The translations under genes and the position numbers were made by a program. The notes below the pieces were generated by a model. It saw only the letters and a program-made list of their open reading frames with translations, searched no databases and was not told the DNA's origin. From a virus: 38,454 nt of DNA. How positions within the stretch are numbered: position 1 is the stretch's first letter; every line of letters begins with the position of its first letter. Location: positions 1-38,454 of IMG/VR virus record IMGVR_UViG_3300046455_000123. One strand, written 5' to 3'. Positions 1 through 38,454 of this stretch are shown here, piece after piece.

Positions 1-20
1 GGCCGCGGAAAGAGGCGTAA
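1..20 (+). CDS. 3' end of AT-hook head protein (duplicate of right end)
   Basis: Partial: only the last six codons and TAA stop are present here. The full gene is at 37754-38347. On the circle this fragment and that gene are the same sequence. Confidence 0.9.
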
Positions 21-127
21 ACCATGACGACAATGTTGCAGTTGATCCAGCAGGCTACCGGTGAATTGGGGCTTGCCGTGCCAGCGGCTGTGGCCGGCAA
101 TACGGCACAGGATACGGTGCAACAGTT
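1..127. repeat. Left copy of 127-bp terminal direct overlap
   Basis: These 127 bases are identical to the last 127 of the window. The length equals a common maximal assembly k-mer, so it most likely marks a closed circular assembly rather than a biological terminal repeat. Bases 1-20 are the last codons and TAA stop of the head protein gene complete at 37754-38347, and bases 24-127 begin the adaptor gene. Confidence 0.95.
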
Positions 128-941
128 GGCGCTATTGAACGCGGTCGGGTATGACCTTCTGCGCGAGCCTGCTTTCAACTGGCAGGCTCTGACGACCGAG
201 TACCGTTTTACGACCCAATGGACGATCCAGACGGGCAACGTAACGAACGGCTCGGCCGTCATCACCAATATCCCGTCTACCGCGGCTATCACGGCCGGAA
301 CATACATGGTGACGGGAACCGGCATCAACCAGGACACGTACGTGCTATCGGTTGACTCGCCGACGCAGGTCACGATGACGCAGCCTGCATCGGCCAGCGG
401 CACGGCCGTCTCGCTGACCTTCGCGCAGACCAAGTACTCATTCCCCGCGGACTATCAGCGCATCATCGACCGCACGCAGTGGGACAAGTCGAAGCATTGG
501 GAAATGCTCGGGCCGGAAGATCCGCAGCAGTGGCAATGGCTGAAGTCCGGCTATATCGCGACCGGCCCGCGCATCCGCTGGCGCATCCTCGGCAACACGT
601 TCCAGATTTGGCCCGGTGTCAGCACGTCCGAATATCTCGGCTTCGAGTACGTCTCGAAGTATTTCGTGCAGGACGCAGGCGGCACGCGCAAAGCAAGCTT
701 CACAGCCGATAACGATACGTGCCTGTTCGACGACCGGCTGATGGTCGCCGGGCTGAAGCTGAAGTACTTCGGCATTAAGGGATTCGAGACGCAGATCCTG
801 CAGGACGAGTACGACGCGATCCTCTCGTCCGTCAAGGGCGAGGAGCAGGGCGCCGCGATGCTCTCCCTGGCGCCGCGGCTGTCGAGCTATCTGCTCGGGC
901 CGGAGAATATTCCAGACAGTTTTTCTACGACCGGTCCGTAA
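24..941 (+). CDS. Putative head-tail adaptor (connector) protein
   Basis: This 305-aa protein sits just after the head genes on the circular map and before the tail hub gene, where podoviruses keep the ring protein that joins portal to tail. The N-terminal part (about 1-60) and C-terminal part (about 137-300, rich in W, Y and acidic helices) look like an adaptor. Residues about 70-133 form a Thr/Ser/Val-rich beta insert (NGSAVITNIPST...SVDSPTQVTM), a type of module found in many phage structural proteins. The ATG follows an AAAGAGG ribosome site that overlaps the end of the previous gene, so translation is probably coupled. The function rests on position and general similarity; no catalytic motif is expected. 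The first 104 bases are repeated at the right end of the window. Confidence 0.6.
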   Translation: MTTMLQLIQQATGELGLAVPAAVAGNTAQDTVQQLALLNAVGYDLLREPAFNWQALTTEYRFTTQWTIQTGNVTNGSAVITNIPSTAAITAGTYMVTGTGINQDTYVLSVDSPTQVTMTQPASASGTAVSLTFAQTKYSFPADYQRIIDRTQWDKSKHWEMLGPEDPQQWQWLKSGYIATGPRIRWRILGNTFQIWPGVSTSEYLGFEYVSKYFVQDAGGTRKASFTADNDTCLFDDRLMVAGLKLKYFGIKGFETQILQDEYDAILSSVKGEEQGAAMLSLAPRLSSYLLGPENIPDSFSTTGP

Positions 942-2522
942 ATGACCAATATCACCGGTATTGCAGCAGCAGCGCAGCGGCGACGCCGCACCGCGCAAGG
1001 GCAGCGCTCGGCTACGGTCAACCTGCCGGCGCCGATTGGCGGGTGGAATGCGCGCGATTCTCTGGCGCAAATGCCTCCCGAAGATGCGGTAACGCTCACG
1101 AACTGGTTTCCGACGACATCCGATGTAATGGCGCGTCAGGGCTATACGCGGTGGGCTACCGGGTTCGCTGGCGACGTCAACACGCTGATGCCGTATAACC
1201 CGTCATCGGGCAGCAGCAAGCTATTTGCCGCGTCGGGTGCGTCGATCTATGAAATCAGCGGCGGCGGCGCCATTGGGGCACCATCGACGACCGGCTTTAC
1301 CAGCGATAAGTTTTCGTACACGAATTTCTCGACGAGTGCTGGCCCGTTTCTCGGCATCGTCAACGGGCAGGATGGCTATTTCGTCTATGACGGAACGACC
1401 TGGCAGAGCGTCACGAACGGCTCATCTCCGATCTCGATTACCGGGGTCACCCCATCCACGCTCAGCTTTATTACCTCGTTTGCGAGCCGCGTCTGGTTCA
1501 TCCAGAAGAACACCCTCAATGCCTGCTACCTTCCGGTGAGCAGCGTAGGCGGGGCGGTGCAGGTGTTCCCGTTGCAGGCAATCTTCAGGCGTGGCGGCTT
1601 CCTCGTCTCGATGGGAGTTTGGACTGTTGACGGCGGTTTTGGAACGCAGGACAACCTGTGCTTCGTGACGTCCGAAGGTGAGGTTGCGGTCTACCAGGGT
1701 ACGGACCCTTCGCAGGCGTCTACATTCTCGCTGGTAGGCGTCTACCAGCTCGGTTCCCCGATGGGGTTCCGGTCGTTCCTGAAATACGGCGGCGACCTGC
1801 TGTACATAGGGAAGGATGGTCTCGGACCGTTGTCAGCGCTGCTCGCGTCTACCCGCATCAATACGCAAGTCAACCTGACCGGCAAGATTCAAGGCGCGAT
1901 CTCGCAGGCGACCAGTCTATACCCGGACAATTACGGGTGGTGCATGGTGCTGTTCCCATTGCAGAACATGCTGATTCTGAATGTCCCGGTTGGCGCAGGG
2001 CTGCAACAGCAGTATGTGATGAACACCATCACCGGCGCATGGTGCAACTTCACCGGTTGGAACGCGAATCACTGGGAGCGCTTCAACGACCAGATCTATT
2101 TCGCCAGTAACGGCTTTGTCGGCTTGGCATGGAATGGATTCTCGGACAACAGCACGAACATCAATGCGGTTGCTCAGCAGGCGTTCAGCGAGTACGGCAC
2201 GCCGTTGCAAAAGCGTTTCACGATGATGCGGCCGATCATCTGGACCAACGGCGCCCCTGCTCTTGCGGCAGGGATCAACGTTGATTACGACCAGAACATT
2301 CCGCAGTCAATGCTCAACTTCCTGCCGCTGAATTTCGGCGTGTGGGATACGGCTATTTGGGACGCGGGATTGTGGGGCGGCTCGCTTCAGATCGCGAAAG
2401 CCTGGCAGGGCGTGAGCGGTGTTGGAATGACCGGCTCGCCTACTCTCAAGGCTGCAATCAACGGCACAGAAACGCATTGGGCGGCCTCTGACATCGTTTT
2501 CGAGACGGGCTGGACAGTCTAA
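942..2522 (+). CDS. Tail hub/nozzle-like structural protein (propeller type)
   Basis: This 526-aa protein starts on the base after the previous stop. After a short basic N-terminus, residues about 26-65 carry the pattern PIGGWNARDSLAQMPPEDAV...NWFPT...RQGY, typical of podovirus tail proteins related to the P22 gp10 stabilisation protein or nozzle class. The remainder is repetitive beta sequence with many G-x-F/W-x-Y and VYQG/YIGK turns, as expected for a beta-propeller. In the virion it would plug or extend the portal channel below the adaptor. The class assignment is from pattern recognition. It overlaps the next gene by one base (TAATG). Confidence 0.65.
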   Translation: MTNITGIAAAAQRRRRTAQGQRSATVNLPAPIGGWNARDSLAQMPPEDAVTLTNWFPTTSDVMARQGYTRWATGFAGDVNTLMPYNPSSGSSKLFAASGASIYEISGGGAIGAPSTTGFTSDKFSYTNFSTSAGPFLGIVNGQDGYFVYDGTTWQSVTNGSSPISITGVTPSTLSFITSFASRVWFIQKNTLNACYLPVSSVGGAVQVFPLQAIFRRGGFLVSMGVWTVDGGFGTQDNLCFVTSEGEVAVYQGTDPSQASTFSLVGVYQLGSPMGFRSFLKYGGDLLYIGKDGLGPLSALLASTRINTQVNLTGKIQGAISQATSLYPDNYGWCMVLFPLQNMLILNVPVGAGLQQQYVMNTITGAWCNFTGWNANHWERFNDQIYFASNGFVGLAWNGFSDNSTNINAVAQQAFSEYGTPLQKRFTMMRPIIWTNGAPALAAGINVDYDQNIPQSMLNFLPLNFGVWDTAIWDAGLWGGSLQIAKAWQGVSGVGMTGSPTLKAAINGTETHWAASDIVFETGWTV

Positions 2523-2971
2523 TGAAACGCATCGTTTGGGATCAGCCGGAGCGCGTGATGCGCTTCGTAGCGGATCGTATCGGCGAGAAAGAGCTTTTCA
2601 AATACTACGGCATCGGGCTTGAACGCGATGGCGAGCTTATCGCGGGCGTTCTCTTCGAGCAGCACAACGGCCCTAACGTAATGATGCACGTTGCTTCGGA
2701 TGGCTCTAGGCACTGGATGACGCCGGCCTACATGGCTGCGTGCTTCAAATACCCGTTTCTTTACCTGAACGTGAATCGGGTAACTGGCTTGGTGCGTGCC
2801 GACAACAAAGACGCTCAGCGTTTCGACGAAGCGCTTGGATTCAATCCGGAAGGCGTGTTACGGGAAGCCGCGGCAGACGGCACCGATCTGATCCTGTACG
2901 GGATGCTCAAACGGGAGTGCAGGTATCTGGATGGGAAATATCACGAAGCGCTGCTCAAGGAAACGAAATGA
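2522..2971 (+). CDS. GNAT-acetyltransferase-like phage protein
   Basis: This 149-aa protein lies between two tail genes, with TAATG overlap upstream and ATGA overlap downstream. The order of alternating strands and helices, the segment LYLNVNRVTGLVRADNKDAQ and the following RFDEALGF...LREAAADGTDLILYGM resemble the C-terminal half of the GNAT fold, where acetyl-CoA binds. Similar small proteins are common inside podovirus tail operons. Whether it acetylates a virion protein, a host factor or nothing at all cannot be told from sequence. Confidence 0.55.
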   Translation: MKRIVWDQPERVMRFVADRIGEKELFKYYGIGLERDGELIAGVLFEQHNGPNVMMHVASDGSRHWMTPAYMAACFKYPFLYLNVNRVTGLVRADNKDAQRFDEALGFNPEGVLREAAADGTDLILYGMLKRECRYLDGKYHEALLKETK

Positions 2972-4332
2972 ACGTCTTTAAGCTTCTCAAATATCTGCTC
3001 GTAGACGCATTCACGTTCTATGGCGGCGGCGGCAAGGGGGGCGGCTCGGCGCCTTCCTATCCCGATCCCAAGGTAGTCGCGCAGGCCACGACGCAGACCA
3101 ACACGGATACGGCCGCCTTTAACAAGGCGCTGAACCTCAATAATTTCTCGAATCCGTTTGGATCGCAGCAAACGACGCAAACCGGTGTTGACCCGCAGAC
3201 CGGCGCACCGATCTATAATTCGTCTGTCACTGCTAGCCCAGAATTGCAGAGCCTTTTTAATGGAACTCTGGGCGCCGCTGCAAACAGCAACACCATCAAT
3301 AATCATTCTCTTGGTGGGCTGCAAGACCTAAACAATCAATACTCCGGTCTTAATAATGGTCTGGGCGGTCTTCAGACTCAATACCAAGGACTTAACCAGA
3401 ACATCGGCGCGCTGGGCGGACAATATTCGAACCTTCAAGGCCAACTCGCCGGCATCAATTCTTCGATCGACCCTAACGCCGGTAAAGCCGCACAGCAGGC
3501 CGGCCAAGATGCTGCCTACGCATCGCAGACCCAATATCTCGATCCGCAGTTCTCGCAACAGGGCGAATCGCTCAGCGCGCAGCTAGCCAATCAAGGTCTG
3601 TCTCCGGGTTCGCAGGCGTACAACAACGCCATGACGAACTTTAACAATCAAAAGCAGCAGGCATACAGCAACGCGCAGAATCAAGCGATTCTTACAGGCT
3701 CGCAGATCGGCGCGCAGTCGCTCAATAACCAGTTGAACGCGGCTAGCACGAAGGCGGGGCTCGTTGGTCAGCAGGGCGGGATGGTTGGAAATCAGGCGGG
3801 GCTGTTTGGTCTGCAAGGTCAGAACCTCGGTCAGCAGGCCGGAATCTACGGTCAGCAAGGGGCTAATCTCGGTGCGCAGGGCGGGATATATGGTCAGCAA
3901 ACCGGCATCGGGCAACTTCCATTTTCTAATCTTGCGTCTGTCGGCAGCATGATTCCTGGCTATACCGGGACCGGTCAATCGAGCGCGAATCCGGCCGACA
4001 TCGCGGGTCTATTCAACAACCAGTATCAGTCGCAGCTCGCCGGCTACAACGCGGGGCAGGCGAGTTCGAATAACCTCACAAGCGGCTTGTTTGGCCTCGG
4101 CTCTTCGGCTCTGATGGGCTACATGATGTCCGATCGTCGCACGAAACGGGCTATCAGGCGTGTGGCGACGTGGGCGAATGGCTTGGGCGTCTACACCTAT
4201 CGCTACATGTGGGAGCCGAATGGCGTCCGGCATCTCGGCTTCATGGCCGACGAAGTACACAAGGTCGCGCCGCATGCGGTTATCCGCGGTGCAGACGGGT
4301 TCGATCGCGTCAACTACCAGATGGCGGCGTAA
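2968..4332 (+). CDS. Virion/ejection protein with S74-like C-terminal domain
   Basis: The chosen ATG overlaps the previous stop (ATGA) and gives 454 aa. An upstream in-frame ATG would overlap the GNAT-like gene heavily. The N-terminus is hydrophobic (MNVFKLLKYLLVDAF) and then Gly-rich. Residues about 115-165 are short N/L/G/Q repeats (GLNN, GLQ), and about 263-315 are QQGG/NLG repeats. The last 65 residues (MSDRRTKRAIRRV ... GVYTYRYMWE ... GFMADEVHKVAPHAV) resemble the intramolecular chaperone/peptidase S74 domain and keep the Ser-Asp and Lys of that family, but in a very short form. The protein is probably an internal or tail-tip component. Confidence 0.6.
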   Translation: MNVFKLLKYLLVDAFTFYGGGGKGGGSAPSYPDPKVVAQATTQTNTDTAAFNKALNLNNFSNPFGSQQTTQTGVDPQTGAPIYNSSVTASPELQSLFNGTLGAAANSNTINNHSLGGLQDLNNQYSGLNNGLGGLQTQYQGLNQNIGALGGQYSNLQGQLAGINSSIDPNAGKAAQQAGQDAAYASQTQYLDPQFSQQGESLSAQLANQGLSPGSQAYNNAMTNFNNQKQQAYSNAQNQAILTGSQIGAQSLNNQLNAASTKAGLVGQQGGMVGNQAGLFGLQGQNLGQQAGIYGQQGANLGAQGGIYGQQTGIGQLPFSNLASVGSMIPGYTGTGQSSANPADIAGLFNNQYQSQLAGYNAGQASSNNLTSGLFGLGSSALMGYMMSDRRTKRAIRRVATWANGLGVYTYRYMWEPNGVRHLGFMADEVHKVAPHAVIRGADGFDRVNYQMAA

Positions 4333-5313
4333 ATGGGCGTCTTCGGAAACACTCTCGATTCGGACAATCACGAGTCTCCGATTGGCGCTATCGGCGGCAA
4401 GATTCAGCGCTGGACCGACCCCATTGCTTGGATTCCGGGTGGCATCGGCACGAAATGGGTCGACCTGACTTCGCACACGCTGCCGAAAGTCACGAATCAG
4501 GTGCTGGCACCGGTCGCGCAGTTCAACGGCAAGATCGACAAGACGATTAACCCGCTTCGGAAAATACCGGCTGTCGACAACGTGATGAACACGGTCGAAG
4601 CGAAACCGGGCGACGCGATCGGAACGGCCATCGGTGGCTACTTCGCGGCTCCGCTGCTAGCTGGTGCGGGTGCAGCCGGCGGGGCTGGTGGCGGCGCAGC
4701 GGCCGGCGAAGGTGCGGCCGGCGCGAGCGGTGGACTCGGTAGCAGCCTCGGCGGTCTGTTCGGTGGTGGTACGGCAGGCGCAGAGGGCGCGGGCGGCGCA
4801 ACCGGTCTAACTGGCATGTTCAGCGGCCCGGCAGCCTTCGGTGACGCAGGCTTGACAGGCACGGTATCGGCGGGCGGCTCGGGGCTCTCTGGTGCGACTG
4901 CCGGCGAGATGGGCGGTGCGCTCGGCTCGTCGCCAACGGGCTTATTCAGTGGCCTCTTGCCTGGCGGCGGCATGACGGGCACGTCAAGCGGTGCGCTTGG
5001 CGGCGGTCTGTCGGGCGAAGTCGCGGGCGGCTCGTCGATCGGTGGCGCATCGATGGGCGGCATGGGTGGCAACTTCACCAGCATGCTGCAGCAGATGCTG
5101 AGCCAGCAGAGCAAGAATTCGCAGCAGCAATCGCAATCCTCGGCGCAGCAGGCCAACAACGGCAATTTCACGCCGAGCAATGCCGCGCTCGCAAACATGC
5201 TCAGTCAACAGCAGAACATGGCGAACACGCAAGCACTTCAGCAAAACTTGGCGCGCGACCAGCAACGCCGGCAAGCAATCGCACAAGCTTTGAACGGGGG
5301 CAACTATGCCTAA
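4333..5313 (+). CDS. Gly/Ala-rich virion (ejection) protein
   Basis: This 326-aa protein begins on the base after the previous stop and overlaps the next gene by 8 bp. Residues 1-90 are mixed (IGGKIQRWTDPIAWIPGG). Residues about 95-240 are a low-complexity Gly/Ala/Ser stretch able to insert in or cross membranes. The C-terminus is Gln/Asn-rich and helical (QQMLSQQSKNSQQQSQSS). Tandem genes of this composition in podoviruses encode proteins carried in the capsid and ejected with the DNA to form a conduit across the envelope. No named domain is recognised. Confidence 0.55.
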   Translation: MGVFGNTLDSDNHESPIGAIGGKIQRWTDPIAWIPGGIGTKWVDLTSHTLPKVTNQVLAPVAQFNGKIDKTINPLRKIPAVDNVMNTVEAKPGDAIGTAIGGYFAAPLLAGAGAAGGAGGGAAAGEGAAGASGGLGSSLGGLFGGGTAGAEGAGGATGLTGMFSGPAAFGDAGLTGTVSAGGSGLSGATAGEMGGALGSSPTGLFSGLLPGGGMTGTSSGALGGGLSGEVAGGSSIGGASMGGMGGNFTSMLQQMLSQQSKNSQQQSQSSAQQANNGNFTPSNAALANMLSQQQNMANTQALQQNLARDQQRRQAIAQALNGGNYA

Positions 5314-7168
5314 TGCATCGCCGGGAATGACCGTCCTTCCGCAGTTTCAGGGGGACATGTATTCGCTTCAGAATAAGCAGGCGCTTGCACAGGCGCTGAT
5401 GCAGTCCGCGCTGACACCTCAGAACACGCAGGCGGTCGGCTCTGGTCCGTACACGGTCGTTCCGAAGTACAACATCGGCGGCGGCCTCGCTCAACTCGGA
5501 CAGGCGTTGCTCGCTGCGAAGATGCAGAATCAGACTGCGCAGGGCTACAGGGATCTCGGGCAGAATCAATGGGCGGCGCTTACTGGCGGTCAGCCTTCGG
5601 GCGTGGGCGGAACTGACTCGGGCACGAGTGCATCCGGTGCGAGCCCGCAGCAATTGGCCTCGGCTCTCAGCGGGGGGGCGTCTGCTCAGCCTATGCAGGC
5701 TGCTCCGCAACAGTCCGGTGGATTGCTTTCGCCTGGTGGACCGCTGAATCCGAACGGCATCCCGACGACCGCGGCGGCCATGATGTACATGAGCCCGGAA
5801 GGACAGAAGGAATTATTCAAATCGACTGCGGCGGCTTATGCACCCACGGCTGCGACGCTGACTGCGCGTCAGGGGAATATGGACCCTGTAGAGCAAAATC
5901 GGCGCATGGCATTCCACGATTCTTTCGTCGCTCCGGTCACCGGAACCGGTATCTTCCGTGATCCGCGCACCATGCAGCCGACTGCATACAACCCGAATAT
6001 CCCGGATGGCGCAACTCCGTTGTTCGATGCATCCGGCAATGTCGCGAAGGTGCAGCCGATCCAAGGCGCACAGGGTGTGATGCAGGGCAACGCCGCGGCA
6101 ACGGCGGCCGGTGGCGCTCAGTTCAAGCCGGTTCAGGTGTTCAACCCGGAAACTAACCAGATGGAGTACTCGAACGAGGCTGCGGTAACTAATCCGACTG
6201 CCCCTGCTCCGATCCGCAACAACAACCCCGGCGCGATGATGCCCGGTGGCAAGCTTGCACAATACCCGGACATGCAATCCGGTTTGGCTGCGCTCGATGG
6301 CAATTTGTCGAGCTACGGCAAACAGGGCGTCAATACGATCGCCGGCGTCATCAGCAAGTGGGCGCCCCAGAACGAGAACGACACGCAGGCATATATCAAG
6401 GACGTCTCGCAGCGTCTTGGCATCCCGCCGAATCAGAAGATCGACCTCTCCAATCCGCTGCAACGTCAAGCGCTTTCGACTGCCATCGCGCTGCATGAGA
6501 ACGGCCCGTCTGGTGTGTTTGGCGGGGGCCAGCCCTCACCGTCAGCGCGTCCTGCCGCCAGCGCGCCTCTTGGTGCTCAGGCGAACGCTGAAGCGACCGC
6601 CAAGGGCCAAGTCGAGACGATGCAGAAGTCTTACGGAAATCTCCAGAACCTCCGCCAAGGTGGCCCCGCTGCGCTTCAGGATCTCGACAACATGATGGGC
6701 CTCGCGGCCGGCAAGTCGCCTGCAACGGTCGGTCCTTACGTCGCATCGATGGCGGGGCTCGTGAGTTCCAATGCGGCCGAATACGAGAAGTCTAGAGACA
6801 ATCTCGTGACGAACCTTGGCAGCCAACTCGGAATCAGCTCGGACGCGGCGCGGGAAATGGTCTATGGCTCGATTCCTTCCTACGGGGCGCCGAAGACGGC
6901 GATCGCGAACGGACTGGCGACGCTCAAAGGCCAGGTCCAGACGCGCATGTTGAAGTCCGACTACCTATCGGATGCATACGCCTCGGGCGATGCGAAGACG
7001 TATAACCAGCGCGAAAACCAGTTCGACCAGAACATGACGCCTAAGATTGCCGCGGTCGTCGCAATGCCGGCCAGCCCGCAACGTGCTGCGGCGCTTCAAC
7101 AGGCTGCGAAAGATCCGACAGTGCGAGCTAGGCTCGAATGGGCTGCTCGCAATGGGGTGCTGAAATGA
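5306..7168 (+). CDS. Internal virion protein with muralytic-type domain
   Basis: This 620-aa protein has a GGGGG ribosome site inside the preceding gene's last codons. Its Gln/Ala-rich N-terminal half is followed at about residues 300-400 by PIRNNNPGAMM ... GVNTIAGVISKWAP ... AIALHENG. This is a domain seen repeatedly in phage virion proteins and usually regarded as a peptidoglycan-degrading (lysozyme/transglycosylase-like) module. The C-terminal 190 residues are helical. The likely role is local opening of the murein during DNA ejection. Enzymatic activity is inferred from the domain pattern; I cannot point to a proven catalytic residue. Confidence 0.6.
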   Translation: MPNASPGMTVLPQFQGDMYSLQNKQALAQALMQSALTPQNTQAVGSGPYTVVPKYNIGGGLAQLGQALLAAKMQNQTAQGYRDLGQNQWAALTGGQPSGVGGTDSGTSASGASPQQLASALSGGASAQPMQAAPQQSGGLLSPGGPLNPNGIPTTAAAMMYMSPEGQKELFKSTAAAYAPTAATLTARQGNMDPVEQNRRMAFHDSFVAPVTGTGIFRDPRTMQPTAYNPNIPDGATPLFDASGNVAKVQPIQGAQGVMQGNAAATAAGGAQFKPVQVFNPETNQMEYSNEAAVTNPTAPAPIRNNNPGAMMPGGKLAQYPDMQSGLAALDGNLSSYGKQGVNTIAGVISKWAPQNENDTQAYIKDVSQRLGIPPNQKIDLSNPLQRQALSTAIALHENGPSGVFGGGQPSPSARPAASAPLGAQANAEATAKGQVETMQKSYGNLQNLRQGGPAALQDLDNMMGLAAGKSPATVGPYVASMAGLVSSNAAEYEKSRDNLVTNLGSQLGISSDAAREMVYGSIPSYGAPKTAIANGLATLKGQVQTRMLKSDYLSDAYASGDAKTYNQRENQFDQNMTPKIAAVVAMPASPQRAAALQQAAKDPTVRARLEWAARNGVLK

Positions 7169-8883
7169 GCGCGCTCGACGACATCATCGCTCGGGACAGC
7201 GCGCCTCAACAGGCGTCTCCGCTCGACGCGATCATTGCTCGCGACGGACAGGTGGCAGCGCCAGCACAGCCGCAAGCCGCTCCCGCTCCTCAGCCGGCTC
7301 AACCGGCACAGCCATGGCAGACGCCCGGCGCGCTGACGATGGGCGCTGGCGACGCTGTGCGCGGCTACGGTCAGTCAATCGTGCATGGTCTTTCGTGGCT
7401 CGCTGACAAGGTGGCGCCTGACTCGCAGTTCGCCAAAGACGCACGCGCGGCGCTCCCGCAAATCCAGACCACGATCGACACGCAGAACGCCCAGTACGCC
7501 AAGGCGAATCCGGATGCGGGCATGGACTGGAAGCGCCTCGCCGGTCAGGCTGGCGGCATGGCTCTGCTAGGCGGTGGTGGCCTGTCCGCACCCGAGAGCC
7601 TCGCAGGCAAGGCGCTCGTAGGCGCTCTGTCAGGCGTCGCGGGAAGTGCAGCGCAACCGGTGACGGATCTTCAGCCAGGTCAAACCTACGCCGATCAGAA
7701 GCTAGACCAGATCAAGAATAATGCTCTGGTTGGAGCGCTGGCAGGTCCTGCTACCGCCATTGCAGGCAAGGCTATTTCTGGTGCGGGCGGTGCGGCTCAG
7801 CAACAGTTGGCAAAGGCCGGCGTAACGATGACGCCTGGTCAGATTCTCGGCGGCGCAGCGGCGCGTACTGAGGAAAAGCTGAGCAGCGTTCCGGTGCTTG
7901 GCGATCTAATCAAAGGTGCACAGCAACGAGCGGCGAACAGCTTCAACACGGCGACGTACAACGAAGTCTTAGCGCCGCTTGGCGTGAAATATTCCGGCCC
8001 AATCGGTCATGAAGGCGTCGAGGCGGTGCAGCGCACGATCAGTGACGCGTACGACAGCACGCTGTCTAAGATGCAGTTCAAGATCGACCAGCCGTTTATG
8101 GCCGACCTTCAGCAACTCGGCGGCATGGCGCAGAATCTTCCGGCGCAGCAACAGCAGACATTCGCCAATGTCGTTAAAACGCAGATCATCGGAAAGTTCG
8201 GTCCGCAAGGAAATATGGACGGCGATACGCTTAAGGGCGTTCAAAGCGAACTTGGTCGCATGGCGAGAGGCTATGCCGGCGATCCGTCATTCGACAATCG
8301 CCAGCTCGGCGAAGCGATCGGAGCGCTCAAGGATGCCGTCGACAACGCGCTCCCGCGGTCGAACACTCCGGAACTCGCTCAGCAATTGCAGAAGGCCAAC
8401 GCGGCATACGCCAACTTCGTGCGGCTGCGCACGGCGGCAGGCTCTCAAGGCGCGATGAACAACGGCGGGGTCTTCACTGCGGCACAGTTGAACAACGCCG
8501 TGCGGCAGGCCGACAAGTCAGCCGGGAAGGGCGCGTCGGCAACTGGCAACGCGCTGATGCAGGATTTATCGGGCGCCGGTCAGCAAGTGCTCGGCTCGAA
8601 ATATCCAGACAGTGGGACAGCAGGGCGGGCGATGCTCGGGCTAGCGGCTAGTGCTGCGGCCGGTCATGCGCTCCTGCCGGCTGCGGTAGCTGGTCCTGCT
8701 GCGGTGGTCGGAAGTGCTGCGGCGCTTCCTTATACAAAGTACGGTCAAGCGCTCGCGCAGGCATTACTTATGAGTCGTCCCGCGGGGGCGGTCCCAGTAG
8801 GGAATGCGCTTTCGCGCTACGGGGTCCCATTCTCCGCGGCGCTTGGCTCGGCTCTCCTCCCAGCGATAGCTGGCGGCCAGTAA
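7165..8883 (+). CDS. Large DNA-ejection/internal virion protein
   Basis: The ATG overlaps the previous stop (ATGA), giving 572 aa. It opens with two copies of an L-D-(D/A)-I-I-A-R-D motif around residues 3-29, then a Pro/Ala/Gln linker. Next come alternating amphipathic helices and Gly/Ala-rich hydrophobic stretches (for example SLAGKALVGALSGVAGSAA and the C-terminal AGHALLPAAVAGPAAVVGSA). The central VTMTPGQILGGAAARTEEKL segment is typical of podovirus ejection proteins. It is the last of four consecutive ejection-type genes. The last 120 bp are overlapped antisense by a small membrane-protein gene. Confidence 0.6.
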   Translation: MSALDDIIARDSAPQQASPLDAIIARDGQVAAPAQPQAAPAPQPAQPAQPWQTPGALTMGAGDAVRGYGQSIVHGLSWLADKVAPDSQFAKDARAALPQIQTTIDTQNAQYAKANPDAGMDWKRLAGQAGGMALLGGGGLSAPESLAGKALVGALSGVAGSAAQPVTDLQPGQTYADQKLDQIKNNALVGALAGPATAIAGKAISGAGGAAQQQLAKAGVTMTPGQILGGAAARTEEKLSSVPVLGDLIKGAQQRAANSFNTATYNEVLAPLGVKYSGPIGHEGVEAVQRTISDAYDSTLSKMQFKIDQPFMADLQQLGGMAQNLPAQQQQTFANVVKTQIIGKFGPQGNMDGDTLKGVQSELGRMARGYAGDPSFDNRQLGEAIGALKDAVDNALPRSNTPELAQQLQKANAAYANFVRLRTAAGSQGAMNNGGVFTAAQLNNAVRQADKSAGKGASATGNALMQDLSGAGQQVLGSKYPDSGTAGRAMLGLAASAAAGHALLPAAVAGPAAVVGSAAALPYTKYGQALAQALLMSRPAGAVPVGNALSRYGVPFSAALGSALLPAIAGGQ

Positions 8884-8970
8884 CCACTTGTACCCGGCGC
8901 GTGCAACGCCAGTAAAAACGATCATGAGCGTCACGGTAATTGCCGAACGCAAAAACTGATCCGAACTCAT
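8764..8970 (-). CDS. Small single-span membrane protein, antisense in late region
   Basis: This 68-aa reading frame on the opposite strand has a clear ribosome site (GGGAGA, 5 bases before ATG at 8970). Residues about 9-32 (SAITVTLMIVFTGVARAGYK) form a membrane span. The basic and aromatic tail (YRWEESRAKRRGEWDP, then YWDRPRG) is composed like a real cytosolic domain. Its last 120 bp lie antisense to the ejection protein gene. I see no promoter close upstream. It is isolated from other leftward genes and may be an accessory gene. Its function is unknown. Confidence 0.5.
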   Translation of the reverse strand: MSSDQFLRSAITVTLMIVFTGVARAGYKWLLAASYRWEESRAKRRGEWDPVARKRIPYWDRPRGTTHK

Positions 8971-8994
8971 TTTTTCTCCCTTATAGGTGACACG

Positions 8995-9906
8995 ATGCCC
9001 TTCAACGGCGCAGGCACATTCACGCTCGTCGCGGGAAACCCGGTTGTGACGGGTACCGTCATTAGCTCGACCGTCCAAAATAACACAATGTCGGACGTCG
9101 CAAACGGGCTCACGAATTGTCTCACGAAGGATGGGCAAAGCACTCCGACCGTGAGTATCCCAATGGGTGGTTTCACGATCAACAGTCTTGGTAATGCCGT
9201 CAATCCACAGGACGCGATGACGCTATCGCAGACGAAGGGGCGTTTGCTCAATGTGCAGCGTTTCACGGTCGCGGGCAGCTTCACCTACACGCCGACTGCC
9301 GGAACTAGCGCGGTCGTCGTTGAACTCGTGGGCGGCGGTGCTGGCGGCGGCGGCTGCGGTGCTACGAGTGCCACACAGGCAGCGGTGGCCGGTGGCGGCG
9401 GCGCTGGCTCGTATGCTCGCGGCCGGTTCACTTCAGCATTCTCCGGTATCACGGTAACGGTAGGGGCTGGCGGGAACGGAGGCGGTGCGGGTGCAAATCC
9501 TGGCATCGCAGGCGGGACGACGAGTTTCGGTGGCCTCATGTCGGCGCCAGGCGGCAACGCTGGTCCCGCCGGTACGGCTGCTGTCCCGCCTCTTTCCGGA
9601 TCTTCGTCGAACGTCTCCGGCACGCCGACCGGGGCCAATATCGTAAGCGGGAATGGTGCTTCGTCGAATGCTCCCGCCGCATCCTCGACAGCTAGTTTTA
9701 CCCCGTCGTCCGGAGCTTCTTCGGTATTCGGCGGTGGCGGCATTGCGTTTCCTTCCCCTGGCGGCGGTGGTCAGAACGCGGTGACGGTCGGAGCAGGCGG
9801 TGGCGGTGCTGCTTCTGGTCCTAGCCAACCTGGTTTCCCGGGAGGAGTCGGATTTACAGGGATCGCTATTATCTATGAATTCGGTACGGCTTCGACGGTC
9901 GCATAA
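8995..9906 (+). CDS. Glycine-rich tail fibre / adhesin-like protein
   Basis: The 303-aa protein has an AGGTGA ribosome site. Residues 1-85 (FNGAGTFTLVAGNPVVTGT ... NNTMSDVANGL) match the N-terminal virion-attachment part common to Burkholderia-type phage fibres. From about residue 95 onward FTVAGSFTYTPTAGTSAVVV begins a glycine-rich domain with GGGAGGGG, GGGGAG and GAGGGGAA blocks, like the poly-glycine sandwich tips of receptor-binding adhesins. It is presumably the host-range determinant, binding an outer-membrane receptor, and is followed by its likely assembly factor. Confidence 0.7.
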   Translation: MPFNGAGTFTLVAGNPVVTGTVISSTVQNNTMSDVANGLTNCLTKDGQSTPTVSIPMGGFTINSLGNAVNPQDAMTLSQTKGRLLNVQRFTVAGSFTYTPTAGTSAVVVELVGGGAGGGGCGATSATQAAVAGGGGAGSYARGRFTSAFSGITVTVGAGGNGGGAGANPGIAGGTTSFGGLMSAPGGNAGPAGTAAVPPLSGSSSNVSGTPTGANIVSGNGASSNAPAASSTASFTPSSGASSVFGGGGIAFPSPGGGGQNAVTVGAGGGGAASGPSQPGFPGGVGFTGIAIIYEFGTASTVA

Positions 9907-9915
9907 GGGGGAATG

Positions 9916-10305
9916 ATGAAAACATACGCACGCATTCAAGATAGTCTTGTCGCAGAACTGTTTTCGACTGACCTAGACATTGCCGAGTTATTCCATCCTG
10001 ATCTGATTTGGGTCGATATCACGGATGAAGCGAACGCACCGCAATGCGGTTGGAGTTATATCGATGGCGTGTTCTCAGAACCGGCAGGCCCGAGCGCAGA
10101 ATTTAAGTGGGGGCAGTGCCAGAGATTGGCACAAATTGCCCTAGACGAGTCGGATTTAACGATTCTCCGATGCTATGAGCGGTCAATACCTGTCCCTGCC
10201 GAGTGGGCGGCATACCGCACTTCGCTAAGAAGCGTGATCAGCGCGAAATCGGGAGATCCGGCTCAGCCTTTGCCAGCCCGGCCATCATATCCGGCCGGAA
10301 CGTGA
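9916..10305 (+). CDS. Putative tail fibre assembly protein
   Basis: This 129-aa protein follows the fibre gene by 9 bases. Two consecutive ATGs (9913 and 9916) follow AAGGGGGA; the second has the better spacing and is chosen. The N-terminus MKTYARIQDSLVAELFSTD and the C-terminal IPVPAEWAAYRTSLRSVIS ... LPARPSYPAGT are typical of fibre-assembly chaperones that sit beside the fibre gene in phages. It would help fold or trimerise the glycine-rich fibre. Its last 21 bp overlap the small leftward gene at 10285-10461. Confidence 0.6.
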   Translation: MKTYARIQDSLVAELFSTDLDIAELFHPDLIWVDITDEANAPQCGWSYIDGVFSEPAGPSAEFKWGQCQRLAQIALDESDLTILRCYERSIPVPAEWAAYRTSLRSVISAKSGDPAQPLPARPSYPAGT

Positions 10306-10461
10306 GCGGCGGCGCCAGTCTATTTCGCTTGTGCCCCATAAAAATAGGCCGGCACCGTATATCCACGCACTGTCTGTGTCAACGAAGCCAATAAAGATGG
10401 CTTTCAGAAGCATTAAGAGGCATACGGTTCCGGCCAATCGAACGGTTATCCGGACGTGCAA
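10285..10461 (-). CDS. Small membrane protein with TTG start, third gene of SGNH operon
   Basis: This 58-aa frame begins with TTG at 10461, 3 bases after the TGA of the SGNH hydrolase gene. AAAGGG inside the last hydrolase codons serves as the ribosome site. It reads as two hydrophobic segments (LAGTVCLLMLLKAIFIGFV, about 9-27, and SAWIYGAGLFLWGTS, about 31-45) ending in a basic tail (WRRRSRSGR). The composition, spacing and same-strand linkage argue for a real gene translated by coupling. Function is unknown; a membrane partner of the lipoprotein hydrolase is a guess. Confidence 0.5.
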   Translation of the reverse strand: MHVRITVRLAGTVCLLMLLKAIFIGFVDTDSAWIYGAGLFLWGTSEIDWRRRSRSGRI

Positions 10462-10464
10462 TTT

Positions 10465-11199
10465 TCAACCCTTTAGTTTATCGACCAGCGGGACGACGAC
10501 GCTCGACATTCTACCCGCTTCAATTTTGTATAGCTCAGCCTTCGGATGAGTACAGTCTGAAAGCATGTCCTTCCAGTTTGGCAGGGACTTGACGTATTCG
10601 TAATTGTCCACTAGCGGGATACTCTTTTCCGTGGCTATCTCGGCCATTGCTTGAGCGAATGTCCCAAGCACCGAATATTCTTCGTTGTTGAGTCCGGACA
10701 AGCAGACCGGGTTCGGTTGCTCAAATACGATGAGTTTCCCCGCTTGGGTCGCGGTATCGGCAATCATGCGGAGCGCGGCCTTGTAAGCGTCGATCCCTTC
10801 GGATGTCGCGAACGAGTCATTGATTCCGTAGTTCACGATGACGATTTGAGCCGATGAGTTAGCAACGGTCTGAATCCACGGCAAATGAACGCCGTCCGAG
10901 CCGTCTACAAGCTGAGGCGCTCGTGTTCCAGACACGCCCATGTTAGTGACTGTGACGCTCGACCCGTATTTCGATTGCAATTCTGCCTGCATCACGGACG
11001 GCTGATTGTCGGGCGAGACGCTAGACGGGAGGGTCGGTCCGTCAGGGTAGGTCAGGCCCGCCATTGTCGAGTCGCCGTAGGCTTCGATCAGAACGGGATT
11101 GGTAGGCGGGGCAGGGACTGCTGCAGATCCCTGCGCCTGCGGTTCACTCGATGATCCTCCTCCGCCGCCGCCACAAGCGGCGAGCGCGAGGGACAGCAT
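10465..11199 (-). CDS. SGNH/GDSL-family hydrolase, predicted lipoprotein
   Basis: This 244-aa protein starts at the ATG of a TAATG overlap with the HTH gene. It contains all SGNH blocks: GDS at 42-44 (nucleophile Ser44), the block II Gly in NMGVSG at about 86-91, GIND at 125-128 (Asn127), and DCTHP at 215-219 (Asp215, His218). Such enzymes cleave or transfer O-acetyl and other ester groups on polysaccharides or lipids. LAAC at residues 6-9 is a lipobox followed by a Gly/Ser/Pro tether, so the product should be membrane-anchored outside the cytoplasm. The signal peptide is unusually short with this start. A longer in-frame opening to 11478 exists, but its N-terminus reads as a shadow of the HTH gene. 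Confidence 0.75.
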   Translation of the reverse strand: MLSLALAACGGGGGGSSSEPQAQGSAAVPAPPTNPVLIEAYGDSTMAGLTYPDGPTLPSSVSPDNQPSVMQAELQSKYGSSVTVTNMGVSGTRAPQLVDGSDGVHLPWIQTVANSSAQIVIVNYGINDSFATSEGIDAYKAALRMIADTATQAGKLIVFEQPNPVCLSGLNNEEYSVLGTFAQAMAEIATEKSIPLVDNYEYVKSLPNWKDMLSDCTHPKAELYKIEAGRMSSVVVPLVDKLKG

Positions 11200-11468
11200 T
11201 ATGACAGCGGCAACACGATTTCGATTTGAGCTCCCGCTTCCCGCATTCGGTCGAGCACTCTTTCGATTTCTTTGGGCGTCAGTTCCAGAAGCGCCATCGC
11301 AAAGAATAGCGTCTGTGCACTGACGGCACGCTCCCCGCCTGCATATTTGCGCCAGGTGCGCGCTTCTTCCGAGCCGAACAGTTCCGCCATCTTGGAGCTG
11401 CTCAGCTTGAGACGTTCCTTCAGCTTGGCGAGTGAATCCGGCGAAGGAGGCGAATAGAGAATAGCCAT
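11199..11468 (-). CDS. Small HTH-like regulator of the SGNH operon
   Basis: This 89-aa protein (MAILYSPPSPDSLAKLKERL ... MAELFGSEEARTWRKYAGGE) belongs to a family of small helix-turn-helix-like proteins common in Burkholderiales prophages. The helix-turn-helix spans about residues 14-50. It is the first gene of a leftward operon, overlapping the hydrolase start by TAATG. Directly upstream is a sigma70 promoter whose spacer is a perfect palindrome, which suggests autorepression. The ATG at 11468 is 20 bases from an AAAGGA site. A nearer ATG at 11478 is in the frame of the hydrolase, so the true start is somewhat uncertain. Confidence 0.65.
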   Translation of the reverse strand: MAILYSPPSPDSLAKLKERLKLSSSKMAELFGSEEARTWRKYAGGERAVSAQTLFFAMALLELTPKEIERVLDRMREAGAQIEIVLPLS

Positions 11469-11535
11469 AGCGCGCCATGATGGTTCATTCCTTTCGGAGA
11501 GGTGGGCCGCGCGGTATGCGCTGCCAGCGGGATTA

Positions 11536-11564
11536 AAGATACGGCCCATTGGGCCGCATGTCAA
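11536..11564 (-). promoter_or_regulatory. Sigma70 promoter of SGNH operon with operator in spacer
   Basis: Reading leftward: -35 TTGACA (11564-11559), a 17-bp spacer, then -10 TATCTT (11541-11536). This is near consensus and about 70 bp upstream of the HTH gene start. The spacer contains the perfect dyad CGGCCCA-T-TGGGCCG at 11542-11556, ideally placed for a repressor to block RNA polymerase. Confidence 0.75.
11542..11556. promoter_or_regulatory. Palindromic operator candidate
   Basis: A 7-bp perfect inverted repeat with a single central base fills most of the spacer between the -35 and -10 boxes of the leftward promoter. Its likely ligand is the HTH protein encoded immediately downstream. 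This is inference from position. Confidence 0.6.
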
Positions 11565-11590
11565 GCTTCACTCACAACGATTTGACCAAC

Positions 11591-11613
11591 AGCCGCCAAT
11601 GAGCGGCTTTTTT
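11591..11613 (+). terminator. Rho-independent terminator before lysis genes
   Basis: Stem AGCCGC (11591-11596) and GCGGCT (11603-11608) with loop CAATGA, followed by a T run to 11613, gives a rightward terminator only 15 bases before the holin ATG. It could stop stray rightward transcription from reaching the lysis genes unless an antiterminator is present. Confidence 0.7.
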
Positions 11614-11628
11614 GTTTTCGGGGCCTTT

Positions 11629-11805
11629 ATGAACGATCTAGCAGCCAGCGTGGCAAAGGTAGCGCCTCCGGTCGGCGCCAATTATTGGCTGTGGCTTTCG
11701 AGTCACGACATCAATTGGTGGGTAGCCATTTTTACGATCGCGTACATCTGCTTGCAGGCTTTCTTCCTGATCAAAAATAAGGGCCGGAAAGGGAGCGATG
11801 ATTGA
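11629..11805 (+). CDS. Holin, single transmembrane segment, T7-like
   Basis: This 58-aa protein has one membrane span at about residues 29-49 (NWWVAIFTIAYICLQAFFLI) and a basic C-terminus. The pattern VAPPV ... W ... TIAYI-LQ-FFLI is that of the small class II/T7-type holins. It is followed directly by the endolysin gene (TGATG overlap), then Rz and Rz1. It would depolarise or perforate the inner membrane and time lysis. With a SAR endolysin a pinholin mode is possible. ATG 11629 is preferred over 11599, which lies inside the terminator hairpin. Confidence 0.75.
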   Translation: MNDLAASVAKVAPPVGANYWLWLSSHDINWWVAIFTIAYICLQAFFLIKNKGRKGSDD

Positions 11806-12302
11806 TGGCACGTCCCGGAAAGAAATCACTGGCTGTTGTTGTCGGCACAGTTGTCGCATCAATGGCTATTTCGTTCACGTCCTCGCGCGAGGGTGTTTCA
11901 CTGAAGCCGTATGACGATCGTTTGGCGGGGCACGTTCAGACCGTGTGCTTTGGCGAAACCAATGTCGAAATGCGCCGGTACACACTCGATGAGTGCAAGG
12001 ACATGCTGAGTGAAAGCCTTGGCGGATACGCGATGGAAGTTCGCCGCCTGACGCCTGGGTTCGACGATCTGACGGACGGGCAGAAGGTCGCGCTCATCGA
12101 TATTTCCTACAACATGGGAATGGCGAACTACAAGACATCCACGTTGCGGAAGCGGTTCATTGCTCGCGATCTTCCGGCCGCCTGCGACGAATTTCTGAAA
12201 TGGAAGTACGTCCGCGGCAAAGACTGCTCTGTCGCGTCGAGTCAGTGTTCCGGGATCTGGACGCGCCGGCAGCTTGAGCGCGCAGCTTGCAGGGGGGGAT
12301 AG
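11805..12302 (+). CDS. SAR-type endolysin, glycoside hydrolase 24 lysozyme
   Basis: This 165-aa lysozyme hydrolyses peptidoglycan. Residues about 8-25 (SLAVVVGTVVASMAISFT) are a weakly hydrophobic, Gly/Ala/Ser-rich signal-anchor-release segment after basic residues. This explains export without a full-size holin hole. The catalytic Glu29 lies in SREG, followed by Asp37/38 in PYDD and Thr46 in QTVCFG, the E-D-T arrangement of T4-type lysozymes. ISYNMG at 100-105 and the C-terminal WTRRQLERAAC are typical. A TTG at 11802 is an alternative start. AAAGGGAG lies 10 bases upstream of the ATG. Confidence 0.85.
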   Translation: MARPGKKSLAVVVGTVVASMAISFTSSREGVSLKPYDDRLAGHVQTVCFGETNVEMRRYTLDECKDMLSESLGGYAMEVRRLTPGFDDLTDGQKVALIDISYNMGMANYKTSTLRKRFIARDLPAACDEFLKWKYVRGKDCSVASSQCSGIWTRRQLERAACRGG

Positions 12303-12815
12303 ATGAGTCCGTATTTATTGACAGGGATCGCAGCCGGCGCCGTTGGCCTCGCGCTCGGCTTCGGCACAGCACACACCATCGACGGCCAAGCATTGGCTCG
12401 AGAACAGGCTGCAAACGCAGCTTTCATCGCCAAGATCAACGCAGCGTCAGCCAAGGCGCTTTCGTCGTCGCTTGCCAAGCAACAAGCGGCGGAAAGCGAC
12501 GTATCAGCGATAGAGCAGAAATTCAACGATGAGGTATCGAAACATGCGTCTGATTCACTTGATTACCGTGCTCGGCTCGCTGCTGGCACTGACCGCGTGC
12601 GCGTCCGGGTCACAGGTTGTTCTCCCGCCTCCGCAAGTGAAGGCGCCTCCTCCGCCGGCAGCGCTGATGATTCCGCCGCCTACGGCTACATCTACGGACC
12701 GACTGCGAGCGGCATTTTCCAAGTAGCGGCAGACGATCAGACGGAAATCGACAAGCTGACGGCGCTTCAGACGTATGTGCGCGCGATGCAGGAGCAGGGT
12801 TTCGTCGGTCGGTAG
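12303..12815 (+). CDS. Rz: Rz-like inner-membrane spanin (i-spanin)
   Basis: This 170-aa protein begins directly after the endolysin TAG with an AGGGGGGGA ribosome site. It has an N-terminal membrane anchor (LLTGIAAGAVGLALGFGTA), followed by an Ala/Lys/Glu-rich coiled-coil periplasmic region (about 30-90). A second gene in another frame is embedded within it, the hallmark of Rz/Rz1 spanin pairs. The pair bridges the envelope and fuses inner and outer membranes at the end of lysis. Confidence 0.8.
   Translation: MSPYLLTGIAAGAVGLALGFGTAHTIDGQALAREQAANAAFIAKINAASAKALSSSLAKQQAAESDVSAIEQKFNDEVSKHASDSLDYRARLAAGTDRVRVRVTGCSPASASEGASSAGSADDSAAYGYIYGPTASGIFQVAADDQTEIDKLTALQTYVRAMQEQGFVGR
12544..12726 (+). 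CDS. Rz1: Rz1-like outer-membrane spanin lipoprotein, embedded in Rz
   Basis: This 60-aa frame lies entirely inside the Rz gene. It has a lipoprotein signal (MRLIHLITVLGSLLALTAC, lipobox LTAC) and a proline-rich mature part (LPPPQVKAPPPPAALMIPPP), as in known o-spanins. A GAGGT site precedes the ATG. It would be lipid-anchored in the outer membrane and bind Rz across the periplasm. Confidence 0.85.
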   Translation: MRLIHLITVLGSLLALTACASGSQVVLPPPQVKAPPPPAALMIPPPTATSTDRLRAAFSK

Positions 12816-12862
12816 GTGCTCAAAAATTAAGCGTCTGGAATAGCGTTGTAAGTCTTTGATTT

Positions 12863-12917
12863 TGCTAGTGCAGCCTTGTGCATTTATGGCCCCCGAACAG
12901 GAGCACAAAAACTAGCA
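12863..12917. repeat. Nested inverted repeats near int
   Basis: The outer arms TGCTAGT (12863-12869) and ACTAGCA (12911-12917) enclose inner arms TTGTGC (12876-12881) and GCACAA (12903-12908). No T run follows, so a terminator is unlikely. These could be recombinase or accessory-factor sites. Confidence 0.55.
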
Positions 12918-12957
12918 TAACTTGTTGATTCGATTGACGAAAATAGCGTTTTTCAAG

Positions 12958-12976
12958 CATTACCTGCGAGGTAATG
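12958..12976. repeat. Perfect 8-bp inverted repeat, 3-bp loop
   Basis: CATTACCT and AGGTAATG are separated by GCG. This lies between the nested dyads and the integrase gene. With no T run on either strand, it is better read as a protein-binding or recombination site than a terminator. Confidence 0.6.
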
Positions 12977-13032
12977 AACACCCTTGCTGCGTAAGGCTCT
13001 CCGCTTATTCGTCGCGAAAAAATCTACAATTC

Positions 13033-14145
13033 TCATCCTGTCAGCTTCACTTCAGTCCACTCCGCACCGCGCGTGTCGCGGTACATCGCGGTCATGTTTG
13101 CCGACTTGTGACCGAGAATCGCCTGCGCGAAATCCTCTCCGTGTTGCTCCGTGTAGAGCCGGGCCGCCAAGCTTCGCAGCTCGTGAAAACTCGGCGCCGT
13201 CCGGCCTTCCTCCCACGTTATCTTCGCCTTCTCGCGCACCTTCTGAAATGCCTTGGTCAGCGCGTCTTTGCCGACCGGATCGCCCGGCTTTCTGATCAGA
13301 AGAGGCCGGTTGTGGTGCAGCATCCACTTCGATACTGCGTTATCGCGGCACCGCTTCACGACGTCATCCAATGACAGGCCGATCGCGTCAAGCCGGACAG
13401 TGACCGGGATCCGGAGTTTGACCTTGGTCTTCTCCTGGCTGACGAACAGAAACCCATCCTTCACATCGCCGAACTGCATGTTCGCGACGTCCTCCCGGCG
13501 CTGCGTCGTCACCATGGCGAGTTCGATACTGCGCGCGATCCATGGGTCCATCGTCAGCGCCGCTTCGTATACGGTGTGGAACTGCTCCAATGTCAGGCGC
13601 GATCGCTCGACCTCGAAATCGGGGACGCGCGTCACCTTGACCGGGTTCGTCCCGTTATCGATCAGGCCTTTTATCTCGGCTTCCCTGAACATATCAAGTA
13701 GAGTTTTCCGAACCAGTACGGCCATCTGCGGCTTGCGGCGCTCGACAGAGGAAATGAATTCTGCGACTTCCTCCGTCCGTATGGATCGAAGGTTCTTCGC
13801 CAGAAACGGGCACTTTCGAGCCGCACGAATTCCGGCCTGAACCGTTTTCATCGTGGCGTCGGTAGGCTTCCGTGTTTCCTTGTAGATCGTCTCATACTCG
13901 CTGGTCCATGTATCCAGAGTTTTCCCTTCCGGTTCGAGTAGCTTCTGCGCCAACGACCGAATTCCGCGTCGCTGTTCGACAGCAAGATTTGCGGCGCGCG
14001 CCTCTATAAAAGCGCGCTCCCGATCCCGACCAAGCCCATGATTTTTCTTCGTGTCAGGGTCGCGCCAATAGAAATAGCCCGCGCCGTTCTGATTGAGACG
14101 TGCCGGCCAGTTGCGCCTTTTTGCTTCTCTTCTACGCGCTGCCAC
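13033..14145 (-). CDS. int: Tyrosine-family integrase
   Basis: This 370-aa site-specific recombinase catalyses integration and excision between attP and attB. The N-terminus (about 10-65) is a lambda-Int-like arm-binding domain (GAGYFYWRDPDTKKNHGLGR), followed by a SAM-like core-binding domain (about 75-165). The catalytic domain shows TTQRRED (Arg216), Lys near 241, HELR (His321, Arg324), LGHKSANMT (His346) and Tyr355 in AMYRD. The GTG start at 14145 has GGAGG seven bases upstream. It is the last gene of the leftward early operon and overlaps the xis gene by 14 bp, as in lambda. Confidence 0.92.
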   Translation of the reverse strand: MAARRREAKRRNWPARLNQNGAGYFYWRDPDTKKNHGLGRDRERAFIEARAANLAVEQRRGIRSLAQKLLEPEGKTLDTWTSEYETIYKETRKPTDATMKTVQAGIRAARKCPFLAKNLRSIRTEEVAEFISSVERRKPQMAVLVRKTLLDMFREAEIKGLIDNGTNPVKVTRVPDFEVERSRLTLEQFHTVYEAALTMDPWIARSIELAMVTTQRREDVANMQFGDVKDGFLFVSQEKTKVKLRIPVTVRLDAIGLSLDDVVKRCRDNAVSKWMLHHNRPLLIRKPGDPVGKDALTKAFQKVREKAKITWEEGRTAPSFHELRSLAARLYTEQHGEDFAQAILGHKSANMTAMYRDTRGAEWTEVKLTG

Positions 14146-14341
14146 TACGGAACCTCCGGTTCATCTCGCCCGCGTCATCGCAATAGATTGCGTCCGGTTC
14201 AACGAAATAGCGTCCCCCACATTTTATGGGCCTTGGGATTATCCTCCCGTTCCGCCTCCAGTTGAGAAGGGTATTTCGGTGCGGTTTCTTACTCCCGAAG
14301 ATCAGTTCCGCCCACTGTTCTAGAGTGATCAGCTTTCCCAT
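14132..14341 (-). CDS. xis: Excisionase
   Basis: This 69-aa protein (TLEQWAELIF ... HRNTLLNWRRNGRIIPRPIK ... YFVEPDAIY) has the winged-helix pattern of lambda-type Xis: an N-terminal TLxEW start, an N-T-L-x-x-W recognition helix and a P-x-P-x-K wing. It directs the integrase to excision by bending attachment-site DNA. It overlaps int by 14 bp and follows the previous stop directly, so both are made from the left early transcript. Confidence 0.8.
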   Translation of the reverse strand: MGKLITLEQWAELIFGSKKPHRNTLLNWRRNGRIIPRPIKCGGRYFVEPDAIYCDDAGEMNRRFRSGSA

Positions 14342-14701
14342 CTACGCACCTTCCTTGTTAGCCTGCAATTCCGCGAGTTCTAGCCGGCGTTCGACCTTAT
14401 ACGCGGCGACCCATGCGCTCGCCGTCCATGGGTTCCCGAGCTCGCCCGTGATCTTGCGCCGTGTGTTCATTGCTCCCGCCTGGCGCCACGTGATCTCGAC
14501 TGCGCCAGCTGCGATCGCGAGCGCTTTCTTGCTCAGCGCGATGTCGTAATGGCTCGAATGCCGCGGCGGCGCCTGCCACCACTTGCGCTCGACGCCGATC
14601 TTGTCGGCCATCGCGTGCAATTCCTCGTCGGTGTCGGCCAGCATGTGACACATCTTCATGCGGCCGTACGCGGCGTTCATGTCGTCGACGTAGACCGTCA
14701 T
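14342..14701 (-). CDS. DUF4031 domain protein
   Basis: This 119-aa protein (MTVYVDDMNAAYGRMKMCHM ... TDEELHAMADKIGV ... HYDIALSKKALAIAAGAVEI) matches the DUF4031 family found in phages and bacteria. Its conserved Y-V-D-D, H, and H-Y-D-I residues hint at a metal- or nucleotide-binding fold. The biochemical function is not known to me. It overlaps its upstream neighbour by ATGA and stops directly before the xis start. Confidence 0.75.
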   Translation of the reverse strand: MTVYVDDMNAAYGRMKMCHMLADTDEELHAMADKIGVERKWWQAPPRHSSHYDIALSKKALAIAAGAVEITWRQAGAMNTRRKITGELGNPWTASAWVAAYKVERRLELAELQANKEGA

Positions 14702-14937
14702 TCGGCCACCGCCGCTTTCTTGTCACGCGCGATAATGTCCGTGCAGCTTTGGTGGCCACAGCAACACTCGTCAGGCATGCCATTGGGGAACGACTGGCAG
14801 CAGTCGGCGCAGATCCACCCGCATTCACCACGGGCCGCGCGCAACGTCCACTCGTTCGTAACCTTGTTCATGTGATCGATCAGTGCTTCGGTGGGCGCGC
14901 CTACAACGACGCTCGGAAAACTTACCTTGTCGCTCAT
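14698..14937 (-). CDS. Cys-rich hypothetical protein
   Basis: This 79-aa protein has ATGA overlaps on both sides. The second half contains a cysteine cluster (CGWICADCCQSF ... ECCCGHQSC) that probably binds one or two zinc ions. Such small zinc-ribbon-like proteins are frequent in phage early operons, sometimes as modifiers of host proteins. No function can be assigned. Confidence 0.65.
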   Translation of the reverse strand: MSDKVSFPSVVVGAPTEALIDHMNKVTNEWTLRAARGECGWICADCCQSFPNGMPDECCCGHQSCTDIIARDKKAAVAE

Positions 14938-15152
14938 TCCGCCACCCCCTTAGCCTGCAATGCCGCGTCGATAGCGGCGCGAGCGATCACCGGTGGAACG
15001 CCGTCATGTGCTGCGTATATCCGTGCACAGACAGCTTCGTTCATGCAGATTGGAATTCCGCCGTCTGCACCGTGGCAGGTACCCGTTACCGGGAATCCGT
15101 TCTTGCACGTTGAGTTGGCCTGCAATGCAGAGCAGCGTTCGCGTTCAGTCAT
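14934..15152 (-). CDS. Hypothetical protein
   Basis: This 72-aa protein starts at the ATG that overlaps the stop of the upstream gene (ATGA), with AGGGGAA just before it. It contains five cysteines (CSAL, STCKNG, TGTCHGAD, IPICMNE, AVCARI) and a C-terminal helix (IARAAIDAALQAKG). The first codons (MTERE) nearly repeat those of the neighbouring 281-aa gene. Function is unknown. Confidence 0.6.
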   Translation of the reverse strand: MTERERCSALQANSTCKNGFPVTGTCHGADGGIPICMNEAVCARIYAAHDGVPPVIARAAIDAALQAKGVAE

Positions 15153-15994
15153 TTCCCCTGTTCCTCCTGAATTGCGCGCACGAAAGCAAGAAGGCCGATC
15201 TGCGAGAAGTGCGAGAAAGCCTCCCAATCGTGATTCCCTCGATGAAGTCGGGCGATTTCCAGAATTCGCTCATCGCTCAGCCGCATCGCATCTATGTCGG
15301 CGCTGTGCTGGGGGGCAGGACTCGCAGGAGTGGCTGCTAGCGCCTTCATGTGAACTCGGCCCCCAATGTAATGCCAGTCCACGCGTGCGCCGGTGGCTGC
15401 CGAAATCCCCGCGCATATCTCGTTGGCGGTGTGCTTGGGAATGTCGAACAGGCCGATGGACTGGCCCTTCTCGAAGACGTCCTGCGCGCAGACTTCCGTC
15501 GATAGCACGGGCTTCACCGCCTCCCCGCTGCTCTTGCCGCACTCGGCTTGCTCGACAACAATGCGCGGCGGCTCGTCGCTGCCAAAGTCGCCAGTCTCGA
15601 TCCACATGCGCGGCGTGGTGCGAGGTTCGGTGTATAGCTTGTGTTCGCCGGGCCCGAGATTGCCTAACGAGCCGCCGACGAATTCGTAGTCCAAAAACTC
15701 ATTCAGACGGATCGTTAGGACGGGCTCCTGCGCGCTCGCATCGGATGCGGCGCACTCGGCTTGCGCACCGTGGGCAAGGGCCGCGTTAGCGTATCCCTGC
15801 ATCTGATGTTCGGTGAACAGTCCTACGCCGCCGCAACTCCACATTGCCGGAGGCAACTCGGACAACGCATGGGCTTGCGCATCGCTCACAGTGCGGCGGG
15901 CGGCTTGCCAACCTTCCCATGCATAGGCTGCATAGATCTTCGTTACGCTCTTATTCGCTATTAACCACACTTCAAACTCTTCGCGCTCAGTCAT
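15149..15994 (-). CDS. Mosaic hypothetical early protein (Ead/Ea22-like organisation)
   Basis: This 281-aa protein starts MTEREEFEVW, then the WEGWQAARRT motif common at the N-terminus of variable phage early proteins. Two copies of the short linker QAEC interrupt it. The segment LTIRLNEFLDYEFV and a tail reading MRLSDERILEIARLHR ... FARAIQEEQ-type sequence look like separately exchanged modules. It overlaps the upstream gene by 8 bp and the downstream gene by 4. Probably dispensable for growth; function unknown. Confidence 0.6.
   Translation of the reverse strand: MTEREEFEVWLIANKSVTKIYAAYAWEGWQAARRTVSDAQAHALSELPPAMWSCGGVGLFTEHQMQGYANAALAHGAQAECAASDASAQEPVLTIRLNEFLDYEFVGGSLGNLGPGEHKLYTEPRTTPRMWIETGDFGSDEPPRIVVEQAECGKSSGEAVKPVLSTEVCAQDVFEKGQSIGLFDIPKHTANEICAGISAATGARVDWHYIGGRVHMKALAATPASPAPQHSADIDAMRLSDERILEIARLHRGNHDWEAFSHFSQIGLLAFVRAIQEEQGK
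15538..15551. repeat. 14-bp repeat, copy 1
   Basis: CGCACTCGGCTTGC occurs here and identically at 15751-15764 and 16178-16191. On the coding (minus) strand it encodes Gln-Ala-Glu-Cys in all three places. Confidence 0.85.
15751..15764. repeat. 14-bp repeat, copy 2
   Basis: Second identical copy of CGCACTCGGCTTGC, inside the same 281-aa gene as copy 1. It encodes Gln-Ala-Glu-Cys at a junction between dissimilar segments. Confidence 0.85.
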
Positions 15995-16418
15995 TGCCCG
16001 CTCCCTTGTTCACTGCCTGTTCGATGGCGTCGTTAAGTTCGTCTCGCAATCCCGCAAGACCTTTCACATCAAGTCCTGCTGATGCCTGCCCATTCCACAG
16101 CATCAAAGTCTCGATAAGGTCTTTGACCACGGTAGCGATTTGCGAGAGACGACTCGCATCCGTCAGCGCACGCGGGGCGCACTCGGCTTGCGGGGCGGTG
16201 AAACAATCCTCTGTCGCGAAGAACCCGCCGCCGTATTGCGGGTGGTGAAATTCCACTAGGTCGCCCATATTGACCATGCGAATGTCACTCTCCACCGCCT
16301 CACCCTTGCCGCCATCCGGCACGGCAGACGAAGGCTTGCAGTAGGCGCCGCCGTCGCATCCGATCGCGCTGCATCCGCCGGGTTTGCATTCTGATGCGCG
16401 GTCATTGGTATTGGTCAC
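15987..16418 (-). CDS. Hypothetical protein with Cys-rich N-terminus
   Basis: This 143-aa protein starts with GTG at 16418, overlapping the previous stop (GTGA), with AAGGAG upstream. The N-terminus is Cys/Gly-rich (ECKPGGCSAIGCDGGAYC). The middle has VEFHHPQYGGGFFATEDC, and a QAEC linker precedes a helical tail (LSQIATVVKDLIETLMLW). It shares the linker repeat with the next gene, suggesting module shuffling. Function is unknown. Confidence 0.6.
   Translation of the reverse strand: MTNTNDRASECKPGGCSAIGCDGGAYCKPSSAVPDGGKGEAVESDIRMVNMGDLVEFHHPQYGGGFFATEDCFTAPQAECAPRALTDASRLSQIATVVKDLIETLMLWNGQASAGLDVKGLAGLRDELNDAIEQAVNKGAGND
16178..16191. repeat. 14-bp repeat, copy 3
   Basis: Third identical copy of CGCACTCGGCTTGC, here in the 143-aa gene. 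It again encodes Gln-Ala-Glu-Cys. Confidence 0.85.
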
Positions 16419-16594
16419 TTTCCACTCCTTGCGATCAGCACGCTGCCGATCCTGATTTCCACCGGTTGCCCGGATACCGTTGAGAAAAGAGCCGCGCTCG
16501 CCGCTACCGCCTCATGCATCAGCACGCTAGTCGGCATATTTGCGTTGCATAGCGCTCGTAGGTGCGTGAGAGCGGCGGTCTTTGTGGGGGTCAT
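16415..16594 (-). CDS. Small hypothetical protein (59 aa)
   Basis: The frame starts at ATG 16594, overlapping the upstream stop (ATGA), and ends with TGA overlapping the next GTG start. It reads as a helical N-terminus (TAALTHLRALCNAN) followed by PVEIRIGSVLIAR. The tight overlaps on both sides, with no other frame filling the gap, support a real gene. Function is unknown. Confidence 0.55.
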   Translation of the reverse strand: MTPTKTAALTHLRALCNANMPTSVLMHEAVAASAALFSTVSGQPVEIRIGSVLIARSGK

Positions 16595-17235
16595 GCGGCG
16601 ATTTCCTGCTTAGCCGCGTCATACTGGCGGATCGCCCAGGCGATCGCGTACAGGTTCCAGATGAAGCGGAACGTGTATTCCTTGCAGTTCCACTCCCAGC
16701 AATCCTCGAAGAGGCGCGGGAAGTCTTTCGATGAGAAATCCATCAATCGACTAAACGCGATATCTTCGCGGTCGTCTTCCACGTAGGCGAAGACGTCGTC
16801 GTTGATGTCCCGCCACAGATCGGCGCGCTGCTCGGCCGTCGTCTCGCGCCCTTCGAGGTATCCGTCGACGCGCTCCTTCACGCGCTGCTTGAAAGACGAT
16901 CCGGAGAAACGCTCTACAGCGCCACGACCGTATCCGTCGCTGCTGACTGCCTGAAGCTTCTCTGCCCAGTAGCCGGTGTTGATGTAAAGCTTCTTCGGGT
17001 CGTTTCCGCGGTCGACGCGGAAGAACGAGAACATGTCCGTCGTACGCGAGAAGACGTACGTGCCGCAGTCGCCGCGGATCAGCAGCGCGCCCGGCCACGT
17101 CAGAATCTCGAACCAGTAGCAACTGTCGCCGTCCGCTGCGCGGAACTTGATGTGCCGGTCGACGCCGTCGTCGCGCACGATGGTCATCTTGTGTTGCGCG
17201 ATGTCGCGCTCAAATCGTTGCTGATCGCAGCTCAT
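16591..17235 (-). CDS. Conserved phage hypothetical protein
   Basis: The 214-aa protein starts at the ATG reading MSCDQQRF, six bases after a GAGAG site. An ATG two codons earlier (17241) is an alternative. The segment WFEILTWPGALLIRGDCG followed by TYVFSRTTDMFSFF is a strongly patterned motif I associate with a conserved family in Betaproteobacterial phages. The C-terminus has aromatic helices (WEWNCKEYTFRFIWNLYAI). No catalytic signature is visible. Confidence 0.65.
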   Translation of the reverse strand: MSCDQQRFERDIAQHKMTIVRDDGVDRHIKFRAADGDSCYWFEILTWPGALLIRGDCGTYVFSRTTDMFSFFRVDRGNDPKKLYINTGYWAEKLQAVSSDGYGRGAVERFSGSSFKQRVKERVDGYLEGRETTAEQRADLWRDINDDVFAYVEDDREDIAFSRLMDFSSKDFPRLFEDCWEWNCKEYTFRFIWNLYAIAWAIRQYDAAKQEIAA

Positions 17236-17270
17236 GTTCATCTCTCTATCGTGTCCGGCGCTGTGCGCCA

Positions 17271-17777
17271 TTAGTCGGCGGTTGCCTTGGCGATGTTCGA
17301 CTCGACCCAATCTCGCATTTGCTGCCATCGCTTCGGGCCTAGAATTTCTTCCGGTATAGCCACGCGCTTGGATTGCACGTGTCTCCCCCAGTCCGGGTAG
17401 TACGGGCGAACTGGGCCGCACAGCACGAAGTCGACCCATTCATAATCGTCAAGAACCTCATCGTTCTCGTAGACGATTTCCCGGACCATCGCCGGCGCAA
17501 TATCGAAAGCCTTCGCAACCGCGTCCCAGTCTTCGGGGTCTATGGGGTTCATGTCGAGGCCGCGTGCCTGCCCCAACACACCCAACGTGCAGAACTGACC
17601 ATCGGAGGTTACGAGCGATTCCGCGGCGAGCGTCTTCTTCGGCATCGCATCCATTGCGGCGGCTAGCTCTTTGAGTGCTGTCTGACCGCGTTTGCCTCGG
17701 ATGGAACGCTTCACCGCACCACGCCAGAGGCCGATGGTATTTTCTTCGTCGTAGTCGACATATCCGCTTCTGCTCAT
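17271..17777 (-). CDS. Conserved phage hypothetical protein
   Basis: The 168-aa protein starts at the ATG preceded by GAGGAG. GLWRGAVKRSIRGKRGQTAL, then LKELAAAMDAMP, and LGVLGQARGLDMNPIDPEDW are recognisable features of a widespread phage protein of unknown function. The C-terminal half is rich in W, Y and acidic residues (YENDEVLDDYEWVDF). It lies between the clamp-like gene and another conserved early gene in the leftward operon. Confidence 0.65.
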   Translation of the reverse strand: MSRSGYVDYDEENTIGLWRGAVKRSIRGKRGQTALKELAAAMDAMPKKTLAAESLVTSDGQFCTLGVLGQARGLDMNPIDPEDWDAVAKAFDIAPAMVREIVYENDEVLDDYEWVDFVLCGPVRPYYPDWGRHVQSKRVAIPEEILGPKRWQQMRDWVESNIAKATAD

Positions 17778-17840
17778 TCCATTTCTCCTCGTACCGGCCA
17801 CTTCACATTGCGCCGCGCTTCATATCCGGCGCCATGCGCG

Positions 17841-18545
17841 CTATTGAGCTTCCGACGGCGTCTTCGTCAGATCGAAAGGACACGGCTTGGGGAACCACTG
17901 CGGCAGTTGCTCGAACGTGTCGCGCATCTTCATGATCCCGCCGAACACCTCAAGGTCACCGAGGCCGCCGACGACGAACACGAGCGCACTGTCGGCGTCC
18001 TTCGTGAAGAAGCGAATGCTGCCAAAGTGCTGGCCGATTGCCAGGGCGTCTTTCAGGTATGCCGGGTTGATGGCGCCGGAGATCCCTTCCGAGTAGCCGA
18101 TCGCCGAAGCAACGTTCTCGATGCGCGGGAAGTCCGCTTCAATCAGCGAGTTACCGGGCTGCACGAACTGGGGCATGCCGTGCTCGTCGTTGATGAACGC
18201 CGCGCCGTTCGACATCAGGTCGAAGGTGCTCTTCGCGTTGCACGACTTCAGGCTGTCTTTCTTGACGGTGACGATTACTTCCTTCTGGGCATAGCCGTTC
18301 TGGTCATGGATCACGACGTAGCGGTGACCGTCAGTCGCGACGACCATCACGGTGTCGTCTTCGAGCGGGCGAATGTTGATGCCGCACAGGTAGTAGCGGA
18401 TGTCGTCGTGCGCCATGAACGGCGCGGCGATTTTGATGGCCATCGCATTGACGCGCGCGATCATGTGCGGTGCGTCAGCCGTCTGCGGTTCTGCAGTCGG
18501 CACGCCGTCGATTGAAAGCTGTTCTTGTTCGGTCGTTGCGTTCAT
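17841..18545 (-). CDS. Beta-sliding-clamp-like protein, two-domain form
   Basis: This 234-aa protein carries DIRYYLCGI at 48-56 and VVATDGHR at 68-75, matching the DVRYYLNG ... TVATDGHR signature of domain II of bacterial DnaN. About 69 residues later LIEADFPRIENV (134-145) corresponds to the GRFPDYRRV segment near the domain II/III boundary. The spacing is almost as in DnaN. Domain I (about 125 residues in E. coli beta) is missing, so the protein covers domains II and III only, like trimeric clamps in size. It could tether a host polymerase or other DNA enzyme to phage DNA. No polymerase is encoded here. The fold is well supported; ring formation is inference. Confidence 0.7.
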   Translation of the reverse strand: MNATTEQEQLSIDGVPTAEPQTADAPHMIARVNAMAIKIAAPFMAHDDIRYYLCGINIRPLEDDTVMVVATDGHRYVVIHDQNGYAQKEVIVTVKKDSLKSCNAKSTFDLMSNGAAFINDEHGMPQFVQPGNSLIEADFPRIENVASAIGYSEGISGAINPAYLKDALAIGQHFGSIRFFTKDADSALVFVVGGLGDLEVFGGIMKMRDTFEQLPQWFPKPCPFDLTKTPSEAQ

Positions 18546-18607
18546 GGTGTTCTTCTGTCAATGGTTGGAATAAGTGCCGGATATAAGCGCCGGCCCGCTC
18601 TCCACGG

Positions 18608-18775
18608 TTACTGCAAGTTCTTCGATGCGATCCAGTCGGCGACGCGCTTGCGCTTCTCGGCCGTTTCGCGCAGCTCGCGCTCTCGAATGGCGCCACCGCG
18701 AACGAAGCAGCACAGGCAGAAAACGCCGATCACCCAGATAACGCCGATGAGGAGTGCTACTTGGTTCGTGGTCAC
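18608..18775 (-). CDS. Small single-span membrane protein (55 aa)
   Basis: A GTG at 18775 with AAAGG upstream opens a frame with one membrane span (VALLIGVIWVIGVFCLCCFV, about 6-25) and a highly charged cytoplasmic tail (RERELRETAEKRKRVADW). The composition is that of a genuine small membrane protein. Function is unknown. Confidence 0.6.
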   Translation of the reverse strand: MTTNQVALLIGVIWVIGVFCLCCFVRGGAIRERELRETAEKRKRVADWIASKNLQ

Positions 18776-18802
18776 GGTGAGCCTTTTCGGGAAGCTGTTA
18801 CG

Positions 18803-18925
18803 TCAGATGCAGCGGACGTGCGAGCAGCGTTCCATCTGTGCCGCTCGGTACGACGTCTCGGAATCGATCGCCAGGAAAGCGGAGGCGACGATCAGGCTGA
18901 TACCCCAGATTTGCCAAAGTTTCAT
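18803..18925 (-). CDS. Small membrane or secreted peptide (40 aa)
   Basis: The ATG at 18925 overlaps the preceding stop as TGATG. MKLWQIWGISLIVASAFLAI forms a signal-peptide or membrane segment, followed by a short polar tail with two cysteines. It is part of a run of three tiny hydrophobic genes in this operon. Function is unknown. Confidence 0.55.
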   Translation of the reverse strand: MKLWQIWGISLIVASAFLAIDSETSYRAAQMERCSHVRCI

Positions 18926-19074
18926 CACAGCACCCCCGCACGGAAGCAAACCAGCAAGTACCAGAAACACCCGATGCCCGCGCCGGTCAGCGCAACAACG
19001 GCGCCCGTTGCAAGTCGGCTGTGAATGCGCTCGCAAGATTGCAATAGCGCGTTGTCGTGTAAGGCGCGTTCCAT
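18925..19074 (-). CDS. Small membrane protein (49 aa)
   Basis: The ATG at 19074 overlaps the preceding TAA (TAATG), and the stop overlaps the next start (TGATG). A helical, charged N-terminus (ERALHDNALLQSCERIHSR) is followed by a membrane span (AVVALTGAGIGCFWYLLVCF, about 25-44). The two-sided start/stop overlaps make a real gene likely. Function is unknown. Confidence 0.55.
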   Translation of the reverse strand: MERALHDNALLQSCERIHSRLATGAVVALTGAGIGCFWYLLVCFRAGVL

Positions 19075-19358
19075 TATTTCTTTCCCCAAGCCCGCTGATA
19101 CAGTTCGTCTTTCTGCGCCTTCAGTTCGGCAGCTTCCTTGATCGCTACCTTCAGACCCGAGGCGATCATCTCGGCGTATTCGAATGCCTTGATAGCGCGG
19201 TCTAGTTCTTCCTCTTGGAGCCCGTGGCGCAGAGAATCACAAGCCTCCTGCGTGCGAGACTGGATGACGGACATGAGCGTCTTGTACTCGCCGTTCACAG
19301 TGGCGTATTGACCGCGCGCCAGGATCAGAGCGGCATCGACTTTCGATAGGTCCATCAT
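19074..19358 (-). CDS. Hypothetical helical protein
   Basis: A 94-aa (93 from the second ATG at 19355) mostly helical protein with many charged residues (EEELDRAIKAFEYAEMIAS, then KVAIKEAAELKAQKDEL), probably a coiled-coil dimer. The start overlaps the stop of the annealing-protein gene. It lies just downstream of that gene and may act with it. I do not recognise the family. Confidence 0.6.
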   Translation of the reverse strand: MMDLSKVDAALILARGQYATVNGEYKTLMSVIQSRTQEACDSLRHGLQEEELDRAIKAFEYAEMIASGLKVAIKEAAELKAQKDELYQRAWGKK

Positions 19359-19993
19359 GCTGGCACCGCCTGTTGAAGCGACTTCTTGCGCTTGGAGTAC
19401 TCCGCAAGCAGCTCGGCGCGTTGCTGCTCAGTCACCTTGCTCTTGCCGATCCCGTCGCCAACCTTCGTCAGCGCCGCAATGTCATCGGCCTCGCGTATCG
19501 CCAGCTTGAAGTCGGCCATCTCGTTTTCGCTGATGCTTTCCGGGGTGTCGTCATCGTCCTTGTGCAGATCGCCCTTGTGCCACAGGTCAAGAGCCGCACC
19601 AAAGCGCATGGCAGCGTTCCGCAAGGCGTCGCCAATGCGTTCCTTCATGGCGTCCGGCCCGGTCTTGCCTTGGGCGTCACCGTAGCCAAGGCGCGTCACT
19701 CCGCAGACCGTGAGGCGAATCCACATGCCGCCTTGCTGGTCGAGCAGGGGGAGGCCGTCCGAACCGAATGCGACCGGCTCCCACGACCATTGCTCATCGC
19801 AGTTCAGCAGGCGATCCGTGAGGGCCGCGTGGCCGACATACGACAGATGGACAGCGGGCAGACCGTGGTAGCCGCCACACTCGTTGCACTTCCCCTTCGG
19901 GGAGTCCTTCTTGTACGGCTTAGGCAAAAGGCTGATCTGATGCTCCGGGAAGGGCTCTCGAAGCAGTTGCAGCCCGGTCTTTTTGTTTTCCAT
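19355..19993 (-). CDS. Rad52-like single-strand annealing protein
   Basis: The 212-aa protein starts at the ATG with GGAG/GAGAG upstream; a longer in-frame start at 20023 is less well placed. After a small CNEC motif (Cys36, Cys39), the core reads VGHAALTDRLLN (53-64), W-x-W (69-71), WIRLTVCGVTRLGYG (91-105) and GDALRNAAMRFGAALDLWHK (121-140). This strand-strand-helix order with a final KxA-type helix resembles Rad52/Sak recombinases used by phages for annealing and recombination-dependent replication. The C-terminal third is acidic then basic, as in other annealing proteins that bind SSB. Family identity is probable, not proven. Confidence 0.65.
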   Translation of the reverse strand: MENKKTGLQLLREPFPEHQISLLPKPYKKDSPKGKCNECGGYHGLPAVHLSYVGHAALTDRLLNCDEQWSWEPVAFGSDGLPLLDQQGGMWIRLTVCGVTRLGYGDAQGKTGPDAMKERIGDALRNAAMRFGAALDLWHKGDLHKDDDDTPESISENEMADFKLAIREADDIAALTKVGDGIGKSKVTEQQRAELLAEYSKRKKSLQQAVPA

Positions 19994-20081
19994 CTCTCGC
20001 TCCAAAGGTTTCTTGCCATTCAAGGAACTCTTCTAGTTCCTCTTCCCATGCTTGCCACATGGCGTTGTCGTCGTCTTCCAC
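19920..20081 (-). CDS. Small acidic protein (53 aa), overlaps annealing gene
   Basis: A GTG at 20081 lies four bases after AGGAGG, the strongest ribosome site in this part. It opens EDDDNAMWQAWEEELEEFLE, then WQETFG and a basic end. The last 74 bases overlap the annealing-protein gene in another frame. The strong acid bias of the non-overlapping part and the ribosome site support translation; the C-terminal part may be incidental. Function is unknown. Confidence 0.5.
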   Translation of the reverse strand: MEDDDNAMWQAWEEELEEFLEWQETFGARDGKQKDRAATASRALPGASDQPFA

Positions 20082-20171
20082 ACACCCTCCTGAGGACTAC
20101 GAAAGCAAGCCGTTTGACGCTGGCGACTGAGAAATCAATGCGCCACCTACAAACGTCCTGCGATTTCCTGC

Positions 20172-20378
20172 TTATTCCGCGTCGTGCCCGTCGCGCCAGT
20201 CGATCACCTTGTCGGCGAAGTCGAACAGATGCCACCACGTCTCTTTGTGCATCTTGATCTGGAACATGTCGATGTCCGGGTTCAGATCCGATACCGCCAT
20301 GACCTCGTCGCCGAAGTCATCCGTCGACACTTGGACGAACACTGCTGGGCGGCTGTAGAAGTACGTGTTGATCTGCAT
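20172..20378 (-). CDS. Hypothetical protein (68 aa)
   Basis: The ATG at 20378 follows the upstream stop by one base, with GAGGGG as ribosome site. The sequence is acidic and aromatic (YFYSRPAVFVQVSTDDFGD ... HKETWWHLFDFADKVIDW). No family is recognised. The following 90 bases to the next gene hold nothing I can identify. Confidence 0.6.
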   Translation of the reverse strand: MQINTYFYSRPAVFVQVSTDDFGDEVMAVSDLNPDIDMFQIKMHKETWWHLFDFADKVIDWRDGHDAE

Positions 20379-20379
20379 C

Positions 20380-20535
20380 TCAGCCCCTCAGTTCGGTTTG
20401 TCGGTCCATCCGGTCAAACTGCTCGTCCGAATGGTCATCGTCGATCTCGATTTCGTCGTCCAGCTCGGCTAGCTCTTTGTCGTACAGAAACTCGCCTAGC
20501 CTCGTTACCCCTTGCGGAGTGCATCCGTATTTCAT
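20380..20535 (-). CDS. Small acidic hypothetical protein (51 aa)
   Basis: The ATG at 20535 follows AGGTGA at good spacing, partly inside the stop region of the preceding micro-gene. The protein is strongly acidic in its middle (ELAELDDEIEIDDDHSDE), the kind of DNA-mimic-like charge seen in some phage anti-host proteins. That comparison is speculative. Confidence 0.6.
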   Translation of the reverse strand: MKYGCTPQGVTRLGEFLYDKELAELDDEIEIDDDHSDEQFDRMDRQTELRG

Positions 20536-20539
20536 GGCG

Positions 20540-20614
20540 TCACCTGTAGATCACATCGAACACGAACAGCACAGCGCAGAACGCAGCCAGAACAATCACG
20601 ATGTTCGCGTCCAT
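20540..20614 (-). CDS. 24-aa single-span membrane peptide
   Basis: A very short frame with ATG at 20614 and GGAGGG eight bases upstream. It encodes MDANIVIVLAAFCAVLFVFD followed by VIYR: one complete membrane span with an acidic start and basic end. It sits exactly between two well-formed genes with 1- and 4-base gaps, which argues for a translated micropeptide. Confidence 0.5.
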   Translation of the reverse strand: MDANIVIVLAAFCAVLFVFDVIYR

Positions 20615-20615
20615 C

Positions 20616-20756
20616 TCAGCAACCCTCCCGCGTGTCGCGCAGGCCGTCCGAAATCAGACGGGCGGCTACTTCGTGCAGCAGCTTTTCAACCAGGGCGCCG
20701 GCGCCACCTTCGGCGAGACGCTTCAGTTCGATCAGGTCTTCAGCGAGTACGGACAT
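20616..20756 (-). CDS. Small helical protein (46 aa)
   Basis: The ATG at 20756 has an ideal TAAGGAG ribosome site in which TAA is the stop of the upstream gene. The protein is one amphipathic helix pair (SVLAEDLIELKRLAEGGAG, then ALVEKLLHEVAARLISDG). It is the second gene after the left promoter. Function is unknown. Confidence 0.6.
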   Translation of the reverse strand: MSVLAEDLIELKRLAEGGAGALVEKLLHEVAARLISDGLRDTREGC

Positions 20757-20765
20757 GGCGGCTCC

Positions 20766-20963
20766 TTAGGCTGCGAGTGCTTCGGCGTTGGCGATTTGCA
20801 CGCCACCCAGATACGTCTCTTCGATCTGGATGAACTTCGCGTAGATGCTGACTTGCTCAGCGTCGAAAATCTCGCGGCCCTGATCGAAGACCCACACGAC
20901 GAAACGGACAGAACCGTCCTTCGATTTCTTTGCTGCTTCCTTGGCTGCTTGCTTGGCGTTCAT
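20766..20963 (-). CDS. First gene of the left early operon (65 aa)
   Basis: The ATG at 20963 with GGAGA is the first start after the left promoter, about 35 bp downstream of the expected transcription start. A basic helix (NAKQAAKEAAKKSKDGS) is followed by a beta-rich part (VRFVVWVFDQGREIFDAEQV). The position resembles that of lambda N or Kil-type genes, but no arginine-rich N-like motif is present. Function is unknown. Confidence 0.65.
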   Translation of the reverse strand: MNAKQAAKEAAKKSKDGSVRFVVWVFDQGREIFDAEQVSIYAKFIQIEETYLGGVQIANAEALAA

Positions 20964-21003
20964 CTCAGGTCTCCGTGTCGCTGTTCGTTCAGCGCATGGA
21001 TGT

Positions 21004-21032
21004 ACTCTACACAAGCAACGCTTGTATTGCAA
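21004..21032 (-). promoter_or_regulatory. Left early promoter (PL-like)
   Basis: Reading leftward: -35 TTGCAA (21032-21027), 17 bp, -10 TAGAGT (21009-21004). One operator fills the spacer and a second covers the -35 box. It drives the long leftward operon ending at int. Confidence 0.7.
21011..21025. promoter_or_regulatory. Repressor operator, left site 1
   Basis: ACAAG-CAACG-CTTGT, a 5-bp dyad with 5-bp centre inside the PL spacer. It matches the RCAAG-N5-CTTGY pattern shared by five sites in the immunity region. Confidence 0.75.
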
Positions 21033-21043
21033 GAGGCTCTTGC
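21029..21043. promoter_or_regulatory. Repressor operator, left site 2
   Basis: GCAAG-AGGCT-CTTGC, overlapping the -35 box of the left promoter. The dyad extends outward to TTGCAAGAG/CTCTTGCAA. Confidence 0.75.
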
Positions 21044-21094
21044 AAGAGAAGGCAAAATTTTTTTAGCGCAGCCCCTCTAACATTGCGCGACGCA

Positions 21095-21121
21095 ACAAAA
21101 AACCCCGCTCAAGGCGGGGTT
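21095..21121 (-). terminator. Terminator of repressor operon
   Basis: Reading leftward: AACCCCGC, loop CTTGA, GCGGGGTT and a run of T. It lies just after the secreted-protein gene that follows the repressor and keeps repressor transcription out of the left early operon. Confidence 0.85.
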
Positions 21122-21143
21122 CTTGGGGCGCTTACTTGTACTG

Positions 21144-21356
21144 TTATTCGACTTCGATCGACATCGGGCAGATCGTGCCGAAGGGGTAAAGCTTGGTGAA
21201 TTCTTGGCCGCTGTACTGGAAGTGGCAGCGAACCACCGTTTGTCCAGTCACGGTCTGCACCAACTCTTGTTGGCCGGTCGAATATGCTGTGACGGCGAAT
21301 GCGTGCGCATTTGTCGCGGCTGCGAGGGCTATTATCGATGTGATTATTTTCTTCAT
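21144..21356 (-). CDS. Secreted small protein linked to repressor
   Basis: This 70-aa protein has a clean signal peptide (MKKIITSIIALAAATNAHA, cleavage expected after AHA) and a 51-aa mature part with two cysteines (RCHFQY, TICPMS) that could form a disulfide. It begins 4 bases after the repressor stop and is followed by a terminator, so it should be made from the repressor transcript in the lysogen. Proteins in this position often alter the host envelope or block superinfection. That role is inference. The mature sequence has the look of small periplasmic prophage proteins. Confidence 0.7.
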   Translation of the reverse strand: MKKIITSIIALAAATNAHAFAVTAYSTGQQELVQTVTGQTVVRCHFQYSGQEFTKLYPFGTICPMSIEVE

Positions 21357-21360
21357 ATGA

Positions 21361-22074
21361 TTACATCCGGTGCTTGATTTTACGGGCCGGGACGTAATGC
21401 GCAACGTAGTACATCCAGGTGATTTCCTCCGGCTGATAAAGGAGAGTGCCCGGCTCATTATATGAAGCGAGTTGGATACCTCCGCGGCGAGAAATAAGTC
21501 GTTTCAACATGGTTTCGCCGGTGTTCAGTCGCACCAGCACGTCATCTTCGATTTCCGGCGCCGTGCCGGGCTCTACAAAGGCGAAGTCGCCAGGATTGAA
21601 CTTCGGCACCATTGAAGTACCGACAATCGGCGATAGAAAGGCATGCGGATCGGTCGTCGCCAACTCCGCATACTCATCGGTAGCTCCCACAGGATAATCC
21701 CCGTCCGTCCAGATTCGTTCAGGTAATCCGCCTTGTGCTCGCCCAACCACGAACACTCTGCGGAAGTTTTTAACGTCTACAGAATAGCGCAATGGCACAG
21801 CCTGCGCGCTACTTTCGGTAACGTTTGCGCCTTCGGATTCCGTCGATACGCTAGATTGACCTGTTTTTGTCTGCGGTGATTCCCCGAACAAGAGGTATTC
21901 CCGGGTTGTATTCAACGCTTCAGCAATTGCTTCAATTCTTTTTATGCTCGGCGTCGTTTTCCCCTTTTCCCATTGCTGAACGGTCTGCCATGACACGCCG
22001 AGACGGGCCGCAAGCGACTCCAGCGAGAGCTCTGCGGCTGCTCGCAATTCTTTGATTCTGGTGTGGATTGTCAT
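21361..22074 (-). CDS. CI/LexA-like repressor with S24 peptidase domain
   Basis: The 237-aa protein keeps the phage dormant by binding the five operators flanking it. The N-terminal HTH (RIKELRAAAELSLESLAARL, VSWQTVQQWEKGK) is at about 5-40. A linker rich in T/S/E follows. The S24 catalytic domain has Ser154 in GTSMVPKF and Lys191 in TGETMLKRL. The region where self-cleavage is expected reads VVGRAQGGLPE (109-119), so the usual Ala-Gly scissile pair is not obvious, though catalytic residues are intact. SOS-triggered cleavage is likely. A long in-frame extension upstream runs through the operators and is not used. Confidence 0.9.
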   Translation of the reverse strand: MTIHTRIKELRAAAELSLESLAARLGVSWQTVQQWEKGKTTPSIKRIEAIAEALNTTREYLLFGESPQTKTGQSSVSTESEGANVTESSAQAVPLRYSVDVKNFRRVFVVGRAQGGLPERIWTDGDYPVGATDEYAELATTDPHAFLSPIVGTSMVPKFNPGDFAFVEPGTAPEIEDDVLVRLNTGETMLKRLISRRGGIQLASYNEPGTLLYQPEEITWMYYVAHYVPARKIKHRM

Positions 22075-22090
22075 ATCCGCAATGCTAGCT

Positions 22091-22105
22091 GCAAGCGTTA
22101 CTTGC
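22091..22105. promoter_or_regulatory. Repressor operator, right site 1 (nearest repressor gene)
   Basis: GCAAG-CGTTA-CTTGC, 17 bp before the repressor ATG, so bound protein could control the repressor's own transcription. Confidence 0.75.
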
Positions 22106-22111
22106 GAAAAT

Positions 22112-22126
22112 GCAAGAGGTGCTTGC
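22112..22126. promoter_or_regulatory. Repressor operator, right site 2
   Basis: GCAAG-AGGTG-CTTGC. It overlaps the -35 box of the right promoter. Its centre is 21 bp from site 1 and 18 bp from site 3. Confidence 0.75.
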
Positions 22127-22151
22127 AACACAAGCGGTACTTGTATAGAAT
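22123..22151 (+). promoter_or_regulatory. Right early promoter (PR-like)
   Basis: -35 TTGCAA (22123-22128), 17 bp, -10 TAGAAT (22146-22151). The -35 box is identical to that of the left promoter and the -10 differs by one base. Expected transcription start is about 22158. Confidence 0.7.
22130..22144. promoter_or_regulatory. Repressor operator, right site 3
   Basis: ACAAG-CGGTA-CTTGT, within the right promoter spacer, mirroring left site 1 in the left promoter. Confidence 0.75.
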
Positions 22152-22158
22152 GGTCTCC

Positions 22159-22419
22159 ATGCACACCACTATCAAGTCCGTCATGACCCAAACCAACGAT
22201 TCCCTCGAACGTGCCATCAAGCACTTCGGAACCTTGAGCGCTATGGCTCGGGCGCTGGAGCTGTCCGGGTATCAGGTCATCCAGGAGTGGCGAAAGCAAG
22301 GTCGCGTCCCGGCTGAGCACTGCTCCGCCGTCGAGGCGCACACCGGAGTCATGAGCGAGATGCTCAACGACCGGATCGACTGGACCTACTACCGGCGCAC
22401 CGGAAAGATCGCCGCCTGA
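22159..22419 (+). CDS. Cro/YdaS-like repressor
   Basis: First gene of the right operon, divergent from the repressor. The core (LERAIKHFGTLSAMARALEL, then SGYQVIQEWRKQGRVPAEHC) is a YdaS/Cro-type helix-turn-helix that would bind the same operators to shut off repressor synthesis. Two starts are possible. ATG 22159 (86 aa) lies one base after the expected transcription start and would be leaderless. ATG 22183 (78 aa, MTQTNDSLERA) has only a weak ribosome site. The first is listed because nothing better precedes the second. Confidence 0.75.
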   Translation: MHTTIKSVMTQTNDSLERAIKHFGTLSAMARALELSGYQVIQEWRKQGRVPAEHCSAVEAHTGVMSEMLNDRIDWTYYRRTGKIAA

Positions 22420-22504
22420 TTTCCTTCTGGCTAGTTTCATGAGCCGGATCTTCTTTTGCGTCAATTTCATGTTGTTCTTTTTTTAACGAAAGGAGGTAAA
22501 GCAA

Positions 22505-22729
22505 ATGTCTCGACGTGCTGAGTTCCGAAACGAAGTTAAGACCCGTCTGGAAGACCCGGTGTACGAAGGCATGCAGGCGTACAAAGCCCTGTATGGCATC
22601 GACTCGGATTCCGCGGCCCTGGCTCGCATCACGAAGCTGTTTCTGTTTGGCACTGTTGGCACTTTGCCTGCGAACCTCCTTGGGGTCAGTGCAGAAGCGG
22701 CCCAAAACGGGTCCCGCATCGCAGCATGA
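22505..22729 (+). CDS. Small regulator-like protein of the right operon
   Basis: The 74-aa protein has the strongest ribosome site of the genome (AAAGGAGGTAAAG). The pattern FRNEVKTRLEDPVYEGMQAY, then SDSAALARITKLFLFG, resembles a ribbon-helix-helix DNA-binding fold. Its position after cro matches that of lambda cII. Identity with CII is not supported by sequence. It overlaps the next gene by 4 bp. Confidence 0.6.
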   Translation: MSRRAEFRNEVKTRLEDPVYEGMQAYKALYGIDSDSAALARITKLFLFGTVGTLPANLLGVSAEAAQNGSRIAA

Positions 22730-22911
22730 CCAATAGCACGACCAACTTGGCAGCAGAACTCCCAATCCCTGAAGCGGGGGAATTGGTGTCTCTGGCTATC
22801 CAAATGGGCGTGTCGATGCAGATTTACATTGGGTACCACGTCCTGCGCTCAGCATATGGGCCGATGCACCCGGTGGTAGTTGAGTTTGAAGCAGCCCACT
22901 TTGGGCGGTGA
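22726..22911 (+). CDS. Small hypothetical protein (61 aa)
   Basis: The ATG overlaps the previous stop (ATGA). The mix is an N-terminal polar part and a hydrophobic helix (ELVSLAIQMGVSMQIYIGYH). No family is recognised. It probably works with, or is translated through, the preceding gene. Confidence 0.55.
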   Translation: MTNSTTNLAAELPIPEAGELVSLAIQMGVSMQIYIGYHVLRSAYGPMHPVVVEFEAAHFGR

Positions 22912-22946
22912 CGGGGCCTAAAAACTAAACGGTCGACCACGATCGG

Positions 22947-23039
22947 ATGAAGAAGCAAACACAAGCTGCCAATCGAGGCGCCTTCTGTTTTCTCCTTTTA
23001 GTACAACTAACGCCGAAGGGCGGTAGGGGCCGTTTGTGA
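22947..23039 (+). CDS. Possible 30-aa leader peptide before initiator gene
   Basis: An ATG at 22947 opens 30 codons (basic start MKKQTQAANRG, then FCFLLLVQL) whose TGA overlaps the GTG start of the initiator gene. Such GTGA overlap suggests coupling, but the ribosome site is poor and the frame may be chance. Confidence 0.3.
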   Translation: MKKQTQAANRGAFCFLLLVQLTPKGGRGRL

Positions 23040-23899
23040 GCATTCAAGCAATGAGTTGGGCGATGGAACAGCAGATCGTGACGGACGCATCGGCGCGTCA
23101 CGTTCTGCTGTGTCTCGCCAATTACGCCGACCATGATGGAAAGGCTGCATTCCCGTCGACTGCGAAGCTCGAACGGGACACTGGTCTTTCCGAAAGCACG
23201 ATTCGACGCAAGCTCGACTCTCTTGAGGAGTTGGGAATGATCGCAAAGGGCAATCAGTCGATCGTCGCCGCTTATATCGATCGCGCCGACAAGCGCCCCA
23301 TCTGCTACGACATTCAGATGAAAAAGCCGGGTAGCACGGTGAACCCCCGTTCAGAGCGGGGTGTCACGGTGACGCCGACGGGGTGTCACGGTGACGCCGA
23401 CGGGGTGTCAATGGCGCAGGAACGGGGTAGCACGGTGACACCCAATACGTCCTTTAACCCGTCCTTTAATCCACCCTTAAACCAAAAGCGTTCCAGCGAC
23501 CGTGCTGACGCACTCGTCGCCGGCGCCGAAAAGAAGGCTTCGACTCTGACAGGCGAGACGTGGAATGCATACGAATCGGCTTACGAGCGTCGATACGGGA
23601 CGAAGCCGGTACGCAACGCCACTGTCAACGCCCAGGTTGCCAACTTCGTGAAGCGGCTTGGCGGAACTGAGGCTCCCGCGGTCGCTGCGTTCTATGTCTC
23701 GCACAACAACCGGTTCTACGTGCAGACGATGCACAGCGCGGGCGCGATGGCGAAGGACGCGGAAAAGTTGCGCACAGAGTGGGCGACGAGCACCCGAGTC
23801 ACCGAAACGAAGGCGCGTGAAGCTGACCGGCTCCAAACATCTGGCGATATGTGGTCCCGACTCATCGAACAAGCGGAGGTAGCAAATGGCGGCCGTTGA
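23036..23899 (+). CDS. Replication initiator, lambda-O-like with HTH_36 domain
   Basis: The 287-aa protein starts with GTG, with TAGGGG 7 bases upstream. Residues about 1-75 (SIQAMSWAMEQQIVTDASAR ... LLCLANYADHDGKAAFPS ... LERDTGLSESTIRRKLDSLE) form a winged helix of the HTH_36 class used by phage replication initiators. The linker (about 98-150) is coded by the iteron DNA of a putative origin. The C-terminal part (about 165-287) would recruit the helicase loading machinery. The next gene overlaps by 14 bp. The arrangement parallels lambda O, whose gene contains ori. Confidence 0.8.
   Translation: MSIQAMSWAMEQQIVTDASARHVLLCLANYADHDGKAAFPSTAKLERDTGLSESTIRRKLDSLEELGMIAKGNQSIVAAYIDRADKRPICYDIQMKKPGSTVNPRSERGVTVTPTGCHGDADGVSMAQERGSTVTPNTSFNPSFNPPLNQKRSSDRADALVAGAEKKASTLTGETWNAYESAYERRYGTKPVRNATVNAQVANFVKRLGGTEAPAVAAFYVSHNNRFYVQTMHSAGAMAKDAEKLRTEWATSTRVTETKAREADRLQTSGDMWSRLIEQAEVANGGR
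23329..23486. other. Putative replication origin: iterons plus AT-rich tract
   Basis: Four copies of an 18-bp element of the form GGGT-NN-CACGGTGA-NNCC start at 23329, 23359, 23381 and 23425. A truncated copy (GGGTGTCA) is at 23403, so from 23359 the phase is exactly 22 bp. The centre of two copies is the dyad GTCAC-G-GTGAC. Directly to the right (23443-23486) is an AT-rich tract with a CGTCCTTTAA direct repeat. Iterons plus an adjacent unwinding tract inside the initiator gene is the layout of lambda ori. Confidence 0.75.
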
Positions 23900-24503
23900 T
23901 CTGATTCAAGCACTCGCGGCGACTGCCGAGTTGTGCGGAACGAACCTGAGCGAAGCGGCAGCGAAGATGCTGTTGACCGATCTAGCGGACTACGACGAGC
24001 GCGCGGTGCTGGTCGCGCTGTCGAAGTGCCGACGCGAACTGAAGGGACGTCTGACGCTTGCCGAGATCATCTCGCGCATCGATGACGGCCGGCCGGGCGC
24101 AGAGGAAGCGTGGGCCGTTCTGCCGTTTGACGAAGGCACATCGGTCGTGTGGACCGAGGAAATGTCAAAGGCCTTTTGGGTTGCCTATCCGCTCATCGAG
24201 GAAGGCGAAAAGGTCGCCGCGCGCATGGCGTTCAAGGAATCGTATCTGCGCCTTGTCGCTGAAGCGCGCGAGCATCGCATCCCCGCTCACTGGACGGCTT
24301 CTCTTGGTCACGACAAAGACGGCCGCCAGCCCGTCCTTGCAGCCGCGGTCGAGAAGGGACGCATTTCAAAGTCGCATGCATGCGCGCTGATTCCGAACTT
24401 TGAATCGGTCGACTCAGTTACTCCGTTGCTCGAATCGGCGAAGTCGAAGGAAGCTTTCGCATTGGCGGAGCAGGTCATCAAACGCATCGGCGGCGGTAAG
24501 TGA
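23886..24503 (+). CDS. Replication-associated protein
   Basis: The 205-aa protein has GGAGGT before its ATG and lies inside the end of the initiator gene, where lambdoid phages place a helicase loader. It is conserved in Betaproteobacterial phages (LCGTNLSEAAAKMLLTDLAD, KGRLTLAEIISRIDDGRPG, AWAVLPFDEGTSVVWTEEM). There is no P-loop, so it is not a DnaC-type ATPase. A lambda-P-like adaptor that brings host helicase to the origin is plausible by position only. Confidence 0.6.
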   Translation: MAAVDLIQALAATAELCGTNLSEAAAKMLLTDLADYDERAVLVALSKCRRELKGRLTLAEIISRIDDGRPGAEEAWAVLPFDEGTSVVWTEEMSKAFWVAYPLIEEGEKVAARMAFKESYLRLVAEAREHRIPAHWTASLGHDKDGRQPVLAAAVEKGRISKSHACALIPNFESVDSVTPLLESAKSKEAFALAEQVIKRIGGGK

Positions 24504-24505
24504 GC

Positions 24506-24658
24506 ATGAACTGCCGCAACGGCAAACACGCACAGGCTAAGCCGGAAGCACGCGGGATGAACCAACTCGGTTTCCGCAACTGCAAGCACCTTCCGGTCTA
24601 TCACTTCGTGGGCGGCGGCAACGTGTGCCGGATAGGCAAGTTCGAGGCGAAGGCGTGA
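24506..24658 (+). CDS. Small basic Cys/His protein (50 aa)
   Basis: The ATG is 2 bases after the previous stop. Cys3, His8, Cys27, His29, His33 and Cys41 could bind zinc (NCRNGKH ... NCKHLPVYH ... NVCRIGKF). It overlaps the nuclease gene's GTG by 4 bp, so the two are likely co-translated. Function is unknown. Confidence 0.55.
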   Translation: MNCRNGKHAQAKPEARGMNQLGFRNCKHLPVYHFVGGGNVCRIGKFEAKA

Positions 24659-24975
24659 AGCGCAGCCCGTCCGCATTGACTGCGGAACTGCTGAAAGAGC
24701 GGGGCTGGCTAGTTTGGACCGTAGAGCGCTGGATCCCAGGCGCACGGATCCGGGTCGATCTGTTCGGGATTCTCGATCAGATCGCGATCAAGGACGGTGA
24801 GGTGATCGGATTGCAGCCTACGAGCTGGAGCAACGTGCCGGCCCGGGTGAAGAAGATAGCCGAGTCGGACCATATTGCCGAGGTCAGGAAATTGGGTTGG
24901 ACGTTGCATGTGTACGGGTGGAAGTGGGACGCGAAGGCAAAGGAATGGCGCCATCGCATTGTGGACGTGAGTTAA
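24655..24975 (+). CDS. PD-(D/E)XK (VRR-NUC/resolvase-like) nuclease
   Basis: The 106-aa protein starts with GTG at 24655 (GAGG upstream). It shows the PD-(D/E)XK order: Glu11 in LTAELLKERGW, Asp35 in RVDLFG, Asp41 in LDQIAI, then GEVIGLQPTS around 48-56, where a Gln takes the place often held by the E-x-K pair. RVKKIAES and GWTLHVYGW complete the fold. Phage proteins of this kind are structure-specific or Holliday-junction nucleases. The catalytic set is partly atypical, so activity needs proof. Confidence 0.65.
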   Translation: MKRSPSALTAELLKERGWLVWTVERWIPGARIRVDLFGILDQIAIKDGEVIGLQPTSWSNVPARVKKIAESDHIAEVRKLGWTLHVYGWKWDAKAKEWRHRIVDVS

Positions 24976-24992
24976 GGGAACGGGGGTTCCAA

Positions 24993-25481
24993 ATGCCGAA
25001 GTCTAAGAAGCCGCGTCGGGCGTACGACGCAAATCGATGGCTCGCCAGAGCCGTTACGAGCAACGAGCAGCGCATGGATGCGAAACCGCTCGCGGCGAAG
25101 CGTCAGACGTCGATCGCGATCGGGCATCACATCGCATTCGAGCAGATGCTGAAAGGCCCGAGCGATGACGCGTGGTACGACTTGGCGGCCGGCCTGAACA
25201 TGGCGCTCGTTCTGGCGGAACGTGGCTTCGGCGACGAGTGGATCGACGAAATCAAGGCTTCGATGATCGGCATGATGCGCGCCAAGTACCGCGCGAAGCG
25301 TACCGGGACTCTGGCACTCGATGCGGACGCTATCAAGGCGATCCGCACAGTTCTCGAGATCCACGACCAGCAGATCGCCATTGCTAAGCGTGCTGACATA
25401 AAGGCCGCAGCGCAGACGATCGTCGCGCGCATGGAAAGCGGCGATGCATACGCAGAGACGGAAATGCGGAGGGCAGCATGA
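24993..25481 (+). CDS. Conserved phage hypothetical protein
   Basis: The 162-aa protein starts at the ATG after GGGGG. The N-terminus is basic (PKSKKPRRAYDANRWLARAV) and the rest is helical (DDAWYDLAAGLNMALVLAER, then LDADAIKAIRTVLEIHDQQI). It resembles a family common in Burkholderia phages without known role. It overlaps the following DNA-binding gene by ATGA. Confidence 0.6.
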   Translation: MPKSKKPRRAYDANRWLARAVTSNEQRMDAKPLAAKRQTSIAIGHHIAFEQMLKGPSDDAWYDLAAGLNMALVLAERGFGDEWIDEIKASMIGMMRAKYRAKRTGTLALDADAIKAIRTVLEIHDQQIAIAKRADIKAAAQTIVARMESGDAYAETEMRRAA

Positions 25482-26074
25482 AAGGGCAATTCTGGACCGA
25501 CGAAGAAATCAAGCTGCTCAAGAAGATCTGGCTTGGCAAGCACAACCTCAAGCGGAGCCTGAGCCTTTTCCCTGGCCGCAGCTATTCATCGCTGACGCTG
25601 AAGGCGCACAAGCTCCTACTTGGCCCCCGTCCTTTCCCTGATCGGAGCAATGGCGGTTGCTACGTGTGGGCGATGGTCGAGCGCGAATTGAAGAACGGCG
25701 ATGGATCGGTCGTCGACATTGCCAAGCGGATCGGCGTTACGCCTTCGGGAGTAGGAAGTTACCTTCGCCCCTCCCTGACCGGCGACAGTTTCCATATCTC
25801 CGGTTGGTATCGGCGCCCCCAGGGCGGCGAATGCATTCCGATCTACTCGTACGGAAAGGGCGAAGACGCTCCCAAGCTTCCGTCCCTCACGAAAGAGGAG
25901 ATTGCGAAGCGCCGGCGCGATGCTCGCAAGAAGGAACTGTTTTCGGCAGGAGCCCGGCCGCGGTTCGTGAACCCGTTCGCCGCTGCTGCTGGTCTGGTCG
26001 CCATCCCCTCGGTCGGAACTGGCCGCGTCTATCAACAATCGATGAGCCTGCGTGACTTCGAGGAGGCAGCATGA
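25478..26074 (+). CDS. Myb/SANT-like DNA-binding protein
   Basis: The 198-aa protein begins with a SANT/Myb-like trihelix (FWTDEEIKLLKKIWLGK ... FPGRSYSSLTLKAHKLLL, about 5-48). A second HTH-like part (DIAKRIGVTPSGVGSYLRPS, about 80-99) follows. A basic region KEEIAKRRRDARKKEL lies toward the C-terminus. It probably regulates transcription or DNA metabolism in the right operon. The target is unknown. Confidence 0.6.
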   Translation: MKGQFWTDEEIKLLKKIWLGKHNLKRSLSLFPGRSYSSLTLKAHKLLLGPRPFPDRSNGGCYVWAMVERELKNGDGSVVDIAKRIGVTPSGVGSYLRPSLTGDSFHISGWYRRPQGGECIPIYSYGKGEDAPKLPSLTKEEIAKRRRDARKKELFSAGARPRFVNPFAAAAGLVAIPSVGTGRVYQQSMSLRDFEEAA

Positions 26075-26163
26075 TCCCTGACAACTTTGATCCGTACTTC
26101 TTCGTCATGGGCGTGAAGCGCCGCGATTGGGACAAGCCTGTAGAGCAGAAGGAGCAGAAATGA
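26071..26163 (+). CDS. Small peptide gene (30 aa)
   Basis: ATG overlaps the previous stop (ATGA) and its TGA overlaps the next ATG. AGGAGGCAGC directly precedes it. It encodes MIPDNFDPYFFVMGVKRRDW followed by a charged tail. The strong ribosome site and linked starts and stops suggest real translation. Confidence 0.5.
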   Translation: MIPDNFDPYFFVMGVKRRDWDKPVEQKEQK

Positions 26164-26321
26164 AAGTCCACGAATTGATTGAACAATTGCAGAAGATGGA
26201 TCCTCAAGAAGAGGTGTACGCACACTGCGCTTTCAAGGAAAAGTCGCCAGATTTCGACACAGAATTTTTCCCGATCGACCGCGTTGTCGATATGGGGCGC
26301 GTCGTCCTGTTTGAGGGTTGA
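26160..26321 (+). CDS. Small hypothetical protein (53 aa)
   Basis: The ATG follows AAGGAG and overlaps the previous stop. MKVHELIEQLQKMDPQEEVY is a start seen in many phage small proteins, followed by an acidic beta part (FFPIDRVVDMGRVVLFEG). Function is unknown. Confidence 0.6.
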   Translation: MKVHELIEQLQKMDPQEEVYAHCAFKEKSPDFDTEFFPIDRVVDMGRVVLFEG

Positions 26322-26327
26322 ACCGAA

Positions 26328-26498
26328 ATGAAGACAAATGGCCGCGAGCAATTCGAAGCGAACTACGAAGAGCGCAAGCTTCCTCTCCTGTCGTCGGTGA
26401 AGGAGAGCCATTGGAATACATGGCTGGCCGCGCAGGAGGCGATTCTGTCGGCGCATGGGCCGGCGGTGGAGCTTCGGGTGATCGAGGAGCAGCAATGA
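26328..26498 (+). CDS. Small hypothetical protein (56 aa)
   Basis: ATG 26328 follows GAGGG. The helical protein (TNGREQFEANYEERK ... SHWNTWLAAQEAILSAHGPA) has a pattern familiar from small phage proteins of unknown role. It ends by ATGA overlap with the next gene. Confidence 0.55.
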   Translation: MKTNGREQFEANYEERKLPLLSSVKESHWNTWLAAQEAILSAHGPAVELRVIEEQQ

Positions 26499-26638
26499 AT
26501 ATCGCTTTCACGATCCCCGAATGGCTCCTCTGGGCGCTTGGCGTGTGCATCGGTATTCCGGCTATCGCCGCAGTGTTGGGCCTTGCCGCGCTTGGCGTAG
26601 CGTTTATCAAATGCTTTAGCGGAGGCCTTTGGCGATGA
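26495..26638 (+). CDS. Small membrane protein (47 aa)
   Basis: Starts by ATGA overlap. Nearly the whole chain is hydrophobic (PEWLLWALGVCIGIPAIAAV, then LGLAALGVAFIKC), enough for one long or two short spans. It ends by ATGA overlap with a zinc-binding protein gene. Confidence 0.55.
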   Translation: MNIAFTIPEWLLWALGVCIGIPAIAAVLGLAALGVAFIKCFSGGLWR

Positions 26639-26916
26639 GTGAATGCACCGGCTGCGGATCGGGCGGCACGAAACCGCACACGACGGATTGCCTGTTCGGC
26701 CACTTCATCGACTATCAGAACTGGCGTGAACTCTCATGGGCGACGAAGAAACTGTTGCGCGTCGCTTACGAGCATGGGATGCGGGAGGGGGCGAAGCAAT
26801 CTTACGGCGCAGAACGTAAGGACGATAACTGCGCGCACGAGTTTGAGCCGTATTACCACGGCGTATTGATTTGCAAGAAGTGCAATACGGTTGTTTCGGA
26901 GGCGGAGCAGTCATGA
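26635..26916 (+). CDS. Zinc-binding-type hypothetical protein
   Basis: The 93-aa protein has GGAGG nine bases upstream of its ATG. Cysteines in ECTGCGSGG and TTDCLF at the N-terminus and LICKKCNTVV with CAHEF near the C-terminus suggest a zinc ribbon split by a helical middle (WATKKLLRVAYEHGMREGA). It precedes ninB, as small zinc proteins often do in lambdoid nin regions. Confidence 0.6.
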   Translation: MSECTGCGSGGTKPHTTDCLFGHFIDYQNWRELSWATKKLLRVAYEHGMREGAKQSYGAERKDDNCAHEFEPYYHGVLICKKCNTVVSEAEQS

Positions 26917-27338
26917 GCGAAGTCCAGCGGTTCCGTCTTGTTCATCCCACGGCGCGGCAGCTCGCGTCGCGGGCGTGTATCCAGGCTCCGGACGGATGGC
27001 TCGTCGAACTGAAGCCCGCCACGAAGTCACGCGTTCAGGAAGCGCTCTATCACGCCATGTTCAGCGACATCGCCAAGCAAGTGCCATTCATGGGCGCCAT
27101 GCGGGATAGCGAGACATGGAAGCGGCTACTAGTCGATGCGTTCGCACGGATTAAGGCTGCTGAAGGCGATCCGGTACAGGGAATCGGTGCGATCGTACCG
27201 AACCTCGACGGGACGGGCTTTGTGCAGCTCGGCGTGCAGACGCGCAAGTTCAGCAAGAAGCACGCGTCGGAGTTCATCGAATTCCTGCATGCGTGGTGCG
27301 CTGAGAAACAGGTGAGATTTTCCGGGAGTGGGGAATGA
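26913..27338 (+). CDS. ninB: NinB/Orf-like recombination mediator
   Basis: The 141-aa protein overlaps its neighbour by ATGA. The sequence LVELKPATKSRVQEALYHAM ... DIAKQVPFMGA ... ETWKRLLVDAFARI ... SKKHASEFIEFLHAWCAEK follows the NinB/Orf family of lambda. These dimers bind single-stranded DNA and help load recombinases, substituting for host RecFOR. Its place in the right early operon before the late regulator matches lambda. Confidence 0.75.
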   Translation: MSEVQRFRLVHPTARQLASRACIQAPDGWLVELKPATKSRVQEALYHAMFSDIAKQVPFMGAMRDSETWKRLLVDAFARIKAAEGDPVQGIGAIVPNLDGTGFVQLGVQTRKFSKKHASEFIEFLHAWCAEKQVRFSGSGE

Positions 27339-27520
27339 TGGCAATCGGGTTTGTTATGTTTTCAGTCGCATGCTTAATGTCGTTCTTCGAGCCGTTCTTC
27401 GTCGAAAAGAGCGAAGGTACTCCGACATGGTATGCGGCTGTCGGCGTCATCTTTTGGATAGGAGGCGCACTCGGGGTTATCGGTAGCTTCGGAGCCATCC
27501 TCTGGAAGCTGTTTCCATGA
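27335..27520 (+). CDS. Small two-span membrane protein (61 aa)
   Basis: ATGATG start overlapping the ninB stop. Two hydrophobic segments (AIGFVMFSVACLMSFFEPFF and VGVIFWIGGALGVIGSFGAI) are joined by a short charged loop (VEKSEGTPTW). Overlap with the next gene is ATGA. Function is unknown. Confidence 0.6.
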   Translation: MMAIGFVMFSVACLMSFFEPFFVEKSEGTPTWYAAVGVIFWIGGALGVIGSFGAILWKLFP

Positions 27521-27831
27521 CAGCCCGGCTGATCGGCATCCCCAAGCCGCAGACATTCCGCTCGGAGAAGTTGCGCCGGGCGGTGGCGACGTTGCCGTGC
27601 CAAGCGTGCGGGCTTGAAGGTTCGACGCAGGCGGCGCATTCGAACCAGGGGAAGGGCGGCGCAATCAAGGCAAGCGACGCCCGTATAGCGGCTCTATGCG
27701 TCCGATGTCACACTGAGTTGGACCAAGGCAAGACGATGTGCAAGGCCGATCGTCGGGCGTTTGAAGACGAGATGATCCTAAGAACATACGTGGCTCTCAT
27801 GGAAGCCGGATTAATCGGGGTAATAAAATGA
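27517..27831 (+). CDS. HNH/Ref-like zinc-binding nuclease candidate
   Basis: The 104-aa protein carries LPCQACGLEGSTQAAHSNQG, GKGGAIKASDARIAALC and RCHTELDQG: two C-x2-C pairs plus histidines arranged as in small HNH-type (DUF1364/Ref-related) phage proteins. These may nick or cleave DNA during recombination. The metal-binding pattern is clear; activity is inferred. It sits between the ninB region and the late regulator. Confidence 0.65.
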   Translation: MTARLIGIPKPQTFRSEKLRRAVATLPCQACGLEGSTQAAHSNQGKGGAIKASDARIAALCVRCHTELDQGKTMCKADRRAFEDEMILRTYVALMEAGLIGVIK

Positions 27832-28259
27832 ACGATGAGATCGACGACATCCTGTACGACTGGTATCGCTACAGTCAAAGCTACCAGCCCGCGCTAGGCT
27901 ACGGCCGCGCCGACTCTACTTGCCGCGATTTCACCATTAGCCGCCAGTGGATGGAATACGACGAACTGTCGGAGATCGTCGACCATCAGTTGCGCGCGGG
28001 GATTGGCAAGGCGGTCGAGCCGCTGATGTTCGAGCTGAGCCTGCGCCATCGCATCGCCATTCAGACGGCCATGCGGAATATGGAAGCGGGGCGCACGGTA
28101 TGGACGAACCCGCGCTATCCGGAAACGCAGGAGCAGGATTACGCTGATGCTAAAACGCAACTGCGCCCGCGTCTTTACGCTAAGGGATTGCTAAAGACGC
28201 TTGTCAATCCAAAAGAATTAGGGTACGCTGCGAAATGTGGCGGATTCGCACGCCTGTAG
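27828..28259 (+). CDS. Q-like late gene regulator (antiterminator candidate)
   Basis: The 143-aa protein is the last gene of the right early operon. Hairpin terminators follow it and then the late genes, which is the position of lambda Q. EIDDILYDWYRYSQSYQPAL at the start and a helical RHRIAIQTAMRNMEAGRTVW later resemble the small antitermination proteins of Betaproteobacterial prophages. It would modify RNA polymerase so that it passes the downstream terminators. Family and function are inferred by pattern and position. Confidence 0.6.
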   Translation: MNDEIDDILYDWYRYSQSYQPALGYGRADSTCRDFTISRQWMEYDELSEIVDHQLRAGIGKAVEPLMFELSLRHRIAIQTAMRNMEAGRTVWTNPRYPETQEQDYADAKTQLRPRLYAKGLLKTLVNPKELGYAAKCGGFARL

Positions 28260-28265
28260 AAAAGC

Positions 28266-28296
28266 CCGGCTCTGTTAATTCAGGCCGGGTTTCTTC
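28266..28296 (+). terminator. Terminator after late regulator gene
   Basis: CCCGGC (28266-28271) and GCCGGG (28285-28290) with a 13-base loop, then TTTCTT. On the other strand the hairpin is followed by TTTTCT, so it could work both ways. Confidence 0.6.
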
Positions 28297-28400
28297 GTTT
28301 ACGGCCCGATATTCGCATCGGTGCTGGTGGTGCTGCCGCGAACTTCAGAAGGGACAGCGCTGCTGCGAGCCAAGCGACAAGCATTTTTGAACACCCTCTC

Positions 28401-28447
28401 CCTGTGATCTCCTCCACAGGTCTTTCGCCGCCTTCGGGCGGTTTTTT
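28401..28447 (+). terminator. Tandem hairpins ending in terminator, late leader
   Basis: A first hairpin (CCTGTG 28401-28406, CACAGG 28415-28420) is followed by CCGCC-TTCG-GGCGG (28428-28441) and six T. This is a strong rightward terminator 15 bases before the first late gene. It is a natural target for antitermination. I could not fix a convincing late promoter in 28297-28400. Confidence 0.75.
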
Positions 28448-28461
28448 ATTTGGAGCAGACG

Positions 28462-28674
28462 ATGGCGCCGCGGAAACCGAAAGTGGTTGAAGTGGTCGAG
28501 CGCACATCGACCTGCAAGCAATGCCGGTGGTCTGAGTTCGGGAAAGAGGCGGTGACATGCCGCCGCTACCCGCCTGTGCCGATAACCGATCTGTCAGGGC
28601 GCGTTTACAACTATTTGCCCATTGTGTCCGTTGAAGACTACTGCGGCGAGTTCAGTCCGCAATTGAGTTCCTGA
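28462..28674 (+). CDS. Small Cys-containing late-leader protein
   Basis: The 70-aa protein starts at the ATG with GGAG upstream. Cysteines in TCKQCRWSEF, VTCRRYPP and DYCGEF form a C-x2-C-x(n)-C-x(n)-C set likely to bind metal. It resembles small conserved phage proteins of unknown function. Its TGA overlaps the next ATG. Confidence 0.65.
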   Translation: MAPRKPKVVEVVERTSTCKQCRWSEFGKEAVTCRRYPPVPITDLSGRVYNYLPIVSVEDYCGEFSPQLSS

Positions 28675-29570
28675 TGACAGCGGATTACCAGAAGGCGATT
28701 GACACGCACGGCAGCATCAAAGCGGCGGCTCGCGCTCTTGGTATCCCGGAAACCACGTTCCGCGATCGGATGAAGCGCACGGACGGCGTGCAACTGACGC
28801 TGACCGACAAGAAACTCATCAATACGCTGGCGATTAGCAACGGCTCGATCGTAGTCGGCTCCGACGCGCATTACTCGCCCAAGGTCGTCACGACCGCGCA
28901 CAAGGCGTTCTGTAGGGTCATCGCCGAGCACTCGGGCGACATGAAGGCTGTCATTCTGAACGGCGATCTGCTCGACGGCGCCCGGATCAGTAAGCACGCG
29001 CGCATTGGCTGGCAGAAGACGTACAGCGTCAAGGACGAACTAGAAGCCGTCCGGGAGCGCTTAAGCGACATCGAAGGCGCCGCGCGAGGAATGAAGCTGC
29101 TTCGCACGATCGGCAACCACGACATCCGTTTCGATTCGCGCCTGGCTCACGCCGCGCCGGAATACGAGGGCGTCGCAGGCTTTGCGCTGGCTGACCATCT
29201 GCCGGCGTGGAAGGACAGCTATCGCATCGACGTGAATGACGACACGGTGGTTATCCACAGCGTCGCCAACGGGATGCATGCTGCGTACAACAACGTTGTC
29301 AAGGGCGCTGGCTACCACGTGGTTACAGGGCACACACACAGGCTACAGGCTGTACAGTTCCGCGGATTCGGACGGCTGCGCTACGGCATCGAGACGGGAA
29401 TGCTCGCAGATCCCGAGCAAGACGAGTTCCACTACCTGACCGGGCGCAACGCGAACTGGCAGAGCGGCTTTGCCGTGCTGACGTGGCGCGACGGCGAGCT
29501 GCTGCACCCCGAGTTCTGCTCTGTGCGGGATGACGGAAAAGCGTATTTCCGCGGCCAGAGAATGGCGTAA
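28674..29570 (+). CDS. HTH-fused calcineurin-like metallophosphoesterase
   Basis: The 298-aa protein has an N-terminal helix-turn-helix (HGSIKAAARALGIPETTFRD, about 12-31), then a metallophosphoesterase domain. That domain has the motifs SDAHYSP (Asp64, His66), NGDLLDG (Asp98), TIGNHD (146-150) and VTGHTHR (217-223), which ligate two metals. It probably cleaves phosphodiesters in nucleotides or nucleic acid. Such proteins are frequent just upstream of phage terminase genes, and a role in packaging or DNA processing has been suggested by that position. The substrate is unknown. Confidence 0.8.
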   Translation: MTADYQKAIDTHGSIKAAARALGIPETTFRDRMKRTDGVQLTLTDKKLINTLAISNGSIVVGSDAHYSPKVVTTAHKAFCRVIAEHSGDMKAVILNGDLLDGARISKHARIGWQKTYSVKDELEAVRERLSDIEGAARGMKLLRTIGNHDIRFDSRLAHAAPEYEGVAGFALADHLPAWKDSYRIDVNDDTVVIHSVANGMHAAYNNVVKGAGYHVVTGHTHRLQAVQFRGFGRLRYGIETGMLADPEQDEFHYLTGRNANWQSGFAVLTWRDGELLHPEFCSVRDDGKAYFRGQRMA

Positions 29571-29582
29571 TAGAGAAAACAC

Positions 29583-29897
29583 ATGATCGATTCCATCACC
29601 GCCAAGCAGGTTGTCATCGTCTCGCTGCAAACGGATGTGAACAACAACCGGCTGCTGACCGCGTTGAGCCACCCGGCGCCGCGCGTTGTGTATTACCAAG
29701 TCACGCTTGACCCGGCTCGCGTGTCGCCTGATGGCGTGTTCGTGCGCTTCGGGCAGTGGAACGACGGAGAGGGCCGTGGCGACGAGCTGACCGGCTGGAT
29801 TCCGCTGGATGAGTTGAACGTAGAGGAAATTCTCGCAGAGCATGACGGCGAGGCTTTCAGACCATATGTAGTTGAAAGCGCCGAGCGCGCAGCTTAG
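29583..29897 (+). CDS. Hypothetical protein (104 aa)
   Basis: Starts with a weak ribosome site (TAGAGAA). The N-terminal half is beta-rich (AKQVVIVSLQTDVNNNRLL) and the C-terminal half acidic (ELTGWIPLDELNVEEILAEH). No family is recognised. It lies between the phosphoesterase and a decoration-like protein, so a virion or packaging role is possible. Confidence 0.6.
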   Translation: MIDSITAKQVVIVSLQTDVNNNRLLTALSHPAPRVVYYQVTLDPARVSPDGVFVRFGQWNDGEGRGDELTGWIPLDELNVEEILAEHDGEAFRPYVVESAERAA

Positions 29898-29906
29898 GAG
29901 AATCAC

Positions 29907-30293
29907 ATGACCACTCTCGCAGAACTGATGGGCTCGGGCGTACCGGCCATGCAGGCGCAAAACACCACGCTCGGCGTTCCGCTGACCGGCCAAACCGCAG
30001 CAGGCACCACGCAGGCGAACGCATACGCGATCGTCAGCGACTTCACGGTGTTCAGCACGGTCGCATCGGGCACGGGCGCGCGTCTGCCGGTTGCCAACGC
30101 AGTCTCGATGGTGGGCAGCGCAGGCGACATCTACATCGTCGTGAACGCACAAGCCACGAACGCGCTGCTGGTCTATCCGCCCACCGGTGGCAGCTTCGTC
30201 GCAGCAGCAGCGTCCGCATCGATCCCGGCAGGCAAGACGGGCGACTTCTACTGCCTCGGCAACAACGTGTGGGCCGCGAGCGTCGGCGGCTAA
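29907..30293 (+). CDS. Small beta-rich virion/decoration-like protein
   Basis: The 128-aa protein (TTLAELMGSGVPAMQAQNTT ... ASGTGARLPVANAVSMVGSA ... GDIYIVVNAQATNALLVYPP) is Ala/Thr/Val-rich, with the repeated turns seen in small phage head or fibre decoration proteins. TTAGGAGAA lies upstream of its ATG. Assignment is by composition and pattern only. Confidence 0.5.
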   Translation: MTTLAELMGSGVPAMQAQNTTLGVPLTGQTAAGTTQANAYAIVSDFTVFSTVASGTGARLPVANAVSMVGSAGDIYIVVNAQATNALLVYPPTGGSFVAAAASASIPAGKTGDFYCLGNNVWAASVGG

Positions 30294-30354
30294 CGTGCTA
30301 ACCCCGGATTTGAGCCTTCTGCAGCACAACGCCTTCTATCTGAGGTTGAGCGGA

Positions 30355-30594
30355 ATGAGCCAAGCCGACAAAGTATCAGCAGAAGCCCGGGAATGGGCTA
30401 TCGAGGCGATTCGCAAGCACGGCGAGTACACCTCGCTCGATGACTTGCTGAATCGCGCTGAGAGGCTGGCACAGCATGTGGCATCCGGTGTCGTGACGCG
30501 TAAGGAAGTGGAATACAACAACGCGAACGGCATCAAGAACCTGCTGACGGTGCGGTTCACGTCTGAAGTAGACGGAAGTAGATCAAATGGCTAA
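30355..30594 (+). CDS. Hypothetical helical protein (79 aa)
   Basis: The ATG at 30355 follows TGAGGTTGAG; an in-frame GTG at 30295 has a weaker site. The acidic-basic helices (DKVSAEAREWAIEAIRKHGE, LDDLLNRAERLAQHVASG) look like a small partner protein. It overlaps the small terminase gene by 8 bp, so translation is probably coupled. Function is unknown. Confidence 0.55.
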   Translation: MSQADKVSAEAREWAIEAIRKHGEYTSLDDLLNRAERLAQHVASGVVTRKEVEYNNANGIKNLLTVRFTSEVDGSRSNG

Positions 30595-30856
30595 GGGCGT
30601 TAAGACGGGCGGCCGCAAGGCTGGCACGCCAAACAAGGTGACGGCTGATATCAAGGCATTGGCGCAGGAGTACGGCGCATCGGCCATCAGCACGATCGTC
30701 GGCATCATGAACACGTCAGAGAACGACACGGCTCGGCTCGCGGCGGCTAAAGAACTGATCGATCGCGGCTACGGCAAGGCATCGCAAGCGGTAGAAGTGA
30801 ATGGTGAAGTCGGCCTTACGGTCGAAATCATCAAGTTCGCTGGCGATTCTGAGTAG
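30587..30856 (+). CDS. Putative small terminase subunit
   Basis: The 89-aa protein lies 43 bp upstream of the large subunit. Its basic N-terminus (AKGVKTGGRKAGTPNKVTAD) and helices (LAQEYGASAISTIVGIM ... ARLAAAKELIDRGYGKASQA) match small DNA-recognition proteins found in this place in many podoviruses. It would select phage DNA for packaging. It is short for the family (usually 130-180 aa), so the call leans on context. Confidence 0.6.
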   Translation: MAKGVKTGGRKAGTPNKVTADIKALAQEYGASAISTIVGIMNTSENDTARLAAAKELIDRGYGKASQAVEVNGEVGLTVEIIKFAGDSE

Positions 30857-30899
30857 TTTCTTCTAAACCACCGCGAGCGGTAAAAAAGGATCTTCCTCT

Positions 30900-32366
30900 G
30901 TGGCCGATCGAATCCGTCTGCCCAACGGATGGGTGCCGCGTGCATACCAGCGGCCGGCGTGGGATTACATGGAGAAGGGCGGGCGCCATGCTGAGCTTAT
31001 ATGGCATCGCCGCGCAGGTAAGGACGAGATAGCGCTGCACACGACCGCTTGCAAGAGTTTCGAGCGAGTCGGCACGTACTGGCACATGCTGCCGCTGGCA
31101 TCGCAGGCGCGTAAGGCGATCTGGAACGCGGTGAACGGCCATACTGGCAAGCGCCGGATTGACGAGGCATTCCCGCATCAGTTGCGCAAGCGGACGAACG
31201 ATCAGGAAATGTTCATCGAGTTCGTGAACGGCTCGACGTGGCAGGTTCTCGGCTCGGACAACTACAACGCGATGGTGGGTGCGCCACCGGTCGGGCTGGT
31301 GTACTCGGAGTGGGCGCTGGCGAATCCTGCCGCGCGTGCGTATCTCCGGCCGATCATCGCGGAGAACAAGGGGTGGGAGTTCTTCATCACCACGCCCCGC
31401 GGCAAGAATCACGCGTATCGCACGCTGAATGCTGCACGGAATGAGCCTGGCGCGTTCGCTCAGGTGTTGTCGGCGCGGGACACCGGTATCTTCAACGATG
31501 AGCAGCTAGAGAAGCTGCGCAAAGCCTATATCGCGGACTTTGGCGAAGACATGGGCTTGGCGATGTTCGATCAGGAATATCTCTGCTCATTCGACGCCGC
31601 GATCATGGGCGCTTATTACGCGGCTGAGTTCCGCAAGATCGATCAGGAAGGCCGGATTTGCCGCGTTCCGCACGATCCGAACTACCCGGTCTTCACGGCG
31701 TGGGACTTGGGCCGCACGGACGATACGTCCATCTGGTGGTTTCAGGTGATCGCCGGCGAGATTCGAGTGATCGACTTTCACTCTTCGTCTGGCAAGAAGC
31801 CGGATTACTACGCGGGCCAGTTGCTAGGCCGCGAGGTGCAGATTGACCTGATTGGCGATGACATTGTGGTGAGCAAGGGCGATCTGATCCCCGAGTGCGC
31901 ACACCGCATCGCGTACCGATATGAAACGCTTTTCCTGCCGCACGACGCCCGGGCGAAGACGCTGGCAGCCAAGGGCAAGTCGGTAATCGAACAGCTCGCC
32001 GCGGTGTTTGGCTTCGATCGTATGGAAATTGTGGCAAGCCTGAGCGTGCAAGACGGCATCCAGGCGGCAAGAAACATGTTCCCCCGCGTGTATTTCGACG
32101 AGGAGCACTGTGCAGATGGCACGGATGCACTGCGCGAGTACCGCCGCGAGTGGGATGACGAAAAGAAAGTATTCCGCGAGCGTCCGCTGCACAACTGGTC
32201 ATCCAACCCGGCTGATGCATTCCGGATGATGGCTGTTGCGTGGCGTCACGAACAGGCCAAGCCGATCCAAACGGAGCCGGACTGGTCGAACCTGCAAACG
32301 CAGGAGACGCTAAACGACGTTTGGGAAGATCACATGCGGCACGTATCAAATCATCGGAGGCTGTAA
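30900..32366 (+). CDS. terL: Large terminase subunit (ATPase-nuclease)
   Basis: The 488-aa packaging motor starts with GTG (AAAGGA upstream). The ATPase domain shows the deviant Walker A WHRRAGKD (35-42), Walker B VGLVYSEW (131-138, Glu137) and coupling motif FITTPRGKN (162-170). The RNase-H-like nuclease has TAWDLGRTDDTS (Asp269), PHDARAKT (Asp349) and SNPADAFRMMA near 440. It cuts concatemers and drives DNA into the prohead through the portal. It ends by TAATG overlap with the next gene. Confidence 0.92.
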   Translation: MADRIRLPNGWVPRAYQRPAWDYMEKGGRHAELIWHRRAGKDEIALHTTACKSFERVGTYWHMLPLASQARKAIWNAVNGHTGKRRIDEAFPHQLRKRTNDQEMFIEFVNGSTWQVLGSDNYNAMVGAPPVGLVYSEWALANPAARAYLRPIIAENKGWEFFITTPRGKNHAYRTLNAARNEPGAFAQVLSARDTGIFNDEQLEKLRKAYIADFGEDMGLAMFDQEYLCSFDAAIMGAYYAAEFRKIDQEGRICRVPHDPNYPVFTAWDLGRTDDTSIWWFQVIAGEIRVIDFHSSSGKKPDYYAGQLLGREVQIDLIGDDIVVSKGDLIPECAHRIAYRYETLFLPHDARAKTLAAKGKSVIEQLAAVFGFDRMEIVASLSVQDGIQAARNMFPRVYFDEEHCADGTDALREYRREWDDEKKVFRERPLHNWSSNPADAFRMMAVAWRHEQAKPIQTEPDWSNLQTQETLNDVWEDHMRHVSNHRRL

Positions 32367-32641
32367 TGGCGGCACAACTGAGCGGTACGGGCGTTCGCAT
32401 CACGGCAAGCACGACCGTCAACAAGATCCCCGGGCAGACGCTTATCGGGCTGATCCTGGCGATTGGCGCGGCCGGCACGGTGCAGGTGTTCGACAGCAAC
32501 GGCACGGCCACGACGACGCCTCTAACGGGCGTGCTGACCAATCCGGGTAGCAACGTGTTTCTGCCGTTGTATCTCGCATGCCAGCAGGGCCATTTCATCG
32601 CGATCACTGGCACGGTCGATTGCACCGCGGTGATTGGCTGA
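32366..32641 (+). CDS. Small beta-rich protein between terminase and portal
   Basis: The 91-aa protein starts within the terminase stop (TAATG, GGAGG upstream). Its sequence is Thr/Val/Gly-rich (SGTGVRITASTTVNKIPGQT ... LTNPGSNVFLPLYLACQQGH) and suits a compact beta fold, perhaps a capsid accessory. No family is recognised. Confidence 0.55.
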   Translation: MAAQLSGTGVRITASTTVNKIPGQTLIGLILAIGAAGTVQVFDSNGTATTTPLTGVLTNPGSNVFLPLYLACQQGHFIAITGTVDCTAVIG

Positions 32642-32642
32642 T

Positions 32643-34910
32643 ATGGCACAAGCGACGCGCACGCCTGAGGTAGAGCGCTACATCGGCTATCTCACGGCCT
32701 ACGATAAGGCGTTCAACAAGTGGACGGATCGCACGACGAAGATCGTCAAGCGCTACCGTGACGACGCGAAGGAATACACGTATGGCAGCGAGTCCGCGCG
32801 CTTCAACATCCTATGGGCCAACGTACAGACACTGGTTCCGGCAACCTTCAGTCGCCTACCGCAGCCCGATGTTTCGCGGCGTTTCCGAGATTCTGATCCA
32901 ATTGGGCGAGTCGCTTCGCTGCTTCTCGAACGTGCCCTCGAATTCGAAGTACGCCATTACCCTGATTACCGGGAGGCGATGAAGAACAGCGTCATGGACC
33001 GCTTTCTCGGCGGCCGTGGCGTTGCATGGGTGCGATATGCGCCGGTTACTAGCGTTCAGGAGCCGTTGAGTGAAGATTATTCAGATGGTGATGCGGTTAT
33101 TGAGGGCGCTGGCGCGGATCAAATCACTGATGACGAGCCTCTTGAGCAAATAGACGACGAGACGGCGCCGGTCGACTACGTGCACTGGAAGGACTTCGGG
33201 CACTCGGTCGCGCGGACGTGGGAAGAGGTGCATTGCGTGTGGCGCAAGGTGTACATGGACTATTCGGCCATGTGCGAGCGCTTTGGCGAAAAGACGGCCA
33301 TGCGCGTGCCGTACGACGCTGCGTCACCCGCTGAAGGCTACGGCGAGTCGAAGATGCCGACCGGGCAGTCTCAGTCCAGCAAACAGGCGTGCATCTACGA
33401 GATTTGGGACAAGAAGACGCAAAAGGCTGTGTGGCTGTCGAAGTCGGTCGGGCAGTTGCTCGATGAGAAAGACGATCCCCTCGGGCTGGAAGGCTTCTGG
33501 CCGTGCGCCAAGCCGCTGTACGCGACGATGACCAGCGACACGCTCGTCCCGGTGCCCGACTTCATCCAGTACCAAGACCAGGCGAACGAGCTTGACACGA
33601 TCAGTGACCGTATCGACGGGCTGATCAAGGCGCTCAAGGTGCGTGGCGTGTACAACGCTGAGTTCAAGGAATTGCAGCGGCTGTTCACTGAGACGGGCAA
33701 TAACGACCTCGTTCCGGTCAAGAGCTTTGCCGCGTTCGCTGAGAAGGGCGGCCTGAATGGCGCGATTGACATCGTTGATCTGATGCCGATCGTTCAGGCG
33801 CTGCAAACGGCGTTCCAGGCGCGCGAAGAAGTCATCCAGCAGATCCACGACCTCACCGGCATTAGCGACATCATGCGCGGTGACACGGACGCCGCCGAGA
33901 CGGCCGCGGCGCAAGGCATCAAGGCGCGTTTCGGTGCAGTCCGGTTGCGCACGACGCAGGATGACGTTGCAATCTACGCAACAGAACTGTTGCGCCTGAA
34001 AGCACAGGTCATTTGCAACAAGTTCCAACCGGCGACCATCCTGGTGATGGCCTCTGCATCGCAGCTGCTGCCCGACGACCAGGCGGTTCTGCCGCAAGCC
34101 ATGTCGCTGCTGACCGGCCGCCAGATTGAACCGATGGAATGGCAGGAGATCGTCCAGCGCTCCGGGCAAATGGCGCAGAAGGTACTGCGCAACTTCCGCA
34201 TCGAAGTGGACGCGGATTCGCTGGTGCAGATCGACGAGGACGCGGAGAAGCAGGACCGGATTAGCTTCCTGACGACGATGAGCCAATTCTTGCAGCAAGC
34301 TGTTCCGGCTGCGCAGGCGACGCCCGAACTCGCTCCAATGCTGTTGGAAATGATGAAATTCGGGATCAGCGCATTCAAGGCTGGCAAGACGCTGGAAGGC
34401 ATGTTCGACAGCACCATGGAGCAGCTTCAACAGTCGCTCAAGAAGCAGAAGGACCAGCCCAAGCCGCCTCCCATCGAAATTCAGAAGGTGCAGGCGGAGT
34501 CGCAAGCGCGCATCCAAGAGAAGCAGGCCGGCGCGCAGATCGACATGCAGATCGAGCAGCAGCGCAATCAGATCGAAGGCGCCAAGCTTCAGCAGCAGGG
34601 ACAACTCGAAATGCTGAAGGCACATCTCGAGCAGCAGTCTGCCGAGTTTGAACAGCGCGTGCAGGCACAGCAGGCGGCGCAAGAGACGGCCATGGAAATG
34701 CAGCGCGACGAGGCGAACCGTCAGAGCCAAGAGCGCATGGAGCAGATGAAAGCCATGCTCGAAGCGGACAAGGCAGAGCGCGATCGCCAGTTCCAGATGC
34801 TGATCGCTGCCATGAATAACCAAGTCAAGTTGGAAGTAGCCGAGATCGGCGCGCAAACCACGCTCGAAGCGTCGCAGATCAGCGCGGCCAAGTCAGGCTC
34901 CGACGAATAA
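32643..34910 (+). CDS. Portal protein
   Basis: The 755-aa protein follows the terminase and precedes scaffold and capsid genes. The N-terminal and central part (WTDRTTKIVKRYRDDAKEYT ... FNILWANVQTLVPATFSRLP ... DLTGISDIMRGDTDAAETAA) matches large podovirus portals. The region from about 600 is a long Gln/Glu/Lys coiled coil (IQKVQAESQARIQEKQAGAQ and on), comparable to the barrel of P22-type portals that reaches into the capsid. Twelve copies form the DNA channel and the terminase docking ring. Confidence 0.8.
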   Translation: MAQATRTPEVERYIGYLTAYDKAFNKWTDRTTKIVKRYRDDAKEYTYGSESARFNILWANVQTLVPATFSRLPQPDVSRRFRDSDPIGRVASLLLERALEFEVRHYPDYREAMKNSVMDRFLGGRGVAWVRYAPVTSVQEPLSEDYSDGDAVIEGAGADQITDDEPLEQIDDETAPVDYVHWKDFGHSVARTWEEVHCVWRKVYMDYSAMCERFGEKTAMRVPYDAASPAEGYGESKMPTGQSQSSKQACIYEIWDKKTQKAVWLSKSVGQLLDEKDDPLGLEGFWPCAKPLYATMTSDTLVPVPDFIQYQDQANELDTISDRIDGLIKALKVRGVYNAEFKELQRLFTETGNNDLVPVKSFAAFAEKGGLNGAIDIVDLMPIVQALQTAFQAREEVIQQIHDLTGISDIMRGDTDAAETAAAQGIKARFGAVRLRTTQDDVAIYATELLRLKAQVICNKFQPATILVMASASQLLPDDQAVLPQAMSLLTGRQIEPMEWQEIVQRSGQMAQKVLRNFRIEVDADSLVQIDEDAEKQDRISFLTTMSQFLQQAVPAAQATPELAPMLLEMMKFGISAFKAGKTLEGMFDSTMEQLQQSLKKQKDQPKPPPIEIQKVQAESQARIQEKQAGAQIDMQIEQQRNQIEGAKLQQQGQLEMLKAHLEQQSAEFEQRVQAQQAAQETAMEMQRDEANRQSQERMEQMKAMLEADKAERDRQFQMLIAAMNNQVKLEVAEIGAQTTLEASQISAAKSGSDE

Positions 34911-34913
34911 CCC

Positions 34914-35261
34914 ATGCCAATTTACGCGACCAAATGCCAGTCCTGCGGCAGGGACGATGCCGTCTATCGCTCGGTTGCTGAGCGCGACAAGGACATCCCC
35001 GAGTGCGAGTGCGGAGGCACAGTGCAACGCGTCGTCAGCGCGCCGTACGTGGCTGCCGACATGTCGCCGTACCGCTCGATGATCACCGGCGAGATGATCA
35101 CGTCCCGATCGCAGCATCGCGCCCACCTGAAGGCGCACAACTGCATCGAGATCGGCAACGAGACGAAGTATCTGAAGCCCAAAGAAAAGATCGACCTTGC
35201 GCCCGAGTCGAAGAAGGCGCGTAAGCAAAAGATCATCGAGCAAGTGAATTCGCTGAAATAA
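34914..35261 (+). CDS. FmdB-type zinc ribbon protein
   Basis: The 115-aa protein begins MPIYATKCQSCGRDDAVYRS, with a CxxC at 8-11 and CECGG at 31-35: the FmdB-type zinc ribbon. A basic C-terminus (EKIDLAPESKKARKQKI) follows. It sits between portal and scaffold, where several podoviruses carry it. A role in head assembly or DNA binding is unproven. Confidence 0.7.
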   Translation: MPIYATKCQSCGRDDAVYRSVAERDKDIPECECGGTVQRVVSAPYVAADMSPYRSMITGEMITSRSQHRAHLKAHNCIEIGNETKYLKPKEKIDLAPESKKARKQKIIEQVNSLK

Positions 35262-35275
35262 CCCACGGAGAAAAC

Positions 35276-36340
35276 ATGGGAACCCGCAGAGAAGATTTGG
35301 CAGAAGCGCTGGACGCGATCGACGAAGCACATGACGTGCCGTCCGATGCCGTGCATGAAGTTGTCGTAGACGCGCCGAGCGTTGAGAACGTCAGCGCGGA
35401 GCCGGTCGAGAACGAAGGCCGCGCCCGCGACGAAGCAGGCCGGTTCGCACCGAAGAAGCCGGAAGCACCGGACCTCGCCGCGGTGGCAGGTTCGGATGCT
35501 CCTAACCTGGCTTCGGAGGTTGCGCAGCGTCCCGAACCGCCGAAGTCGTGGAAGGCCGACAAGCGCGCCCACTGGGACAAGTTGGACCCGGACCTCGCCG
35601 CGTATATCCATCAGCGCGAGGCAGAGCAGGCCAAGGGATTCGAGGACTACCGGACGAAGGTTGAGCCGATCGTTCAGCAGATTCAGCCGCACATCGACGA
35701 GCTGCGCCAGCACGGCATGCAGCCGGAAGTCGTGGTGCGCGACCTGCTCTACACGCGTCGGCTCTTGGCGACTGGCGACGAGGCGACGAAGCTTCAGACG
35801 ATCGTGAATGTTGCGCACGCGGTGGGGATCCCTCTGCAACAGATGCTGCAGCAAAGCGCGGCTGTTCCTCCGCACATGCAGCAGCACATCGACCCGCAAG
35901 TCATGGCAGCACAGCAGCGCGCGCGTGACGCAGAAGCGCAGTTGCAGCGGCAGCAGCAGGACCAGCAAGCACAGATTCAACGGGCTGCGTTGGAGGAAGT
36001 CGAGAACTTCCGCTCCTCGCACCCGTATGTAGACCAATTGGGGCCGCAGATGCAGCAACTGCTACAAGCAGGGCTGGCTACGGATCTCGATAGCGCCTAT
36101 TCGAAGGCGCTCCGCCTGAACGACAAGCTTTTCACGCAGCACCAAGCGACACAACGCGAGGCTGCGGAGAAGCAACGTCGGATTGACGCGGATAAGGCGG
36201 CGAAAGCTGCCAAAGCGAACGCAGTCAGCACGCGAACGGCCACACCCGGCGCACTCGCGGCAACGACAGGCGGGGCACCGAAAGGACGGCGCGCAGCACT
36301 GGAAGACTCCTTCGACCAGGCTACCGCGAGCCGTATTTGA
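35276..36340 (+). CDS. Scaffolding-like protein
   Basis: The 354-aa protein lies directly upstream of the capsid gene. It has an acidic disordered N-terminus (EALDAIDEAHDVPSDAVHEV), the motif RPEPPKSWKADKRAHWDKL at about 85-103 common in podovirus scaffold-type proteins, and Gln-rich helices (QQRARDAEAQLQRQQQDQQA). The end is basic and Ala-rich (KAAKAAKANAVSTRTATPGA). It would guide capsid assembly and then leave the prohead. Confidence 0.7.
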   Translation: MGTRREDLAEALDAIDEAHDVPSDAVHEVVVDAPSVENVSAEPVENEGRARDEAGRFAPKKPEAPDLAAVAGSDAPNLASEVAQRPEPPKSWKADKRAHWDKLDPDLAAYIHQREAEQAKGFEDYRTKVEPIVQQIQPHIDELRQHGMQPEVVVRDLLYTRRLLATGDEATKLQTIVNVAHAVGIPLQQMLQQSAAVPPHMQQHIDPQVMAAQQRARDAEAQLQRQQQDQQAQIQRAALEEVENFRSSHPYVDQLGPQMQQLLQAGLATDLDSAYSKALRLNDKLFTQHQATQREAAEKQRRIDADKAAKAAKANAVSTRTATPGALAATTGGAPKGRRAALEDSFDQATASRI

Positions 36341-36361
36341 TCTCACTGATAGGAGCTACAC

Positions 36362-37366
36362 ATGGCATTCGCCAATAGCGCAATCAGCGACATCATCGCC
36401 ACGACCATTCAGTCTCGTAGCGGCGAACTCGCTGACAACGTAACCAACAACAACGCCCTCCTCATGGTTCTCCGTGAGCGCGGAAATGTTCGCCCGTTCG
36501 GCGGCGGTAACGTGATTTTGGAAGAAATCATGTACACCGACGCGACGACGACGAACGTCAACAGCTACTCGGGCTATGAAGTGCTGAACATCAGCCCGAA
36601 CAGCCCGATCTCGGCTGCTCAGTTCAGCATCCAGCAGTACGCCGCGGCTGTCACCATCTCGGGCCTGGAAATGCTCCAGAACTCGTCGAAAGAAGCGATC
36701 ATCGACCTGCTCGATTCGCGCATGGACATCGCCGAATCGCAGCTGCTCAACCGCATCGCCGGCGACATCTATCTGGACGGCACGGGCAACTCCGGCAAGA
36801 ACATCACCGGCCTCGCCGCGGCTGTTCCGGATGCGCCGGGTTCGGGCACATACGGCGGCATCTCGCGCTCCGCGTTCCCGTTCTGGCAGTCGCAAGTGTT
36901 CTCGGGCGTGACCAACGGCGGCGCCGCTGTGTCGGCTGCGAATATCCAGAACTACATGACCCAACTGTCGCTGAAGGCGGTTCGTGGTCGTGACCGTATG
37001 GACCTGTTCGTCGCGGACAACAACTTCTACTCGATGTACATCGCATCGATGCAGGCGCAGCAGCGCGTGATGAGCGACGGCAACACGAAGCTCGCCGGCG
37101 CTGGCTTCCCGGCCGTGAAGTTCTACGGCGGCGGCATGGCGGCGGATGTGGTTCTCGACGGTGGAATCGGCAACAACGCGACCGCCAACCACATGTGGGG
37201 CCTCAACACGAAGTACATCAGCTTCCGCCCGCACCGTGATCGCAACTTCGTGCCGATCGGCGGCGAACGCCAGTCGGTCAACCAAGACGCGGTAACAAAA
37301 TTGATAGGCTGGGCCGGCAACATGACGTCCCGTGGCCCGCAGTTCAGCGGCGTCCTCATCGCCTAA
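36362..37366 (+). CDS. Major capsid protein
   Basis: The 334-aa protein has a strong ribosome site (TAGGAGCT), fitting high expression. It begins MAFANSAISDIIATTIQSRS. The helical N-terminal part and FGGGNVILEEIMYTD, YAAAVTISGLEMLQNSSKEA and MDLFVADNNFYSMYIASMQA are features of the podovirus capsid family with the HK97-like fold. Its place after portal and scaffold and before a decoration-like protein agrees. Confidence 0.85.
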   Translation: MAFANSAISDIIATTIQSRSGELADNVTNNNALLMVLRERGNVRPFGGGNVILEEIMYTDATTTNVNSYSGYEVLNISPNSPISAAQFSIQQYAAAVTISGLEMLQNSSKEAIIDLLDSRMDIAESQLLNRIAGDIYLDGTGNSGKNITGLAAAVPDAPGSGTYGGISRSAFPFWQSQVFSGVTNGGAAVSAANIQNYMTQLSLKAVRGRDRMDLFVADNNFYSMYIASMQAQQRVMSDGNTKLAGAGFPAVKFYGGGMAADVVLDGGIGNNATANHMWGLNTKYISFRPHRDRNFVPIGGERQSVNQDAVTKLIGWAGNMTSRGPQFSGVLIA

Positions 37367-37375
37367 GGAGCAATC

Positions 37376-37672
37376 ATGCCCGTGTATTCCGTAACTCCTC
37401 AGATCGGTTTCGATCTGATCAACACGGTCCTCGCAACCGACATCGCGTCGGGCGCTCGTACCGTTCCCGTCAATCTGGGTGAACAGGTGTTTGGCAGCGA
37501 CGGCAAGCTGTACGTCTTCGCGAAGGCCAACGCTTCGATCTCCGCTTCCACGGCTGTCTGCACGGTCAGCCCGACGACGTTCCTCGCGACGGCATCGGGT
37601 GGCGCGTACACGTCGCCGGCAACGGCCATGAGCACCGGCGATTACGGCTGGTTCAGCAAGGCATCGGTCTAA
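37376..37672 (+). CDS. Capsid decoration-like protein
   Basis: The 98-aa protein follows the capsid gene by 9 bases and precedes a terminator. The beta pattern (GARTVPVNLGEQVFGSDGKL, YVFAKANASISASTAVCTVS, GDYGWF) is that of small proteins that decorate or stabilise the shell. Assignment is by position and pattern. Confidence 0.6.
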   Translation: MPVYSVTPQIGFDLINTVLATDIASGARTVPVNLGEQVFGSDGKLYVFAKANASISASTAVCTVSPTTFLATASGGAYTSPATAMSTGDYGWFSKASV

Positions 37673-37683
37673 AACAGCTTTCT

Positions 37684-37729
37684 CCCGTGGGTCTTGGGGC
37701 GTCGATTATGGCGCCCCTTTTTTCACGGG
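37684..37729 (+). terminator. Terminator after capsid genes
   Basis: The inner stem is GGGGCG (37696-37701) with CGCCCC (37712-37717), followed by six T. The outer arms CCCGTG (37684-37689) and CACGGG (37724-37729) could form an alternative or larger structure. It lies inside the late operon and could set capsid message above downstream message. Confidence 0.75.
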
Positions 37730-37753
37730 GCTTACCCATAACAGGAGAAAAGA

Positions 37754-38347
37754 ATGCAAGCACTGGAAAGTGATACGCAGAATCCGAAGGCTGGGCTGTA
37801 TGTCGAGTTCTTCCCCGGCAAGCGTTTCAACGAATTTCGCAGCAAGGAAACGGGTAAGCCCGAATTCGACCTCGTTCCGATGATCAAGAAGTGCAATCCA
37901 GGCGACCCGACGAACATCATCGAGCGGCCGGCGCGTGACGACGACAAGGACGAATGGCCCGGACAATGGGCTGCGTACGAGCGTCGCACGTCATACCGCC
38001 CCGAGACGGGCACGCCGGTTGAAGACTGGCCGCGGCTCGACGTCGCGACGGTGGCGAAGTTGAAGGCGCTCGAATTCCACACGGTGGAGCAACTGGCCGA
38101 GTGCTCCGACCAGCAATGCCAGCGTATCGGCATGGGCTGCTACGAGCTGCGCACGAAAGCGGCGGCGTACATCGCCGCGGCTAAAGACTCGTCGCTCGCG
38201 CAGAAGCAGGCCGAAGAACTCATGCTCCGCAATCAGGAAATCGAAGACCTGAAGGCGACGGTGCTTCGTCTCGGCTCGCAAGTCGAAGCGTTGCAATCGC
38301 TCGATCCCGAAAAGCGCGGTCCCGGTCGGCCGCGGAAAGAGGCGTAA
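37754..38347 (+). CDS. Head protein with HhH-like part, coiled coil and AT-hook
   Basis: The 197-aa protein has AGGAGAA upstream. Residues about 95-145 (VATVAKLKALEFHTVEQLAE, IGMGCYELRTKAAAYIAAA) look helix-hairpin-helix-like. Residues 148-183 form a coiled coil, and GPGRPRK at 189-195 is an AT-hook that binds the DNA minor groove. Together they suggest a virion or head-completion protein touching DNA. The last 20 bases lie inside the terminal overlap. Confidence 0.6.
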   Translation: MQALESDTQNPKAGLYVEFFPGKRFNEFRSKETGKPEFDLVPMIKKCNPGDPTNIIERPARDDDKDEWPGQWAAYERRTSYRPETGTPVEDWPRLDVATVAKLKALEFHTVEQLAECSDQQCQRIGMGCYELRTKAAAYIAAAKDSSLAQKQAEELMLRNQEIEDLKATVLRLGSQVEALQSLDPEKRGPGRPRKEA

Positions 38348-38454
38348 ACCATGACGACAATGTTGCAGTTGATCCAGCAGGCTACCGGTGAATTGGGGCT
38401 TGCCGTGCCAGCGGCTGTGGCCGGCAATACGGCACAGGATACGGTGCAACAGTT
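38328..38454. repeat. Right copy of 127-bp terminal direct overlap
   Basis: Identical to bases 1-127. It closes the map into a circle. Confidence 0.95.
38351..38454 (+). CDS. 5' end of head-tail adaptor gene (duplicate of left end)
   Basis: Partial copy, cut by the window end, of the gene complete at 24-941. It is not a second gene on the circular map. Confidence 0.9.
   Translation, partial: MTTMLQLIQQATGELGLAVPAAVAGNTAQDTVQQ

Follow-up and report, generated by a model that had tools for sequence, protein, structure and literature searches.

A phage protein comprising one and a half DnaN clamp domains lacks the ring-interface segments and retains the positions of the partner-binding pocket

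A clamp-like gene in a temperate-phage record

The window, i.e. the whole stretch of DNA analysed here, comprises 38,454 nucleotides (positions 1 to 38,454 of IMG/VR virus record IMGVR_UViG_3300046455_000123) and represents a temperate phage, with genes for an integrase, a repressor, an O-like initiator and NinB. The replication module, with its O-like initiator, is lambda-like and probably host-dependent. In agreement with the first-pass annotation, which had described a phage devoid of its own polymerase, no DNA polymerase was detected among the roughly 20 window proteins scanned, and no clamp loader was found among them either. An open reading frame of 234 amino acids, read from 18545 to 17841 on the minus strand, encodes the protein under study (denoted P0001). 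Its parts and the relevant neighbour are as follows.

17841..18545, minus strand: gene of P0001, a 234-residue protein with a putative clamp pocket; ATG start, stop codon 17841-17843
18465..18545, minus strand: N-terminal tail, residues 1-27, with QLSIDG motif; low confidence in the model
18285..18464, minus strand: first half of domain II, residues 28-87 (PF02767 match 43-95, hhalign, pocket mapping); loop AHDDIRYYL and ATDGHR correspond to pocket positions R152-L155 and T172-L177
18105..18284, minus strand: second half of domain II, residues 88-147 (hhalign, 44-148 on DnaN 146-250); ends in FPRIENV, corresponding to pocket positions P242-V247
18075..18104, minus strand: ten-residue bridge, residues 148-157, replacing DnaN 251-317
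17919..18074, minus strand: second half of domain III, residues 158-209 (hhalign, 158-208 on DnaN 318-365; strands and helix in the model); INPAYL and GGIMKMR correspond to pocket positions N320, Y323 and M362-R365
17844..17918, minus strand: C-terminal tail, residues 210-234, with LPQWFP (motif conservation)
19355..20023, minus strand: single-strand annealing protein, upstream and in the same direction (PHROG 3290, E 7.8e-55)

Homologues of P0001 with 51-85% identity occur in viral contigs and Burkholderiales prophages, the start being common to all, and dN/dS against the three nearest relatives is 0.09-0.11, with dS near saturation. As shown by the shared start and the low dN/dS, P0001 is a real gene under purifying selection. 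The family, with the same architecture throughout, is present in hundreds of phages from several host genera; 43 GenBank phage records match P0001, and 283 match the homologue from Klebsiella phage 6991. A scan of viral contigs with the Xanthomonas phage Rb1 protein returned no relatives. Among 198 scanned relatives of one Paraburkholderia host, the prophage copy of that very host gave the sole strong match; the weak matches listed are taken to be host DnaN, since they lie in open frames of about 370 residues or more.

The nearby recombination gene pointed out in the first-pass annotation is the annealing protein at 19355..20023. At residue 29 it contains QISLL, which fits the pentameric clamp-binding consensus, and a 281-residue protein contains QIGLL. 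By a rough estimate for window and neighbour proteins that together comprise some 2,900 residues, neither is clearly above chance, and consequently no partner with a clamp-binding motif (CBM) is claimed. Open reading frames beside 31 relatives, called mechanically, included seven RecE/YqaJ-type nucleases, three Erf proteins and at least one RecT annealing protein, as well as Sak4, SSB and 3'-5' exonucleases. These recombination neighbours are of several unrelated kinds. The neighbours of P0001 in the window itself are not conserved beside the 31 relatives, which share a broad recombination theme only, and a conserved operon around the clamp piece was thus rejected. In the annotation of Xanthomonas phage Rb1, an annealing protein, an exonuclease and an RdgC-like protein precede the homologue and a ssDNA-binding protein follows it; in EP23, Bcep43 and Proteus phage PM-CJR the gene sits amid structural genes of the opposite strand. 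The element common to these loci is the clamp piece, not its partners. In one genome, a Paucimonas lemoignei prophage, the clamp piece is fused C-terminally to FtsK-gamma (PF09397, E 3e-26); the fusion was recorded at L016 6001-6909 and at L049 8001-8909, probably one genome seen twice. FtsK-gamma is, in FtsK itself, a DNA-binding winged helix.

Some further arrangements were observed among the relatives. At L020 3837-6690 an Avd-like gene and a reverse transcriptase gene precede the clamp-piece gene, which begins right where the reverse transcriptase gene stops, an order resembling that of a diversity-generating retroelement. Among the neighbours of relatives are two with matches to the Tad3 family of Thoeris inhibitors (PF25185) and two with matches to Mu Gam-like end protection.

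DnaN homology and domain architecture

Assignment of P0001 to the DnaN family is based on several comparisons. The Pfam model of the central domain II, PF02767, scores 27.6 bits at a cut-off of 27, and PDB beta clamps match up to E 2e-4 in phmmer. TIGR00663 (NCBIfam) matches with E 1.3e-7 at positions 136-196 of 367 only, its 30.9 bits lying far below the curated cut-off of 137.65 for a full-length match. DnaN accounts for all notable Pfam, NCBIfam and PDB sequence signals, each of them in domain II. RYYLCGI (residues 50-56), VVATDGHR (68-75) and the FP boundary (139-140) are found at DnaN positions, as the first-pass annotation had proposed, and the homology extends well beyond the ATDGHR match. 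The resemblance is not a product of chance.

The extent of the homology was delineated by profile-profile comparison of 38 family members with seven DnaN sequences, namely those of E. coli and of five hosts with related prophages, and one full-length viral-contig clamp. Residues 44-148 of P0001 align with DnaN 146-250 (E 1e-18) and residues 158-208 with DnaN 318-365 (E 2e-4, or 9e-6 when the C-terminal slice is compared by itself). DnaN 251-317, the first half of domain III that carries interface residues, has no counterpart in the profile alignment, where about ten residues span the gap. Domain I has no matching residues either, just the 27-residue tail preceding domain II, so the absence of this domain noted earlier stands, in the alignment as in the model below. 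The claim of almost DnaN-like spacing is accurate up to the FP boundary; beyond it, a complete domain III is lacking and only its second half, DnaN 318-365, follows. A second set of ten homologues (153-214 residues, mainly from GenBank phages) gave a single alignment path with the same gap (E 8.5e-24) and aligned through to the last residue of DnaN. The Pfam model of domain III matched the homologue from Klebsiella phage 6991 weakly (E 0.003), through model positions 67-121 of 121 only. The distance from P242 to Y323 is 21-25 residues in 48 phage proteins (two of which occur in both homologue sets), as compared to 81-84 in the seven DnaN sequences. Given this uniform spacing, the family has a fixed architecture, in which domain II is followed by the latter half of domain III only.

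Full-length clamps are encountered in viral sequences as well: a viral contig (L056 3575-4744) encodes a three-domain clamp of about 390 residues, and complete and cut-down clamps both occur in viral sequence sets.

Structure prediction with AlphaFold2 provided a model of P0001 (pLDDT 84, pTM 0.75) with three beta-alpha-beta-beta-beta units, a predicted clamp fold as anticipated from the sequence. In VIA-align, residues 25-208 superpose on beta-clamp residues 122-366 with Z of about 15-16, several rows giving about 3 A across about 173 residues; the placement of the last half-domain is provisional, as it comes from a single AlphaFold2 run that gave no estimate of inter-domain error. Foldseek superpositions were looser (5-8 A). 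The viral prediction library BFVD contains many proteins of similar shape and about 180-215 residues. The model of a divergent 185-residue member (L083) reached a pLDDT of 59 and was discarded. The earlier comparison with two-domain trimeric clamps (T4 gp45, PCNA) does not hold. Due to the deletion of DnaN 251-317, model and alignment comprise three half-domain units rather than the four of two complete clamp domains, and a two-domain clamp of the PCNA/gp45 kind is ruled out.

Ring interface, partner pocket and terminal tails

In the E. coli clamp, the ring is held together by I78, F106, I272 and L273 and by charged pairs of K74-R105 with E298-E304 (PMC11139829). These published interface residues, on both sides of the ring, all fall within the segments missing from P0001. 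The order of units around the ring, read from published contacts, would be Ib-Ia-IIb-IIa-IIIb-IIIa. Given this order, the retained IIb-IIa-IIIb would form an uninterrupted arc that contains the pocket and whose ends could not pair in a native-like manner.

The CBM pocket behaves differently from the interface. A list of 18 positions was fixed from PMC11139829 before counting, with R152, L155, T172, G174, H175, R176, L177, P242, R246, V247, V360 and M362 as its first part and N320, Y323, V344, P363, M364 and R365 as its second. All 18 lie within the segments that P0001 retains. Comparison with E. coli shows identity at 13 of the 18 pocket positions versus 28 of 146 other aligned positions (19%; p 1e-5), and the corresponding values for Shigella phage EP23 are 16/18 and 31/126 (p 2e-7). 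R152, L155, G174, H175, P242 and M362 occur unchanged in 98-100% of the compared phage proteins, P0001 included. When only DnaN-invariant columns are considered, the contrast is weaker: the pocket retains 12/16 and the remainder 8/21 (p 0.03). The pocket belongs to the most conserved residues of DnaN, and the excess in part reflects this general conservation; pocket residues are preferentially conserved in the P0001 family. Five positions differ in P0001 (L177->Y, R246->N, V344->D, V360->G, P363->K), for which reason its pocket may have an altered specificity or use.

Both termini carry conserved motifs embedded in variable flanks. The N-terminal Q-x-x-[LI]-[DEGA]-[GED] motif (QLSIDG in P0001) is present in 29 of 30 close relatives, the C-terminal L[PS]xWF[PL] motif in all 30. 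In the model, pLDDT falls below 50 at residues 1-11 and 14-16 and is near 70 in part of the C-terminal tail; EP23-type homologues end at MPMR(L) and do not have the C-terminal motif. The published CBM consensus is QFx[L/M][F/L], in which F stands for an aliphatic residue (PMC11139829). QLSIDG is conserved but departs from it at positions 5/6, and is a lead rather than an accepted clamp-binding motif.

Candidate functions and relation to known systems

The names under which this family is filed point in different directions. GenBank records list its members as beta clamp, as pol III beta fragment (a note on Bcep43 gp15) and as RusA-like resolvase. The last of these follows PHROG 3007, named 'RusA-like Holliday junction resolvase', which matches P0001 with E 1.6e-18 (residues 28-177 on positions 1-149 of 190) and whose name has now reached many phage records; EP23 (NC_016566.1, 5926-6438) and Bcep43 gp15 are examples of the proteins concerned. 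A search for RusA Pfam matches was negative for P0001 (E up to 1) and for ten relatives (E up to 10), and beta clamps are the only significant family and fold matches. With no RusA homology, a resolvase identity is the least credible of the readings considered and can be ruled out. A clamp-gene remnant that decays without function would account for the truncated architecture, but is very improbable considering a dN/dS of about 0.1 against the nearest relatives and an identical architecture shared by hundreds of phages that span several host genera; selection and conservation rule out a pseudogene. Searches of the open-access literature yielded annotation-level mentions of phage-encoded or truncated clamps only, and no account of half-domain loss or pocket retention was found in it. 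The family is already known at annotation level; for the half-domain deletion and pocket retention, apparently undescribed, we found no paper. The labels 'sliding clamp' and 'RusA-like resolvase' are to be treated cautiously.

Three further readings were considered. DnaN homology, combined with the dependence of the phage on host replication, could suit a dominant-negative role in which the protein inserts into the host DnaN ring and disrupts it, akin to the poisoning of the host clamp suggested in the first-pass annotation. Because the residues holding the DnaN dimer are missing on both sides (PMC11139829), poisoning by subunit exchange is unlikely, and we consider such a role improbable. In a true miniature sliding clamp, several chains would close a ring and raise polymerase processivity on phage DNA, be it as a trimer or as a tetramer, whose 4 x 3 = 12 half-domain units would equal the count in known rings. 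The predicted clamp fold, a largely kept DNA-facing loop (D150, Y153, Y154) and the naming of relatives as clamps by GenBank annotators (PMC9825357) are in line with this proposal. It is at odds with the loss of both published interface halves, with an arc that would have two 'b' ends when native contacts join 'a' to 'b', and with the lack of a clamp loader among the window proteins scanned. A ring of this kind is unlikely, although P0001 may form a non-native oligomer or ring. Marginally less unlikely is a self-associating scaffold, in which the pocket binds the conserved tail of another chain, or the tail of the same chain blocks the pocket in a regulatory role. The conservation of both tails (29/30 and 30/30) between variable flanks and the partial confidence of the C-terminal one would fit, but QxS[LI][DE]G and LPxWFP both deviate from the CBM consensus (PMC11139829), and EP23-type relatives do without the C-terminal tail.

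The reading we favour, with reasonable confidence, is that P0001 is a detached CBM-binding module that forms no ring and serves as an adaptor or decoy for host clamp partners. Its arc of three beta-alpha-beta-beta-beta units would keep the DnaN cleft for the CBMs of polymerases and repair proteins; with both ring-closing faces gone, a ring would not form, and the retained pocket would bind CBM peptides and capture the host clamp partners Pol III, Pol IV, ligase, MutS/L, Hda and RecB. Recruitment of host polymerases or tethering of recombination proteins, as suggested in the first-pass annotation, is plausible via this pocket. In recombination cassettes, the module would most likely act as an adaptor: it would deliver a host enzyme with a CBM to the recombination intermediates of the phage and would stay on the DNA by some means other than encircling it. 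This adaptor role is favoured by the recombination context and by the FtsK-gamma fusion, which would provide a DNA tether. Nearly as likely would be a decoy that strips partners off the host clamp, and solitary placement among structural genes points to a decoy that acts in trans. One possible client is RecB, as RecBCD was reported in 2026 to bind the clamp pocket via QVEMEF (PMC13254535).

Polymerases, ligase, mismatch repair, initiation control and, according to PMC13254535, RecBCD all use the clamp pocket to dock. Extended to the family, our tentative proposal, for which we see the chances as close to balanced, is that many phages carry a free-standing host-clamp pocket that would capture host replication and repair enzymes through their CBMs and either silence them (e.g., RecB, Hda, translesion polymerases) or redirect them to phage recombination intermediates, with other modules, FtsK-gamma for instance, keeping the redirecting pocket on DNA. 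If true, this would define a class of phage takeover factor whose action on the clamp's clients stems from its mimicry of the clamp, demonstrate that the pocket works without a ring, and supply a small soluble stand-in for studies of clamp partners. It would also offer a testable function for a family found in hundreds of sequenced phages.

The closest known proteins are the short phage 'DNA polymerase III beta subunit' or 'beta-clamp' proteins of EP23, Bcep43 (gp15), Serratia phage Eta and Klebsiella phage 6991, and PHROG 3007. They have in common with P0001 the one-and-a-half-domain architecture, the missing DnaN segment and the pocket residues, but comprise 153-214 residues and mostly end in MPMR(L), whereas P0001 carries additional conserved tails at both termini and reads M-K-M-R where they have M-P-M-R. 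DnaN of E. coli and Burkholderiales agrees with P0001 in domain II, in the latter half of domain III and in the majority of CBM-pocket residues; P0001 differs in lacking domain I and 251-317 and hence both known ring-interface faces. PCNA and T4 gp45 are similar insofar as the chain length of P0001 is near that of a two-domain subunit; in contrast to their four half-domain units P0001 has three, and no trimeric clamp was among the top structural rows for the model. The clamp inhibitor Gp168 of phage Twort binds the DNA channel of the clamp and blocks loading (PMC11139829). Should the decoy reading be right, P0001 would likewise be a phage protein acting on host clamp function; unlike Gp168, it resembles the clamp itself and would act on the partners of the clamp.
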